A stretch of 59,407 bases of DNA from contig CANKAT010000011.1 of the NCBI GenBank assembly GCA_947479815.1, positions 1 to 59,407 on the forward strand. Direction: 5' to 3'. This document shows, in pieces, positions 1 through 59,407 of this stretch. This stretch comes from Sphingobacteriaceae bacterium (GTDB lineage: Bacteria; Bacteroidota; Bacteroidia; Sphingobacteriales; Sphingobacteriaceae). Below the pieces are notes generated by a model. The model had not been told where the DNA came from and did no database searches. It worked only from the letters and a program-made list of their open reading frames with translations. The first letter of the stretch is position 1; each line of letters starts with the position of its first letter. The translations under genes were made by a program, and so were the position numbers.

Positions 1-141
1 AAGAGATAAATGTGGAGAAATTATGGAAAAACTATTATAACAAAAACAGTAAGATTGTAAACCTATTACAGGATAAAAAAGAACCTGTAAACGCATTGCA
101 GGATTAAATCAAAAACTGTAAACTTTTTTTAGGACGATACA
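1..141. mobile_element. Probable right end of an insertion sequence, cut by the window edge
   Basis: A protein tail (3-107) runs into repeated terminal sequences. On the minus strand the segment reads TGTATCGTCCTAAAAAAAG, then GTTTACA, followed by two diverged copies of an ATCCTG...GTTTACA unit. Starting with TGT and carrying subterminal copies of the end sequence is typical of several bacterial insertion sequence families (IS21-like ends behave this way), and the outermost copy would place the element end near position 141. The left part, including any recognisable transposase domain, lies outside the window, so the family cannot be fixed. This is an inference from repeat structure. Confidence 0.45.
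3..107 (+). CDS. C-terminal 34 residues of an unidentified protein (possible transposase)
   Basis: An open frame enters from the left edge and ends with TAA at 105-107. The visible residues are charged and aromatic (…VEKLWKNYYNKNSK…) and end in two similar hexapeptides, VNLLQD and VNALQD, which are encoded by the first two copies of the 30-nt repeat. No start is present and no domain can be recognised. Its position inside the putative insertion-sequence end suggests a transposase tail, but this is inference only. Confidence 0.4.
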   Translation, partial: EINVEKLWKNYYNKNSKIVNLLQDKKEPVNALQD

Positions 142-148
142 TTTTTCT
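57..148. repeat. Three direct copies of a 30-31 nt unit (GTAAAC…AGGA)
   Basis: GTAAAC begins at 57, 87 and 118, each time followed 8-9 nt later by (C)AGGA, giving units of 30 and 31 nt. The first two copies are the most alike (GTAAACCTATTACAGGAT and GTAAACGCATTGCAGGAT); the third is GTAAAC, seven T's, AGGA. The copies lie at the presumed insertion-sequence end, where such repeats would serve as transposase binding sites. Confidence 0.6.
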
Positions 149-151
149 GTA

Positions 152-181
152 GCCCGCCCGGATGAATCCGTTCGGACGGGC
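152..181. repeat. Imperfect palindrome, GC-rich
   Basis: The arm GCCCGCCCGGA pairs with TTCGGACGGGC apart from one bulged or wobble position. It is followed by a run of A's (182-187), so on the plus strand it lacks the T-tract of a terminator. Confidence 0.5.
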
Positions 182-311
182 AAAAAAGTACCAAGCCGAG
201 GCGGTACGACGAGACCATGAGTGCCTTTAAAAAACAATAAACTACCCCGAATAAACCGCACCGCTGCGCCTGCTGCTATGAATGGTTCTGCGAGGGCTAG
301 GGTTGTAATTG

Positions 312-325
312 CCGATAGCTATCGG
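312..325. repeat. Perfect 14-nt palindrome CCGATAGCTATCGG
   Basis: CCGATAG is followed directly by its own reverse complement CTATCGG. This is its only occurrence seen in the window. I recall similar palindromes as dispersed intergenic repeats in Bacteroidota genomes, but that could not be checked here. Confidence 0.55.
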
Positions 326-453
326 GACGGGACAAGGCGGAAGAAACGGTTATTAAAGGTCTGTCCTTAGGACTCCTTTGGAGCGAGCGTGGCGGACAAA
401 AAAAATTGTGCTTCAGATTCATAAACCTTTTGCGCGGCATTGCTTGCCTGCTG

Positions 454-520
454 TTCTGGATGACACCTGCATAGCGCTTTAAAAAAATTAATTAAAATTT
501 AAAGCAAATGTCATCCCGAA
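454..520. repeat. Imperfect inverted repeat around an AT core
   Basis: TTCTGGATGACA (454-465) is the inverted counterpart of TGTCATCCCGAA (509-520) with one mismatch. Inside it, GCTTTAAA (476-483) pairs with TTTAAAGC (498-505). The core is aaaattaattaaaa. Confidence 0.55.
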
Positions 521-607
521 ACCTGCCCTTCATCAGTTGAGGGACCTTCGTAGTTTTTAGCGGAATTTTGCTTTCGTAGCAGCTAAGTTCCTTCACTTTG
601 TTCAGGG

Positions 608-631
608 TCTAAATTTCAAAGGAAATTTAGA
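608..631. repeat. Perfect 10-bp hairpin with AAAG loop
   Basis: TCTAAATTTC (608-617) pairs without mismatch to GAAATTTAGA (622-631). It lies downstream of the efp terminator and of no known gene on the plus strand, so its role is unclear. Confidence 0.55.
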
Positions 632-654
632 AATGATCATTAAACCAGAAAAGC

Positions 655-694
655 CTATAAAAATAAACGGCCTCTTCACCGATGAAAAGACCGT
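655..694 (-). terminator. Rho-independent terminator downstream of efp
   Basis: Read on the minus strand, ACGGTCTTTTCA pairs with TGAAGAGGCCGT (two G-U pairs) around a TCGG loop, and is followed by TTATTTTTATA. It lies about 25 nt after the efp stop codon, as expected for the end of the lipid A/efp transcript. Confidence 0.7.
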
Positions 695-718
695 CATATC
701 AACCTAAACTAAACTAAA

Positions 719-1279
719 CTATTTAACTCTTTCGATATAATCGCCTGTACGAGTGTCTACTCTTACTCTATCTCCCTGATTTACAAAAAGAGGGACACGA
801 ATCTCAATGCCAGTTTCAACTGTAGCACTCTTCAATGCATTTGTTGAGGTATCACCTTTAACGGCAGGCTCAGTATATGTAATTTCCAATTCAACATTTG
901 AAGGTGCCTGTGCCATAATTGGCTCTTCACTTTCAAATGAAACAATCACATTCATTCCTTCTTTCAAGAATCTTGCTGCAGAACCGAAAAGGCTTTTCTC
1001 TACACTAAATTGCTCAAAGCTTGTATTATCCATGATCACGAAATAATCACCTTCTTCATAAAGATATTGGTAATCACTTGTTTCAACACGACATATTTCT
1101 ACCTGCTCATCAGTACCCATTCTTGCTTCAACTATTTTTCCGCTACGGATATTACGAAGTTTACCGATGTAAAAAGCGCCGCCTTTACCTGGTGTACGGT
1201 GAATAATTTCTTCTACAGTCACTAATTCGCCGTTGTAACGTAAAATGTTTCCTGATTTAATTTCTGACGCTTTTGCCAT
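719..1279 (-). CDS. efp: Translation elongation factor P
   Basis: The protein (186 aa) binds ribosomes stalled on polyproline stretches and stimulates peptide-bond formation in the cytoplasm. Length and sequence match EF-P: an N-terminal KOW-like domain (about residues 1-62) with the loop RTPGKGGAF, then two OB-fold domains, ending in the family's C-terminal signature region (GIEIRVPLFVNQGDRVRVDTRTGDYIERV). The lysine in GKGG sits at the position modified in many bacteria; no modification enzyme (EpmA/B or YmfI type) is visible here. The gene is last in the minus-strand lipid A cluster but has its own well-formed promoter just upstream (1305-1336) and a terminator downstream, so it can be transcribed alone. 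Confidence 0.97.
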   Translation of the reverse strand: MAKASEIKSGNILRYNGELVTVEEIIHRTPGKGGAFYIGKLRNIRSGKIVEARMGTDEQVEICRVETSDYQYLYEEGDYFVIMDNTSFEQFSVEKSLFGSAARFLKEGMNVIVSFESEEPIMAQAPSNVELEITYTEPAVKGDTSTNALKSATVETGIEIRVPLFVNQGDRVRVDTRTGDYIERVK

Positions 1280-1304
1280 GATACTATTGAATTATTTCGA
1301 GGTG

Positions 1305-1336
1305 CAAAGATACTTGCATTTTATTAAATTTCCAAA
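1305..1336 (-). promoter_or_regulatory. Bacteroidota-type promoter of efp
   Basis: On the minus strand TTTG (1336-1333) is followed after 20 nt by TATCTTTG (1312-1305), a full match to the Bacteroidota -33/-7 consensus with the expected spacing. Transcription would start about 22 nt before the efp start codon. Confidence 0.65.
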
Positions 1337-1380
1337 GAAAACAGTCGATACAGCGTTAGTAGATTTACGGATTATAAACC

Positions 1381-1998
1381 CTATTTATAATCTGCTATGT
1401 TTACATGATGGCTACAAAAACCATATTCCTGCTCCTGATTTGAACAAATTAGGAGTAAACGATCTGAAGAAAAAGTTGAAGCCAAAGAAAGGTACCAATC
1501 AAGACCCTGCTGATCTAAATTGGAGGCTGGCTCATCCAGTAATAATAAATCGGTATCCGAGCAAAAAGCTAAGGCAAGTTTCACTCTTTGTTTCATACCC
1601 GAAGAAAAATATTTTATAGCTTTAAATTCTGAATTCTTTAAACCAAGGAGCTCAATAACACCCTGCCTGTTTAAACCCTGACGGTATTTCTTGAAACGGA
1701 AATGAAAGTCTATCAATTCTGTAAGTGTAAACTCTTCAATCAGCTCAAGATAGGGTGCAGCCATACTCTGATGGATAAAGACCTTTTCCTGATCGATTAG
1801 TGTATCACCATGCAAATAGCTGATCTTTCCCTCAGAACTGCTTAGGCTTCCTGAAATAACTTGCAGTAAGGTTGATTTGCCAGCACCATTGGCACCAAGA
1901 ATAGCATAAGAGTTTCCACTTTCAAATTCATAGTTTATGTTCCTAAAAATCCATTCGCGGTTAAATCGACGTCCAATGTGCTCCAGGATAATTTTCAT
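1381..1998 (-). CDS. ABC transporter ATP-binding protein (single domain)
   Basis: This 205-aa protein is a lone ABC ATPase. Walker A is GANGAGKST (about residues 35-43), the signature region is SSGMKQRVKLALA and Walker B is LLLLDEPASNLD. It resembles the CcmA-like ATPases that energise small export systems. No permease gene is next to it, so its substrate is unknown. It lies between lpxA and efp; to my knowledge this position is common in related genomes, which hints at an envelope role, but this is inference. The gap to lpxA is only about 29 nt, so it is probably cotranscribed with the lipid A genes. Confidence 0.85.
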   Translation of the reverse strand: MKIILEHIGRRFNREWIFRNINYEFESGNSYAILGANGAGKSTLLQVISGSLSSSEGKISYLHGDTLIDQEKVFIHQSMAAPYLELIEEFTLTELIDFHFRFKKYRQGLNRQGVIELLGLKNSEFKAIKYFSSGMKQRVKLALAFCSDTDLLLLDEPASNLDQQGLDWYLSLASTFSSDRLLLICSNQEQEYGFCSHHVNIADYK

Positions 1999-2027
1999 AT
2001 TGGATATAAATTGAATGGATTCAGGTA

Positions 2028-2813
2028 TTAAGAATTACCAAAGCCTTTCATAACACCCCGGTTAGAATTTCGGATAAAATCAAGGATCTCATCACGAATT
2101 TCTGTTGGTTCACGTTCAGTTTCAATAATATCAAGAGCCCTGCTAATATTTAATTTTTTCAAGAAGATGGTGCGGTAAATACCTTGTATTTCATTGATCT
2201 GCTCTGAAGAAAACCCTCTGCGTCGTAATCCCACAGAGTTTATTCCCACATACGATAATGGTTCACGGCCTGCTTTAGTATAAGGTGGTACATCTTTTCG
2301 AACTAATGAGCCTCCAGAAATAATCGAATGGGCGCCTATTGAAACAAACTGATGAACTGCAGAAGCTCCACCAATAAAGGCAAAATCTTGAACTTCAATA
2401 TGACCTGCTAATTGCACCGAGTTAGCAATGATCACATTATTTCCAATAACACAATCGTGAGCAACGTGAACATAGGCCATAAGCAAACAGTTAGCGCCAA
2501 TGGTGGTTGTATTTTTATCAAGGGCGGTTCCGCGATTTAAGGTTACACATTCGCGAATAATCGTATTATCACCAACAGTAACCGTTGAAGCTTCACCTTT
2601 ATATTTCAGGTCTTGTGGAGGTGCGGAAACAACTGCACCAGGAAAAATTCGGCAATTTTTACCAATACGCGCTCCATCCATAATGGTAACATTCGATCCA
2701 ATCCAAGTACCCTCGCCAATGACAACGTCACCGTAAATAGTTACAAATGGTTCGATTACTACGTTTTCGGCAATTTTTGCCTGAGGATGTATATATGCTA
2801 AGGGTTGGATCAT
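2028..2813 (-). CDS. lpxA: Acyl-ACP--UDP-N-acetylglucosamine O-acyltransferase
   Basis: LpxA carries out the first step of lipid A synthesis, moving a 3-hydroxyacyl chain from acyl carrier protein to the 3-OH of UDP-GlcNAc in the cytoplasm. The 261-aa length is typical. The N-terminal two thirds are hexapeptide repeats of a left-handed beta helix (IHPQAKIAENVVIEPFVTI…), with the catalytic-His region VHVAHDCVIG and the following H in QLAGHIEV, then a C-terminal alpha-helical domain (about 190-260). Its start codon overlaps the stop codon of lpxC/fabZ by 4 nt, so translation of the two is probably coupled. Confidence 0.97.
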   Translation of the reverse strand: MIQPLAYIHPQAKIAENVVIEPFVTIYGDVVIGEGTWIGSNVTIMDGARIGKNCRIFPGAVVSAPPQDLKYKGEASTVTVGDNTIIRECVTLNRGTALDKNTTTIGANCLLMAYVHVAHDCVIGNNVIIANSVQLAGHIEVQDFAFIGGASAVHQFVSIGAHSIISGGSLVRKDVPPYTKAGREPLSYVGINSVGLRRRGFSSEQINEIQGIYRTIFLKKLNISRALDIIETEREPTEIRDEILDFIRNSNRGVMKGFGNS

Positions 2814-4222
2814 ACGCTTACTTCGCTTTCTTTAATTCTGATTATTTGTGCCATCATCTCTGCTTCTACCACAACTTTCTCTCCAACCATACCTACACCC
2901 TTCATTTGACAAATACCTCTCCGAATGGGTTCCATCAGATCGCAACGGAAAATTATGGTGTCGCCCGGTAAAACCTGTGCCCGGAATCTTACTTTATCAA
3001 TCTTTAAAAAATAAGTTAGATAATTTCGGGGATCTGGAACAGTACTTAGAACTAAAATTCCTCCAGTTTGTGCCATAGCCTCAATCTGAATTACACCTGG
3101 AAATATAGGAGTTCCCGGGAAATGGCCCTTGAAAAACTCTTCGTTCATTGTTACATTTTTCACACCTACCACATGCGTTTTTGAAAGCTCAAGAATTTTA
3201 TCAATGAACAAAAACGGTTGTCTGTGCGGCAGAATGTTCATGATCTGCACAACATCATATAATGGGGTTGAGTTGGGGTTATAGATCTGTACATGCTTTT
3301 TGGTTTTTTCCTTTTTTATCTGTGCCTTTATTTTTCTGGCAAATGCCACATTTGCAGCATGCCCAGGTCTTGCAGCCATGATATGACCTTTTAAAGGAAC
3401 CCCAATAAGGGCCAGGTCACCAATCATATCTAACAGTTTATGACGGGCAGGCTCATTTTGATGTCGAAGCTCAATATTATTTAAAATACCTTCTTTAGCC
3501 ACATCAATGTCATCACGATTAAAGAGTTTAGCCAGGTTTTTTAGTTCTTCTCTACTAACCTGCTTATCAACCACTACAATTGCATTATTTAAGTCTCCGC
3601 CTTTGATCAGATTATGCTTTAAAAGCATTTCCAACTCATGCAGAAAACAAAAGGTTCGACAGGATGCAATTTCTTTCTTGAACTCTGACAGTGTTGTAAT
3701 TGCTGCATGCTGACTACCTAGTACCGGTGAATTGTAGTCAATCATACAAGTAAATCTATAATCATCCAATGGCATAGCCACCATCTCAACCTTACGATCG
3801 GGCTCGGAATAATGAATATTATGTGGTATGCTATAGTATTCACGATACGCATCTTGATCAACAAATCCAGCTTTTTCAAGAGCTTCAACAAACATGATCG
3901 AGCTTCCATCCATAATTGGAATTTCGGGACCATCAAGCTCAATAATCACGTTATCAACTTCGGTACCTACCAAACTAGCCAATACGTGCTCAACAGTATT
4001 TACGCTAGCCCCATTTTGACTAATCGTAGTACCTCTTGAGGTATCGGTAACATTATCTACATCAGCATCTATGATGGGTGCACCTGGAAGATCAATGCGC
4101 TTAAACTTATATCCATGGTTTTCTGGAGCAGGCTTAAAAGTCATCGTTGCCAAATGACCGGTATGTAATCCAACTCCAGTTACGGATATTTCAGTTTTAA
4201 TTGTTCTTTGTTTTACATTCAT
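2810..4222 (-). CDS. lpxC/fabZ: Bifunctional LpxC deacetylase / FabZ dehydratase
   Basis: The 470-aa protein fuses two enzymes. Residues about 1-305 are LpxC, the zinc amidase that commits UDP-3-acyl-GlcNAc to lipid A synthesis; the zinc ligand regions are VEHVLASL and ARHKLLDMIGD, and the catalytic His lies in GHIMAARPGHAAN. Residues about 325-465 are FabZ, the 3-hydroxyacyl-ACP dehydratase of fatty acid synthesis, with HRQPFLFIDKI and the hotdog-fold signature FKGHFPGTPIFPGV ahead of the helix IEAMAQ. The two enzymes compete for the same 3-hydroxyacyl-ACP pool, so the fusion ties their amounts one to one. The fusion is a known feature of Bacteroidota. It sits between lpxD and lpxA. Confidence 0.97.
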   Translation of the reverse strand: MNVKQRTIKTEISVTGVGLHTGHLATMTFKPAPENHGYKFKRIDLPGAPIIDADVDNVTDTSRGTTISQNGASVNTVEHVLASLVGTEVDNVIIELDGPEIPIMDGSSIMFVEALEKAGFVDQDAYREYYSIPHNIHYSEPDRKVEMVAMPLDDYRFTCMIDYNSPVLGSQHAAITTLSEFKKEIASCRTFCFLHELEMLLKHNLIKGGDLNNAIVVVDKQVSREELKNLAKLFNRDDIDVAKEGILNNIELRHQNEPARHKLLDMIGDLALIGVPLKGHIMAARPGHAANVAFARKIKAQIKKEKTKKHVQIYNPNSTPLYDVVQIMNILPHRQPFLFIDKILELSKTHVVGVKNVTMNEEFFKGHFPGTPIFPGVIQIEAMAQTGGILVLSTVPDPRNYLTYFLKIDKVRFRAQVLPGDTIIFRCDLMEPIRRGICQMKGVGMVGEKVVVEAEMMAQIIRIKESEVSV

Positions 4223-4250
4223 AGCATTGAATTGTACAGCCTGAAACTGA

Positions 4251-5288
4251 TTACATTAAACCTTTTTTAATTATATTCTCAAGTTCTTCAATCCTCTTTT
4301 CCAAATCAGGTAAACGTCTAGTAACCACCTGAACCTTTAAAGATTCTCTGACGGATGTTAAAGGAACGCCATTCCAGCTCATATTTTCTTCTTTTATTGA
4401 ATTATTAACGCCCGATTTTGCTCCGATAGTACTTCCGTTTGCAATACTAATATGCCCAACAATGCCTACCTGTCCGCCAATAATACAGTTCTCACCTATC
4501 TTAGTACTTCCTGAAATTCCTGTCTGAGCTGCAATCACTGTATTGGCTCCAATTTCAACATTATGAGCAATCTGGATCAGATTATCTAATTTAACACCTT
4601 TGCGGATAATGGTTGAGCCCATTGTAGCCCTATCTATAGTGGTATTCGAACCAATTTCTACATCATCTTCAATAATAACATTTCCAATCTGACTTACCTT
4701 CTTGAATGATCCTTCTGTATTTTTCACGAATCCAAAACCATCACCACCTATGATAGCACCAGAATGTATGATCACATTATCACCTATGGTACAATTGAAA
4801 TATACATTAACTCCAGCATATAAAGTCACATTCTTACCTACAATCACATTGTCTGCAAGGTAAGAATTAGGATAGATTTTAGTACCATCACCTACTTTAA
4901 CATTAGGTCCGATATAAGCAAGGGCACCAATAAATACATCCTTTCCAAGAATTGCACTTGGGTGTATAAAACTTGGTGTCTCAACACCGCTTTTCTTTGA
5001 TTTTATAAGTTCGTCATACTTTTCTAAAAGCACTGAAAATGCGCTGTAAGCATTCTTAACCCTAATTAAAGTAGCCTTTGTGGGATGAGCAAGAATAAAG
5101 TCTTCATTAATAATAATAACAGACGCTCCCGAGGTATAAAGAAATTGTTCATACTTGGAATTGGCTAAAAAAGATAATGAACCTTTACTAGCCTCCTCTA
5201 TCTTAGAAAGCTGATTTACCGTCACGTCAGGATTACCTTCTACAGTCCCCTCAAGTAATAATCCAATCTGATGTGCAGTTAATTGCAT
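4251..5288 (-). CDS. lpxD: UDP-3-O-acylglucosamine N-acyltransferase
   Basis: LpxD adds the second 3-hydroxyacyl chain, to the 2-amino group of the sugar, after LpxC has removed the acetyl group. The 345-aa protein has the usual N-terminal uridine-binding domain (about 1-100, with [20 protein letters not shown]), a long hexapeptide-repeat beta helix (about 105-310) carrying the catalytic His in [20 protein letters not shown], and a short C-terminal helix. The start chosen gives the family's normal N-terminus. It is followed after 28 nt by lpxC/fabZ. A strong promoter match (5293-5323) ends only a few nucleotides before the start codon. Confidence 0.97.
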
Positions 5289-5292
5289 TTCA

Positions 5293-5323
5293 CAAATTTA
5301 TGTGTTATAAGTTAACGAACAAA
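5293..5323 (-). promoter_or_regulatory. Bacteroidota-type promoter immediately upstream of lpxD
   Basis: On the minus strand TTTG (5323-5320), 19 nt, then TAAATTTG (5300-5293) match both consensus boxes. The -7 box ends 4 nt before the lpxD ATG, so transcription would begin at or next to the start codon. It may be a true (near-leaderless) promoter or chance in AT-rich sequence. Confidence 0.5.
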
Positions 5324-5346
5324 TTTTGAACTTATTCGCATGTCTG

Positions 5347-6603
5347 TTAATTGACATTTTTTAATTCTTTTAGGTAACAAAGTATGTACTTCTGTACTGT
5401 TCTGGCCAAGGATTCCAGATTTGAATTATCTGACGCCTTTGTAATATCCTGAATAGAACCATCTTTCATCAATATTTTAATATTTCCATCACCCACACTA
5501 TAGGCCTTATTCTTAATTGTATCAGTAAATACGAAATAAGAAGTGTCATCATCAGAAATTTCGTATTCATCTGTCACTTTATCTGCAAGATCATTGATTA
5601 TTTCAATTGGCGGAGGTTCATTCGTAATCTCTACTTGATACAAATTCCTGCTGATCAAGTGTGAGCAAAGTGTAGAAAGGATAAGATCCTCATCATTAAC
5701 CCAAACCTTTATTGAAGTAAATATATCGTTATCATCTAGCTTGGTAAATCGTTCAATATTTTGAGGATCATTTTTAAATTCATCCCTATTTATGGAATTC
5801 TTCAAAAAATAGGAAAAGCATGGGCTTGCAAATAAGTTTCTTCCCTCACCCGACAATTCTTTAGCCCGTTCCAATATTTTAACTAGCATTTGCTCAGCAG
5901 CAATAACGGTTTTGTGAAGATAAACCTGCCAGTACATCAGCCTACGGGCTATTAAAAATTTTTCAATGGAATAAATGCCTTTTTCTTCTACAACTAATTG
6001 ATCATCAACAACATCTAACATTTTTATTATCCGATCAAAGCTTATCACACCCTCAGACACTCCTGTGAAAAAGCTGTCTCGATTAAGATAATCCATTCGG
6101 TCAAGGTCTAATTGTCCTGAAACTAATTGATAAAGAAATTTCTTGTGATAACGTTTATTGAATATATCTAAAGCTAGTCCAAGCTTTCCGTCAAACTCAC
6201 GGTTTAGATTATCCATCAGGAGTGTTGAAATATGTTCATGCGAAACTCCATCCACAATAGTGTGCTCCAGGGCATGCGAAAAGGGTCCATGACCAATATC
6301 ATGAAGTAAAATTGCAATTATTACAGCCTCTTCCTCCTCATAAGAAATTGCCTGTCCTTTACTTTTTATAGTTTCCAGGGCAAGCCCCATCAAATGCATG
6401 GCCCCCAATGCATGATGAAAACGCGTATGTAAAGCACCCGGATAAACCAGATGAGTCATTCCCAGTTGTTTTATATAGCGTAAACGCTGTACATATGGAT
6501 GCTGGATCAGATCGTATACCAGATCGGATGGGATGGTGATGAAACCGTAAACAGGATCATTTATTATTTTCTTCTTATTCAAGATGCGAACCTTAAGACA
6601 CAA
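5347..6603 (-). CDS. HD-domain phosphohydrolase (SAMHD1/dGTPase-like)
   Basis: The 418-aa protein has the complete HD signature: TRFHHALGAMHLM, then LLHDIGHGPFSHALE, then the distal aspartate in SGQLDLDRMDYLNRDS. These residues bind the catalytic metals. The arrangement is that of the SAMHD1/dGTPase-like group, which hydrolyses dNTPs or other phosphorylated compounds; the actual substrate cannot be told from sequence. There is no signal peptide, so it should be cytoplasmic. It is the first gene of the minus-strand lipid A cluster, 58 nt before lpxD, and is divergent from porX across a 73-nt spacer. The start could lie a few codons downstream of the ATG used here. Confidence 0.88.
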   Translation of the reverse strand: MCLKVRILNKKKIINDPVYGFITIPSDLVYDLIQHPYVQRLRYIKQLGMTHLVYPGALHTRFHHALGAMHLMGLALETIKSKGQAISYEEEEAVIIAILLHDIGHGPFSHALEHTIVDGVSHEHISTLLMDNLNREFDGKLGLALDIFNKRYHKKFLYQLVSGQLDLDRMDYLNRDSFFTGVSEGVISFDRIIKMLDVVDDQLVVEEKGIYSIEKFLIARRLMYWQVYLHKTVIAAEQMLVKILERAKELSGEGRNLFASPCFSYFLKNSINRDEFKNDPQNIERFTKLDDNDIFTSIKVWVNDEDLILSTLCSHLISRNLYQVEITNEPPPIEIINDLADKVTDEYEISDDDTSYFVFTDTIKNKAYSVGDGNIKILMKDGSIQDITKASDNSNLESLARTVQKYILCYLKELKNVN

Positions 6604-6676
6604 AAATTGTTATTTTTAATGACAATTGAATGTATAAAAATTTCGATGGCCGAATATTTGTTAAATTTACGGTGAA

Positions 6677-8230
6677 ATGCAGGAAACAACTATACTATGG
6701 GCAGACGATGAGATCGACCTGTTAAAACCACATATACTCTTTTTGAATGAAAAGGGATACAAGATCAAAACTGTTACTAACGGAAATGATGCGCTGGATT
6801 GTTTCAAAAAAGAAAACTTTGATCTGGTATTTCTAGATGAAAATATGCCGGGTTTAACGGGCCTAGAAACTCTTGCCAAAATAAAAACAATTGATCCGGA
6901 TATTCCAATCGTTCTCATTACAAAAAACGAAGAAGAATACATGATGGAAGATGCTATTGGATTTAAGATCGATGATTATCTGATCAAACCGGTTAATCCA
7001 AAACAAATTCTTCTTACGATAAAGAAACTAATCGATAATAAACGACTGATTAGTGAAAAAACATCGATGGCCTACCGTCAAGATTTTAGGGCACTAGGGA
7101 TGACCATTAATGAAAATCTTAATTTTTCGGAGTGGGTTGACTTTTATAAAAAATTAGTTTATTGGGAGCTATCACTTGAAAAATTGGAAGATGAAGGGAT
7201 GCACGAAATATTAACTGTGCAAAAATCAGAGGCCAATGTACAGTTCTCAAAATTCATTGAAAAAAACTATATGAAGTGGCTAAAAGATCCGGATAACGGG
7301 CCTATAACTTCAAATCAATTATTTGTGAAAAAGGTTTTTCCTGCCATGGAAGTCAAGAAACCAACTTTTTTTATTCTGATAGACAATTTAAGATATGACC
7401 AGTGGAAAATGATCAATTCCTTATTAATGGATCATTACCGAATTGACGAAGAAGATACCTATTACAGCATTTTACCTACAGCCACCCAATACGCCAGAAA
7501 TGCTATATTTTCAGGTTTAATGCCCCTTGAAATGGAACGACGCTTTCCGAATATGTGGCAGAATGATGAAGATGAAGGTGGCAAGAATCTATTTGAAGAA
7601 AAATTTCTTGCCGACCAAATACAAAGGGTCATGCGAAAAGGGTGCAAGCACTCTTACAATAAGATCCTAACTTTTGAGCAGGGTAAAATTATTAATGAAA
7701 ACATCAATAACTTAATGGGCAATGACCTGAACGTTATTGTCTATAATTTTGTGGATATGCTGTCTCATGCAAGAACCGATATGGCTATGATTAGGGAGCT
7801 TGCAAATAATGAAGCGGCCTACCGTTCATTAACTCTATCCTGGTTTGAACATTCCCCACTTCTAGAAATGTTAAAAAAGCTATCTCAGAAAAATATTAAA
7901 TTAATCATTACCACCGACCATGGAACGATACGGGTTAAACATCCAAGAAAAGTAGTCGGCGATAAGAACACGAATTCCAATTTGAGGTATAAACAAGGTA
8001 AAAATCTGAGTTTTAATCCAAAAGAGGTATTCCATATTAAAAATCCACATGAAGCAATGCTTCCAAAACTTCACATGAGCTCCGGTTTTATTTTTGCAAA
8101 AGAGGATAGTTATTTTGTGTACCCGAATAACTATAACCACTTTGTTAATTATTTTAATGAAACCTTCCAACATGGTGGTATTTCAATGGAAGAAATGATT
8201 GTTCCTTTCGTAACCTATAGCCCAAAATAA
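6677..8230 (+). CDS. porX: PorX-type response regulator with PglZ domain
   Basis: The 517-aa protein starts with a receiver domain (about 1-120): acidic pocket D10-D11, phosphoacceptor D54 in VFLDENMPG, T82 and K104 in LIKP. A helical linker leads into a PglZ/alkaline-phosphatase-superfamily domain (about 205-515), with metal-site motifs IDNLRYDQW, YNFVDMLSHAR and ITTDHG. It has no DNA-binding domain. In Porphyromonas and Flavobacterium, PorX works with the sensor PorY and a sigma factor to control the type IX secretion system, and its phosphatase domain has been reported to hydrolyse oligonucleotides. All expected key residues are present, so it should be active. No PorY gene is nearby. It is followed by tsaE. 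Confidence 0.93.
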   Translation: MQETTILWADDEIDLLKPHILFLNEKGYKIKTVTNGNDALDCFKKENFDLVFLDENMPGLTGLETLAKIKTIDPDIPIVLITKNEEEYMMEDAIGFKIDDYLIKPVNPKQILLTIKKLIDNKRLISEKTSMAYRQDFRALGMTINENLNFSEWVDFYKKLVYWELSLEKLEDEGMHEILTVQKSEANVQFSKFIEKNYMKWLKDPDNGPITSNQLFVKKVFPAMEVKKPTFFILIDNLRYDQWKMINSLLMDHYRIDEEDTYYSILPTATQYARNAIFSGLMPLEMERRFPNMWQNDEDEGGKNLFEEKFLADQIQRVMRKGCKHSYNKILTFEQGKIINENINNLMGNDLNVIVYNFVDMLSHARTDMAMIRELANNEAAYRSLTLSWFEHSPLLEMLKKLSQKNIKLIITTDHGTIRVKHPRKVVGDKNTNSNLRYKQGKNLSFNPKEVFHIKNPHEAMLPKLHMSSGFIFAKEDSYFVYPNNYNHFVNYFNETFQHGGISMEEMIVPFVTYSPK

Positions 8231-8251
8231 TTCTTTATTTATTTTTGGGAT

Positions 8252-8668
8252 ATGGAAATTCTAATCGATCATCAAAATAAACTGCCAATCGCAGCATCTT
8301 CCTTGCTAAAATTTGCTGGAAACGAAAAGATATTTTTGTTTAGGGGTGAAATGGGAGCTGGGAAAACGACTCTGATCAAATCATTATGCCTTCAATTGGG
8401 TATGGTAGATAATGTGAGCAGTCCGACATACTCCATAGTCAACGAGTACGTTTTCGCGAAGGGGAAAATATATCATTTTGACTTCTTTCGAATTAAAAAT
8501 GAATTAGAAGCATTTGACATTGGCTTTGAAGAATACCTAATGTCGGGCGAATACTGTTTTATCGAATGGCCAGAAATGATCCCGGGTCTATGGCCTGAAC
8601 ATTTTATTGAACTAAAAATAGTTGAAGATGAACAGGGATCCCGGAAAATTTCTGCCAAAATAATTTAA
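8252..8668 (+). CDS. tsaE: tRNA threonylcarbamoyladenosine ATPase TsaE
   Basis: TsaE is the small ATPase that works with TsaB and TsaD to place the t6A modification at position 37 of ANN-decoding tRNAs. The 138-aa length, the P-loop GEMGAGKTT (about 34-42), the conserved SSPTYSIVNEY segment and the acidic FIEWPEMI region are all typical of the family. It starts 21 nt after porX and is likely cotranscribed. A TAnnTTTG element (8240-8247) lies directly before its start, so a separate, nearly leaderless transcript is possible. Confidence 0.95.
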   Translation: MEILIDHQNKLPIAASSLLKFAGNEKIFLFRGEMGAGKTTLIKSLCLQLGMVDNVSSPTYSIVNEYVFAKGKIYHFDFFRIKNELEAFDIGFEEYLMSGEYCFIEWPEMIPGLWPEHFIELKIVEDEQGSRKISAKII

Positions 8669-8743
8669 AACGGATTTTATCTGAATTTAAGAGTTCCCAA
8701 TTTTTAAAAATTTCGTACCTTCCTATTCCTTATTAAAATCCAC

Positions 8744-9958
8744 ATGATGAGTGTATTATCAGACATTGCAAAACAGGCCATGATGCAGCCGCAAGAGGCG
8801 ATGTTAGCGGTTAAAAACAAAAAAAATAGCCTTTATATTGGAATTCCAAAAGAAACCTCATTTCAGGAAAACAGGATTGCGCTTACCCCTTTATCTGTTG
8901 GATTACTTGTTCAAAATGGACATGAAGTAGTTATTGAGGCGGGTGCCGGACTTGCTGCCAACTTTAATGATAATCATTATAGTGAACAGGGCGCCATGAT
9001 CGTTTATGACAAAAAGGAGGTTTATAAAGCCGACCTGATTATTAAAATTGCCCCACCCACAGAAGATGAAGTATCCATGATGAAGATGGGACAGGTATTG
9101 TTCTCTGCGCTGCAAATGTCAACCATAAAAGTGGAGTATCTTCAGTCTTTGATGAAGAAGAACATCACTGCCCTTTCATTTGAATATCTTAGAGATGAAG
9201 GTAATGTTTTGACAGTGGTTAGGGCTATGAGTGAAATTGTTGGGGCTACCTCTATATTAATTGCTGCCGAATATCTGAGCAATGTTTTTGAAGGCAAGGG
9301 ACTAATGCTAGGAGGAATTACTGGAGTTCCACCTACAGAAATAGTTATTTTAGGTGCAGGAACTGTAGGTGAATACGCAGCAAGGACAGCACTTGCATTG
9401 GGGGCAGAAGTGAAAGTTTTTGACAGTTCCATTTATAAACTTCGCAGACTTCAAAACAATATCGGAAGCCGTGTTTTTACTTCAGTTATTCAACCAATTG
9501 TTCTTCAAAAATCTCTTTTTAGCTGCGATGTTGCAATTGGAGCAATCCGTGCCGAACACGGAAGAAGTCCATGTATCGTTTCAGAAGAAACGGTGAGTAA
9601 AATGAAGCCAAATTCTGTAATTATTGATGTAAGCATTGATCAGGGAGGATGTTTCGAAACTTCAAGTATCACTAATCATAAAGTTCCAACCTTTAGAAAG
9701 CATGATGTGATCCATTATTGCGTACCTAATATTGCTTCTCGTGTTTCTCGTACGGCAACATATGCCCTAACCAATATATTTACTCCAATTCTTGTTGATA
9801 TTGGTGAAATGGGAGGAATCATGAATCTGATCTGGGAAAGACCGGGAATTCGGAATGCAATTTATTTATATCAAGGTAAACTAACCAATAAAGACCTTTC
9901 TGATCGTTTTAATATCCCAATGAAAGATCTGGATCTACTGATCGTATCGAATAGATGA
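8744..9958 (+). CDS. ald: Alanine dehydrogenase
   Basis: The 404-aa protein belongs to the alanine dehydrogenase/transhydrogenase family, which interconverts L-alanine with pyruvate and ammonia using NAD. The substrate domain begins at IGIPKETSFQENRIALTP (about 32-49), and the Rossmann fold is marked by ILGAGTVGEYAARTALALGAEVKVFD (about 202-227). It is some 30 residues longer than the classical enzyme because of an N-terminal extension; I recall such extensions in Bacteroidota homologues. Its stop codon overlaps the start of the downstream dipeptidase gene, so both are probably made together and may feed alanine from wall turnover into central metabolism. Confidence 0.9.
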   Translation: MMSVLSDIAKQAMMQPQEAMLAVKNKKNSLYIGIPKETSFQENRIALTPLSVGLLVQNGHEVVIEAGAGLAANFNDNHYSEQGAMIVYDKKEVYKADLIIKIAPPTEDEVSMMKMGQVLFSALQMSTIKVEYLQSLMKKNITALSFEYLRDEGNVLTVVRAMSEIVGATSILIAAEYLSNVFEGKGLMLGGITGVPPTEIVILGAGTVGEYAARTALALGAEVKVFDSSIYKLRRLQNNIGSRVFTSVIQPIVLQKSLFSCDVAIGAIRAEHGRSPCIVSEETVSKMKPNSVIIDVSIDQGGCFETSSITNHKVPTFRKHDVIHYCVPNIASRVSRTATYALTNIFTPILVDIGEMGGIMNLIWERPGIRNAIYLYQGKLTNKDLSDRFNIPMKDLDLLIVSNR

Positions 9959-10635
9959 TGCGGAAAATCTTTTTATTAATCCTCTTTTTTAGCTGCCTGA
10001 AAACTCAGGCTCAGCAAAACAACCCTTTTGGATTACTAATCATAAATGATTTACAGGCATATAAAGCATCTTTACTGATTGACAAGAATAAGGAGCTTGT
10101 TGAAATTAAGAAATTCATACCCAATTTAAAGCTGGATATACGTTATGCCAGCAAAAATAACTTTGCAAAACAAGCGGTGTATAAACAAGCAAAAGCCTTT
10201 GCAAGGCTCCCAGTGGTTGAAGCGCTTAGCAAAGTTCAAAAGGAATTAAACAAATTGGGCCTGGGCTTGAAAATCTTTGACGGATACCGACCCTACAGTG
10301 TTACGGTTAAATTCTTTGATATTGCTACCGATAAAAGTTTTGTTGCCAACCCAAAAGACGGATCAAGGCATAACCGCGGTTGCGCAATCGATTTAACTTT
10401 GATCAATCTCCGCACTGGAAAAGAATTGGAAATGCCCACCCCATACGACAGCTTCGCTCCAGAGGCTGCCGCCAATTTCAAAGATCTACTTCCATCGATT
10501 ATCCTAAACAGAGATTTGCTACGTTTAACTATGGAAAAAAACGGATTCAATGTTCTGAATAATGAATGGTGGCATTTTGATTTTAATGGCTGGAAAAGCT
10601 TTGAAATCATGGATATACCTTTTGAGAATCTCTAG
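9955..10635 (+). CDS. ddpX: D-alanyl-D-alanine dipeptidase (VanX/DdpX family, M15D)
   Basis: The 226-aa protein has a signal peptide (residues about 1-20, hydrophobic core FLLILFF, ending TQAQ), so it acts outside the inner membrane. The M15D zinc motifs are intact: SRHNRGCAIDLTL gives the first His and Asp ligands, and NEWWHFDF gives the catalytic Glu and third ligand. FDGYRPYS is another family hallmark. It cleaves D-Ala-D-Ala. Being periplasmic and housekeeping-linked, it is more likely to recycle wall dipeptide than to give glycopeptide resistance; there is no vanHA nearby. The start ATG overlaps the ald stop (ATGATG), and the second ATG is equally possible. Confidence 0.93.
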   Translation: MMRKIFLLILFFSCLKTQAQQNNPFGLLIINDLQAYKASLLIDKNKELVEIKKFIPNLKLDIRYASKNNFAKQAVYKQAKAFARLPVVEALSKVQKELNKLGLGLKIFDGYRPYSVTVKFFDIATDKSFVANPKDGSRHNRGCAIDLTLINLRTGKELEMPTPYDSFAPEAAANFKDLLPSIILNRDLLRLTMEKNGFNVLNNEWWHFDFNGWKSFEIMDIPFENL

Positions 10636-10698
10636 GCCATTTAAAAATATATCCAAAGAATTTAATTGTTTATAACTCGTATAATTTAAAAATATTGC

Positions 10699-11106
10699 CT
10701 AGATCTTTATTATTTCAGGACCAGATATTTTACTAACATGGCAAATACATAGCCCTCCAGAAATGACAAACTCAGCCGTAAGCTTAGAATTGTTCTTAGG
10801 ATTACTTGCCGAAACTAATAATATATCGCCTTTCTCAGAAAGTTCTTTTTGGTCAGCGTCGCTTGCCACTACATAAATTCCCAGACCTTGTATACTATTA
10901 GTCTGACTCATTGATCGGCCAGTCCGCTTGTTTACTGCACTAAAGTCATTTACAAGCATAGGATTCCCATAATCATCAATAAATTTAACCGTTATCGTTC
11001 TGAATTCTTTGGTGCAGACCATATTTTCACAAACTGCAGGTTCAGAACTTGAACAGGAACCAAGAAATACAACCAGAATTAAGAAAAAATTTGAAACACC
11101 TTTCAT
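10699..11106 (-). CDS. Small lipoprotein of unknown function
   Basis: The 135-aa protein begins with a lipoprotein signal peptide (hydrophobic FLILVVFLGSC, lipobox LGSC, about Cys18) and SSS after the cysteine. The mature part resembles a small beta-sandwich: TITVKFIDDYGNPMLVNDFSAVN suggests a carboxypeptidase-regulatory-like strand order, and four more cysteines form two close sets (CENMVC and CIC), which may pair in the periplasm. It stands alone between two plus-strand genes. No enzymatic motif was seen, and the function is unknown. Confidence 0.75.
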   Translation of the reverse strand: MKGVSNFFLILVVFLGSCSSSEPAVCENMVCTKEFRTITVKFIDDYGNPMLVNDFSAVNKRTGRSMSQTNSIQGLGIYVVASDADQKELSEKGDILLVSASNPKNNSKLTAEFVISGGLCICHVSKISGPEIIKI

Positions 11107-11391
11107 CGCTTAATAGTTTAGATTGATAAACATATTAATTTCTATAAAAACAAAAAAGAATTTACTTAAGCAGTTGAATTCGGTGAAGTTATAGTTAAAT
11201 TAAATGGCAAAAGAAACACAAAAAAAGGAAGTTGATTTTTTTTACGCATCTAAATTACCTCAAATGAGACTTTGTACAAACTTCTCATCGTTCTGTAATT
11301 TTATTAGTATAAACTAATAAATACTATACATATTCGGTTCAAATTCTAAATTTGTAGATTACAATAAACTAAACCATTATAAAAATTGACT
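11107..11391. other. AT-rich spacer with a candidate promoter of the metalloprotease gene
   Basis: The spacer contains TAAATTTG (11347-11354), a full -7 match about 40 nt before the downstream ATG; no convincing -33 box is present at the right distance. Nothing else recognisable was seen. Confidence 0.4.
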
Positions 11392-13905
11392 ATGACAACA
11401 AAATTACGCAACATACGGGCTACTGCTTTGGCAGCACTTTTAATTGCAATGGGTTTGAATGACATACAAGCTCAAGACCGAAGAAGGAGTGATGCTCCAC
11501 CAGCTCAAGAGCCCACAAAACCGGTTACACCGGCCGCAGCGCCTGCTCCACCTAAATCAGGCATTAAGCCATATAAAGAGGTAATTACAGAAAAAGCAAA
11601 AACAGATGAGGGGCTTTTCAAAGTACATCGTCTGGATGGCAAATATTTCTACGAGATTCCCGATTCCCTATTTAATCGCGAAATGCTCGTGGTTACCCGC
11701 TATGCAAAAACACCTACTGTTGATGGAACCTATGGAGGTGAAGAATTAAATGAGCAGATCTGGAAATGGCAAAAACGCGATAAGCAGGTATTTATCCGCA
11801 TCCCTTCTTACCGAAACATTGCCGGCCAAAAAACAGACATGTTTGAATCCGTAAAAAACTCGAATTTAGAAGCAGTATTATCGGCTTTTGATATCAAAGC
11901 AATCAATAAAGATGCCGCTTCGGTAGTAATCGATGTGACAGAATTGTTTTCAAAAGATGTACAGTCGCTTGGATTACCTCAACAAGTTCGTACCCAATAT
12001 AAAATTAGTGTAATGGATGAATCTCGTACCTATATTGATACGATCAAATCTTTTCCAACCAATATTGAGGTGCGTTCTTTAAAAACATACCGTGCTTCAG
12101 ACGCTCCTGGCGACAAATCAATCGGTTCAATGACCGTTGAAATCCATAATTCGATGTTATTATTACCTAAAAATCCTTACAAAGCACGTTTTTCGGATGA
12201 TAGAGTCGGATTTTTCGGACAAAGTCAAACCGATTATGGTCTTGATGCTCAAAAAGCACAGGTTACAAGATATATCCACCGCTGGAAACTCGAACCAAAA
12301 GATCCTGAAGCGTATAAACGTGGCGAATTAGTTGAACCTAAAAAACAAATTGTTTACTATATAGATCCAGCTACACCAGTAAAATGGAGACCATATCTGA
12401 TTGCAGGTGTAAAAGATTGGAATGCAGCATTTGAAGCAGCTGGATTTAAAAATGCGATCACTGCATTAGAGGCTCCAACCAATGACCCTGATTGGTCACC
12501 TGAAGATGCTCGTTATTCTGTAATTCGTTATTTTGCATCAAACATTGCCAATGCATATGGACCACATATTTCTGATCCGCGCTCGGGCGAAATTATGGAA
12601 TCTGACATTGGTTGGTACCATAATGTAATGAACCTTGTTCGCAACTGGTTCTTTGTTCAAACTGCTGCAATAAACCCAGATGCTCGAACTCCGAAATTTA
12701 AAGATGAAGTAATGGGCCAATTGATTCGTTTTGTTTCATCTCATGAAGTTGGACATACTTTAGGACTTCCACATAATTTTGGATCAAGCGTTGCCTACCC
12801 TGTTGATTCACTTCGTTCTCCTTCTTTCACAAAAAGAATGGGGGGTACTGCACCTTCAATCATGGACTATGCCCGCTTCAACTATATCGCACAACCTGGT
12901 GATGAAGGAGTTGTTTTATACCCTGGCATTGGTGATTATGATAAATGGGCCATCAAATGGGGATATTCTTGGTTTGATAATCAAACCCCAGAAGAAGAAG
13001 CAAAAACTTTAAATAAATGGACCATTGAAAGGTCTGGAAACCCGGTTTATTTCTATGGTCAGCAAACCGGTAATCCCATTGATCCAAGAGCTCAATCTGA
13101 AGATCTGGGTGATGATGCGGTAAAGGCATCTCAATACGGAATTGCTAACTTAAAGCGTATTCTTCCAAATATCGAAAAATGGACCTATGAAGAAGGTAAG
13201 CCTTACGATAACCTAAAAGAACTTTATGGTGAGGTTCTAGGACAATGGAATCGTTATATGGGTCATGTACGTTCTAATATTGGTGGAATCTATGAAAACG
13301 ATAAAACATATGAGCAAAAGGGACCAGTTTATACCCATGTTGCTAAAGCAAAACAAAAAACTGCACTTAAATTCATTAATGACCAGGCTTTCCTGACACC
13401 AACATGGATGCTTGATCAACAAGTATTAAATAAATTTGATAATGCGGGAATTGTTGATCGTCTCAGAAGAACACAGGTTGGCGTTTTAAACGGAATCCTT
13501 GACTTTTCACGTTTAAGTAGGGTGATCGATAATTCTGTGAAAAACGGTGCCAATGCATATGATATGGGAGAACTACTTTCAGATCTTAGAAATGGTATCT
13601 GGTCAGAATTAAAGACAGGTGCTAATATAGATACCTACCGTCGTAATTTACAGAGAGCTTATATTGAAAGAATGTCTTACCTGTTAAATGAGAATGAAAA
13701 TCCAGTTCCACCTCAATTTGCAGCATTTGCTGGTCCACAGATAGATGTATCCCAGTCTGATATCCGTCCAATGGCAAGACAGGAACTTAAGTTATTATCA
13801 GCTCAGGTTAAGTCATCTATACCAAAATACTCTAGTACGGTGATCAAATCACATCTTGAAGATGTACTTGCCCGCATTGAGGAAGCTTTAGATCCAAAGA
13901 AATAA
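11392..13905 (+). CDS. Secreted zinc-dependent metalloprotease (metzincin-like, DUF5117/DUF4953 type)
   Basis: The 837-aa protein has a signal peptide (about 1-28, ending IQAQ) and then a Pro/Ala-rich linker (about 35-62). The catalytic centre is HEVGHTLGLPHN with H451, E452, H455 and H461, the metzincin HExxHxxGxxH pattern, followed by a Met-turn candidate in PSIMDYARFNY. Upstream and downstream domains match the large Bacteroidota zinc protease family annotated with DUF5117/DUF5118. The start was moved to the ATG at 11392; an upstream in-frame TTG adds only two residues. There is no C-terminal type IX sorting domain visible. A strong terminator follows. It is a single-gene transcript. Confidence 0.9.
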   Translation: MTTKLRNIRATALAALLIAMGLNDIQAQDRRRSDAPPAQEPTKPVTPAAAPAPPKSGIKPYKEVITEKAKTDEGLFKVHRLDGKYFYEIPDSLFNREMLVVTRYAKTPTVDGTYGGEELNEQIWKWQKRDKQVFIRIPSYRNIAGQKTDMFESVKNSNLEAVLSAFDIKAINKDAASVVIDVTELFSKDVQSLGLPQQVRTQYKISVMDESRTYIDTIKSFPTNIEVRSLKTYRASDAPGDKSIGSMTVEIHNSMLLLPKNPYKARFSDDRVGFFGQSQTDYGLDAQKAQVTRYIHRWKLEPKDPEAYKRGELVEPKKQIVYYIDPATPVKWRPYLIAGVKDWNAAFEAAGFKNAITALEAPTNDPDWSPEDARYSVIRYFASNIANAYGPHISDPRSGEIMESDIGWYHNVMNLVRNWFFVQTAAINPDARTPKFKDEVMGQLIRFVSSHEVGHTLGLPHNFGSSVAYPVDSLRSPSFTKRMGGTAPSIMDYARFNYIAQPGDEGVVLYPGIGDYDKWAIKWGYSWFDNQTPEEEAKTLNKWTIERSGNPVYFYGQQTGNPIDPRAQSEDLGDDAVKASQYGIANLKRILPNIEKWTYEEGKPYDNLKELYGEVLGQWNRYMGHVRSNIGGIYENDKTYEQKGPVYTHVAKAKQKTALKFINDQAFLTPTWMLDQQVLNKFDNAGIVDRLRRTQVGVLNGILDFSRLSRVIDNSVKNGANAYDMGELLSDLRNGIWSELKTGANIDTYRRNLQRAYIERMSYLLNENENPVPPQFAAFAGPQIDVSQSDIRPMARQELKLLSAQVKSSIPKYSSTVIKSHLEDVLARIEEALDPKK

Positions 13906-13920
13906 AGCTCATACTCTCAA

Positions 13921-13955
13921 AAGCCCCATGACAGTTTTGTCATGGGGCTTTTTTA
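13921..13955 (+). terminator. Rho-independent terminator after the metalloprotease gene
   Basis: AAGCCCCATGACA pairs perfectly with TGTCATGGGGCTT around a GTTT loop, followed by a T-tract. The stem begins 16 nt after the stop codon. Confidence 0.92.
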
Positions 13956-13988
13956 TAGGTGGGTATTCAATATATTAGTATAAAAAAA

Positions 13989-14852
13989 ATGAAAGCATTT
14001 TTATTTAGCACCTACTTTTCAATTTTAATAACTTTTGGACTTTTTGCCCAATCCGATTCTCTTGCTGTGGTAAATGCGGAATGGAAAAAAGAAAAGATCA
14101 GTCAAGGAGTTGTCCTGAAAACATTCTGGTTTCAAAATACTCTTTTCAACTCCAATCAGTTTGTAAGTGTCCTGGAAATTAAACCAAAGAAAAAGCTTGA
14201 ATTTGATATTGGCTATGATCCCAAAAAGCTAATTACTACAAGTGACTTCGGAACACAAGCAAATGCAATCGCTGCCCTTAATGGAACTTTCTTTGATATT
14301 GCAAATGGAGGATCGGTTGATTATATTAAAGCTGACGGGAAGGTAATAAACGAGAATCGGCTTGGAAAAAATGGAAACAGAGCTGGACACCAGCGTTCGG
14401 CACTTGTAATAAACAAAGGTAAGATCAGTATTGTCAAATGGGATGGAACACCGTATTGGGAAAAATCACTTACAGGAGAAGATATAATGGTAAGCGGACC
14501 ACTCCTCATCCTAGATCAAATACATGAAAAACTGGATTATGATAATTCATTCAACAAAACCCGGCACCCTAGAACAGCGGTAGCAATTACAAAAAACAAA
14601 CGGATCTTGTTTATCACAGTCGATGGGCGGAACAGCAACTCTGCCGGAATGAGTTTATTCGAACTTACAAAAATGATGGGCTGGCTCAATGCTGATGATG
14701 CAATAAATCTAGACGGTGGCGGATCTACGACATTATGGATCAATAACTACAAAGAAAACGGCGTTGTGAATTTCCCAACAGATAATAAAAAATGGGATCA
14801 TGAAGGACAAAGAAAAGTAGCAAATGTGGTAGTTCTGATGAAAAAGCAATAG
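13989..14852 (+). CDS. Secreted phosphodiester glycosidase (NAGPA domain)
   Basis: The 287-aa protein starts with a signal peptide (AFLFSTYFSILITFGLFAQS). The body fits the NAGPA/DUF2233 family (phosphodiester glycosidase, related to the enzyme that uncovers mannose-6-phosphate tags): NAIAALNGTFFDIANGG, HPRTAVAITKN, and the hallmark AINLDGGGSTTLW near the C-terminus. Bacterial members are thought to act on sugar-phosphodiesters in the envelope, but the substrate is unknown. The ATG at 13989 was chosen because it gives the signal peptide a normal start; a GTG ten codons upstream lies close to the preceding terminator. It has no obvious operon partner. Confidence 0.85.
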   Translation: MKAFLFSTYFSILITFGLFAQSDSLAVVNAEWKKEKISQGVVLKTFWFQNTLFNSNQFVSVLEIKPKKKLEFDIGYDPKKLITTSDFGTQANAIAALNGTFFDIANGGSVDYIKADGKVINENRLGKNGNRAGHQRSALVINKGKISIVKWDGTPYWEKSLTGEDIMVSGPLLILDQIHEKLDYDNSFNKTRHPRTAVAITKNKRILFITVDGRNSNSAGMSLFELTKMMGWLNADDAINLDGGGSTTLWINNYKENGVVNFPTDNKKWDHEGQRKVANVVVLMKKQ

Positions 14853-14957
14853 TAATAGTTGCAAACACGTTCTTAATAGGTATTGTTTAACGAAGATTTT
14901 ACCAATAATGAACATATTTCACTAATTTCATTTAATAAATTGACGTGTAAATTAACC

Positions 14958-17900
14958 ATGAAGGCTTCAGAGGAAAACTACGTCTACCTAATTGAAAAAA
15001 TTGACGATTTTATCCATAAATATTACCTTAATAAGGTTGTAAAGGGCTCTATATTCCTAGCTTCATCACTCTTTGTAGCTTATATTGTTGTTACAATGGC
15101 TGAATATTTTGGTCATTTTGATCCAATTGTCCGAAGTATACTTTTCTATACTTTTATTGTCACAAACCTCTTTGTTATTGCCGCTTATATTCTAATTCCA
15201 CTGTTGTCGTACTTCCAATTGGGGAAAACGCTATCCCATGAACAAGCTTCAGCTATCATCGGACAGCATTTTGCGCCGGTAAAAGATAAACTGTTGAACA
15301 CACTTCAATTAAAAAAACTTTGCGATTTAAATCCTGAACAGCGCTCACTCATTGATGCGAGCATCAATCAGAAAATTGCAGACCTCAGGTCAGTACCGTT
15401 TACCTCAGCAATACACATAAAAGAAAATCGTAAATATTTAAAATATGCGGTAGCTCCAATGGCCCTTATTGTTTTTATTTTTTTTGCTTCTCCATCTATT
15501 TTAAGTGAAAGCACCGAGCGATTAATCAATCATAATAAACGATTTATAAAAAAAGCACCATTCCGCTTCGAAATACTAAACCAAAATTTTTCAGCTGTTC
15601 AGGGAAGCGATTATACCCTAATGGTAAAGCTTACCGGCAATGAGATCCCATCTGAACTTTATCTTGAAGATGGAATTAATACCTTTAAGCTAAACAGAGA
15701 AAATAACATACGCTTTAATTACACATTCAAGAATCTTCAAAAAAATAAGAAAATAAGACTTCGGGGTGGTGAATTTAGTTCTACCGACTATTTGCTAGAA
15801 GTTAAAGCCAAACCAAGCATTATTGATTTTGAAGTGTTTATTGAATATCCGGCATACTTGAATAAGCACAATGATGCTTTTGAGAATTCTGGAGACCTAA
15901 CTGTGCCTGAAGGATCTAAAATTAATTGGAAATTTAATGCTCAAAACAGTGAGCAGCTTGATATAAAAATAGACAGCAAAAAATTTCTGATCGGGCAAGC
16001 AAATAACAATGCCTTCAATTTTTCATATAAAGTCATAAAAACCCTTGAATACAGTGTAAAACCCATCAATAAGGGTGTGGAATCATCGCAGGCAGTAAGC
16101 TATCAACTCCGGGTGATTCCCGATTTGTTACCGGCTATTGAGATCAATGAAAAACAAGATTCTGTCAATAATAAACTGCTTTACTTTATGGGGCAAATCA
16201 ATGATGACCATGGGTTTTCTAAACTAACTTTTAATTACAGAATTGTATCCCAGGACCCAGAAAACAAAGTAAAACCAAGTATAAAATCAATTGCATTCAA
16301 CAAGAATACTCTTCAGAGTAATTTCCTTCACGCCTGGAATGCAACTGAAGCCGGAGCTAACCCTGGTGAACAAATTGAATATTATTTTGAAATATTTGAT
16401 AATGATGGGGTTAATGGACCTAAAGCAAGTAGGTCGGCTATGAAAATATTGAAATTGCCCTCAGAAAAAGAAATAGAAGAGCAAGTGGAAGAAAACACTA
16501 AGCAAATCAAGGATAAGATGGAACAGGCCATTAAAAAGTCTATTCAGGTAGATAAGGAAGCAAAAAAACTAAATCAGGATCTACTTAATAAAACGAAGCT
16601 TTCCTATGAAGAAAAAAAATTAGTTGAAACCCTGATCAAAAACAAAAATGAGCTTGAAGAACTGGTAAAGGATATACAGAAAGAGAACAAACAAAATCAG
16701 TTTGAACAGAATGAACAAAACGAAAAGATACTGGAAAAACAAAAACAGATAGAGAACCTGTTCAATAATGTGCTGGATGAGAAAACTAGAGAAATATTAA
16801 AAAACATTGAAAAACTACTAGATAAAAATAATACTAACCAAACTAGAGAAGAGCTTTCTAAAATGCAGATGGATAATAAATCATTGCAGAAAGAACTGGA
16901 TCGAATATTAGAACTCTATAAACAGCTGGAATATGAACAAAAACTAAGTGAAACTATTGAAAAACTTAGCGAATTAGCAAAAGAGCAGGAGGCACTTAGT
17001 GAAAAGTCTAGTGAAAAAAATGCAGACATTCAAAAACTGAAAAATGAACAAAACATTTTAACGAAAGAATTTGATGAATTGAAGTCTGAACTGAATAAGC
17101 TGGAGCAAAAAAATGAGGAACTGGAACAAAAAAACAATTTTGAGAACCCAGAAAAGGAGCAGCAACAGATAGATCAGCAACAAAAAGAAAGTTCTGATAA
17201 TCTAGAAAAAAAAGATCAGAAAAAGGCTGCTCAAAATCAAAAACAAGCAGCTTCCAAAATGAATGAACTTTCTAAAAAATTGGAAAAAATGCAGGAAGAA
17301 GGAGAAGAAAAAGAAAGTGAAGTGAATGCCAAAGAATTAAGAGAGGTACTTGAAAACCTCCTTAGCAGTTCATTCGACCAAGAAAAAACAATGCAAGAGG
17401 TAAGAAGTATTAGCAACAATGACCCCGGATATGTGTTACAAACACAAAAACAGAAGGATATTCAAATCAATCTGAAAATGATCGAAGACAGTCTCTATTC
17501 TCTAAGTAAAAGGGTTCCACAAATTGAATCAGTTGTAAATAAAGAAATACAAACCATAAATTTAAATGTAGGCAAAGCTATTGAAAGTCTTGGCGAACGT
17601 CGTACAGCAGAAGCTAATCGAAATCAACAATTTGCAATGACCTCAATTAATAATTTAGCACTAATGCTAAATGAAGCACTTGAGCAATTACAACAGTCGC
17701 AGCAAAATAGCAAGCCAGGTGGAAAAGGCAAGAAGAAACAGAGCCTTTCGCAACTCAGTAAAATGCAAGAAACGTTGAATAAAAACATGCAAAAAGCCAG
17801 AGATGACATGCAAAAACAAGGTCAACAAGCTCCTGGTCAGCAAGGGAATCGTAGTGGTACAATGAGTGAAAAACTTGCTAAGATGGCAAGAGAACAGCAA

Positions 17901-18296
17901 ATGATTAGACAGGCCATGCAAGAAATAAACAGACTAGAGAATAAAGATGGAAAGGCGGGCTTAGGTAATCTTGATAAATTAGTAAAAGAGATGGAACAAA
18001 CAGAAACCGAGCTCGTAAACAAAAGAATTAAACAAGAAACATTATCCAGACAACAGGAAATTTTGAGTAAACTGCTTGAAGCCGAAAAGGCCGAACAGGA
18101 ACGGGAAGAAGATCAAAAACGAGAAAGCAAAGAAGGGGCTAATCAAACACCCATGAATTCAATAATATTAGAGGAGTATATAAAAATTAAACAAAAAGAA
18201 ACCGATTTACTTAAGACAGTACCTCCCTCATTAAATTCATTTTATAAAATAAAAGTAGGAGACTATTTTAAATTTTTAAATTCGGGCAATAAATGA
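14958..18296 (+). CDS. DUF4175 family membrane protein with long coiled coil
   Basis: The 1112-aa protein has two N-terminal membrane segments (about residues 37-58 and 70-95) and a third near 160-178. A beta-rich region (about 200-500) lies outside the membrane. It is followed by a very long, Lys/Glu/Gln-rich coiled coil from about residue 515 to 1060 with repeated heptads (KQIEN, EQKNEELEQKN). It fits DUF4175, a family found in Bacteroidota but of unknown function. The ATG at 14958 is preferred to an upstream TTG. Its stop overlaps the ATG of the ATPase gene by 4 nt (ATGA), so synthesis of both is coupled. A role as envelope sensor or scaffold is possible but unproven. Confidence 0.82.
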   Translation: MKASEENYVYLIEKIDDFIHKYYLNKVVKGSIFLASSLFVAYIVVTMAEYFGHFDPIVRSILFYTFIVTNLFVIAAYILIPLLSYFQLGKTLSHEQASAIIGQHFAPVKDKLLNTLQLKKLCDLNPEQRSLIDASINQKIADLRSVPFTSAIHIKENRKYLKYAVAPMALIVFIFFASPSILSESTERLINHNKRFIKKAPFRFEILNQNFSAVQGSDYTLMVKLTGNEIPSELYLEDGINTFKLNRENNIRFNYTFKNLQKNKKIRLRGGEFSSTDYLLEVKAKPSIIDFEVFIEYPAYLNKHNDAFENSGDLTVPEGSKINWKFNAQNSEQLDIKIDSKKFLIGQANNNAFNFSYKVIKTLEYSVKPINKGVESSQAVSYQLRVIPDLLPAIEINEKQDSVNNKLLYFMGQINDDHGFSKLTFNYRIVSQDPENKVKPSIKSIAFNKNTLQSNFLHAWNATEAGANPGEQIEYYFEIFDNDGVNGPKASRSAMKILKLPSEKEIEEQVEENTKQIKDKMEQAIKKSIQVDKEAKKLNQDLLNKTKLSYEEKKLVETLIKNKNELEELVKDIQKENKQNQFEQNEQNEKILEKQKQIENLFNNVLDEKTREILKNIEKLLDKNNTNQTREELSKMQMDNKSLQKELDRILELYKQLEYEQKLSETIEKLSELAKEQEALSEKSSEKNADIQKLKNEQNILTKEFDELKSELNKLEQKNEELEQKNNFENPEKEQQQIDQQQKESSDNLEKKDQKKAAQNQKQAASKMNELSKKLEKMQEEGEEKESEVNAKELREVLENLLSSSFDQEKTMQEVRSISNNDPGYVLQTQKQKDIQINLKMIEDSLYSLSKRVPQIESVVNKEIQTINLNVGKAIESLGERRTAEANRNQQFAMTSINNLALMLNEALEQLQQSQQNSKPGGKGKKKQSLSQLSKMQETLNKNMQKARDDMQKQGQQAPGQQGNRSGTMSEKLAKMAREQQMIRQAMQEINRLENKDGKAGLGNLDKLVKEMEQTETELVNKRIKQETLSRQQEILSKLLEAEKAEQEREEDQKRESKEGANQTPMNSIILEEYIKIKQKETDLLKTVPPSLNSFYKIKVGDYFKFLNSGNK

Positions 18297-18715
18297 TTAA
18301 TCAGATAGAAAACATAGATATTACTTCAGTATATACGCTGAAATTACCTTCTCGTACCAACAGTATTACCCTGGTAGAAAATTTTATCGATGAGCTGAGT
18401 GTAAAATATGGGTTCAGTGATGTCATTTATGCTAACGTACTAACTTGCCTTAGTGAAGCCGTAGTCAACGGAATTGTTCACGGAAACCGGCAAAACCCCG
18501 AGAAGAAGGTTTATATTAATTTGGAGGTAATAGAAGAAAAACAATTAATATTCACTATTTCTGATGAAGGTGAAGGATTTAACTTGAATAGCCTACCAGA
18601 AACAAGAGCTACAGAAAATTTGACGGGAAGAGGTGTTTTTCTTATTAAAAAACTCGCCGATCAATGTATCTTTAATTCAAAAGGAAATGAGCTAGAGCTC
18701 CATTTTAAAATTTAA
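18293..18715 (+). CDS. RsbW/SpoIIAB-like ATP-binding protein (HATPase fold)
   Basis: The 140-aa protein is a stand-alone GHKL ATPase domain. The N box reads LSEAVVNGIVHGN, the G1 box DEGEGFN and the G2 region GRGVFLIKKLAD. These are the marks of anti-sigma serine kinases (RsbW, SpoIIAB), which phosphorylate a partner STAS protein and sequester a sigma factor. Neither an STAS antagonist nor a sigma factor gene is present in this window, so partner and target are unknown. It overlaps the DUF4175 gene upstream by 4 nt and the ybeY start downstream by 1 nt, so the three form a tight translational unit. Confidence 0.88.
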   Translation: MINQIENIDITSVYTLKLPSRTNSITLVENFIDELSVKYGFSDVIYANVLTCLSEAVVNGIVHGNRQNPEKKVYINLEVIEEKQLIFTISDEGEGFNLNSLPETRATENLTGRGVFLIKKLADQCIFNSKGNELELHFKI

Positions 18716-19146
18716 TGAGCCAATTACCTATACATTTTTTTACGGAAGATATATCCTTTACTTTAAAGCAAAAGGGCCCACTCAGGACCTGGATAAAAAA
18801 TACAATTATAGCCGAGGGGTTTGAACTTAGGGGGTTGAATTTTATATTTTGTAGCGATAATTACCTGCTTTCAATCAATCAAAATTATTTAAAACATGAC
18901 ACCCTTACAGACATCATTACTTTCGACAACAGTGAAGAAAAGCGAGTAATTGTTGGCGATATTTTTATTAGTATAGAACGTATTCGGGAGAATGCACAAA
19001 GCTTTAAGGTTACAAGCGAGAGTGAATTACACCGGGTCATGATACATGGAACCCTACACCTTTTGGGCTATGCTGATAAGGGAAAAGAAGCGAAAGCCCA
19101 AATGACAGATAAAGAAAACCTTTACCTGTCAAAAAGAACATTTTAA
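18715..19146 (+). CDS. ybeY: Endoribonuclease YbeY (rRNA maturation)
   Basis: YbeY is a metal-dependent single-strand RNase needed for 16S rRNA 3' processing and ribosome quality control. The 143-aa protein carries the family core (DTLTDIITFDN, GDIFISIERI) and the metal motif HGTLHLLGYADK. H111 and H115 match the first two zinc ligands, but the third ligand, His in E. coli (H124), is replaced by D121. I recall the same change in Bacteroidota homologues, so it is probably a lineage variant, not damage. The start overlaps the stop of the upstream ATPase gene (TAATG). The gene ends 2 nt from the convergent pirin gene. Confidence 0.93.
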   Translation: MSQLPIHFFTEDISFTLKQKGPLRTWIKNTIIAEGFELRGLNFIFCSDNYLLSINQNYLKHDTLTDIITFDNSEEKRVIVGDIFISIERIRENAQSFKVTSESELHRVMIHGTLHLLGYADKGKEAKAQMTDKENLYLSKRTF

Positions 19147-19148
19147 AA

Positions 19149-19859
19149 TTATAGCATTGGAATTTCAATGATCAGAACCTTTGAGTTTTTCTGAAAATCA
19201 ATTTCAAATTCATCAATATCATAAACACCTACAGCATCGCGATTGGCCAATTCTGTATCATCTAATACACCCTGTCCTTCAATAAAAAACACATAGGCTC
19301 CATTTCCAGGGTGCTGAATCTTATAGCTTACCTTTGAATCTGCATCAAAAGTACCCAAACTAAAAAAAGCATCCTGATTAATCCACATCATATTATCACC
19401 TTTAACAGGCGATACAACTGTCAAAAACGAATTATTCACCTTCTTCAGATCATAATGTATTTGGTCGTAACGGGGCTCTATATTACGTTCCTTTGGAAAA
19501 ACCCAAATCTGTAGCAGATTAACCGCCTCAGTCGAAGAACCATTAAATTCAGAATGTTGAATACCCTTACCGGCAGACATAATCTGAACTTCGCCATATT
19601 CAATATTACCAACAGAGCCCAAACTGTCTTTATGGGCTAAGGTGCCCTTCAGGGGGATGGTAACTATTTCCATATTATCATGTCCATGTGTCCCAAAACC
19701 CATACCGGGAGCCACGATATCATCATTTAAAACCCTCAATAAGCCAAAATGAACCTTGGCTGGATCATGATAGTTAGCAAAACTAAATGAATGTGCTGCT
19801 TTGAGCCAACCATGATCCTGAATTCCACGATCTGCTGCGCGGTGAATAATCTTCTTCAT
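19149..19859 (-). CDS. Pirin family protein (bicupin)
   Basis: The 236-aa protein matches the YhhW-type pirins: DHGWLKAAHSFSFANYHDP near the N-terminus, metal-binding GFGTHGHDNMEIVTI in the N-terminal cupin (His, His and Glu ligands) and MSAGKGIQHSEFN as the fourth ligand region. Some members have quercetin 2,3-dioxygenase activity in vitro; the natural role is uncertain, often linked to redox stress. It stands alone on the minus strand, convergent with ybeY, and shares an 87-nt divergent promoter region with the next gene. Confidence 0.92.
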   Translation of the reverse strand: MKKIIHRAADRGIQDHGWLKAAHSFSFANYHDPAKVHFGLLRVLNDDIVAPGMGFGTHGHDNMEIVTIPLKGTLAHKDSLGSVGNIEYGEVQIMSAGKGIQHSEFNGSSTEAVNLLQIWVFPKERNIEPRYDQIHYDLKKVNNSFLTVVSPVKGDNMMWINQDAFFSLGTFDADSKVSYKIQHPGNGAYVFFIEGQGVLDDTELANRDAVGVYDIDEFEIDFQKNSKVLIIEIPML

Positions 19860-19903
19860 GCGATTAATTTTTAATTATATGTTTAAACACACACTATTAA
19901 TTC

Positions 19904-19926
19904 CAAACCTAATATGCGTACCTTTG
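19904..19926. promoter_or_regulatory. Divergent -7 promoter elements
   Basis: TAGGTTTG on the minus strand (19911-19904) faces pirin, and TACCTTTG on the plus strand (19919-19926) faces the NAD(P)-binding protein gene. Both match TAnnTTTG in full and lie at plausible distances from their genes. Neither has a good -33 box at 19-21 nt. Confidence 0.5.
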
Positions 19927-19946
19927 CTCATTAATTAGCAAAATAA

Positions 19947-20603
19947 ATGCCATATAGAGTCATTTTAGTAGGAGCAAGCGGACTTATTGGCAGTAACTTA
20001 TTGTCAGAATTGATCCGGTCTGAGGCAATATCAGAAATTCTTTTATTGGTCAGAAGATCAACCGGTGTATCTAGTTCTAAAGTTAAGGAATTGATAGTGA
20101 ATTTTGAGGAACCAAATAGTTATTCGGTTGATATTCAGGCAGATATAATATATAGTTGTTTGGGAACCACCAAAAGTGAAACACCCGATTCCTCATTATA
20201 TAGACAAATAGATTTAGAGTATCCACTCAATCTTGCAAAACTTGGTCAAAAGAATGGAGTAGCACAGTTTCATATTATCTCGTCATTGGGAGCAGATACT
20301 GGATCTTCAAATTCCTATCTCAAACTTAAGGGAGAACTAGAACAAGAATTGAAAAAACTAACTATGCCATCACTTCACATTTATCAGCCTTCATTTTTAA
20401 TTGGTGAGCGTAAAAAAGATCGTCTTGCCGACAAGATAATGAAACCATTTTTCCGGCTGATTGACCCATTATTGATAGGATCATTAAAAAAATACAGAAG
20501 TATCAAGGCTGCAGATGTGGCAAGAGTGATGCTTAAGCAGTCCATAAAAAACCTGAAAGGCACATTTACATATCCTTCCATTCAAATACAAGAATTAGCG
20601 TGA
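19947..20603 (+). CDS. NAD(P)-binding Rossmann-fold protein (TIP30/SDR-like)
   Basis: The 218-aa protein begins with a dinucleotide-binding motif VGASGLIGSNLLSELIRS (about 7-24) and follows the atypical short-chain dehydrogenase pattern of TIP30-like NAD(P)H-binding proteins, with the conserved ISSLGADTGSSNSYLKLKGELEQ segment in place of the catalytic Tyr/Lys region (Y and K about 119-125). The substrate is unknown. The stop codon overlaps the GTG start of the following uup gene by 4 nt, so the two are translationally coupled, although no functional link is known. Confidence 0.85.
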   Translation: MPYRVILVGASGLIGSNLLSELIRSEAISEILLLVRRSTGVSSSKVKELIVNFEEPNSYSVDIQADIIYSCLGTTKSETPDSSLYRQIDLEYPLNLAKLGQKNGVAQFHIISSLGADTGSSNSYLKLKGELEQELKKLTMPSLHIYQPSFLIGERKKDRLADKIMKPFFRLIDPLLIGSLKKYRSIKAADVARVMLKQSIKNLKGTFTYPSIQIQELA

Positions 20604-22468
20604 GTATATTATCTACCGAACAATTAGGGCATTCATTTAACGATAACTGGCTTTTTAAAGATCTATATTTGGGTCTCAATAAAGGAGACCGTGTAGCTTT
20701 GGTTGGCATAAACGGGACGGGTAAATCTACCTTACTTCGTATACTTTCTGGTTTACTGGCACCCAGTCTGGGCAAAGTGGTAACTGAAAGAGACCTAAGA
20801 ATCGGATATCTGGAACAAGATCCACAATTCCAAAATCAGGAAACGATCAGCGACTTTATTTACTCTATTGGCAATGAAAGACAGCAGCTCATTAGACACT
20901 ATGAGGAAGCTGTTGAAAAAGAAGTTCAGGATGAAAAACTCTTGAACAGGCTCATGGATGAACTCAGTAATGCCAACGCCTGGGAATATGAATATGAAAT
21001 AAAGACCATTCTGGGTAGAATGGGTATACAACATTTAGAGCAGAAGATTACAACCCTGTCGGGCGGACAAAAAAAACGTCTTGCTCTAGCCAAATTACTT
21101 ATTGACGATCCAGATGTTTATATCCTGGATGAACCCACCAACCACCTTGACATTGAAACGATAGAGTGGCTAGAGAGTTATATGACCGGAGGACAAAAAA
21201 CCATCTTACTTGTAACACACGATAGGTATTTTCTGGATAATGTTTCATCAAGAATCATCGAGCTAGATAGGGGAAAGCTTCAAAACTTCAATGGAAATTA
21301 CAGTTATTATCTGGAGAAAAAGGCCGAACAAAATGCTGCCGAAGATGCCACTTTCAATAAAAACACAAACCTGCTCAAAAGAGAACTTGAGTGGATGCGT
21401 AGACAACCCAAAGCTAGAACCACAAAATCAAAATCAAGAATAGATTCATTTTATGACCTCGAAGAAAAAACCAAGGGTCGAAACGTAAAATCTTCTTTAG
21501 AGTTAAGCGTTAATGTATCAAGGCAAGGAAATAAGATTCTTGAATTAGAAAACATCAGCAAAAGCTTTAATGGAAAACCCGTTATCCATAATTTTAGCTA
21601 TACTTTCAAAAAAGGAGATAGAATTGGTGTAGCTGGTAAGAACGGTACAGGAAAATCAACACTGCTGAATATTGTGACAGGGGCCATTCAGCCAGATAAT
21701 GGCAAAGTACTGGTAGGAGAAACAACCGTATTCGGATACTACCGACAGGGGGGGCTTGAATTTAAAGAGGAAGAGCGAGTCATCGATGTAGTAAAAAATG
21801 TTGCCGAATACATCACCATGGCAGATGGAAAAACCCTAACCGCTAGTCAGGTTTTAACACACTTTCTTTTTCCGCCAGCCAAGCAATATGGAATGGTAAA
21901 CAAACTTAGTGGTGGTGAAAAGAAAAGGCTTCAATTAATGCGGGTGCTTATGAAGAACCCCAATTATTTGATTCTAGATGAGCCTACTAATGATCTAGAT
22001 ATTGATACCTTAAATGTACTTGAAGATTTCCTGCTTAACTTCCCGGGTATTTTGATGTTGGTTTCTCACGATAGATATTTAATTGACCGACTAACCGATC
22101 AGTTGTTTATTTTTGAAGGGGATGGAAATGTTCATATCTATGCGGGTAATTACACAGATTACAGACTCGAGCAGGAAGAGCCCAAAAAGCCTACCAGGTC
22201 TGTTTTAAAAACAGAAATGATTAATTCTGAACCTGAAGTACAGAAACGAAAATTAAATTTCAAAGAAGAAAAAGAATTGGAGGGCCTCGAATCTGAAACA
22301 GAAAAACTTGAAAAACAGATTGAGGAGTTAACAACTGAATTAAACTCAGGCATTACGGATCATGTCCAATTGTCTGAGATAGCTATAAAAATAAAGGATT
22401 TGAAAGAAAATGTTGATAAAATGACCATGAGATGGTTAGAACTTACAGATTTAAAAGAAAATTCATGA
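20600..22468 (+). CDS. uup: ABC-F ATPase, Uup type
   Basis: The 622-aa protein has two ABC domains in one chain and no membrane segment. Walker A motifs are GINGTGKST (36-44) and GKNGTGKST in the second half; signatures are LSGGQKKR and LSGGEKKR; both Walker B motifs (YILDEPTNHLD, LILDEPTNDLD) are intact. The inter-domain linker contains WMRRQPKARTTKSKSRI. The C-terminal coiled coil (about 555-620) identifies the Uup subgroup, which acts on ribosomes or branched DNA and affects transposon excision. It starts with GTG, overlapping the upstream stop. Downstream are a 32-codon reading frame and the parS-like sites. Confidence 0.92.
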   Translation: MSILSTEQLGHSFNDNWLFKDLYLGLNKGDRVALVGINGTGKSTLLRILSGLLAPSLGKVVTERDLRIGYLEQDPQFQNQETISDFIYSIGNERQQLIRHYEEAVEKEVQDEKLLNRLMDELSNANAWEYEYEIKTILGRMGIQHLEQKITTLSGGQKKRLALAKLLIDDPDVYILDEPTNHLDIETIEWLESYMTGGQKTILLVTHDRYFLDNVSSRIIELDRGKLQNFNGNYSYYLEKKAEQNAAEDATFNKNTNLLKRELEWMRRQPKARTTKSKSRIDSFYDLEEKTKGRNVKSSLELSVNVSRQGNKILELENISKSFNGKPVIHNFSYTFKKGDRIGVAGKNGTGKSTLLNIVTGAIQPDNGKVLVGETTVFGYYRQGGLEFKEEERVIDVVKNVAEYITMADGKTLTASQVLTHFLFPPAKQYGMVNKLSGGEKKRLQLMRVLMKNPNYLILDEPTNDLDIDTLNVLEDFLLNFPGILMLVSHDRYLIDRLTDQLFIFEGDGNVHIYAGNYTDYRLEQEEPKKPTRSVLKTEMINSEPEVQKRKLNFKEEKELEGLESETEKLEKQIEELTTELNSGITDHVQLSEIAIKIKDLKENVDKMTMRWLELTDLKENS

Positions 22469-22563
22469 GCCTGTCAGACATAACAGCATCTACCGGGGTT
22501 TGGGTTTTAACAGTATTGGGCTCTTTTGTAAAGCGTGTTCCACGTGAAACAATTATTAAATAG
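22465..22563 (+). CDS. Small 32-codon open frame overlapping uup, possible gene remnant
   Basis: An ATG at 22465 overlaps the uup stop (ATGA), and the frame runs 32 codons to TAG. It begins MSLSDITASTGVWVLTVLG, which resembles the first membrane segment of small CBU_0592-like membrane proteins, then breaks off in KRVPRETIIK. The parS-like site at 22536-22551 encodes its last residues. It may be a short peptide, a decayed gene whose 3' part was lost, or chance. The likeness to a family is from memory and weak. Confidence 0.3.
   Translation: MSLSDITASTGVWVLTVLGSFVKRVPRETIIK
22536..22551. promoter_or_regulatory. parS: parS-like ParB binding site 1
   Basis: TGTTCCACGTGAAACA equals the Bacillus-type parS consensus (TGTTNCACGTGAAACA) at all positions. 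ParB proteins load at such sites and spread, guiding origin segregation and SMC loading. It lies 64 nt before mnmG. Confidence 0.8.
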
Positions 22564-22589
22564 TAATGATTAATTTTAAAAAAAATTAG

Positions 22590-22605
22590 TGTTCCACGTG
22601 GAACA
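22590..22605. promoter_or_regulatory. parS: parS-like ParB binding site 2
   Basis: TGTTCCACGTGGAACA is a perfect 16-nt palindrome differing from site 1 at one position. It is 54 nt centre to centre from site 1 and ends 9 nt before the mnmG start codon. Confidence 0.78.
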
Positions 22606-22614
22606 TCCATAAAA

Positions 22615-24477
22615 ATGTTTAACAAATACGATGTAATAGTAGTTGGTGCGGGGCATGCGGGTTGTGAAGCCGCAGCGGTAGCAGCAAACTTGGGCTCAAA
22701 AGTTTTGCTAATTACCATGAATATGGAAACGATAGCCCAAATGAGTTGCAATCCCGCAATGGGTGGAGTAGCAAAGGGGCAAATTGTGCGCGAAATAGAT
22801 GCAATGGGTGGCTACTCGGGTATAATAACTGATAAAACAACCCTGCAATTCAGGATGCTAAATAGCTCAAAAGGACCCGCCATGTGGAGTCCTAGAGCAC
22901 AAAGCGATAGAAAAAGGTTTGCTGAAGAATGGAGGCTAGCACTAGAAAGAACACCCAATGTTGATTTTTGGCAAGATACTGCTACCTCTTTGTTGATTGA
23001 AGGCAACAAAGTGTGCGGGGTAAAAACATCACTCGGAATAGAAATTAGTTCAAAAGCAGTCGTATTAACCAATGGCACTTTCCTTAACGGAATTATACAT
23101 ATTGGTGAAAAGAAGTTTGGTGGTGGAAGAACAGGAGAAAAATCGGCTACTGGAATAACAGAACAATTGGTTGAGTTGGGCTTTGAGGCTGGAAGAATGA
23201 AAACAGGTACCCCACCAAGAGTAGATGGTCGCTCACTCGATTATTCAAAAATGGAAGAACAATGGGGCGATGAGAAGAGAGGTAGATTTTCGTATACCAA
23301 TGTAGAACTACCCACAGAACAAAGATGTTGCTGGATAACCTATACTAATTCAGAAGTACACGAAACACTAAAAGAAGGGTTTGAGAAATCACCGATGTTC
23401 ACTGGAAGGATAAAGGGTCTAGGACCACGATATTGTCCTTCAATTGAAGATAAAATAAACCGATTTGCAGAAAGAGACAGACACCAAATATTCGTAGAAC
23501 CCGAAGGATGGAATACCGTAGAAATTTATGTCAATGGATTCTCAACCTCACTACCAGAAGATGTTCAGTACAGGGCTTTAACAAAGATTCCAGGATTTGA
23601 AAATGCAAAAATGTTTAGACCCGGATATGCAATCGAATATGATTTCTTCCCACCAACACAATTAAATTTAACGCTCGAAACCAAAAAAATTGAAAACCTG
23701 TACTTTGCAGGACAAATCAATGGAACTACAGGATATGAAGAAGCAGCTTGCCAAGGATTCATGGCAGGAATTAATGCACACCTAAAAATAAATGAAAAAG
23801 AAGAGCTGATCCTAAAAAGAGCCGAATCCTATATTGGGGTATTAATTGATGACTTGGTTACTAAGGGAACCGAAGAGCCATACAGAATGTTCACATCAAG
23901 AGCAGAACACAGATTGCTATTGCGTCAAGACAATGCAGACATTAGACTAAGTCAAATAGGTCACCGGTTGGGGCTCATTAATAATGAAAGACTTGAGAAA
24001 GTAAATCAGAAAATAAAAAATTCGGAAACGATCGTAGCTTATTTAAAAAATACATCAATTGCACCAAACGCTATAAATAGTATCCTAGAAACCCAGGGTA
24101 CACCGGGAATAAGCCAAAATGTTAAACTGTTTCAATTAATCACCAGACCACAGATCGGTTTTGAAAATCTTAGAAAAGCGGACTCGAATTTTGATTCTAT
24201 CTTAAATTCTTTTGATCAGGAAACGGTTGAACAAGCAGAAATAAAAGTTAAATACGAAAGCTATTTTGAGAAGGAGTTAGAAATAGTTGATAAAATGAAA
24301 AGGATGGAAGATCAAATCATAAATCCCGAATTTAATTATCGCGAACTTGTATCTCTTTCAAAAGAAGCCCGCGAAAAGCTGATGAAAATAAAACCTAGAA
24401 CTTTAGGTCAGGCATCTAGAATTTCTGGCGTTTCACCTTCTGATATTTCAGTTTTAATGGTTCATATGAGTAGATGA
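22615..24477 (+). CDS. mnmG: tRNA uridine-5-carboxymethylaminomethyl modification enzyme MnmG (GidA)
   Basis: MnmG, with MnmE, installs the cmnm5 group on the wobble uridine of several tRNAs, using FAD and methylenetetrahydrofolate. The 620-aa length is typical. Family marks are the FAD-binding [19 protein letters not shown] (about 8-26), [18 protein letters not shown] and [13 protein letters not shown], the second cofactor region [22 protein letters not shown], and the C-terminal helical domain that binds MnmE. The ATG is preceded by two parS-like sites, so ParB binding could affect its transcription. No MnmE or ParAB gene is in the window. Confidence 0.97.
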
Positions 24478-24610
24478 TCTATAACACATTGATTAATAAT
24501 AACTTACGCTAAAAAACACATTAATAAAAAACATTGTTTATAGGACACTTTCTAAGGTGAGCTAATATTATTATTCCAAATCAATATAAAATTCGCCAGA
24601 GGGCTTAAAA

Positions 24611-26242
24611 ATGGCAAAAATTAAAACGACGATATTTTTAACAATTCCGGGACTGGTATTTTTTTACTCATTGTTCCTGATATCGTGTGCAAGTGTGCAA
24701 TCGCCAACGGGCGGACCAAGAGATACCATCCAACCCGTTATAGTTAAAGAAACACCAAAAAATTTAACAAGAAATTTTAAGGGATCTGAAATTGAAATTG
24801 AGTTTGATGAATTTGTTAAACTGAGTAATGAATTTACAGAAATAAGTGTATCGCCAGCAATGGACATCCCACCTGTCTATAAATCAAAAAAAGAAATTTT
24901 AAAAATTAGCTTTGAAGAAGCTTTACAAAAAAACACGACCTACACAATCAATTTTGGAAAAGCAATAGCGGATGTGAACGAAAGTAACATCCTAAAAAAT
25001 TACAGTTACGTTTTCTCAACGGGTGATCAAATAGATTCCCTATCCATTTCTGGTAAAGTAATTAATTCACTTACCAAACAAAAATTGAAAGACGTTACGG
25101 TTTTCATTTTACCGGTAAGCCAGGATTCGCTTTTTGGCAAGAAGAAGGCTAGCTTCTTTACAACAACAGATACCTCAGGAACGTTTAAACTATCAAATTT
25201 ACGGGAAGATAAATACCGAATCTATGCTCTAAATGAACAAGGGGGTGACCGAATCTATAATGGCAATTCTGAAGAGATCGGATTTTTAAATCAGGTCATA
25301 ACTCTTAATAAAGACACAAGCAATATTGAGCTGAAAGTTTTTAAAGAGGTGCCAAAACTGTTTTCGGTAACCGACAGAAAGATTGAAACCGATGGGCGTA
25401 TTACCCTAATATTCAATAAGGCCATTCTTAATCCTTCGCTAACTATTTTAGAACCAACAGAACTAAATGCACGTAAAACTGTTGAGTTTTCAAGCACCAG
25501 AGACACGGCCCTAATTTGGCTTCCCGAGCTCAATTTTGATTCTATAAAAGTTGCAGTGAGCTCAAAAGAAATAGGTTTGGATACGGTTATTCTAAGAAGA
25601 AATAAAAGAGACACGTATACCCCATTAGTAAGTATAAGCGACAATATTATTGGGAACAAAATCAGACCAGGCTCAGAACTTGCAATCAAATTTTCATCAC
25701 CCATAAAATCATTCGATAATAAATTGATAAGCATACTAGAAGACTCGATTGCGATAAAGGGTTATGAACTGGTGAAAAACGAAAAAAGCACAAAAATATA
25801 TACTATAAAATACCCCTGGAAGCTAAAAAAGCAATACATATTAAGACTTGAGGGTGGTGCTTTCACAGATATACTGGGCACCAAAACAAAAGTTTATGCC
25901 AGAAAATTTGACCCGGATAGTGAAGATAACTATGGAAGCATATCCATTAAGGTTGCCGTACCCGACACCAGCAAAAATTATATCATACAATGGCTAAGCG
26001 ATGGTGATAAAATAATAAGACAAGATCGGATTAGCAAGAACACGGTATTAAACTATACCAAGTATCCAACAGCAAAGTACAAGATAAGGGTTATCTATGA
26101 TGAGAATAATAACGGGGAATGGGATACTGGGAATATAATCTTAAAGAGACAGCCCGAAAACACCTGGACATTTGAAAAAACAATATCCTTGCGACCAAAC
26201 TGGGATCTAGAAGAGGTTGTAACTATTCCAAACCCGGGATAA
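24611..26242 (+). CDS. Lipoprotein with Ig-like/SbsA-type domains
   Basis: The 543-aa protein starts with a lipoprotein signal (LVFFYSLFLISC, lipobox LISC) followed by CASVQSPTGGPRDT, a start common to a Bacteroidota family annotated as Ig-like domain-containing. An SbsA-type Ig-like domain (about 35-135, ending TTYTINFGKAIADVNESN…YVFSTG) is followed by a carboxypeptidase-regulatory-like domain (SISGKVINSLTKQKLKDVTVFIL, about 145-235) and further beta-rich sequence. It is probably an outer-membrane or periplasmic structural protein of unknown function. Its 3' end overlaps the convergent carbonic anhydrase gene by 20 nt. Confidence 0.85.
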   Translation: MAKIKTTIFLTIPGLVFFYSLFLISCASVQSPTGGPRDTIQPVIVKETPKNLTRNFKGSEIEIEFDEFVKLSNEFTEISVSPAMDIPPVYKSKKEILKISFEEALQKNTTYTINFGKAIADVNESNILKNYSYVFSTGDQIDSLSISGKVINSLTKQKLKDVTVFILPVSQDSLFGKKKASFFTTTDTSGTFKLSNLREDKYRIYALNEQGGDRIYNGNSEEIGFLNQVITLNKDTSNIELKVFKEVPKLFSVTDRKIETDGRITLIFNKAILNPSLTILEPTELNARKTVEFSSTRDTALIWLPELNFDSIKVAVSSKEIGLDTVILRRNKRDTYTPLVSISDNIIGNKIRPGSELAIKFSSPIKSFDNKLISILEDSIAIKGYELVKNEKSTKIYTIKYPWKLKKQYILRLEGGAFTDILGTKTKVYARKFDPDSEDNYGSISIKVAVPDTSKNYIIQWLSDGDKIIRQDRISKNTVLNYTKYPTAKYKIRVIYDENNNGEWDTGNIILKRQPENTWTFEKTISLRPNWDLEEVVTIPNPG

Positions 26243-26744
26243 ACCAGTTGGAATACATCTTGTAATTCTCTGGGAGCTTCTTTAATAAAGCGATCTGTTC
26301 TTCGCTCAATGGTTTGATCTTTCTTGCAGGTACACCAGCGTATAAATAACCAGACTCACAAATCGTGTTTTCAAGAACTATAGCACCCGCAGCAATAATA
26401 CAGAACTCTTGTACGATAACGTGATCCATAACTATTGCACCCATCCCAATCAAAACATGGTCTTGTAGCGTACATCCATGAACCAGAGCATTGTGCCCTA
26501 TTGAAACATTACTGCCTATACTGGTAGCAGCAGTCAAATAGGTACAATGAATAACAGCACCGTCCTGAATATTGGTATTATCACCTATCCTAATGTGATT
26601 TACGTCTCCCCTGATCACTGCGTTGAACCAAACGGAACAATGATTACCAAGGGTAACGTCTCCTACTATGGTGGAGTTTTCGGCTAGAAAACAATTAGCA
26701 CCCATCACTGGATAAACACCTTTCACTGGTAAAATTAGTGGCAT
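26223..26744 (-). CDS. Gamma-class carbonic anhydrase-like protein
   Basis: The 173-aa protein is a hexapeptide-repeat trimeric beta helix of the YrdA/PaaY group. The ligand histidines of gamma carbonic anhydrases are present: GAVIHCT for the first, and SIGHNALVHGCT for the second and third, with the NIQDG motif just before. Related proteins include active carbonic anhydrases and inactive relatives; activity cannot be judged from sequence alone. The gene follows nadB by 10 nt on the same strand, so it is probably cotranscribed with it. Confidence 0.88.
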   Translation of the reverse strand: MPLILPVKGVYPVMGANCFLAENSTIVGDVTLGNHCSVWFNAVIRGDVNHIRIGDNTNIQDGAVIHCTYLTAATSIGSNVSIGHNALVHGCTLQDHVLIGMGAIVMDHVIVQEFCIIAAGAIVLENTICESGYLYAGVPARKIKPLSEEQIALLKKLPENYKMYSNWFIPGLE

Positions 26745-26754
26745 AATTTATATA

Positions 26755-28344
26755 TTAAAAAATAGTATCGTGAGGTTCCTGGGCGTGTGGCTTATAATCT
26801 GTGGTATAATGTAAACCGCGACTTTCTTTACGAATCATGGCAGATTTAATCACTATATACGCATTTTGAATAACGTTCCTTAATTCACATAGTTTAACTG
26901 AAAGGGTGGTCTTTTTATAAAAACTCTCTGTCTCATCATGCAATAAACCCAAACGGCGCAAGGCACGTTCTAATCTAAAATCAGACCTCACAATACCAAC
27001 ATAATCACTCATAACCTTTTGTGTTTCACGAAGATTGTGGGTCACTAAAATATCTTCGTTCGATAATTTAGTACCTGCGTCATCCCACTCAGGTATAGTA
27101 TCGGGAATGATATTGTTCTTAAATGCTTTGATAGCATGCTCAAATATTCTATGAGCAAAAACGGGCGCCTCAAGCAGAGAGTTAGAGGCCAAGCGGTTTG
27201 CACCATGAAGCCCAGTAGAAGCACATTCACCACAGGCATACAGGCGATGTATTGATGACCTTCCATTTTCATCCACCAATATTCCGCCACACATATAATG
27301 TGCAGCAGGAGTTACCGGAATCATGTCATGTGTCATATCTATTCCAATACTTAGACACTTCGCATAAATATTCGGAAAATGAGATAAAATATCGGCCTTG
27401 GTACGATGTCGTATATCCAGATAAACAAAATCATCACCTGACTTCTTAATTTCTGCATCAATGGCACGTGCTACGATATCACGCGGGGCAAGCGAACCTC
27501 TATCATCATAATTCTGCATAAATTCTTCGCCATCCCTCGTTTTTAAAACTCCGCCAAAACCTCTAACAGCTTCCGAAATTAAAAAAGAAGGATACTCGCC
27601 CGGATTATATAGAGCTGTTGGATGAAACTGTATAAATTCCATATTCCGAACTTTTGCTTTAGCGCGATAAGCCATTGCAATACCATCACCAGTGGCTATT
27701 ACAGGATTTGTAGTAGTCGCATAAATATGACCAGCACCACCAGAAGCCATTAATGTAATCTTTGATAAAAACTTTTCTACTTTATTTGAAGCGGTATTCA
27801 AAGCATAAATGCCATAACATTCGATATCTCCAGATTTTTTATCTACAAATTCTCCGATATGATGCTGCGTAATAAGTTCTACAGCAAAATAATGGGTTAA
27901 AATTTCAATATTGGGATTACTATGAATTTGAGCAAGTAGGGCTCTTTCTATTTCTAAACCGGTTATATCCTTATAATGTAGAACACGACTTTCAGAATGT
28001 CCACCCTCTTTGGCAAGATCAAATATTCCTTTTTTTGTTTTATCAAAATGAGTACCGTATTTAATAATTTCATCAATACGGGCTGGACCCTCCTTTACAA
28101 CAATTTCCACAATATGCTTATCACATAAACCGTCTCCAGCAATAAGGGTATCTTCTATGTGTTTATCAAACGAATCTTCCTCCTTATCAACAACAACCGC
28201 CACACCACCTTGAGCATATTTTGTATTAGATTCATCTTCATTTGCTTTTGTAACTATCAGAACCTTACCATATTGGGCAGCTTTTAATGCAAAGCTTAAA
28301 CCGGCAATACCTGACCCAATAACTAAAAAATCAACGCTCTTCAT
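26755..28344 (-). CDS. nadB: L-aspartate oxidase
   Basis: NadB oxidises L-aspartate to iminoaspartate, the first step of de novo NAD synthesis. The 529-aa flavoprotein has the N-terminal FAD motif VIGSGIAGLSFALKAA (about 7-22), the GGVAVVVDKEEDSFDKH region, the substrate-site segment EGGHSESRVLHYKD, and the PAAHYMCGGILVDENGRSS motif of the succinate dehydrogenase/NadB superfamily. The C-terminal helical domain is complete. Its partner nadA is divergent across a 409-nt AT-rich spacer, so the unstable iminoaspartate can be used at once. No nadC is in the window. Confidence 0.96.
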   Translation of the reverse strand: MKSVDFLVIGSGIAGLSFALKAAQYGKVLIVTKANEDESNTKYAQGGVAVVVDKEEDSFDKHIEDTLIAGDGLCDKHIVEIVVKEGPARIDEIIKYGTHFDKTKKGIFDLAKEGGHSESRVLHYKDITGLEIERALLAQIHSNPNIEILTHYFAVELITQHHIGEFVDKKSGDIECYGIYALNTASNKVEKFLSKITLMASGGAGHIYATTTNPVIATGDGIAMAYRAKAKVRNMEFIQFHPTALYNPGEYPSFLISEAVRGFGGVLKTRDGEEFMQNYDDRGSLAPRDIVARAIDAEIKKSGDDFVYLDIRHRTKADILSHFPNIYAKCLSIGIDMTHDMIPVTPAAHYMCGGILVDENGRSSIHRLYACGECASTGLHGANRLASNSLLEAPVFAHRIFEHAIKAFKNNIIPDTIPEWDDAGTKLSNEDILVTHNLRETQKVMSDYVGIVRSDFRLERALRRLGLLHDETESFYKKTTLSVKLCELRNVIQNAYIVIKSAMIRKESRGLHYTTDYKPHAQEPHDTIF

Positions 28345-28753
28345 AAACTAATAAACTAAAACGAATCATAAATACAGATCATGTTAATAACCTCCTCAAA
28401 GATGTTAATTTAGTGGTAATAGTAGTTGAATAAAATACAAACAGACTTATAAATAGTTCTATTCAGCCGAAATTAGTTTATTTTTGATTTAGTTTTAACC
28501 AAATAATTAGGAGTATTCCACTTTTTATAATTTATAAAAAATAAACATATAACTAATTAAAAAATAATTAGGATAATTAAACTGCTTGTTTATCAATACT
28601 ATAGCATTAAATAATTGTTTAGAAATTGTTAACAATAAATTAAAAACAATTAATTACATACTATTTTATACTTTTTATAAACATTACTAACACGCTAATA
28701 AACAATAAGAATATTATTTAAAATATAAATTGTATTTATTGAATAGTTGATAA
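28345..28753. other. 409-nt AT-rich spacer between nadB and nadA
   Basis: No gene was found in this very AT-rich stretch. It holds TATTTTTG (28479-28486), a -7 match towards nadA that would leave a leader of about 260 nt; two copies of AAATAATTAGGA (28501-28512, 28562-28573); and the nested palindrome described separately. No DnaA box or known riboswitch pattern was recognised. Confidence 0.5.
28614..28650. promoter_or_regulatory. Nested inverted repeat of ATTGTT half-sites (candidate operator)
   Basis: ATTGTT occurs at 28614 and 28625, and its reverse AACAAT at 28631 and 28645. The inner pair forms the perfect palindrome ATTGTTAACAAT (28625-28636). The left copies are 11 nt apart, one helical turn. 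It lies about 100 nt before nadA and could bind a regulator of NAD genes, but the AT-rich context weakens this. Confidence 0.35.
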
Positions 28754-29746
28754 ATGAATACCTTCGAAGAAGTTAATAGTAAAGGATTTATAGACGAACC
28801 GATTGACCCATCACTGGATCTATTTGCTGAAATTAACCGTTTAAAAAAGGAAAAAAATGCAGTCATACTAGCACATTATTACCAGGACCCAGATATTCAG
28901 GATATTGCTGATTATATTGGAGATAGTCTTGGTTTATCACAGGAAGCAGCCAAAACGAATGCTGATGTAATAGTTTTTGCCGGAGTACATTTTATGGCAG
29001 AAACAGCAAAAATACTATCGCCTCAAAAGAAAGTATTATTACCAGATTTAAAAGCAGGTTGTTCTTTATCAGATAGTTGTCCGCCACGATTATTTGCAAA
29101 ATTTAAAGAAAAATACCCAGATCATATGGTTATAACCTATGTGAATTGTACTGCAGAATTGAAGGCTATGAGTGATATTGTATGTACTTCATCAAATGCT
29201 GTTCAGATAGTAGAAAGTTTACCAAAAGATCAAAAAATAATATTTGGACCCGATAAAAACTTGGGAGCATATGTAGCAAAAAAAACAGGTAGAAATTTAG
29301 TTCTTTGGAATGGTGCTTGTATGGTCCATGAAATATTTTCACAACAAAGAATTTTAAAATTAAAAAACAGACATCCCGAAGCTCTATTTATTGCGCATCC
29401 TGAATGTGAAGAATCTATTCTTAAAATGGCTGATTATATAGGTTCTACAACCGGATTATTGAAATATACTATTAACAATCCAGCCACAGAATTTATAGTT
29501 GCTACTGAAAGTGGAATAATTCATCAAATGGAAAAGGCTAGTCCAGACAAAGTGTTTATTCCTGCCCCTCCAAATAATTCTTGTGCTTGCAATGATTGCC
29601 CACACATGAAAAGAAATACGCTAGAAAAATTATATCTATGTATTAAAAACAATCTGCCTGAAGTAAGCGTTCCAATGGATATTATTCTAAGAGCACAAAA
29701 ACCCATTGAGCGAATGTTAGAAATATCTGCAAAATTTGGATTATAA
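28754..29746 (+). CDS. nadA: Quinolinate synthase
   Basis: NadA condenses iminoaspartate with dihydroxyacetone phosphate to quinolinate, using a 4Fe-4S cluster. The 330-aa length is normal. Marks of the family are [23 protein letters not shown] near the N-terminus, [28 protein letters not shown] with the first cluster cysteine, NGACMVHE with the second, and a cysteine-rich [13 protein letters not shown] segment holding the third. It is divergent from nadB and only 3 nt ahead of the symporter gene, so it may drive expression of the genes downstream. Confidence 0.97.
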
Positions 29747-29749
29747 TTT

Positions 29750-30985
29750 ATGAATAACCAATCATTCGGTTTTCTTAAAAACTATAGTAGTATTCTAAAA
29801 TTAGTACTCGGAATTATAGTAGGAACCGGTTTAGGCTTAATACTGGGCAAAAAAGTTGAGATTCTTAAACCACTAGGAGATATATTTTTAAATCTGCTTT
29901 TTACTGCAGTTATCCCCCTTATTTTCTTTGCAATATCTTCTTCTATCGCTACTATGGATAGGAATAAAAAGATGGGCAAGGTTATGTTTTTAACCCTACT
30001 TGTTTTTATTGGAACTGTTTTTATTTCAGCCACCTTAACTGTATGTACTGTTTGGTTATTTCCTTTGCCTCAAACTATAGAAATCACTACTCAAGTAGTT
30101 GAGGAAATAAAAACCCAGAGCTGGGGTGAACAGGCTACCAGTTTGTTGACCGTGAATGAGTTTTATGAGCTTCTATCTCGCAAAAGTATGCTTGCTTTTA
30201 TTATTTTTTCATTACTGATTGGTTTTGCTACATCCAGATCAGGTGAAATAGCTGAGCCATTTAAAAAATTTCTTATAGCTGGCGATGAAGTAATGAAGCA
30301 ATTGCTAATTCTGATAATGAAAATTGCTCCAATTGGTTTGGGTGCTTATTTTGCCTATCAAATTGGTGTATTTGGGCCTCAATTATTTGGAACCTATGGT
30401 CATTCAATGGCTATTTACTATGGATTAAGTTTATTCTATTTTATCGTTTTCTTTAGTCTTTTTGCTTTTATTGCTGCAGGGCACCAGGGCGTTAAGATTT
30501 ACTGGAAAAACAATATAATCCCCTCTTTTACTGCATTAAGCACTTGCAGCAGCATTGCTACTATCCCTGCTAATTTGACGGCGGCAAAAGCAATGAAAGT
30601 TCCTGATCATATAGCAAACCTAGTAATACCCTTGGGGGCGCCGCTACACAAAGACGGATCAAGTATTTCTGCAATTATAAAAATTGTAGCTGTTTTTGCC
30701 ATTATGGGGAAAGATTTTATGAATCCTGAAACAATAATTATTGCCTTGGGATTAACGGTTATTCTGAGTACTGTAGAAGGTGGAATTCCAAACGGAGGAT
30801 ATATTGCCGAGATTATGATCATGACAGTTTATAATTTTCCCGTTGAAATGCTTCCCGTTGTCATGATTATTGGAACACTGGTTGACCCAATGGCTACCCT
30901 ATTAAATGCTACCGGCGATACCGTTTCTGCAATGCTAGTTAGCCGGTTTTCGGAAGGAAAAGACTGGTTAAAAAATGCTATTTAG
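29750..30985 (+). CDS. Dicarboxylate/amino acid:cation symporter (DAACS family)
   Basis: The 411-aa inner-membrane protein belongs to the GltP/DctA family, which takes up glutamate, aspartate or C4-dicarboxylates with protons or sodium. Expected features are multiple membrane segments, the serine-rich hairpin STCSSIATIPANLTAAKAMKVP (about 262-283), and the substrate- and ion-binding stretch LIGTLVDPMATLLNATGD near the C-terminus. It starts 3 nt after nadA. Aspartate is the NadB substrate, so uptake of aspartate for NAD synthesis is an attractive link, though only an inference. Confidence 0.92.
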   Translation: MNNQSFGFLKNYSSILKLVLGIIVGTGLGLILGKKVEILKPLGDIFLNLLFTAVIPLIFFAISSSIATMDRNKKMGKVMFLTLLVFIGTVFISATLTVCTVWLFPLPQTIEITTQVVEEIKTQSWGEQATSLLTVNEFYELLSRKSMLAFIIFSLLIGFATSRSGEIAEPFKKFLIAGDEVMKQLLILIMKIAPIGLGAYFAYQIGVFGPQLFGTYGHSMAIYYGLSLFYFIVFFSLFAFIAAGHQGVKIYWKNNIIPSFTALSTCSSIATIPANLTAAKAMKVPDHIANLVIPLGAPLHKDGSSISAIIKIVAVFAIMGKDFMNPETIIIALGLTVILSTVEGGIPNGGYIAEIMIMTVYNFPVEMLPVVMIIGTLVDPMATLLNATGDTVSAMLVSRFSEGKDWLKNAI

Positions 30986-31712
30986 TATTTCTATGAATAC
31001 AGTTTCATTCATTTCCTCTTTCTTATTCATGCTTTTCTTCAATAAGCCAGAAGATCTACATACTTTATTTAAATCTTCACAGCTCATCGTGGTTACCTCG
31101 GGTTCCTGGAATAAAATTGAGGGAGAAATGAATGTTTATGAATACGAATCAGGTGTATGGAAATTGGTTCTAAAGGATATTCCAATAGTAACGGGCAGAA
31201 GCGGCATGGCTTGGGGAAAGGGATTACACCCAACAAAACTCAATAAAGGCAGATTAAAAAAAGAAGGTGATGGCAATTCGCCCGCCGGTATATTTTATTT
31301 AAGCGGCTTATTCGGATACGAAGAAATAAACGCTAAAATGACTTCTCTGAAAGTAGATCCGCAAACTTTTTGTGTGGATGATTCTAAATCAGTTTTTTAT
31401 AACCAAATAGTGAAAACAGACACGGTTAAAAAAGACTGGGACTCGGCCGAAACCATGCGCATGAAAAGCGATGTTTATAAGTTTGGAATTTTTGTTGATT
31501 ATAATACCAAGCCCGCTACTCCCAATGGGGGCTCATGTATATTTATGCATATTTGGAGTGGAAGCACAAGCCCAACAGCCGGTTGTACCGCGATGAAAGA
31601 AACTGATATTTTGAAGCTAATTGATTTTCTTGATCAGAAGAAGAACCCCATTCTGGTTCAGTTACCGCGTTCAGAATATGATCAAATGAAACATCTGTAT
31701 AAATTACCCTAG
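30975..31712 (+). CDS. L,D-transpeptidase (YkuD family)
   Basis: The 245-aa protein has a hydrophobic N-terminus (about 9-24) acting as a signal or anchor, and a YkuD catalytic domain. The HxxxSxxTxGC-type active site reads IFMHIWSGSTSPTAGCTAM, with the nucleophile Cys in AGCTAM. The segment YKFGIFVDYNTKPATPNGGSCIF also fits the family. Such enzymes form 3-3 peptidoglycan crosslinks or attach proteins to the wall. Its reading frame overlaps the symporter gene by 11 nt; the second Met (30993) is an alternative start without overlap. Confidence 0.88.
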   Translation: MLFSISMNTVSFISSFLFMLFFNKPEDLHTLFKSSQLIVVTSGSWNKIEGEMNVYEYESGVWKLVLKDIPIVTGRSGMAWGKGLHPTKLNKGRLKKEGDGNSPAGIFYLSGLFGYEEINAKMTSLKVDPQTFCVDDSKSVFYNQIVKTDTVKKDWDSAETMRMKSDVYKFGIFVDYNTKPATPNGGSCIFMHIWSGSTSPTAGCTAMKETDILKLIDFLDQKKNPILVQLPRSEYDQMKHLYKLP

Positions 31713-31804
31713 CCTAATCGTATTTCTTGTTTTTACACCTTTGCCACCAAAAAACAAATGGTTTACTGATGAAAATTAGCACCTTTGTGTTTTAAGAAAT
31801 TATC

Positions 31805-32854
31805 ATGTTTGAAAACAAGGGACGTACAGAAATTGAGCAATTAGGAGAGTTTGGCTTAATCGATCATCTCACAAAAAATTTTGAGATTAGCAATAAAAGC
31901 ACGCTTAAAGCCATTGGCGATGATGCTGCTGTTTTGAATTTTGAAGGTAAGAAAACGCTAATTTCAACCGATCTTTTACTCGAGGGAATTCATTTTGATC
32001 TTGCCTATACGCCATTAAAACATTTGGGCTACAAAGCCGTTCAGGTTAATCTGAGTGATATATATGCAATGAATGGCAGAGCTACCCAAATTACGGTATC
32101 TATTGGCTTATCGAGCAAGTTTCCTCTTGAAGCCATTGAGGAATTATATCAAGGAATTAGCATCGCCTGTGAAAAGTACGGCATTGATGTGGTAGGCGGT
32201 GATACAAGCTCGTCTAAACAGGGATTAATCATTAGCGTAACCAGTATTGGTTATGCCGACGAAAAAGACATCTGTTATCGCAATGGCGCCAATGAAGGTG
32301 ATCTGTTATGTGTTTCTGGCGATCTTGGTGGTGCATACATAGGGCTTCAGTTGCTTGAAAGAGAAAAAAACATATTTCTTGAAAATCCCAATATTCAGCC
32401 CGACCTGGAAGGTAAAGATTATATCGTAGAGCGTCAGCTTAAACCAGAATCTAGGAAAGATATCGTTGAATCGTTGAAGCTAATGAAAATCAAGCCAACA
32501 TCTATGATTGATATTTCTGATGGGCTTGCATCCGAAATATTGCACATTTGCAAACAGTCAAACAAGGGCTGTAATTTATACGAAGAAAAGATACCTATCG
32601 ACCCAATGACCTATGATACGGCTCGAGAATTTGGTATCGACCCTACGGTATGTGCTTTAAACGGGGGCGAAGATTACGAATTACTCTTTACAATTAAGCA
32701 GTCTGATTTTGAGAAGATCAAAAACAATCCAGACATCTCCATTATTGGTCACATGACCGAAGCGTCGGCGGGTTGTAACCTAATTTCTAAATCAGAAAAA
32801 GTTCATCCAATTAAAGCGCAGGGATGGAACTCTTTAAAAGCTAATCAGGAATAG
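31805..32854 (+). CDS. thiL: Thiamine-monophosphate kinase
   Basis: ThiL phosphorylates thiamine monophosphate to thiamine pyrophosphate. The 349-aa protein matches the family: IGDDAAVL (about 37-44) and STDLLLEGIHFD bind metal and nucleotide, VGGDTSSSKQGLIISVT and VSGDLGGAYIGLQLLE form the core, and MIDISDGLASEILHICKQSNKGC and NGGEDYELLF mark the C-terminal domain of the AIR synthase-like fold. It is the only thiamine gene in the window. Two CACCTTTG stretches in the 92-nt upstream spacer are each one base short of a -7 box. Confidence 0.96.
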   Translation: MFENKGRTEIEQLGEFGLIDHLTKNFEISNKSTLKAIGDDAAVLNFEGKKTLISTDLLLEGIHFDLAYTPLKHLGYKAVQVNLSDIYAMNGRATQITVSIGLSSKFPLEAIEELYQGISIACEKYGIDVVGGDTSSSKQGLIISVTSIGYADEKDICYRNGANEGDLLCVSGDLGGAYIGLQLLEREKNIFLENPNIQPDLEGKDYIVERQLKPESRKDIVESLKLMKIKPTSMIDISDGLASEILHICKQSNKGCNLYEEKIPIDPMTYDTAREFGIDPTVCALNGGEDYELLFTIKQSDFEKIKNNPDISIIGHMTEASAGCNLISKSEKVHPIKAQGWNSLKANQE

Positions 32855-32892
32855 GGTGTATTCAACGAAATTCAGAATATAAAAAAGGTATA

Positions 32893-32900
32893 TATTTTTG
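32893..32900 (+). promoter_or_regulatory. Candidate -7 element of the fucosidase gene
   Basis: TATTTTTG matches TAnnTTTG and ends 17 nt before the start codon. No -33 box is evident, and the surrounding sequence is AT-rich. Confidence 0.35.
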
Positions 32901-32917
32901 ATTTTATACTATAACTC

Positions 32918-34375
32918 ATGAACATAAGAGCCGGCAAATTTTTTTTAGTCTTATTGACATGGTCAATAAGCACCATGGCCCAAACCAATAATAATAATTC
33001 ACCTGCACCGGTTTTTCCAATACCAACCCCAGAGCAAATGCTGTGGCATGAAATGGAAACCAATGCATTTGTGCATTTCACCACCAATACGTTTACTGGT
33101 TTGGAATGGGGATATGGTGACGAAAAGGAATCTATATTTAATCCCACCGCGCTAGATGCGGGTCAATGGGCCAAAACACTAAAGGAAACGGGTTTTAAAA
33201 CCATGATTTTAACTACAAAACATCATGATGGTTTTTGTTTATGGCCAAGTAAGTATACCGAACATTCGATAAAGAACAGTCCTTATAAAAACGGGAAGGG
33301 TGATTTGGTAAAAGAAGCAGCAGATGCTTCAAAAAAATACGGGCTTAAATTTGGAGTTTACTTGTCGCCCTGGGATAGAAATCATCCAGAATATGGCCGT
33401 GCGGCTTATTTGCAATACTACAGAAATCAATTAAAAGAATTATTTACGAATTACGGTCCAGTTTTTGAAATGTGGTTTGATGGCGCAAACGGTGGCGACG
33501 GATATTATGGCGGAGCCCGCGAGGCTAGAAAAATAAATGCCAAATCTTATTACGATTGGCCAAAAACATTGGACATTGTTAGCAAAATTCAACCAGGGGT
33601 TATCTTTTTCAGCGATGCCGGACCAGGCGTAAGATGGGTAGGAAACGAACGCGGATTAGCCGGTGAAACCAATTGGAATACCATTTCAACAGATACCCTA
33701 CACGCTGGAAAGTCTGGAATATCAGACCTATTAAACACGGGATCAATTGATGGAGATAAGTGGATCCCCGCCGAAGTTGATGTTTCAATTCGTCCCGGAT
33801 GGTTTTACCATGCCAAAGAAGATGATAAAGTAAAAACCCCTCAGCAATTGTTTGATATCTATTTGAGTTCTGTTGGAAGAGGATCAACTCTGCTTCTTAA
33901 CATTCCCCCAGATCAGCGCGGTCTTTTTCACGAAAAAGATGTAGAATCTTTAAGGGGCTATAAAAAGCTTTTAGATACCGAATTTGCAAACAATCTGGCT
34001 AAACGAGCACGTGTAAAAACGAATTCTTTTAGAGCTAATTCTCCAAAATATTCAGGATTGAACCTAACCGATGCGAATAAAGAAACATATTGGGCCACAA
34101 ACGATGGTCAATTAAGTGGTGCTTTTGAAGTTGACCTGGGTAAAACGGCTACAGTAAAGTACATCCTACTGCAAGAATATATCAAACTTGGTCAGCGTGT
34201 GAAAAGTTTTACTGTGGATGTGTGGAATACTGGCAAATGGACCGAAGTTGCGGTTGCAAGCACCATTGGTTATAAAAGAATAATAAAAATATCCCCTGTT
34301 CAAGCCTCGAAGATTCGGGTAACAATACTCGATTCCAAAGCTTGCCCATTGATTTCAACTATAGAAGTATATTAA
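32918..34375 (+). CDS. Alpha-L-fucosidase (GH29) with C-terminal discoidin-like domain
   Basis: The 485-aa secreted protein has a signal peptide (about 1-21, ending TMAQ). The GH29 catalytic barrel spans about 35-350: WHEMETNAFVHFTTNTFTG, TTKHHDGFCLWPS, KFGVYLSPWDRN, and the probable nucleophile D188 in EMWFDGANGG. A beta-sandwich domain like F5/8 type C follows (about 360-485, NLTDANKETYWATNDGQ), which often binds sugars. It should release fucose from glycans in the periplasm or outside the cell. No SusC/SusD pair, sulfatase or other glycoside hydrolase is nearby, so it is not part of a visible polysaccharide utilisation locus. Confidence 0.92.
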   Translation: MNIRAGKFFLVLLTWSISTMAQTNNNNSPAPVFPIPTPEQMLWHEMETNAFVHFTTNTFTGLEWGYGDEKESIFNPTALDAGQWAKTLKETGFKTMILTTKHHDGFCLWPSKYTEHSIKNSPYKNGKGDLVKEAADASKKYGLKFGVYLSPWDRNHPEYGRAAYLQYYRNQLKELFTNYGPVFEMWFDGANGGDGYYGGAREARKINAKSYYDWPKTLDIVSKIQPGVIFFSDAGPGVRWVGNERGLAGETNWNTISTDTLHAGKSGISDLLNTGSIDGDKWIPAEVDVSIRPGWFYHAKEDDKVKTPQQLFDIYLSSVGRGSTLLLNIPPDQRGLFHEKDVESLRGYKKLLDTEFANNLAKRARVKTNSFRANSPKYSGLNLTDANKETYWATNDGQLSGAFEVDLGKTATVKYILLQEYIKLGQRVKSFTVDVWNTGKWTEVAVASTIGYKRIIKISPVQASKIRVTILDSKACPLISTIEVY

Positions 34376-34450
34376 TGGCGGATAAAAACTTAAATTCACA
34401 GATGTAAACACGATCTTTTAATTATAGCCTAAATCAGAAGCACGGGTTTT

Positions 34451-35767
34451 TTAAAGATCATCTTCATTAATGAATTTCTGATCCAGTTGCTTTCCTGTCT
34501 TCGCACCCAGTTTTTTGATCTTTTCTGCAGTAATGCTAAGATTGCCTCTACCGCTAGATAATTTGTTTATAGCTTTATCATAAGCATCTTGACTTAGTCT
34601 AATGTTTTTCCCGATACCCTCCATGTCGTTAACAAAACCAATAAACTTATCATACATCTCACCACTTAGTCTGGCAATTTCCATTACGTTGCGGTTCTGA
34701 CGTTCTTGTTTCCACATACTGGCAATGGTTCGCAATGTGGCTAGTAGCGTTGATGGGCTTACAATAACCACTCGTTTATCCCAGGCAAAATTGAAAAGCT
34801 CTGCATCTTTTTGAACCGCAATTCCAAAAGAAGACTCTATTGGAACAAATAGCATTACAAAGTCGGGTGAGTTGATCTTATAGAGCTCGCTGTATTTTTT
34901 TGATGATAACTCTTGGATATGATTCCGAATAGAGGCAACATGCTGTTTTGTAAATAAGTCACGATCTTCTTCGGTTTCGCTATTCACCAAGCGCTCATAT
35001 GCAATTAATGAAACCTTGGCATCAATAATTAGGTGCTTATCATCAGGAAGATCAATAACCACATCGGGTTGAAAACGACCACCCTCAGCCGATTGATGTG
35101 AAGCCTGTATTCTGTATTCCTGATCTTTTACTAATCCGGAGCGTTCCAAAACCCTTTCCAGAATCATCTCACCCCAGTTTCCTTGCTTTTTATTATCCCC
35201 CTTTAATGCTTTGGTCAGGTTTTGTGTTTCAAGGTTCATCAGGTTAGATTGTTCAATGAGCTGGTTAATATGGCCTTTCAAAACATTTCTTTCATCTGAT
35301 TCGGCTTTGTATACCTTTTCCACCTTTTCTTCAAAGGCCTTAATGTTTTCTTTGAATGGATTTAAAATAATATCCAGGTTGGTTCGGTTTTCTTCAGTGA
35401 ATTTTTTTGTTTTTTCATCCAGTATTCGCGAGGCTATAAGCTCAAAATCTTTATTGAATTTTTCCTGATTATTTCTGATTTCCGCTTTTTGCTCGTCTAT
35501 TTTTTCCTGTTGCGCCTTCAAATAAGAGCGTGAACCTTCCAGAGATTTCATTGCTTCAGACAACTTTTCTCGTTCAGAGTCTAATTCCCTTTTCAGATTA
35601 TCTGATTCTGCCTTCAGGTTATCGGCACGTTCTTCCGCTTTTGCTTTGCTTATATTTAGTTGGTCGAGTACTTCCTGACTTATTCCCCCTGTTTTTGTCT
35701 TGGTTCTGACGAATATAAAAAGCAGAATAATCACTAATGCTGCAACGATAATACTATAGATTTCCAT
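34451..35767 (-). CDS. rmuC: RmuC family DNA recombination-limiting protein
   Basis: The 438-aa protein has an N-terminal membrane anchor (about 3-21), a long coiled coil (about 30-190) and a restriction-endonuclease-like core (about 200-370), with the family stretches NWGEMILERVLERSGL, QPDVVIDLPDDKHLIIDAKVSL and DFVMLFVPIESSFGIA. The Asp and DAK residues match a PD-(D/E)xK nuclease site. In E. coli RmuC limits rearrangements at inverted repeats. It has no close operon partner; the FAD oxidoreductase gene upstream is 39 nt away on the same strand. Confidence 0.95.
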   Translation of the reverse strand: MEIYSIIVAALVIILLFIFVRTKTKTGGISQEVLDQLNISKAKAEERADNLKAESDNLKRELDSEREKLSEAMKSLEGSRSYLKAQQEKIDEQKAEIRNNQEKFNKDFELIASRILDEKTKKFTEENRTNLDIILNPFKENIKAFEEKVEKVYKAESDERNVLKGHINQLIEQSNLMNLETQNLTKALKGDNKKQGNWGEMILERVLERSGLVKDQEYRIQASHQSAEGGRFQPDVVIDLPDDKHLIIDAKVSLIAYERLVNSETEEDRDLFTKQHVASIRNHIQELSSKKYSELYKINSPDFVMLFVPIESSFGIAVQKDAELFNFAWDKRVVIVSPSTLLATLRTIASMWKQERQNRNVMEIARLSGEMYDKFIGFVNDMEGIGKNIRLSQDAYDKAINKLSSGRGNLSITAEKIKKLGAKTGKQLDQKFINEDDL

Positions 35768-35806
35768 TTTGTTGAACGTTATAAAAATACATTTTTGGAT
35801 ACTGGT

Positions 35807-36943
35807 TTAAAGATCAATAAGGTTTGCTACCTGCTGGCCAAGTAGGCTACCCATGGCAACACCCATTCCGTTGCAGCGAACCGCACAATAAAGACCGGGC
35901 CTAATCTTCTTTACAATCGGTCTTAATTCCTTTCCAAATCCCATAACCCCACTCCAACGGTGTTCTATCTTAACTTTTTGTTGTGGAACAATGGTTTCAA
36001 AAAGCAATTTTTCAAGATATTCCTGAATAATATCTGTGATTCCGGGGTCAAGTGTTTGCTCAGCTTCAAAATCAAGATCTCGGCCTCCACCTAGAAGAAT
36101 ACGATTGTCAATATTTCTGAAATAGGTATACCCCCGGTTATAATGAAAGCTACCTTTAATTTTCAAACCCTTTATGGGCTGGGTGATCAAAATCTGTCCC
36201 CTTCCGGGAATTACATCTAGTTCTGGAATTAACTCTGCTCCGAATGCATTGCTTGCTAAAATTATAGATTTTGCTTTGAATTTACCCTGATTGGTGATGA
36301 GTACTTGGTCATTTAATTCAGATTCAATTTTTAGCACCTGGCAATTATTAAAAACCGAAACGCCCAAACCTTGCACTTTTGATACTAATGCGAGCATCAT
36401 TTTTCCGGTGTCTATCTGGCCTTCGTAGTTGTTTTGGATGAGGTTTGTGATACCATTCATGCCGAAGTCAGCAATTTTAGTATTATTAACTGCATAAATG
36501 TCAGTCTTTCCAATCAAAGATCGCAGCAGTTTATTGAAGTAGGGGATCTGTTCAATACACGTCTTTGCAAAATCTGATTCTGTTCCTTTAAACACCTCAA
36601 AACCGCCGTATTGTTCAAATAAAATAGCCTTATCGCCCAGATTTGTTCTCAGCTTTTCTAGCCCCTTCCAGCGCAACTCTATTAATTCCATGATTTGCTC
36701 TTCGCTTCCTGTTTTTAATTCTTCAATTAGCTCTGAAATGCTTCCAAAGCATGCAAACCCGGCATTTTTAGTGCTAGCCCCTGCGGGTAGAAAGCCTGAC
36801 TCCAACACTCCAATTTTTAATTTGGGTTTATGAGATTTGAGGCTTAAAGCTGCACTTAATCCCACAATCCCGCTACCAATTATCAACACATCGAAACCGC
36901 TTAAAAATGATTCCTGTTCCCAATAAGAAAAATTATTTTTCAT
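35807..36943 (-). CDS. FAD-dependent amino acid oxidase-like protein (DAO family)
   Basis: The 378-aa protein has an N-terminal dinucleotide fold VLIIGSGIVGLSAALSLKSH (about 19-38) with the acidic end VLESGFLPAGASTKNAGFACFGS. The C-terminal half shows the DAO pattern: GRGQILITQPIKGLK, YTYFRNIDNRILLGGGRDLDFEAE and HRWSGVMGFGKELRPIV, ending in the second FAD contact GLYCAVRCNGMGVAMGSLLG. Homologues oxidise glycine, sarcosine or D-amino acids; the substrate here is unknown. There is no signal peptide. It is divergent from the YugP-like gene, with a 76-nt spacer. Confidence 0.88.
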   Translation of the reverse strand: MKNNFSYWEQESFLSGFDVLIIGSGIVGLSAALSLKSHKPKLKIGVLESGFLPAGASTKNAGFACFGSISELIEELKTGSEEQIMELIELRWKGLEKLRTNLGDKAILFEQYGGFEVFKGTESDFAKTCIEQIPYFNKLLRSLIGKTDIYAVNNTKIADFGMNGITNLIQNNYEGQIDTGKMMLALVSKVQGLGVSVFNNCQVLKIESELNDQVLITNQGKFKAKSIILASNAFGAELIPELDVIPGRGQILITQPIKGLKIKGSFHYNRGYTYFRNIDNRILLGGGRDLDFEAEQTLDPGITDIIQEYLEKLLFETIVPQQKVKIEHRWSGVMGFGKELRPIVKKIRPGLYCAVRCNGMGVAMGSLLGQQVANLIDL

Positions 36944-37019
36944 ACGTTCTTAAAGGTAAATTATTTGTGATTATTTTTATTCGGAATAATTTTTGAATAG
37001 TTTATTTTAAAAAAATAAA

Positions 37020-37709
37020 ATGGGAATAATTTTAATGATAGTCATAGCCGTGGTAAGTTTTGCGGTTCAATGGCGGTTCAAAAGCAAATTTAAACAGTAT
37101 ACCGAAATGCCTCTCGCCTCTGGATATAGCGGAAAGGATATAGCAGATAAAATGTTAAAGGATAATGGTATTTATGATGTTCAGATTATTTCGGCCGAGG
37201 GGCAGTTGTCAGATCATTATAATCCTGCCGATCGCACTGTAAATTTAAGTCCTGAGGTTTACCATGGAAGAAGTGTTGCTGCGGCAGCTGTTGCCGCACA
37301 CGAATGTGGACACGCAGTTCAGCATGCAAAATCATATAGCTGGTTAAAATTCAGGTCTTCAGTAGTACCTGCTGTGAACGTAGCATCCAAGATTACGCAA
37401 TGGGCCTTAATGATCGGTGTCATGCTGATGATTTTTTCGGGAGATATTACGGTTCTAGCAATTGGAGTTGTGGCATTGGCTGTGGTTACGCTATTTGCCT
37501 TTATTACCCTCCCTGTTGAATTTGATGCAAGCAATCGGGCATTGGTATGGTTACAGAATAATCGTGGCATTATGCAGGCTGATAGTGAGAATGATCAGGC
37601 CAAAGATGCACTTTGGTGGGCTGCAATGACCTACGTGGTTGCCGCCTTGAGTTCACTTGCAACTCTGGTATATTATGCCAGTATGTTGATGGGCAGAAGA
37701 GACGAGTAA
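37020..37709 (+). CDS. YugP-like membrane zinc metallopeptidase
   Basis: The 229-aa membrane protein fits the neutral zinc metallopeptidase family DUF2268-like/YugP. It has an N-terminal membrane segment (about 2-17), the catalytic motif AAHECGHAVQHA with H94, E95 and H98, two or three membrane segments (about 120-165 and 203-222), and the third ligand region in PVEFDASNRALVWL. YugP-type proteins are predicted membrane peptidases of unknown substrate. A strong terminator follows, shared with the convergent apaG. Confidence 0.9.
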   Translation: MGIILMIVIAVVSFAVQWRFKSKFKQYTEMPLASGYSGKDIADKMLKDNGIYDVQIISAEGQLSDHYNPADRTVNLSPEVYHGRSVAAAAVAAHECGHAVQHAKSYSWLKFRSSVVPAVNVASKITQWALMIGVMLMIFSGDITVLAIGVVALAVVTLFAFITLPVEFDASNRALVWLQNNRGIMQADSENDQAKDALWWAAMTYVVAALSSLATLVYYASMLMGRRDE

Positions 37710-37722
37710 TTTAAGCTTAATA

Positions 37723-37764
37723 AAAAAAGCCCCGTACCGACAATAATCAATACGGGGCTTTTTT
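37723..37764. terminator. Bidirectional terminator between the yugP-like gene and apaG
   Basis: AAAAAAGCCCCGTA pairs with TACGGGGCTTTTTT around a 14-nt loop. A T-tract follows the stem on both strands, and the flanking genes converge. Confidence 0.92.
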
Positions 37765-37778
37765 GTATAGAAATTTTT

Positions 37779-38165
37779 TCAATTAAGTTTAAAGGGGGTG
37801 ATCAAATAAAATTCAGGGATATTGACCCGAAACGTTTGACCATCTACTATTCGTTTCATTTCATAGGAACCCTTCATACTTCCAATATCTGTTTTTAAAT
37901 TACAGCCTGAAACATATTCATGATTGTTTCCGGGTTCAATTACGGGTTGTTGACCCACTACTCCTTCGCCTTCAACTTCTCGTTTTGTACCATTAGAATC
38001 GAAGATAGTCCAGTGGCGATTCATCAATTGAACACTATACTCACCCATATTTTCTATTTTCACCCGATATGCGAACATAAAATGCTCGTTCACCGGATTA
38101 GAGTATTCTGGTTGGTAAATGGTGTCGACCGATACTTTTACTCCTTCAGTAATCTTTGTTACCAT
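37779..38165 (-). CDS. apaG: ApaG domain protein
   Basis: The 128-aa protein matches the ApaG family: VSVDTIYQPEYSNPVNEHFMFAYRVKIEN at the start, RHWTIFDSNGTKREVEGEGVVGQQPVIEPG in the middle and GSMKGSYEM near the end, all from a fibronectin-like beta sandwich. ApaG is linked to cobalt/magnesium handling and dinucleotide polyphosphate metabolism in enteric bacteria, and ApaG-like domains occur in other proteins, but its biochemical role is not settled. It is cytoplasmic (no signal peptide). dusB lies upstream on the same strand, 44 nt away, so the two may be cotranscribed. Confidence 0.95.
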   Translation of the reverse strand: MVTKITEGVKVSVDTIYQPEYSNPVNEHFMFAYRVKIENMGEYSVQLMNRHWTIFDSNGTKREVEGEGVVGQQPVIEPGNNHEYVSGCNLKTDIGSMKGSYEMKRIVDGQTFRVNIPEFYLITPFKLN

Positions 38166-38209
38166 AATGCATTGACTTTATGAGGGGACAATATAAAAAT
38201 AAAATTTTA

Positions 38210-39202
38210 TCAGACCATTTCAGTTTGGAAACGTTCATTAATTTCTTCAAGAACAGCATGAATCTCATCAATGTTCTCTAGCGAGACTAACTTCATCCGA
38301 TATTCTTTAAAATCAGCTATACCTTTAAAATAATTGGCGTAGTGTCTCCTCATTTCAAAAACTCCTGTTTTATTACCTTTCCAAGCTATAGACTTGTCTA
38401 GGTGTGTTTTGCAAACCTCCACCCGCTCACTGATTGTAGGTTCAGCTAAGTATTCACCAGTTTTAAAAAAGTGTTTGATTTCTCGGAATATCCATGGATA
38501 TCCAATCGCGGCTCTGCCAATCATGATACCATCAATTTCATATTCCATCCGCCAAAGGGCAGCTTTTTCTATGGAGTTTACATCTCCATTCCCAAAAATT
38601 GGAATCTTTATTCTAGGATTTCTTTTGATCTCCCGAATTAGAGTCCAGTCTGCCTCACCTTTGTACATCTGAGCGCGGGTACGTCCATGAATGGTTAAGG
38701 CCTGAATTCCGATATCTTGCAAACGCTCGGCTACTTCGTAAATATTTTTGGTGTTATCATCCCAGCCAAGACGAGTTTTTACTGTTACCGGAAGATGTGT
38801 GGATTCAACAACAGCTTTTGTCATTAAAACCATTTTATCAATATCCTGCAATAAACTTGCTCCTGCCCCACGGCAAGCCACATTTTTAACAGGACAGCCA
38901 TAGTTAATGTCAATTAGATCGGGTTTTGCCAGTGTAGCTATGCGAGTTGCTTCACGCATACTTTCAATCTCACTGCCAAAAATTTGTATACCGATTGGTC
39001 GCTCGTATTCAAAAATATCAAGTTTTGCTCGGCTTTTAGCCGCATCCCGAATTAGACCCTCGGATGAGATAAACTCAGTATACATCATATCTACACCATT
39101 CTGTTTACACACAAACCGGAACGGTGGATCGCTCACATCCTCCATTGGAGCAAGTAAAAGCGGGAATTCCCCTAAATCAATATTTCCTATCTTTACAGAC
39201 AT
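38210..39202 (-). CDS. dusB: tRNA-dihydrouridine synthase
   Basis: The 330-aa flavoenzyme reduces uridines in tRNA D-loops. It carries the TIM-barrel start LLLAPMEDVSDPPFR, the active-site segment DINYGCPVKNVACRGAGASLL with the catalytic Cys, VKTRLGW, IHGRTRAQMYKGEADW and GNGDVNSIE, and IDGIMIGRAAIGYPWIF, followed by a C-terminal helical RNA-binding domain. It fits the DusB group that many bacteria have as the sole Dus. It is divergent from the CPBP protease gene across a 78-nt spacer that contains a minus-strand TAATTTTG element (39264-39257). Confidence 0.95.
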   Translation of the reverse strand: MSVKIGNIDLGEFPLLLAPMEDVSDPPFRFVCKQNGVDMMYTEFISSEGLIRDAAKSRAKLDIFEYERPIGIQIFGSEIESMREATRIATLAKPDLIDINYGCPVKNVACRGAGASLLQDIDKMVLMTKAVVESTHLPVTVKTRLGWDDNTKNIYEVAERLQDIGIQALTIHGRTRAQMYKGEADWTLIREIKRNPRIKIPIFGNGDVNSIEKAALWRMEYEIDGIMIGRAAIGYPWIFREIKHFFKTGEYLAEPTISERVEVCKTHLDKSIAWKGNKTGVFEMRRHYANYFKGIADFKEYRMKLVSLENIDEIHAVLEEINERFQTEMV

Positions 39203-39280
39203 TAGCTATCTTTCGAACGTGTATTTTTATATGATCTTACCAATCGATGTAAAAAGCAAAATTACAAATAAATTATTAGC

Positions 39281-40222
39281 ATGTTTAAATCAAGGTCAAC
39301 AGAACGTCATCCTTTCAGCTCACTGTTACTATTGCTTCTCTTGGTATTTGCTTGCGCCATAGTTTTTACCATTATTGCCTTTGTGGCTGGAATTTTAATC
39401 TATGGTTTTCAGCCTATTATTAGAATGTCAGAAGGCGATTCATCCAATGTGGAAATGCTTCGGTTGCTGCAGATTGTTTCATCTTTTGGGATGTTTGTGG
39501 TGGCGGCCTTCATTTTTGCAAAAATTCAAAGTAATGATTGGTTAACGTACTTAAATCTCAAAAAATTTAATTTCATTTTAGCTATTCTTACGCTATTGAT
39601 CATATTCAGTTTTAGTCCATTTCTAGAATTCAGTAATGAGTTGAACAAGAACATGGTTTTACCAAAATTCTTAAATGAAATTGAGGCCTGGATGAAACTT
39701 AAGGAAGCTCAAATGGCTGAAATGACTAAGCAGCTACTTGTCATGAAATCGGTTCCTGTGTTATTAATCAATATGCTAATGCTTGCAATCATACCAGCTT
39801 TAGGCGAAGAGCTGATATTCAGGGCCTGTTTACAGAAGATATTTGGCCGCTGGATTGGCAATTACCACCTTGCTATCTGGATAACAGCGATCATCTTCAG
39901 CGCGATACACTTTCAGTTTTATGGGTTTATGCCTCGCATGTTACTAGGTGCTTTGTTTGGATACCTTTTAGTTTGGAGTGGCAGTCTATGGCTTCCAATC
40001 CTTGCTCATTTTATGAATAATGGTGTTGCAGTAGTTACTGCCTATGTTTTTCAGCAGCAGGGAAAGCCTTTAGATTTAATGTATGAATCTGATCCAGCTA
40101 GCCAGCCTGTTTTTATTGCAAGCATGGTTGCTTTGGCAGTATTACTCTGGTATTTTTACAACTATACTTTAAAATTAAAAGAAATAAATACAGAGTTATC
40201 GGATGGAAGCAGGTTGGGTTAA
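39281..40222 (+). CDS. CPBP-family intramembrane glutamic protease
   Basis: The 313-aa protein has about eight membrane segments. The three CPBP motifs are clear: GEELIFR (E176, E177, R181), FSAIHFQFYGF and HFMNNGVAV. These match the Rce1/Abi-type proteases that cut within membranes. Members serve in prenyl-protein processing, bacteriocin self-immunity or unknown envelope tasks; the target here is unknown. Its 3' end overlaps the DUF2007 gene by 20 nt, and cdsA follows, so the three are made as a unit. Confidence 0.92.
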   Translation: MFKSRSTERHPFSSLLLLLLLVFACAIVFTIIAFVAGILIYGFQPIIRMSEGDSSNVEMLRLLQIVSSFGMFVVAAFIFAKIQSNDWLTYLNLKKFNFILAILTLLIIFSFSPFLEFSNELNKNMVLPKFLNEIEAWMKLKEAQMAEMTKQLLVMKSVPVLLINMLMLAIIPALGEELIFRACLQKIFGRWIGNYHLAIWITAIIFSAIHFQFYGFMPRMLLGALFGYLLVWSGSLWLPILAHFMNNGVAVVTAYVFQQQGKPLDLMYESDPASQPVFIASMVALAVLLWYFYNYTLKLKEINTELSDGSRLG

Positions 40223-40406
40223 GGTATATACATCTGCTGATTTTTTTAAATCAGAATTGGTACGACAAGTATTAATTGATCATGAAATTGATGCTATTCT
40301 TATCAATAAGCAGGGCTTTCCTTATCGAATTGGCGAGGCTGAGGTGTATATATATGAGGGTAATGCTCAAAAAGCATTAGAAATAATCACAGAGAACGAA
40401 TTATAA
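40203..40406 (+). CDS. DUF2007 small protein (putative signal-transducing domain)
   Basis: The 67-aa protein is a single DUF2007 domain, a small alpha/beta fold related to PII-like proteins: WVKVYTSADFFKSELVRQVLIDHEIDAILINKQ…EVYIYEGNAQKALEIITENE. No catalytic residue or membrane segment was seen. Its start lies inside the end of the CPBP gene, and its stop is directly followed by the cdsA start, so the dosage of all three should be linked. A regulatory role towards either neighbour is possible but unproven. Confidence 0.9.
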   Translation: MEAGWVKVYTSADFFKSELVRQVLIDHEIDAILINKQGFPYRIGEAEVYIYEGNAQKALEIITENEL

Positions 40407-41216
40407 ATGAAAACAAGGGCTATAACAGGTTTTATTTTTGCATTTATTGTATTGGCTTTGATTCTGATCAATGCTTATTCATTTACTGTACTTTTTATAA
40501 TTTTAACCACGCTGTGCACCCAAGAGTTTTATAAACTGGTTAAGGCCGGTGCTGTAAAACCCAAGACAATTACTGGACTTTTGTTGGTTTTTAGTGTGAT
40601 CATTCCATTTATGCTTCATTTTTTGTTTGATAAACCCATTAGCAATTTACTTTTTTGTGTCCCATTTATCATTCTTGTTATCATTACTGAGCTGTACCGA
40701 AACCACACCATTCCATTCCATAATATAGCTTACACAATCTTTGGAGTTGTTTATGCAACTGTCCCATTCTGTTTTTTCTATGCCCTAGCTTTTAGTGATG
40801 GCCAATACTCGTTCCATTATCCTCTTGGTTTTATTCTTATGCTTTGGTCAAGTGATACCGGGGCCTACGTTTTTGGGATTACTTTAGGAAAAAATCGTCT
40901 TTTTGAAAGGCATTCACCTAAAAAGAGTTGGGAAGGTTTTGCCGGAGGGCTTATTTGTAGCATGCTTACCGCATTTATTTTAAGCATTTATTTTACTGAA
41001 CTGCCGCAAATTCATTGGTTGGTGATAGGCGCCATTATTGCCTCTGCGGGTACTTTCGGTGATTTATCCGAATCAATGCTAAAGCGCAGCCTCTCAACAA
41101 AAGATTCAGGATCATTTCTTCCTGGGCATGGGGGCTTCCTCGACCGGTTTGACGGACTTTTGTTAGCGGCCCCCCTTGTATTTGTATATTTACATTTGAT
41201 GACAATTATTTTTTGA
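40407..41216 (+). CDS. cdsA: Phosphatidate cytidylyltransferase
   Basis: CdsA makes CDP-diacylglycerol, the branch point for membrane phospholipids, in the inner membrane. The 269-aa protein has about seven membrane segments. The conserved C-terminal region includes LWSSDTGAYVFGITLGKNRLFERHSPKKSWEGFAGG (split here: DTGAYVFG and SPKKSWEG), GTFGDLSESMLKRSLSTKDSG and the signature PGHGGFLDRFDG. It follows DUF2007 without spacer. Its position with a membrane protease and the TonB-like gene points to an envelope-themed operon. Confidence 0.96.
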   Translation: MKTRAITGFIFAFIVLALILINAYSFTVLFIILTTLCTQEFYKLVKAGAVKPKTITGLLLVFSVIIPFMLHFLFDKPISNLLFCVPFIILVIITELYRNHTIPFHNIAYTIFGVVYATVPFCFFYALAFSDGQYSFHYPLGFILMLWSSDTGAYVFGITLGKNRLFERHSPKKSWEGFAGGLICSMLTAFILSIYFTELPQIHWLVIGAIIASAGTFGDLSESMLKRSLSTKDSGSFLPGHGGFLDRFDGLLLAAPLVFVYLHLMTIIF

Positions 41217-41273
41217 TCCTGGCCCTAAAATTGGAACTCTTTTTATTTAATCTCCAGTAGAATCCTAAAATTT

Positions 41274-42344
41274 ATGGAGCAGAATTTTTACAATAGTCAA
41301 AATCCGGGTACAGAGAAACAGCCCAAAGCCGATCGCTCATTAATGTATATGGGTATCGTACTTGGTCTTGTTATTGTAATCTTGGGCTATCTCACTCTTT
41401 TTGTAGATGATGCGGCAAGTGTTTTTTCTACTAAAGAAGAAGCAAAGCTGGTTACAATAGAGAATAATTCAGATGTTATGAATGAGAATTCTACGATGGA
41501 TGATGAAGAGGTTAAAAAGTCATTGATCAAGTTTATCGAGGTTTTTTACACGGATCAGAAAAAGGGATATTTTGACCCACCGAGTTATTTTCCATCCATT
41601 ACCCGTACGTATTATAATTATCATAATTTAACCTATCAGAGAATTAAGGACATTCATTGGAAGCGAATGGCAGACAGAAAGAATTTTGATTTGAACTGGA
41701 TCGTTTCTACTCTTGATTTTGATCGAACTGGAAATGAATTAATTGCCACCTACTGGACCGTAGTTAGCTATTTTCAGCCTTCCCGCAATCAGGATGTGAC
41801 TGCAGATATACAATATGAAATGACCATTAATCAGGAAGGGAAGATCAGTTCATTAAGAGAGCTGGAAATAAAAAATCTTATAGAAACTCCCCATAACTCT
41901 TTAGTTGATACTTCTAGCAGTGTTGAAACCACAATTGGCTCTGATGTAAAATTATCTGATGATAAAATTCAGTCTGGTCCATCATCTGAGTCTGTAAATG
42001 AAGGATTAAGATATGAAGGGAAGCTGTATGATCTTGGAAATGTGGAGCTATCTCCAGAATATCAGGGTGGGCAAAAAGCACTACTTAAATTTTTGGCTTC
42101 TAAACTCAAGTATCCCGTACGTGCAAGAGACAACAAAATTCAGGGGAAAGTTTACATTGGTTTTATTGTAGAAAAGAACGGCAGCCTGACTGACTTCAAG
42201 GTGGTCAGGGGTATTGGTGCTGGTTGCGATGAAGAAGCTATACGCATACTTAAATTAAGCCCGATCTGGAAACCGGGTTATGTTAATGGAAAGCCAGTAA
42301 GAACTTCTTATACGCTACCTATAGCCTTTCAGTTAGGTATTTGA
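41274..42344 (+). CDS. TonB-family protein with extra N-terminal periplasmic region
   Basis: The 356-aa protein has a cytoplasmic start, one membrane segment (about 24-44) and a C-terminal TonB domain (about 262-354; YPVRARDNKIQGKVYIGFIVEKNGSLTDFKVVRG…CDEEAIRILKLSPIWKPG). Between them lies a region (about 75-200) with a helical-sandwich look that I do not recognise (KKSLIKFIEVFYTDQ…ATYWTVVSYFQ), in place of the usual proline-rich spacer. It may energise a TonB-dependent receptor or act as a peptidoglycan-spanning sensor. No ExbB/ExbD or receptor gene is nearby. It ends 2 nt from convergent mfd. Confidence 0.82.
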   Translation: MEQNFYNSQNPGTEKQPKADRSLMYMGIVLGLVIVILGYLTLFVDDAASVFSTKEEAKLVTIENNSDVMNENSTMDDEEVKKSLIKFIEVFYTDQKKGYFDPPSYFPSITRTYYNYHNLTYQRIKDIHWKRMADRKNFDLNWIVSTLDFDRTGNELIATYWTVVSYFQPSRNQDVTADIQYEMTINQEGKISSLRELEIKNLIETPHNSLVDTSSSVETTIGSDVKLSDDKIQSGPSSESVNEGLRYEGKLYDLGNVELSPEYQGGQKALLKFLASKLKYPVRARDNKIQGKVYIGFIVEKNGSLTDFKVVRGIGAGCDEEAIRILKLSPIWKPGYVNGKPVRTSYTLPIAFQLGI

Positions 42345-42346
42345 AA

Positions 42347-45300
42347 TTAATTACTATTGGGTGCTAATGCAATTTCCTGAAGCATTTCAATTGCAGTATC
42401 TAGCGTTTGAACATGTTCAATTGCTAAGCGTAGCGTGTTTTTGACCTCTTTCAGATTGCTGATTCTGGGATGGGCCTGCAAAAACGAAAGTACCTTGCCA
42501 AACTGTTCAGTTTCAAAATAAGCTGATTGCTTATTGGTGAGGAAATACCCCCTTAATACTCCGTTCTTAAATGAGATCTTTTCAAATCCAATCATTTTAC
42601 CGAGATTCTGTAGGCGCCAGGTATTGATCAGCTCAATTACCTGCTGTGGAACCGGTCCGAAGCGATCTGCCAATTTCTGTCTGAAAGCATCTAAAGCCAT
42701 CTCGTTTTCAATGTTTGATAGCTCGGTATATAAATTGTACCGTTCGGCAATATTGGTTACATATTCATCGGGTATCATTACCTCCAGATCAGTATCAACA
42801 TGGGTGAATGATATGAATGGCCTTAGTTTTTCATCACTGAACAGATTTTTGAACTCATCGTCTTTCAACTCCTGAATGGCTTCATCAAGAATTTTATGAT
42901 ACATCTCAAAACCAATTTCAGCAATGAATCCACTTTGTTCTGCTCCCAAAAGATTTCCGCTTCCGCGAATATCCAAATCACGCATAGCCACATTAAATCC
43001 GCTGCCCAGATCCGAAAACTCTTCTATGGCGCTCAGTCGTTTGCGTGCCTCATTGGTGAGTGTTGACAAGGGCGGACTTAAAAGATAGCAGAACGCTTTT
43101 TTGTTGGAACGCCCTACACGGCCGCGCATTTGATGCAGATCACTTAGGCCAAACATGTGTGCATGATTGATCAGAATAGTATTTGCATTGGCGATGTCTA
43201 ATCCCGCTTCAATAATTGTCGTCGCAACTAATACATCATACTCACCCCCAACAAATTTTAGCATCACATCTTCCAGTGCATCTCCTTCAAGTTGACCATG
43301 AGCTATTCCAATTCTAGCCTTTGGAACCAGTGTATTGATCAATCCGCCAAGCTGCATCAGGTCTTGAACCCTATTATGAATGAAAAAGATCTGCCCTCCA
43401 CGGTCAATCTCAAACTCTACAGCTTCTTTGATCAGCTTTTCGTTGAAAACATGAAGTTTGGTAACAACAGGTTGCCGGTTTGGCGGTGGAGTACTGATGA
43501 TACTCAAATCTCTTGCACCCATCAATGAAAAATGAAGTGTGCGTGGAATTGGTGTAGCCGTTAAGGTTAGGGTATCTACATTTGCTCTAAACTGCTTCAG
43601 TTTTTCTTTAACTCCCACCCCGAATTTTTGTTCCTCATCAATGATCAGCAGTCCCAGATCTTTAAATTTGACATCTTTACTCACAATTCTGTGTGTACCT
43701 ATGATAATATCAATCTTTCCTTGTGCAAGTTTTTCGAGGGTTTCTCTGATCTGTTTTGCTGATTTAAACCGGTTGATATAATCGATAGTACAAGGAAAAT
43801 CTTTTAGCCGCGAGGTGAAAGTTTTAAAATGCTGTAATGCCAGAATGGTAGTTGGAACTAGAATGGCTACTTGTTTGCTGTCTGTTACTGCTTTAAATGC
43901 TGCACGAATAGCGATCTCGGTTTTTCCAAATCCTACATCACCACATACTAGCCGGTCCATTGGGTGGGCTGATTCCATGTCTTTTTTTACATCTGCGGTA
44001 GCTTTTACTTGGTCGGGGGTATCTTCATAAATGAAAGATGCTTCTAGTTCGGTCTGTAGATAAGTATCAGGCAGAAATGCAGTTCCAGTCTGTGATTTTC
44101 TGATCGCGTAAAGTTTGATTAGATCGCGGGCAATGTCTTTAACTTTTTTTTTCGTGGTTTTCTTCAGCTTCTCCCAGGTATCTGTTCCAAGCTTATTCAT
44201 TTTTGGTACAGTTCCTTCTTTTCCCGAATACTTAGAGATGCGGTTCAGAGAATTGATATTTACATAAAGCAGATCATTATCAGCGTAAATCAGCCGTATC
44301 ATTTCCTGCGATCTGCCATTCACATCAACCTTCTCAAGTCCTGCATATTTACCAATTCCATGGTCTATATGCGTAATAAAATCACCGGGCTTTAAATCGC
44401 GAAGTTCTTTTAGGGTAATTGCCTGACTACGGATATAACCCTTTTTTAATTTGTATTTGTAATATCTGTCGAAGATCTGATGATCGGTATAGCAGGCTAA
44501 TTTTTGCCCATGGTCAATAAAGCCTTCCCTTAACGACAAGTGAATTGGTTTGAATTGAATTCCAGCTTTTAAATCTTCAAATATGCTGTATAAACGCTCT
44601 ATCTGTTTTGTTGAATCGGTGAAGATCAGGTTTTCGACACCCGATTTTTCATTTTCTTTGAAGTTATGAATGAGCAGATTAAAATCTTTGTTGAATGAGG
44701 GCTGGGGTTTTGTATCGAAGTGAATGGTTTCATCTGCTTCGTAAAAAAACTGTTTACCAAACTCAATCAGATCAAAATCTTTAAGCTGGTCAGCCAGCAT
44801 TTTTTCATCTGTGAAGTTAAATTTTGGATCGATCCATTGCGGGTTTTGCTTTTTATCTTCAGCAGCTAATGCCTTCCAGAATTCTACCGCTTTTTTAAAT
44901 CCCGTTTTTACAATGTCAAGTGTGAATTCTACATCTTTAAACCAGATGATGCTATCCTGATCAATGTATTCAAGAAGGGATATGTTATGGTCTGTTAGAA
45001 ATTTCGACTGAACATTGGGCACAACGGTAATGCTTTTTACCTGTTCAACCGAAAGCTGATTTTCAATTTCAAAGGTTCGTATACTTTCAATATAATCAGC
45101 AAAAAACTCGATCCGGTATGGAAGGTCATGTGAAAAAGAAAAGATATCTACAATGCCTCCCCTGACTGAAAACTGTCCAGGTTCATAAACAAAATCAACA
45201 CGTTCAAATTCATATTCGATCAGAAATTCATTGATGAATTCAATACTTAGTTTGTTTGCTACAGAAATTTCGAGCGTGTTTTTTTCAAGTGCCTGCCGGT

Positions 45301-45703
45301 CAATGACTTTTTCTGCTAAGGCCTCTGGATAGGTAACTATTATTTTTCCGAATTCACTGGCATGATTCAGTTCGTTTAAAACTTCGGCACGCTGCAAAAC
45401 ATGGTTGCTGTCGACCTGGGTAAATTCAAATGATTTTCTGAATGATGAGGGAAAAAACAAAACTTCTTTTTCAAGCAGACTTTCAAGGTCGCTTAAAAAA
45501 TAGGCCGCCTCTTCACGTTCTGGTAGCACAAAGATCATGTGCTTATGAAGTAAAAAATACGCAGCTATCGCAATGACCGAATCACTTGACCCGATAAGAC
45601 CTTTTAAATGAACCCGAGTTTTTCTACCTTTATTAAGGCTTTCTGCCAGGATGGCTATGCGGGGGTCCGATTTATACTGAATTAAAATATCCCGAATATT
45701 CAC
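42347..45703 (-). CDS. mfd: Transcription-repair coupling factor
   Basis: Mfd removes RNA polymerase stalled at DNA damage and recruits UvrA. The 1118-aa length is normal. The N-terminal UvrB-homology region is followed by the RNA polymerase-interacting domain (DFITHIDHGIGKYAGLE), then the RecG-like translocase: Walker A GDVGFGKTE, DEEQ box LLIIDEEQKFG, TATPIPRT, and HNRVQDL in the second lobe, and RGRVGRSNKKAFCYLL. The C-terminal TRCF domain is complete. It stands alone, with a -7 element (45720-45727) just upstream. Confidence 0.97.
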   Translation of the reverse strand: MNIRDILIQYKSDPRIAILAESLNKGRKTRVHLKGLIGSSDSVIAIAAYFLLHKHMIFVLPEREEAAYFLSDLESLLEKEVLFFPSSFRKSFEFTQVDSNHVLQRAEVLNELNHASEFGKIIVTYPEALAEKVIDRQALEKNTLEISVANKLSIEFINEFLIEYEFERVDFVYEPGQFSVRGGIVDIFSFSHDLPYRIEFFADYIESIRTFEIENQLSVEQVKSITVVPNVQSKFLTDHNISLLEYIDQDSIIWFKDVEFTLDIVKTGFKKAVEFWKALAAEDKKQNPQWIDPKFNFTDEKMLADQLKDFDLIEFGKQFFYEADETIHFDTKPQPSFNKDFNLLIHNFKENEKSGVENLIFTDSTKQIERLYSIFEDLKAGIQFKPIHLSLREGFIDHGQKLACYTDHQIFDRYYKYKLKKGYIRSQAITLKELRDLKPGDFITHIDHGIGKYAGLEKVDVNGRSQEMIRLIYADNDLLYVNINSLNRISKYSGKEGTVPKMNKLGTDTWEKLKKTTKKKVKDIARDLIKLYAIRKSQTGTAFLPDTYLQTELEASFIYEDTPDQVKATADVKKDMESAHPMDRLVCGDVGFGKTEIAIRAAFKAVTDSKQVAILVPTTILALQHFKTFTSRLKDFPCTIDYINRFKSAKQIRETLEKLAQGKIDIIIGTHRIVSKDVKFKDLGLLIIDEEQKFGVGVKEKLKQFRANVDTLTLTATPIPRTLHFSLMGARDLSIISTPPPNRQPVVTKLHVFNEKLIKEAVEFEIDRGGQIFFIHNRVQDLMQLGGLINTLVPKARIGIAHGQLEGDALEDVMLKFVGGEYDVLVATTIIEAGLDIANANTILINHAHMFGLSDLHQMRGRVGRSNKKAFCYLLSPPLSTLTNEARKRLSAIEEFSDLGSGFNVAMRDLDIRGSGNLLGAEQSGFIAEIGFEMYHKILDEAIQELKDDEFKNLFSDEKLRPFISFTHVDTDLEVMIPDEYVTNIAERYNLYTELSNIENEMALDAFRQKLADRFGPVPQQVIELINTWRLQNLGKMIGFEKISFKNGVLRGYFLTNKQSAYFETEQFGKVLSFLQAHPRISNLKEVKNTLRLAIEHVQTLDTAIEMLQEIALAPNSN

Positions 45704-45719
45704 GCCCTAATTTTCAATT

Positions 45720-45727
45720 CAAATATA
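45720..45727 (-). promoter_or_regulatory. Candidate -7 element of mfd
   Basis: Minus-strand TATATTTG matches TAnnTTTG and would start transcription about 13 nt before the mfd start codon. No -33 box was found at 19-21 nt. Confidence 0.4.
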
Positions 45728-45837
45728 CTATTTAGGTGACAAATATTTTTCGTGGAGGTTTAATTGAATGTATTTCTGCCTAATAAATTCATGCTAAATC
45801 GTAATTTGGCCAAAGCAAAAAATCAGAGTAACATAGT

Positions 45838-46170
45838 ATGAATTCGTTACTCTTAATAATTCAAGAGAATCAGATGCTAAAAAAAATACCTTTAGAATTA
45901 TTGGTTTGGACAGGAGCTTTATTGTTCCTTGCATTTACTAAGACCTCTGGTATTTCACACGCTTCTTTATGTCCCCTTGACATTTTGGGTTTGGATTGGT
46001 GTCCTGGATGCGGATTGGGCCGGTCAATGAGGTACATGCTTCAGGGAGATCCCCTAGGTTCATTCAATCAGCATTGGTTTGGAATTCCGGCATTAATTAT
46101 CCTGATTTACAGAATCATACAATTATTAAATAATTTCATTATAAATTTAGATAAACCAATACAGTTTTAA
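45838..46170 (+). CDS. DUF2752 membrane protein
   Basis: The 110-aa protein has two membrane segments (about 20-37 and 83-102) around the DUF2752 signature LDWCPGCGLGRSMRYMLQGD, with a CxxC that could bind metal or form a disulfide. The function of the family is unknown. The next gene, a TM2 protein, starts 1 nt after its stop. The start may be the second Met (about 45874), which would shorten the N-terminus by 12 residues. It is the first gene of a five-gene plus-strand operon ending at 48640. Confidence 0.85.
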   Translation: MNSLLLIIQENQMLKKIPLELLVWTGALLFLAFTKTSGISHASLCPLDILGLDWCPGCGLGRSMRYMLQGDPLGSFNQHWFGIPALIILIYRIIQLLNNFIINLDKPIQF

Positions 46171-46171
46171 T

Positions 46172-46549
46172 ATGGAAAGAGACCCGCTAGTTATTTTAAA
46201 GGGCATGAGCCCAGATGAATACGCTTATTTGAGGCAGATTTTAACTGAAATGAATGAGCGGCAGTCTCAGAACTTTGTGGCATTTTATTCTACCCGTCGC
46301 AAAGATCCTCAAGAAATTCTTCTTTTCACATTACTTGGCTTTTTGGGTATTGCCGGAATACAGCGTTTTATTGTTGGCAATATAGGTATGGGCATTCTGT
46401 ATATACTGACAGCTGGTTTATGTTTTATTGGGACAATAGTTGATACTATTAATCATAAAGCTCTGACCTTTGAGCATAACCGTAAGGCCGCAAATGAGTG
46501 TGCACTTCTAGTCAAAATGATGGACAATCCACCCCTGAATTCAATTTAA
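46172..46549 (+). CDS. TM2-domain protein
   Basis: The 125-aa protein has a cytoplasmic N-terminal part (about 1-48) and a TM2 domain: two membrane helices joined by a short turn, with LLFTLLGFLGIAGIQRFIVGNIGMGILYILTAGLCFIGTIVDTI carrying the family's Gly-rich first helix and the basic RF motif in the loop. TM2 proteins are small membrane proteins of unknown role; pairing with DUF2752 is recurrent. It is sandwiched by 1- and 3-nt spacers, so translation is probably coupled. Confidence 0.9.
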   Translation: MERDPLVILKGMSPDEYAYLRQILTEMNERQSQNFVAFYSTRRKDPQEILLFTLLGFLGIAGIQRFIVGNIGMGILYILTAGLCFIGTIVDTINHKALTFEHNRKAANECALLVKMMDNPPLNSI

Positions 46550-46552
46550 TTT

Positions 46553-46780
46553 ATGAATAGCGGGACTGGAAAGATCCTCATATTGTCTGGACTTCTACTA
46601 TTTTTTATTGGATTACTGATCTATTTTTTTCACGATAAATTGAGCTGGATAGGAAATTTGCCCGGAGATTTGAAGATTGAGCGGCCAGGCTTCAGACTTT
46701 ATTCTCCTTTTACCACAATGATCTTGTTCAGCATTCTAATCAGTCTGATCATCCGGATTTGGAGCTGGATAAACAAATAG
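46553..46780 (+). CDS. DUF2905 small membrane protein
   Basis: The 75-aa protein has two membrane helices (about 7-26 and 54-72) linked by the DUF2905 signature LSWIGNLPGDLKIERPGFRLYSPFTTMI. The family is widespread but unstudied. The 3-nt spacer before it and the 13-nt spacer after it place it in the middle of the DUF2752-to-zinc ribbon operon. Confidence 0.9.
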   Translation: MNSGTGKILILSGLLLFFIGLLIYFFHDKLSWIGNLPGDLKIERPGFRLYSPFTTMILFSILISLIIRIWSWINK

Positions 46781-46793
46781 GGTATCTTTGAAT

Positions 46794-47891
46794 ATGAAAT
46801 TAAGAGAATTAAGCTCTTTTCTTGAAGAGATCGCACCATTGTCCTATCAGGAAGACTATGATAATTCGGGTCTTATTGTGGGCAATCAGGATATGGAACT
46901 ATCGGCTGCACTGATCTCATTAGATTGCACAGAGTCCGTTATTGATGAAGCCATTCAGCTGGGTTTCAATCTGATTATTTCTCACCATCCCATTGTTTTC
47001 AAGGGCCTTAAAAAGTTTAATGGAAATAGCTATGTGGAACGGGTGGTGATGAAAGCAATTAAACATGATATTGCCATTTATGCGATACACACAAATTTGG
47101 ATCATATTCTGCAAGGCGTAAACAAGAAAATATGTGAAAAGCTGGATATCCGAAATGCTAGCATTTTGAAAGTTAAAGAAGGTTTACTTAAAAAATTGGT
47201 CACTTTTTGTCCCATTGCAGCTGCAGACAATGTGCGCAATGCACTTTTTGAAGCTGGTGCTGGAATGATTGGAAATTATTCGGAATGCAGTTTTAATGCA
47301 GAGGGTACCGGTACTTTTAAGGCTGGTATTGGTTCTGATCCACATGTTGGTGAAATTGGTAAGCAACACCATGAAGCAGAAGTAAGGATTGAGGTGATCT
47401 ATCCAGTAAATATGGAGCGAGTGATCATTGCTTCGCTGCATGCGGTGCATCCTTACGAAGAAGTTGCCTATGACATTTATCCCTTAACTAATGGTTTTCA
47501 AGAAGTTGGATCAGGAATGATAGGCAATCTTGAATCAGATTGGGATGAGCTGGAATTTTTGAAATTTGTTAAAGAAAAATTGGGTGCCAAGGTTATTCGT
47601 CATACCGAATTGAGATCAAAAAAAATCAGGAGAGTAGCGGTTTGCGGTGGTTCTGGGAGTTTTCTCTTGCAAAATGCACTCAATGCTGGGGCAGACATTT
47701 TTATCAGTGCAGATTTTAAATATCATGAGTTTTTTGACGCTGAAGGAAAATTAATTATTGCCGATGTTGGACATTTTGAAAGTGAGCAGTTTACACAGGA
47801 ATTATTGTTGGAATTAATTACAGAAAAATTTTGTAACTTTGCCCTCCGTTTAACATCACAGAACACAAACCCCATAAATTATTTGATTTAA
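46794..47891 (+). CDS. Nif3-like dinuclear metal-binding protein (DUF34)
   Basis: The 365-aa cytoplasmic protein has the two halves of the NIF3 fold, with metal ligands in ISHHPIVFKGLKKF, and the second set in FISADFKYHEFFDAEGKLIIADVGHFESEQF. The middle (about 125-235) is the PII/CutA-like insertion found in longer homologues (MIGNYSECSFNAEGTGTFK). It is an established family called GTP cyclohydrolase 1 type 2 by homology only; the true activity is unknown. The ATG at 46794 was preferred to an in-frame TTG two codons upstream. Its stop overlaps the ATG of the zinc ribbon gene. Confidence 0.92.
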   Translation: MKLRELSSFLEEIAPLSYQEDYDNSGLIVGNQDMELSAALISLDCTESVIDEAIQLGFNLIISHHPIVFKGLKKFNGNSYVERVVMKAIKHDIAIYAIHTNLDHILQGVNKKICEKLDIRNASILKVKEGLLKKLVTFCPIAAADNVRNALFEAGAGMIGNYSECSFNAEGTGTFKAGIGSDPHVGEIGKQHHEAEVRIEVIYPVNMERVIIASLHAVHPYEEVAYDIYPLTNGFQEVGSGMIGNLESDWDELEFLKFVKEKLGAKVIRHTELRSKKIRRVAVCGGSGSFLLQNALNAGADIFISADFKYHEFFDAEGKLIIADVGHFESEQFTQELLLELITEKFCNFALRLTSQNTNPINYLI

Positions 47892-48640
47892 TGGAACAAT
47901 CAGTAGAAGAGAAATTAAAAGCATTATTCGAACTTCAGACCCTTCACACACAGATCGATAAGATCCGTCAAACAAGAGGTGAACTTCCAATGGAGGTAGC
48001 AGACCTTGAAGATGAAGTTGCAGGTTTAGAGACCCGGATACAGAAAATAAAGGCAGAGCTTGATGAACTTGAGGATTCGATCGTAACTCGTAAGAACATG
48101 ATCAAAGATGCTCTTGCTGCTACAAAGAAGTATGACGATCAACTTAAGGACGTTAAGAATAACCGTGAATACGATGCGATCTCTAAAGAGGTTGAAATTC
48201 AGGGTTTAGAAATCCAGGTTTCTGAGAAAAAGATTAAAGAATTTTCATTCGATATTCAGAACAAAACTGAGATCTATGAAAAAGCCTTAGCTGTTATTAC
48301 TGAGCGTAAAAAAGATCTTGAGTTAAAGAAAGCTGAATTAGATACGATTACTGCTGAAACTGAGAAAGATGAAGTAAGTATCCAAGCAAAAGCTGAAGTA
48401 GCTGAAAAACATATTGAGGAACGTCTTTTGATCGCCTATCACCGTTTGCGAAAAAATGCAAAAAACGGACTTGCAGTAGTTACCATTAAGCGTGATTCAT
48501 GTTCAGGATGTTTTAATCAGATACCCCCACAAAGACAATTAGATATCCGTCAGCGTAAGCGTATTATTGTATGTGAGCATTGCGGCAGAATTGTTGTTGA
48601 CGAAGGTTATGCTGAAGAAGTAGTACCAGCAGCTGTTTAA
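47891..48640 (+). CDS. Coiled-coil C4-type zinc ribbon protein
   Basis: The 249-aa protein is a helical hairpin (about 10-190, heptad-rich) with a C-terminal zinc ribbon: CSGCFNQIPPQRQLDIRQRKRIIVCEHCGRIVV, whose cysteines at both ends bind zinc (kept here as CSGC and CEHC). It fits the CT398/HP0958-like family; the Helicobacter member is a chaperone of RpoN and flagellin mRNA, but Bacteroidota members are not characterised. It shares a 1-nt overlap with the Nif3-like gene, a pairing that recurs widely and suggests a joint function. A terminator follows. Confidence 0.92.
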   Translation: MEQSVEEKLKALFELQTLHTQIDKIRQTRGELPMEVADLEDEVAGLETRIQKIKAELDELEDSIVTRKNMIKDALAATKKYDDQLKDVKNNREYDAISKEVEIQGLEIQVSEKKIKEFSFDIQNKTEIYEKALAVITERKKDLELKKAELDTITAETEKDEVSIQAKAEVAEKHIEERLLIAYHRLRKNAKNGLAVVTIKRDSCSGCFNQIPPQRQLDIRQRKRIIVCEHCGRIVVDEGYAEEVVPAAV

Positions 48641-48660
48641 GCTTCTTTTAGAATAGTATT

Positions 48661-48689
48661 AAGCGATCAAAACCTGATCGCTTTTTTTT
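48661..48689 (+). terminator. Rho-independent terminator of the DUF2752-zinc ribbon operon
   Basis: AAGCGATCA pairs with TGATCGCTT around an AAACC loop and is followed by a T-tract. It starts 20 nt after the stop codon of the last gene. Confidence 0.9.
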
Positions 48690-48764
48690 GCTTTATGGTC
48701 TATGATAAGAATAAACCTAAATCTATTTGGGAATTATATAAATATGGACCTACAACTGCGCTAG

Positions 48765-49841
48765 TTAAAAGCGATAAACCATAGAGTTTATATTCATCCC
48801 CGCACCAACCGAAGTAAAAACAACCGTATCCCCCTTGTTGATTTGGTGCCCATCTAGTTTGTTTTTCAAAATTAAATCCAATAATGTTGGAACCGTTGCT
48901 ACTGAGCTGTTACCAAAATTTGCAATAGTCATAGGCATCACATCCATTGGTGTATCTGTAATTCCATTCAATTTGAACAGCCTTTTAAGAATAGCCTCAT
49001 CCATTTTTCCGTTTGCCTGATGAACCAGTACTTTTTTAACATCCCGCACATCAGTACCTGATTTGTCAAGTGTTTGCTGAATAACAAGAGGAACATTTTT
49101 TAAGGCATATTCATATATTTTTCGGCCATCCATTTTTATGAATTGATCGTCTGTTATGAGATCGGGATTGCTGGATCCACCTGAATAAAGATAGTAGGCT
49201 TCTGCTGAGGTATGAGTTTGTGTTTTATGTGCTAATATCCCTTCATTTTCTGTTATTCTTCCTTCTAGGATGGTTGCACCAGAACCGTCGGCATAGATCA
49301 TACTGTCTCTGTCATGGGGGTCTGTAACTCTAGATAAGGTTTCTGTCCCAATAACAAGTACCCGTTTAGCATCACCTGAGCGGATATAATAATCAGCCTG
49401 TATCATTCCCTGCAACCATCCCGGACAACCGAAAGGAAGATCATAGGCTACACAATCCGGGTTTTTTATTCCCAATTTATGCTTTATCCTTGATCCCAGA
49501 GTTGGAAGTACATCTACACGAGTACTTCCCGGTGCAATATCTCCAAAGTTGTGTGCAACAATGATATAATCTAAAGTTTCAGGATCAATAGCAGAACTTT
49601 CAATAGCGTTTAAAGCCGCAAAATACCCTAAATCAGAGGCCATATGCTCTTTATTTGCATAACGGCGCTCCTCAATTTCGGTGATGTCTTGAAATTTTTG
49701 TATCACTTCAGAATTCTCACGTGAAATGGCTTCGCCATTTTTTTCGAAAAAACGATGTTCTAAAAAGTCAGTGTTTGAAATGATATTTACAGGTACAAAA
49801 CTACCTGTCCCTACGATTATAGACTTGATACTAGTGCTCAT
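48765..49841 (-). CDS. 3-oxoacyl-ACP synthase III family protein (FabH-like paralogue)
   Basis: The 358-aa protein has the thiolase fold with the KAS III triad: C139 in LPFGCPGWLQG, H274 in VLVHQANGK and N311 in FGNSSVATVP, and the C-terminal GAGMNINSMVYRF. It is longer than housekeeping FabH (about 317 aa) and has an extended N-terminal half, so it is more likely a paralogue acting in specialised fatty acid or resorcinol-type lipid synthesis; related DarB-like enzymes exist in Bacteroidota. There is no aromatase, acyl carrier protein or other biosynthetic gene next to it, so the product is unknown. It stands alone. Confidence 0.82.
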   Translation of the reverse strand: MSTSIKSIIVGTGSFVPVNIISNTDFLEHRFFEKNGEAISRENSEVIQKFQDITEIEERRYANKEHMASDLGYFAALNAIESSAIDPETLDYIIVAHNFGDIAPGSTRVDVLPTLGSRIKHKLGIKNPDCVAYDLPFGCPGWLQGMIQADYYIRSGDAKRVLVIGTETLSRVTDPHDRDSMIYADGSGATILEGRITENEGILAHKTQTHTSAEAYYLYSGGSSNPDLITDDQFIKMDGRKIYEYALKNVPLVIQQTLDKSGTDVRDVKKVLVHQANGKMDEAILKRLFKLNGITDTPMDVMPMTIANFGNSSVATVPTLLDLILKNKLDGHQINKGDTVVFTSVGAGMNINSMVYRF

Positions 49842-49900
49842 TAAAAGAAATTATACGGAATACTATATTGGTTTATTGTATTAAAGGTACATATTCTTTT

Positions 49901-49908
49901 CAAATTTA
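49901..49908 (-). promoter_or_regulatory. Candidate -7 element of the KAS III-like gene
   Basis: Minus-strand TAAATTTG matches the -7 consensus about 60 nt before the start codon. No -33 box was found. Confidence 0.35.
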
Positions 49909-50015
49909 GTATCTCATCCCTAAAATAGGCGCTATTGATTTTTATCATTGATAGAAAATACGCATATCAACAGGTTCTTTCATATTAAACCTTCAGCACC
50001 TTATAAATATTTATG

Positions 50016-50023
50016 TACTTTTG
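50016..50023 (+). promoter_or_regulatory. Candidate -7 element of the small CGHC protein gene
   Basis: TACTTTTG matches TAnnTTTG about 55 nt before the start codon at 50078. No -33 box was found. Confidence 0.35.
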
Positions 50024-50077
50024 TTTATCTATTGTATTTGGAAGAAAATCGTAAAGATTTAATTTTTCAATTTTTTT

Positions 50078-50440
50078 ATGAAAAACTTAATTCTAGATTC
50101 TGATAACTTGGTTCTTTGGGATGAGGTACCAGTTTATCCTGCTATTTTTGATGCTAATCAGGCTTTCGCTGGATTAGAAGTTCAACTATTCGGTATTCTT
50201 AATCTAACTGTTGTAGATTCTGCAAGTGGACGGCCGGTTAGCCATGCATTAATTAGTATTGATAGTATTGGAAAAACCGCTGTATGTGGACACTGCGGAA
50301 AGGTTAGTTTAAACGATCTTAATTCAGGAAAATATCTTGTGGATATCATTTCACCGGGTTTCATAGCCCAAACCATATCAATAAGTATTCATGATACTGG
50401 CTCTTACGATTTTGAGGTAAAAATGATTAGTAATATTTGA
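50078..50440 (+). CDS. Small carboxypeptidase-regulatory-like protein with CGHC motif
   Basis: The 120-aa protein has no signal peptide or lipobox. Residues about 40-118 resemble a CarboxypepD_reg-like/CNA-B beta sandwich (LTVVDSASGRPVSHALISIDSIGK…GKYLVDIISPGFIAQTISISI). The turn where such domains normally have a TDENGxF stretch reads C70-G-H-C73-G instead, a motif best known from disulfide isomerases. The N-terminal 38 residues are not recognised. It stands alone, divergent from the KAS III-like gene and convergent with the LUD gene. Function is unknown. Confidence 0.75.
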   Translation: MKNLILDSDNLVLWDEVPVYPAIFDANQAFAGLEVQLFGILNLTVVDSASGRPVSHALISIDSIGKTAVCGHCGKVSLNDLNSGKYLVDIISPGFIAQTISISIHDTGSYDFEVKMISNI

Positions 50441-50479
50441 TCTATTGAGCGTTCAGGAATTGAATATCTTGATATCTTT

Positions 50480-51115
50480 TTAATTTTCTAGTAGAAAAAC
50501 ATAGAGTTCCTTTGGTCCGTGTGCGCCTAAAACCAGTGTTTTCTCTATATCTGCAGTACGACTCGGTCCGGTAATATTTGAAACCATACTAGGCATGCTT
50601 TCTGGATATTTTTCCTTCAAAAGTTTAAATCCATCTTTCAGATCGAGTACCAATTGAGAAGTGTAAGCTATCACGATATGTATATGCGGATATATACTTA
50701 ACCTTCTTCCAGCTGCTGTTCCATTCGAAACAAGTACACTCCCATTTCGAGCAACCAGAGCTTCACAGTAAGTGATACCCACATCAGCATTTAAAAACTC
50801 AGTATCAGTACTGTAAAAAGGGAATTCATACTTGCTTAATAGTGACTGTAATCCAGTTTCCCATGCGTAGATCCTTCGCCAATTATTTTTCTCAGCAAGG
50901 TCGAGCAAGTTTTCGATAAGTTGAATTTCGTCTTCGCAGAACATAAAATTTCCTGAAACTGCACTTAATTGTCCAGCAAAAAGAACATCCAGATGGTCGT
51001 TATATTCTTCGTAAAGCGGGGTATCTTCTAAATTTGGATAAGGGTTATCGCGTTTTTCAAGAAGTGCCTTTCGGATCTTCTTCAACATCTTTTCTTTAGA
51101 AGTTGTTTCTTTCAT
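50480..51115 (-). CDS. LUD-domain protein (LutC/YkgG family)
   Basis: The 211-aa protein matches the LUD/DUF162 family: a basic helical N-terminus (KEKMLKKIRKALLEKRDNPYPN), the core DVGITYCEALVARNGSVLVSN, and the C-terminal ITGPSRTADIEKTLVLGAHGPKELYVFLLE. LutC works with LutA and LutB in lactate oxidation in some bacteria, but neither partner is here, and the rsfS-ftsH-LUD order suggests a different, unknown role. The ATG at 51115 was chosen over a GTG two codons upstream. A stem-loop (51133-51174) separates it from ftsH. Confidence 0.9.
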   Translation of the reverse strand: MKETTSKEKMLKKIRKALLEKRDNPYPNLEDTPLYEEYNDHLDVLFAGQLSAVSGNFMFCEDEIQLIENLLDLAEKNNWRRIYAWETGLQSLLSKYEFPFYSTDTEFLNADVGITYCEALVARNGSVLVSNGTAAGRRLSIYPHIHIVIAYTSQLVLDLKDGFKLLKEKYPESMPSMVSNITGPSRTADIEKTLVLGAHGPKELYVFLLEN

Positions 51116-51132
51116 GGACACCTATATATTAA

Positions 51133-51174
51133 ATCACGAAACCAGAACATTTTTGTATGTTTTGATTTCGTGAT
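51133..51174. repeat. 18-bp imperfect stem-loop between ftsH and the LUD gene
   Basis: ATCACGAAACCAGAACAT (51133-51150) pairs with ATGTTTTGATTTCGTGAT (51157-51174) with two mismatches or wobble pairs and a 6-nt loop. No strong T-tract follows on the minus strand (TTAATATA), so it is not a textbook terminator. It may modulate read-through or mRNA processing between the two genes. Confidence 0.65.
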
Positions 51175-51191
51175 CATATCATGATTTTATG

Positions 51192-53276
51192 TTAATCTTT
51201 TGTTGAACTATTTTCTGGAAGATCAACAGCATGATCTACCTTTACTTCTTGCTCTATTGGTTCTTTTTCAGCTTTAGGTTCAATTCCATTCACAAACTCA
51301 TCATATGTTGTACGATTGTCGAACGGACGCTTTCCTAAAATTTCTTCCAGGTCTGATTGGAAAAGAATCTCTTTTTCAAGTAGTTTTTCAGCAAGCTTTT
51401 CAAGTCCATCACGTTTTTCAGTAAGTAATTGCTTGGTACGTTGATAGGCCCGATCAATTTGATTACGAACTTCAACATCAATCATTTCGGATGTTTTTTC
51501 TGAGTATGGCTTGTTGAACTGATATTCTCCTTGCGTATCGTTGAATGAAACATTACCTACTTTATCGTTCATTCCATAGATAGTTACCATGGCATAAGAT
51601 AATTTTGTGATACGTTCCAGGTCATTTTGGGCACCTGTCGATATTTTATTGAACACAAGGTCTTCGGCTACCCGACCACCCAATGTCATACACATACCAT
51701 CAATCAATTGTTCTGTAGTATATAAGAACTGTTCTTTTGGCAGATACTGCGCATATCCTAATGCTGCTACACCACGAGGAACGATTGAAACTTTAACCAA
51801 AGGGTCGGCATGTTCCAAGAACCAGCCCGCAATAGCGTGACCTGCTTCGTGATAAGCTACAATTCGTTTTTCTTCAGGAGATATGATTTTATTCTTTTTC
51901 TCTAATCCACCGATCACACGATCCACGGCATCCTGAAAATCTTGCATATCTACAGCTTCTTTATTGCGACGTGCTGCGATTAGGGCTGCTTCATTACAAA
52001 CGTTCGCAATTTCGGCACCTGCAAAACCAGGAGTTTGAGCCGATAATTTTTTGGCGTCTACACCTTTAGCAAGTTTTAATGGTTTCAGGTGAACTTTAAA
52101 AATTTGTTCACGCCCAACTAAATCAGGCTTGTCAATGGATATCTGACGGTCAAATCGTCCCGGACGAAGTAAAGCTGTATCCAATACGTCTGGTCTGTTT
52201 GTTGCTGCTAGAATGATAATTCCGGAGTCGGTTCCAAATCCATCCATCTCAACCAGTAACTGGTTCAATGTATTTTCTCTTTCGTCGTTTCCACCAACAA
52301 TATTATTCTTTCCGCGGGCACGTCCAATGGCATCTATTTCATCGATAAATATGATACAGGGCGCTTTTTCTTTTGCTTGTTTGAATAGATCCCGAACGCG
52401 GGATGCTCCAACTCCAACAAACATTTCAACAAAGTCTGAACCTGAAAGCGAGAAAAATGGAACCTGAGCTTCACCTGCAACCGCTTTTGCCATTAAAGTT
52501 TTACCGGTTCCTGGCGCACCAATTAGAAGTGCACCTTTAGGTATCTTACCCCCCAGATTGGTATATTTTTTAGGATTTTTCAGAAAATCTACGATCTCCA
52601 TCACTTCCTGTTTTGCCTCTTCTAATCCGGCAACATCATTGAATGTAATGGTTACCTGAGATTCTTTATCGAATAATGTAGCCTTAGATTTTCCGATGTT
52701 GAATATCTGACCACCACCTCCACCGCCGGCACCACCACCCATCCGTTTCATTATAAATACCCAGAAACCAACAAGCAAAAGCACAGGTAAAATAAATGAC
52801 ATGAACCATCCAGCCCAAGGACTTTCTCTAGTTTCAGAAACTATTGGTGTACGTTGGTTGGCCGTAAGGGCTTTCTCTGCTTCATTGATTTTACTTTCAA
52901 AACTCTCATAGGTTGCCTGTGTAAACGTATACTGAGGTCCTGTAGATGTTGCATTAAAACTACCCTTAGGTTTTACATCTTCGTATTTTTTTTGATCTAA
53001 ACGATCTTTCTTGATGTATACATCGATACTGTAAAGATCGCCGTTTTTATAAGAGACCAGTTTTTCAACATCACCAGTTTTCAACATTTCAGTTTCGAAC
53101 TTCTGGTAACTGATTGTTTTTGCATTATTCGAGCTGAATATGTACTGAACAACAAATAAACCCAGTATAATGACAGCATAAAGCCACATTATATTAAACT
53201 TAGGTGGTTTAGCTACGATTTTTTTTCCTGGTATTTTCTTGATGGGCTTTTTCGTATCCGAATTATTTTCTTTCAT
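51192..53276 (-). CDS. ftsH: ATP-dependent zinc metalloprotease FtsH
   Basis: FtsH degrades misfolded membrane proteins and short-lived regulators; in other Gram-negatives it sets LpxC levels. The 694-aa protein has two membrane segments (about 30-45 and 165-180) enclosing a periplasmic domain, a Gly-rich linker ([17 protein letters not shown]), an AAA module (Walker A GAPGTGKT, Walker [12 protein letters not shown] about RPGRFDRQI) and the M41 peptidase with HEAGH. The C-terminus is acidic and Lys-rich. It lies 49 nt after rsfS and upstream of the LUD gene on the same strand. Confidence 0.97.
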
Positions 53277-53325
53277 TTTATAGCAATAAGTATTTTCATT
53301 TTAACGAACATTTACCTCAAAAGGT

Positions 53326-53700
53326 TTATGCACTTTTATAGGATTGCATTTCTGCATCTCCCCAAAGATCTTCAATTCCATAGTACTCACGTTTGTCGGT
53401 TTTGAAAATATGAACCACAACATCTACATAATCAAGAATAATCCAATCAGATTGCTGATATCCTTCTTTTCTCCATGGTTCAAGTTTGAGTGCTTTAAAA
53501 ACTTCCTCTTCAACACTTTGAGCAATAGCTTTTAGTTGGGTAGAAGATTCGGCATGGCAAACTACAAAGTAATCGGCAACCGAGCTGTGAATATTTCTTA
53601 AATCAAGACGAACAATTTCATTTCCTTTTTTTTCCTGTATCCCATGAACAACAATTTCAGAGATTGACGTTGATTCTTGAGCATTTTTATTTTTTACCAT
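53326..53700 (-). CDS. rsfS: Ribosome silencing factor RsfS
   Basis: RsfS binds ribosomal protein L14 and blocks subunit joining when nutrients are low. The 124-aa protein matches the family (DUF143): VVHGIQEKKGNEIVRLDLRNI, SVADYFVVCHAESSTQLKAIAQSVEE, and the signature KEGYQQSDWIILDYVDVVVHIFKTDKREYYGIEDLWGDAE. The gene is first in the rsfS-ftsH-LUD set and is divergent from birA across a 43-nt spacer. Confidence 0.96.
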   Translation of the reverse strand: MVKNKNAQESTSISEIVVHGIQEKKGNEIVRLDLRNIHSSVADYFVVCHAESSTQLKAIAQSVEEEVFKALKLEPWRKEGYQQSDWIILDYVDVVVHIFKTDKREYYGIEDLWGDAEMQSYKSA

Positions 53701-53743
53701 TAAAAAAATTTAGTTTTGATAAATTATATTAAGCAAATCTCTA

Positions 53744-54514
53744 TTGCAAAATAATACTTTTTCAGGACTATTTATTGGTCAGAATCTAATTACTTTAAAA
53801 GAGGTTGACTCAACAAATACCTTTCTTAAGGATGCTGTGTCAAAATCTACGCCATTATTGGATGGCACTGTAATAATGGCAGAGAAGCAATTTGCCGGAA
53901 GAGGCCAGGCCGAAAATTTATGGCAAAGCGAAGCGGGTAAAAATTTGACTTTCAGTATCCTTTTGAATCCATCTTTTCTTGCCGTAGATAGGCAATTTGA
54001 GCTTAATAAGGCAATCAGCATTGCCTTAAATGATGTTTTGACAAAATATATTCCTGCAAGTGCTTTTATTAAATGGCCCAATGATTTGTATATCCACAGT
54101 AAAAAAATAGGTGGAATGCTGATTGAAAATATTGTTCAAGGCAATAAAATTAAGTATGCCATAATTGGGGTAGGTTTGAATGTGAATCAAGAATTTTTCC
54201 CGACAAATCTTAAAAATGTTACCTCACTGAAACAAGAATTACATCAAGATTACGACTTATTGGGATTATTAGGTGAAATTTGCAGTGCTATTGAAGCCAG
54301 GTATCTTCAGCTTAAAGGCGGATCCCATAAAAAGATCAATGATGAATATCTGAATCTGTTGTATCTAAAAGATCAATGGGCTTCATTCAAGTTTGATGGA
54401 AGGGTTCAAAACGGAAAGATCATTGGAATAACTGACATTGGACAGCTCATACTGGAAACAGAACATGAGATAAGAATTTTTAACACTAAAGAAATTGAGT
54501 TTATAAATAATTAA
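53744..54514 (+). CDS. birA: Biotin--[acetyl-CoA-carboxylase] ligase
   Basis: The 256-aa protein attaches biotin to the carrier domain of acetyl-CoA carboxylase. It is the monofunctional type, without the DNA-binding N-terminus that lets E. coli BirA repress biotin genes. Marks are EVDSTNTFLKD, the biotinyl-AMP loop AGRGQAENLWQS, NLTFSILLNP, KWPNDLYIHSKKIGGMLIE and VGLNVNQ. The start is a TTG: in-frame upstream codons reach a stop (TAA) within eight codons, with no ATG or GTG between. It is divergent from rsfS and lies 4 nt before the DsbD-like gene. Confidence 0.93.
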   Translation: MQNNTFSGLFIGQNLITLKEVDSTNTFLKDAVSKSTPLLDGTVIMAEKQFAGRGQAENLWQSEAGKNLTFSILLNPSFLAVDRQFELNKAISIALNDVLTKYIPASAFIKWPNDLYIHSKKIGGMLIENIVQGNKIKYAIIGVGLNVNQEFFPTNLKNVTSLKQELHQDYDLLGLLGEICSAIEARYLQLKGGSHKKINDEYLNLLYLKDQWASFKFDGRVQNGKIIGITDIGQLILETEHEIRIFNTKEIEFINN

Positions 54515-54518
54515 GGAC

Positions 54519-56549
54519 ATGAAGAAACTTTTGGGAATAGTATTACTGTTTTTTTGTTTTGCTGCACAGGCTCAGTTTCCTGATCCTAATGCCAAGATAT
54601 TCGACCCAGTTAAATGGTCTTATTCATCAGAAAAAATAAATGATAAAGAGTTTGATCTGTTAATAACAGCAAAAATTGAAAAGGGATGGCATCTTTATTC
54701 TCAGTTTATTGAAGAGGGAGGGCCAATTCCAACTTCCTTTAAGTTCAATTCTTCTGCTGCATATAGGCTAATAGGGAAAGTTACTGAAAGTCCAAAACCA
54801 ATAACTGCTTTTGATAAGAATTTCAATATGGAAATAGCCTGGCATAAAAATCAGGCGGTGTTTAAACAACGTATTTTCTTAAACAAACCTGTATCAGCTA
54901 TTACAGGGGTACTTGAATTTATGGTTTGTGACGATCAGCGTTGCCTGCCTCCTGCCGAAGTTGAATTTGAGGTTCCGCTAGCTGCGGGTTCTGATGTTGT
55001 AATAGCTTCTAAAAGTGTTTCTCCTGACAGTGCTATCGTAACCGGGCAAGTGGCAGATTCTAGTTCCAATCCGGTTAGTTCAGTTTTAGTTTCTAATAAA
55101 ACGGCTTCAAAGGCTGAGGGCTCTCTATGGGCTATTTTTATTGCTGGTTTTATTGGAGGTCTTGCCGCATTTTTTATGCCTTGTATCTACCCAATGATTC
55201 CAATGACGGTTTCATTTTTTACCAAGCAGTCGGGTTCAAGAGCAAAGGGAATCAGAAGTGCCATTATTTATGGTGTGTCAATTATTATTATTTATGTTGC
55301 CTTAGGATTATTAATAACCCTGATCTTTGGCGCTTCGGCCTTGAATGAAGCTGCCAGCAGTGCCACTTTCAATCTTTTGTTCTTTGTAGCTCTGATCATT
55401 TTTGGAATTTCTTTTCTTGGTGCATTTGAGATCACCCTTCCTTCATCTTTAGTCAATAAAATGGATGAAAAGTCGAATCAAAGCGGCTTCATGGGTTTAT
55501 TTTTTATGGCTTTTACACTTGCGCTAGTTTCATTTTCATGTACAGGCCCAATCATTGGTACTTTGTTGGTTGATGCGGTATCCAAAGGTTCATATTTAGG
55601 CCCAGCAATTGGAATGCTTGGATTTTCATCAGCATTGGCAATTCCTTTTACCCTTTTTGCAATATTTCCATCTTGGTTGAAAGAGATGCCAAAATCGGGC
55701 GGATGGCTAAACACCGTAAAGGTATCACTCGGCTTCCTGGAAATTGCACTTGCCTTTAAGTTCTTATCAAATGTTGACCTTGCTTACCATTGGGGCATTT
55801 TTAATAGAGATATATTTTTGATTATCTGGATTGTGGTTTTTGGAATGTGGTCACTTTATTTGCTGGGTAAACTTCGTTTATCACATGATTCTGAGATCAA
55901 TTTTCTTTCATTACCAAGGTTATTCTTCGCTATGTTTATTTTGGGGTTCACCATTTATATGGTACCGGGTTTATGGGGAGCGCCATTGAAAGGTATTAGT
56001 GCCTGGCTACCCCCACAAACAACTCAAGAATTTGATCTTTACTCAAATGCTGGATCTGCGGTAACTAAAACTCAGACATCTGGAAAAAAGTATGCAGGCT
56101 TGTTCCATGCACCACATGGCTTGGATGCATTTTATGATTATGAGCAGGGTCTTGCTTATGCAAAAAGCGTAAATAAACCCATATTGCTTGATTTTACAGG
56201 ATGGAGCTGTACTAATTGTCGTAAAATGGAGGCTAGTGTATGGCCTGATAAGGAAGTATTGCGTCGTCTTCGCGAAGATTATGTTTTGATATCTTTGTAT
56301 GTGGATGATAAAACAGAATTAAGTCAGGAAGAGAAATACAATTCAGCGTTTAGTGGAAAAAAAATAAGTTCTTTAGGGCAAAAATGGAGTGATTTTCAGG
56401 CTTCTAAATTTGGCACTAATTCACAACCTTATTACGTGATAGCCGATCATGATGGAAGCGTATTAGTTCCGCCACAGTCATTTAATTTGGATGTAAATAA
56501 TTACATGAAATTTTTAGAAAGTGGTAAGATCGCTTTTGAAAAGAAATAA
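54519..56549 (+). CDS. DsbD-like thiol:disulfide transmembrane protein (with CcdA and thioredoxin domains)
   Basis: The 676-aa protein moves reducing power from the cytoplasm to the periplasm. It has a signal peptide (about 1-18, ending AQA), an N-terminal nDsbD-like domain (about 20-155) whose cysteines lie in VCDDQRCLPPAEVEF, a CcdA-type membrane domain (about 205-500) with PCIYPMIPMT and SCTGPIIGTLL, and a C-terminal thioredoxin domain (about 540-676) with FTGWSCTNCRKME. All three redox pairs are present, so the relay should work. It follows birA closely and precedes pfkA. Confidence 0.93.
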   Translation: MKKLLGIVLLFFCFAAQAQFPDPNAKIFDPVKWSYSSEKINDKEFDLLITAKIEKGWHLYSQFIEEGGPIPTSFKFNSSAAYRLIGKVTESPKPITAFDKNFNMEIAWHKNQAVFKQRIFLNKPVSAITGVLEFMVCDDQRCLPPAEVEFEVPLAAGSDVVIASKSVSPDSAIVTGQVADSSSNPVSSVLVSNKTASKAEGSLWAIFIAGFIGGLAAFFMPCIYPMIPMTVSFFTKQSGSRAKGIRSAIIYGVSIIIIYVALGLLITLIFGASALNEAASSATFNLLFFVALIIFGISFLGAFEITLPSSLVNKMDEKSNQSGFMGLFFMAFTLALVSFSCTGPIIGTLLVDAVSKGSYLGPAIGMLGFSSALAIPFTLFAIFPSWLKEMPKSGGWLNTVKVSLGFLEIALAFKFLSNVDLAYHWGIFNRDIFLIIWIVVFGMWSLYLLGKLRLSHDSEINFLSLPRLFFAMFILGFTIYMVPGLWGAPLKGISAWLPPQTTQEFDLYSNAGSAVTKTQTSGKKYAGLFHAPHGLDAFYDYEQGLAYAKSVNKPILLDFTGWSCTNCRKMEASVWPDKEVLRRLREDYVLISLYVDDKTELSQEEKYNSAFSGKKISSLGQKWSDFQASKFGTNSQPYYVIADHDGSVLVPPQSFNLDVNNYMKFLESGKIAFEKK

Positions 56550-56553
56550 TAAA

Positions 56554-57537
56554 ATGAATAAAGCAAATATTAAAAATATTGGTGTTTTTACCTCTGGAGG
56601 CGATTCGCCTGGCATGAATGCAGCAATACGTGCGGTTGTAAGAACCGCATTGTACTATGATTTGAATGTTACAGGCATTTTACGTGGCTATGACGGAATG
56701 ATCAGCGGTGAATTTAAGCAGATGGATAGAAAATCAGTTGCAAACATCATTCAGCGTGGTGGAACCTTATTGAAAACCGCCAGAAGCGAAGAATTCCGAA
56801 CAAAAGAAGGTAGAGCTAAGGCTCATGAACAGTTAGTGAATAATGGAATTGATGCTATTGTGGCTATTGGCGGGGATGGTACATTTACAGGAGCCAATAT
56901 TTTTCATGAAGAATTTAATATTCCTGTTATCGGACTTCCCGGAACCATTGACAATGATTTGATGGGTACCGACTTTACAATAGGTTATGATACTGCCATT
57001 AATACCGTTATTGATGCTGTAGATAAGATACGTGATACGGCCGAGTCGCATGATAGATTGTTTATTGTTGAAGTTATGGGCCGCGACTCCGGTTTGATAG
57101 CCTTGAGAAGTGGAATTGGTTCTGGGGCAGAGGCAATTTTGATTCCTGAAACCAAAACAGATATTAATGCTTTGATCCATCGTTTGGAAATAAGTAGGAA
57201 GGATAAGTCGTCAAAGATTATCATTGTTGCTGAAGGGGATGATGTCGGCGGTGCCTTTGAAATCGCAAAAATCGTAAAAGATAAATTCCCGGGTATTGAT
57301 ACCAGGGTTTCTATTTTAGGACATATCCAAAGAGGTGGAGCCCCATCCTGTATGGACAGGGTATTGGCCAGCAGGTTAGGTGTAGCAGCTGTTGAAGCTC
57401 TGATGGAAGGTAGAACCTGCGAAATGATTGGTATAGTGAATCAGAAAATACATTTTACCCCCTTTAGTAGTGCCATTAAACATAACACTGATGTGAATTC
57501 TGAGCTATTGAAGATCGTTGATATTTTATCGCTCTAA
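56554..57537 (+). CDS. pfkA: 6-phosphofructokinase
   Basis: PfkA phosphorylates fructose 6-phosphate in glycolysis. The 327-aa protein has GVFTSGGDSPGMNAAIRAVVR at the N-terminus, RGGTLLKTARSEEF, IGGDGTFTGA and PGTIDNDL with the catalytic Asp, and GHIQRGGAPSCMDR. Gly in GGDG marks it as ATP-dependent; pyrophosphate-using enzymes have Asp there. The ATG at 56554 gives the normal N-terminus; an upstream GTG inside the DsbD gene would add eleven unrelated residues. It starts 4 nt after the stop of the DsbD-like gene. Confidence 0.97.
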   Translation: MNKANIKNIGVFTSGGDSPGMNAAIRAVVRTALYYDLNVTGILRGYDGMISGEFKQMDRKSVANIIQRGGTLLKTARSEEFRTKEGRAKAHEQLVNNGIDAIVAIGGDGTFTGANIFHEEFNIPVIGLPGTIDNDLMGTDFTIGYDTAINTVIDAVDKIRDTAESHDRLFIVEVMGRDSGLIALRSGIGSGAEAILIPETKTDINALIHRLEISRKDKSSKIIIVAEGDDVGGAFEIAKIVKDKFPGIDTRVSILGHIQRGGAPSCMDRVLASRLGVAAVEALMEGRTCEMIGIVNQKIHFTPFSSAIKHNTDVNSELLKIVDILSL

Positions 57538-57629
57538 ATTAAGAGAGTTCTAATTTTTGAATTTTGAGCAAGGTGGTATTATAATTAAACATCAGGTTTA
57601 AACGTAATTAATCCATACTATAAATTTAT

Positions 57630-58838
57630 ATGAGGCGCATTAATAAGTGGAGTTTCCTGATTTACACCTCGTTTGTATTAGGCATAGGATGCTCAGCCCC
57701 ATCGCCCCAAAAGACAAACGAGCCGGCACTTTCACTTAAGATTCAGAAAATTGCCGAAGGCCTTCATTCTCCTGTTTCAGCTGCATTTACTGCAGATGGA
57801 ACCATGCTCATTGCTGAACAAACCGGACAGATCAGGGTTCTGAAAGGCAAGGATCTACTCGAAGTAGCATTTCTTGATCTGCAAAATAAGCTTGTCAAAT
57901 TGAGCGGTGCTTATGATGAACGAGGTTTATTGGGCATTGCTCTTCATCCTGATTATTCCCACAATAAAAAATTCTATGTTTATTATAGTGCTCCTGCCAC
58001 TGAATCAGGAAGTGATCACCAATCTGTAGTTTCCGAATTTATCGCATCTTCTGATCCCCTGAGGGCAGATTCCGCATCCGAAAGAGTTTTACTGACCGTT
58101 CAGCAGCCAGAAAGCAATCATAATGGTGGGGATCTTAAATTTGGTCCGGATGGTTATTTATACATCGGATTGGGAGATGGTGGCGGTGCGGGTGATAAAC
58201 ATGGAGCTTCAGGTAACGGTCAAAATATGAACACCTTGCTTGGAAAAATTCTAAGAATTGATGTAAATACAGAACGTTCGTATAACATTCCTCAGGATAA
58301 TCCTTTTGTTGGAAAGCAGGCTAAATCAGAGATTTGGGCCTATGGTTTGCGAAATCCCTGGCGATTTTCTTTTGACCGTAAAACCGGGCAGCTTTTTGCA
58401 GCTGATGTTGGTCAAAATAAGTTTGAAGAGGTTAATATCATTGAAAAAGGTGGGAATTACGGATGGAGGATCATGGAAGCCACACATTGTTTTGATCCGG
58501 AAGCAAATTGTAAAACTGATGGACTAAAATTGCCCATTAATGAATATAAGCATGAATTGGGTATTAGTATTACCGGTGGATATGTTTATAATGGTTCGGC
58601 AATAAAAGTACTATCAGGAAAATATATATTTGGAGACTGGACTGGCCCACTGTTTTTTCTTGAGCAAAAGGGTCAAACATGGATCCGTGGAAATATTGAA
58701 TTAACAGGCAAACCATCGGGCGACTTAAAAATCTTAGGATTTGCCGAGGATAATTTTGCTGAGCTGTATGTCCTGACCAATCAGGAAGTGGGCTCAAAAG
58801 GAACAAAAGGAGCTGTTTATAAATTTTTGAATCCCTAA
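57630..58838 (+). CDS. PQQ-dependent sugar dehydrogenase-like lipoprotein
   Basis: The 402-aa protein has a lipoprotein signal ([13 protein letters not shown], lipobox GIGC). The rest is a six-bladed beta propeller of the glucose/sorbosone dehydrogenase family: [74 protein letters not shown], and [33 protein letters not shown]. These match aldose sugar dehydrogenases such as YliI that use PQQ; PQQ synthesis genes are not in the window. The gmhA start overlaps its stop (TAATG), so the two are coupled. Confidence 0.9.
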
Positions 58839-59407
58839 TGGATAGAATTAAAAAACATTTTACTGAAGCCAGAGAAGTACTGGATGCATTTATTTCTGAG
58901 CCTAATAATTTCAGCGCTATTGAATCTGCAGGAAAGATCTTAGTAGAGGCTATTCAATCGGGTGGCAAGGTTATATCGTGTGGTAATGGGGGTTCGATGT
59001 GTGATGCCATGCATTTCGCAGAAGAACTATCGGGCAAATATAGAAACGACCGACCCGCATATCCAGCTATTGCAATTTCTGATCCTTCTCATTTGAGTTG
59101 TGTAGCAAATGATTATGGCTATGCCTTTGTTTTTTCAAGAATGGTTGAAGCTATTGGACAAAAGGGTGATGTACTTTTTGCGATTAGTACCAGCGGTAAT
59201 TCTGAAAATGTTTTAAAAGCTATTGAGGCCGCAAGAATTAAGGAAATGAAAGTGATTGGCCTGACCGGTAAAAATGGCGGTAGTATGGCCGGTCTTTGTG
59301 ACGTGGAAATTCGTGCTCCCCAATCAGAATATGCAGACAGGGCACAGGAGATTCATATTAAGGTGATTCATTCGTTGATTGACTTTGTCGAATTAAACAT
59401 TTCTGCG
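58838..59407 (+). CDS. gmhA: Phosphoheptose isomerase, cut at the window edge
   Basis: GmhA converts sedoheptulose 7-phosphate to D-glycero-D-manno-heptose 7-phosphate for LPS core or S-layer sugars. The 190 visible residues match nearly the full family length; no stop is reached before the edge. Motifs are [23 protein letters not shown] (sugar-phosphate and zinc region), [19 protein letters not shown] and the C-terminal [17 protein letters not shown], with a conserved Glu/His pair. Its ATG overlaps the upstream stop by 1 nt. Confidence 0.95.

Follow-up and report, generated by a model that had tools for sequence, protein, structure and literature searches.

A three-gene unit in the window, a stretch of 59,407 nucleotides from a Sphingobacteriaceae bacterium, encodes what is on balance probably a SpoIIAB-type kinase that acts on STAS-A, a STAS-domain protein whose gene lies at a separate locus. 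Kinase and STAS-A would form a partner switch that works without a sigma factor and is linked to the envelope protein DUF4175. Our comparisons suggest that this switch is a form of undescribed signalling with no dedicated sigma factor, and a search of open-access papers found no description of either the gene trio or STAS-A. We infer the kinase activity, the direction of signalling, the contact with DUF4175 and the output from conservation, adjacency, co-occurrence, co-decay of a phospho-site, SpoIIAB-like sequence and predicted fold, all of which are comparative lines of evidence.

The unit lies on the forward strand and comprises a DUF4175 protein of 1112 amino acids (14958..18296; assigned by Pfam match, topology and genome profiles), a SpoIIAB/RsbW-like ATPase of 140 amino acids (18293..18715; predicted from sequence and fold to be the serine kinase of STAS-A), and YbeY, a predicted rRNA-maturation endoribonuclease (18715..19146; assigned by Pfam and TIGR00043). 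A preliminary description of this DNA had reported a 4-nt overlap between the first two genes and a 1-nt overlap between the second and third, and both can be read directly on the sequence, as ATGA at 18293-18296 and TAATG at 18713-18717. The ATG of the DUF4175 gene is at 14958, with an in-frame TTG at 14883 as a possible alternative start. Across Bacteroidia loci, gaps of 20 nt or less separate DUF4175 from the ATPase in 28/32 cases and the ATPase from ybeY in 22/36, counts that include two loci added from a separate search. Many Bacteroidia carry mnmG directly 3' of ybeY; in the window mnmG (22615..24477, + strand) lies downstream with three genes between, pirin-like (- strand), NAD-epimerase-like and ABC-F.

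We examined conservation in a class sample of 60 genomes that spans about 50 families of Bacteroidia, with YbeY as an unbiased anchor, and in a family sample of 71 genomes of the window's own family. Among the 59 ybeY loci in the class sample, 32 show the order DUF4175-ATPase-ybeY, the window counted, often with mnmG next, and the trio is intact at all 30 ATPase loci read in the family. Its spread over dozens of Bacteroidia families excludes chance conservation in close relatives only, the outcome against which the preliminary description had wanted the trio checked. Whole-genome profiles place DUF4175 in single copy in 56/60 genomes and the ATPase in 48/60. Every ATPase-bearing genome also has DUF4175 (48/48 in the class sample, 34/34 in the family), and the two genes adjoin in 45 of the 48, even where ybeY is elsewhere, so that DUF4175 and the ATPase form a firm pair with ybeY as a looser third member. 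Family members divide into 34 with the ATPase and 37 without. DUF4175 stands without the ATPase in 27 of those 37 and in 8/60 class genomes, the latter indicating a role independent of the ATPase, and YbeY is retained in genomes that lost the kinase. A separate search with the single ATPase protein returned the trio in 17 relatives from Bacteroidota, plus one ATPase from Acidobacteriota that is not part of such a trio. ATPases from the phylum's other classes have unrelated neighbouring genes and were excluded as paralogues.

The ATPase matches Pfam HATPase_c_2 at 65.1 bits and is the one protein of the window genome above that cut-off. The complete set of nucleotide-binding boxes noted earlier is borne out by 32 orthologues, which show no variation in the N, G1 and G2 boxes (E55, N59, H63, G64, D91, G93, G95, G112, R113 and G114). 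A PDB profile search placed a Leptospira protein (9qih), RsbW and SpoIIAB nearest, and the predicted model (pLDDT 88) has its best fold match, across 127 residues at Z 18.4, in SpoIIAB crystallised together with the STAS partner of that kinase. Further matches were RsbW (Z 17.5), SiaB (Z 12.4) and, as the best histidine kinase, one at Z 9.7. Sequence and predicted fold thus agree with the original reading of an RsbW-like, kinase-type ATPase. Scores fall below the NCBI equivalog cut-offs for SpoIIAB (TIGR01925, 43.1 versus 135) and RsbW (PRK04069, 32.7 versus 145), which places the protein in a subfamily of its own, yet it probably works as SpoIIAB and RsbW do.

The three-gene unit itself contains neither a sigma factor gene nor a STAS gene, as the preliminary description had stated, but a STAS protein that co-evolves with the ATPase has its gene next to rnz, the gene of ribonuclease Z. 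Any stand-alone STAS protein was found in 48/48 ATPase-bearing class genomes versus 3/12 lacking the ATPase (Fisher p 1.5e-8), and a strong STAS-A match in 45/48 versus 0/12 (Fisher p 3e-10), p-values that overstate the association because the genomes are related. Reading the genes revealed one orthologous group, STAS-A, among these stand-alone proteins. STAS-A lies upstream of rnz at 78/91 loci, with a gap of less than 50 nt at 56 of those 78, and this adjacency secures its orthology; at the other 13 there is no rnz within the stretch read. The window genome encodes STAS-A (G000:C21:6487-6852) as its sole stand-alone STAS protein, 21 nt from rnz. Three genomes have the ATPase without a strong STAS-A match (G110, G112 and G127), and in G127 a divergent STAS-A with the serine present sits beside rnz. 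Two further kinds of STAS protein, group B (MNSSG) and linked YISSAG proteins, were considered as partners and rejected, both being patchy and the window genome having STAS-A only.

Ser56 of STAS-A aligns with the serine of the DSSG motif of SpoIIAA, the residue that SpoIIAB phosphorylates. All 71 genomes of the window's family keep some STAS-A, and its profile scores separate with no overlap into 171-184 bits in the 34 genomes with the ATPase versus 78-141 bits in the 37 without. Read directly in this family, the DSSG motif is present in 30/30 STAS-A sequences from ATPase-bearing genomes versus 0/18 from genomes lacking the ATPase. The decay takes several forms: eleven sequences from the ATPase-less genus g97 read D[SA]QD and carry an additional residue, g2 has glutamate at the serine position in 6/6, and g99 has DTSG, with threonine there. 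Because a serine follows the aspartate in 6/11 of the g97 sequences, it is the motif that is lost in that genus, and loss of the serine is less clear. Outside the family, two f35 genomes with rnz still adjacent carry alanine at the serine position (NAE, NAD), and STAS-A of G007 reads DEDS, with glutamate. DUF4175 is still present in almost every g97 genome, and in eight of these it adjoins ybeY, the ATPase alone having gone from between the two. The motif decay tracks the ATPase, not DUF4175, and is the trace expected of a kinase and its putative substrate. A phylogeny of RNase Z makes g97 the sister group of the ATPase-bearing g98, with g2 and g99 standing apart, so the best tree has two changes of ATPase state inside the family. 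If only branches with good support are counted, the minimum is two such changes for the class and one for the family, and a sign test on independent pairs had little statistical power.

Based on these data, we propose that the ATPase is a serine kinase of the SpoIIAB/RsbW type whose substrate would be STAS-A, encoded in trans beside ribonuclease Z. The kinase would phosphorylate the serine of the DSSG motif, and the phosphorylation state would set whether STAS-A is kinase-bound or free, giving an output without a sigma factor of its own. Phosphorylation of STAS-A at Ser56 by the ATPase, together with partner switching, is the part of this model that we consider quite likely. DUF4175 would be the membrane partner and would serve as anchor, sensor or output by way of its N-terminal transmembrane and cytoplasmic part, and the switch may act on or through it at the membrane.

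DUF4175 meets its Pfam profile (PF13779) at 31.2 bits versus a cut-off of 27.3, covering only positions 200-328 of 825 (129 positions). Like AdvA of Acinetobacter baumannii (PMC7481262), it matches this domain above cut-off, but over roughly one sixth of the profile, and the division role of AdvA is not transferable to it. Three N-terminal transmembrane helices (at about 25-51, 55-89 and 158-185) are followed by three Ig-like beta domains and a helical coiled coil of about 600 residues; a PDB fold search with the protein gave generic Ig-like matches only. By topology the C-terminal ~900 residues are predicted to be periplasmic. The periplasmic-looking beta region of the preliminary description therefore stands, but the coiled coil, which it had set apart, is placed in the periplasm too by topology and model, which leaves the N-terminus and the ~75-residue cytoplasmic loop between TM2 and TM3 as the sole parts that can meet the cytoplasmic ATPase. 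Comparing DUF4175 sequences from genomes with and without the ATPase revealed no docking site: the TM2-TM3 loop shows no decay upon ATPase loss (identity ratio 0.98), and ratios of 0.83 for TM1-TM2, 0.78 for TM3 and 0.87 for the C-terminus indicate some decay that is suggestive at best.

Adjacency in 45/48 genomes and the consistent presence of DUF4175 wherever the ATPase occurs uphold the link between the two that was first drawn from the window, and we put a functional tie of the switch to DUF4175 at about an even chance. A possible but less probable reading is that the kinase and STAS-A form a real switch, and that the location of the kinase gene next to DUF4175 and ybeY reflects inherited order with no functional tie. 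Consistent with this, ybeY and mnmG are housekeeping genes in an old arrangement, the ATPase has been lost while its neighbours stay, and in three class genomes it lies away from DUF4175. Against it, DUF4175 and the ATPase have stayed adjacent in at least 10 genomes where ybeY has separated from them, and neither sample contains a genome with the ATPase that lacks DUF4175. A weak further signal against it is that the transmembrane helices of DUF4175 diverged more than the rest of the protein in ATPase-less g97.

The preliminary description had proposed an envelope-to-ribosome signalling system. YbeY is well identified (92.3 bits in Pfam; 92.8 versus a cut-off of 45 for TIGR00043) but is without the H3XH5XH zinc motif, the third ligand being aspartate rather than histidine (HGTLHLLGYAD), as in 57/58 readable Bacteroidia sequences. 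We regard as improbable a scheme that puts YbeY under the control of DUF4175 and the kinase, and RNase Z under that of STAS-A. Gene neighbourhood speaks for it, in that the kinase gene overlaps ybeY, STAS-A precedes rnz at most loci, and YbeY and RNase Z are both RNA-maturation endonucleases. However, ybeY is often apart from the DUF4175-ATPase pair and lies elsewhere in many ATPase-bearing genomes, the stretch read shows no rnz at the 13 STAS-A loci described above, and both YbeY and RNase Z persist where the switch is lost. An effect of the proposed switch on YbeY or RNase Z is doubtful, and just as doubtful is the broadest form of the model. In that form a two-locus sigma-independent switch would go back to an ancestor of much of Bacteroidia, and DUF4175 would control the kinase and STAS-A and so adjust RNA maturation via YbeY and RNase Z.

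Only one protein with sigma region 3 (286 aa) was found in the window genome, its sequence reads as the primary sigma factor, and no alternative sigma factor with region 3 was found beyond it. A canonical anti-sigma factor, in which the ATPase would hold a sigma factor encoded elsewhere that is freed through STAS-A, is thus very unlikely: the sequence and fold of the ATPase are those of SpoIIAB and RsbW, the holders of sigma-F and sigma-B, but the sole candidate sigma factor looks primary, the ATPase falls far under both equivalog cut-offs, and the unit has no sigma gene.

For the proposed sigma-independent switch, the closest analogues are SpoIIAB/SpoIIAA for the presumed chemistry and SiaABCD for the non-sigma output. 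With SpoIIAB/SpoIIAA and RsbW/RsbV, which switch sporulation and stress genes in Bacillus, it shares the GHKL serine kinase fold and boxes and a STAS DSSG motif aligned to SpoIIAA, whereas its kinase and STAS genes are unlinked, it has no cognate alternative sigma factor, and its kinase is encoded in one unit with DUF4175 and ybeY. In Pseudomonas aeruginosa, SiaABCD combines the kinase SiaB and the SpoIIAA-like SiaC with the PP2C phosphatase SiaA and the diguanylate cyclase SiaD, and its output is not a sigma factor (PMC7647112, PMC8457831). The resemblance lies in a partner switch with a non-sigma output, as we propose here, and in the fold of SiaB; unlike SiaABCD, neither a phosphatase nor a cyclase is linked to the ATPase. 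The class also has SpoIIE-STAS-HATPase operons, in other Bacteroidia (L130, L132), with kinases and STAS proteins of these types. Those operons, however, link all parts of a module, a SpoIIE phosphatase included, and the trio ATPase belongs to a separate subfamily from their kinases (GRG versus G[ML]G in box G2).

Partner switches have been described chiefly as sigma-factor controls in Gram-positive bacteria. If our reading is true, Bacteroidia would have a class-wide signalling system in which a kinase-STAS pair without a sigma factor of its own is tied to a large envelope protein, a pair that annotation masks as 'ATP-binding protein' and 'STAS domain'. The natural losses of the kinase, accompanied by decay of the putative phospho-site in its partner, make such a switch directly testable.

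Close to its 3' end, the window's ybeY (18715-19146) encodes the sequence HGTLHLLGYAD, and the third zinc-binding histidine of the H3XH5XH motif is replaced by aspartate in 57 of the 58 readable Bacteroidia YbeY proteins (the window and loci L064-L123). In this replacement, Bacteroidia YbeY resembles the metalloproteases of the aspzincin variant. Between ybeY and mnmG lie a pirin-like gene on the minus strand, an NAD-epimerase-like gene and an ABC-F gene (19149-22468), a three-gene separation unlike the arrangement in many other families, where ybeY and mnmG are close together. Among the closest named relatives, ABC-F and mnmG are likewise found downstream of ybeY.

Elsewhere in the window's own genome (locus L134, 1811-3937, contig C13 of G000), a gene cluster encodes a 708-aa protein whose Ig region is DUF4175-like; its neighbors in the cluster, named by sequence reading, resemble a MoxR ATPase, a DUF58 protein, a BatA-like protein and another membrane protein. 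This same weak DUF4175 paralog turns up in many members of the window's family.

Some Bacteroidia also carry linked SpoIIE phosphatase-STAS-HATPase operons that are distinct from the trio (L130, 3434-6301; L132, 6014-8946; L128, 3330-6224), with the SpoIIE domain verified for L130 and L132 among these three loci.

In g97, a genus of the window's family, both E48 and R187 of DUF4175 (numbering excludes Met) are gone in all eight proteins from genomes lacking the ATPase (L335-L342). The two residues are predicted to sit where TM1 and TM3 end on the outer side, and may form an ion pair. In STAS-A, the stand-alone STAS protein encoded beside rnz and the proposed kinase substrate, glutamate replaces the phospho-acceptor serine in 6/6 kinase-less genomes read from genus g2 (L327-L331 and L254), a substitution that is possibly a fixed phosphomimetic.
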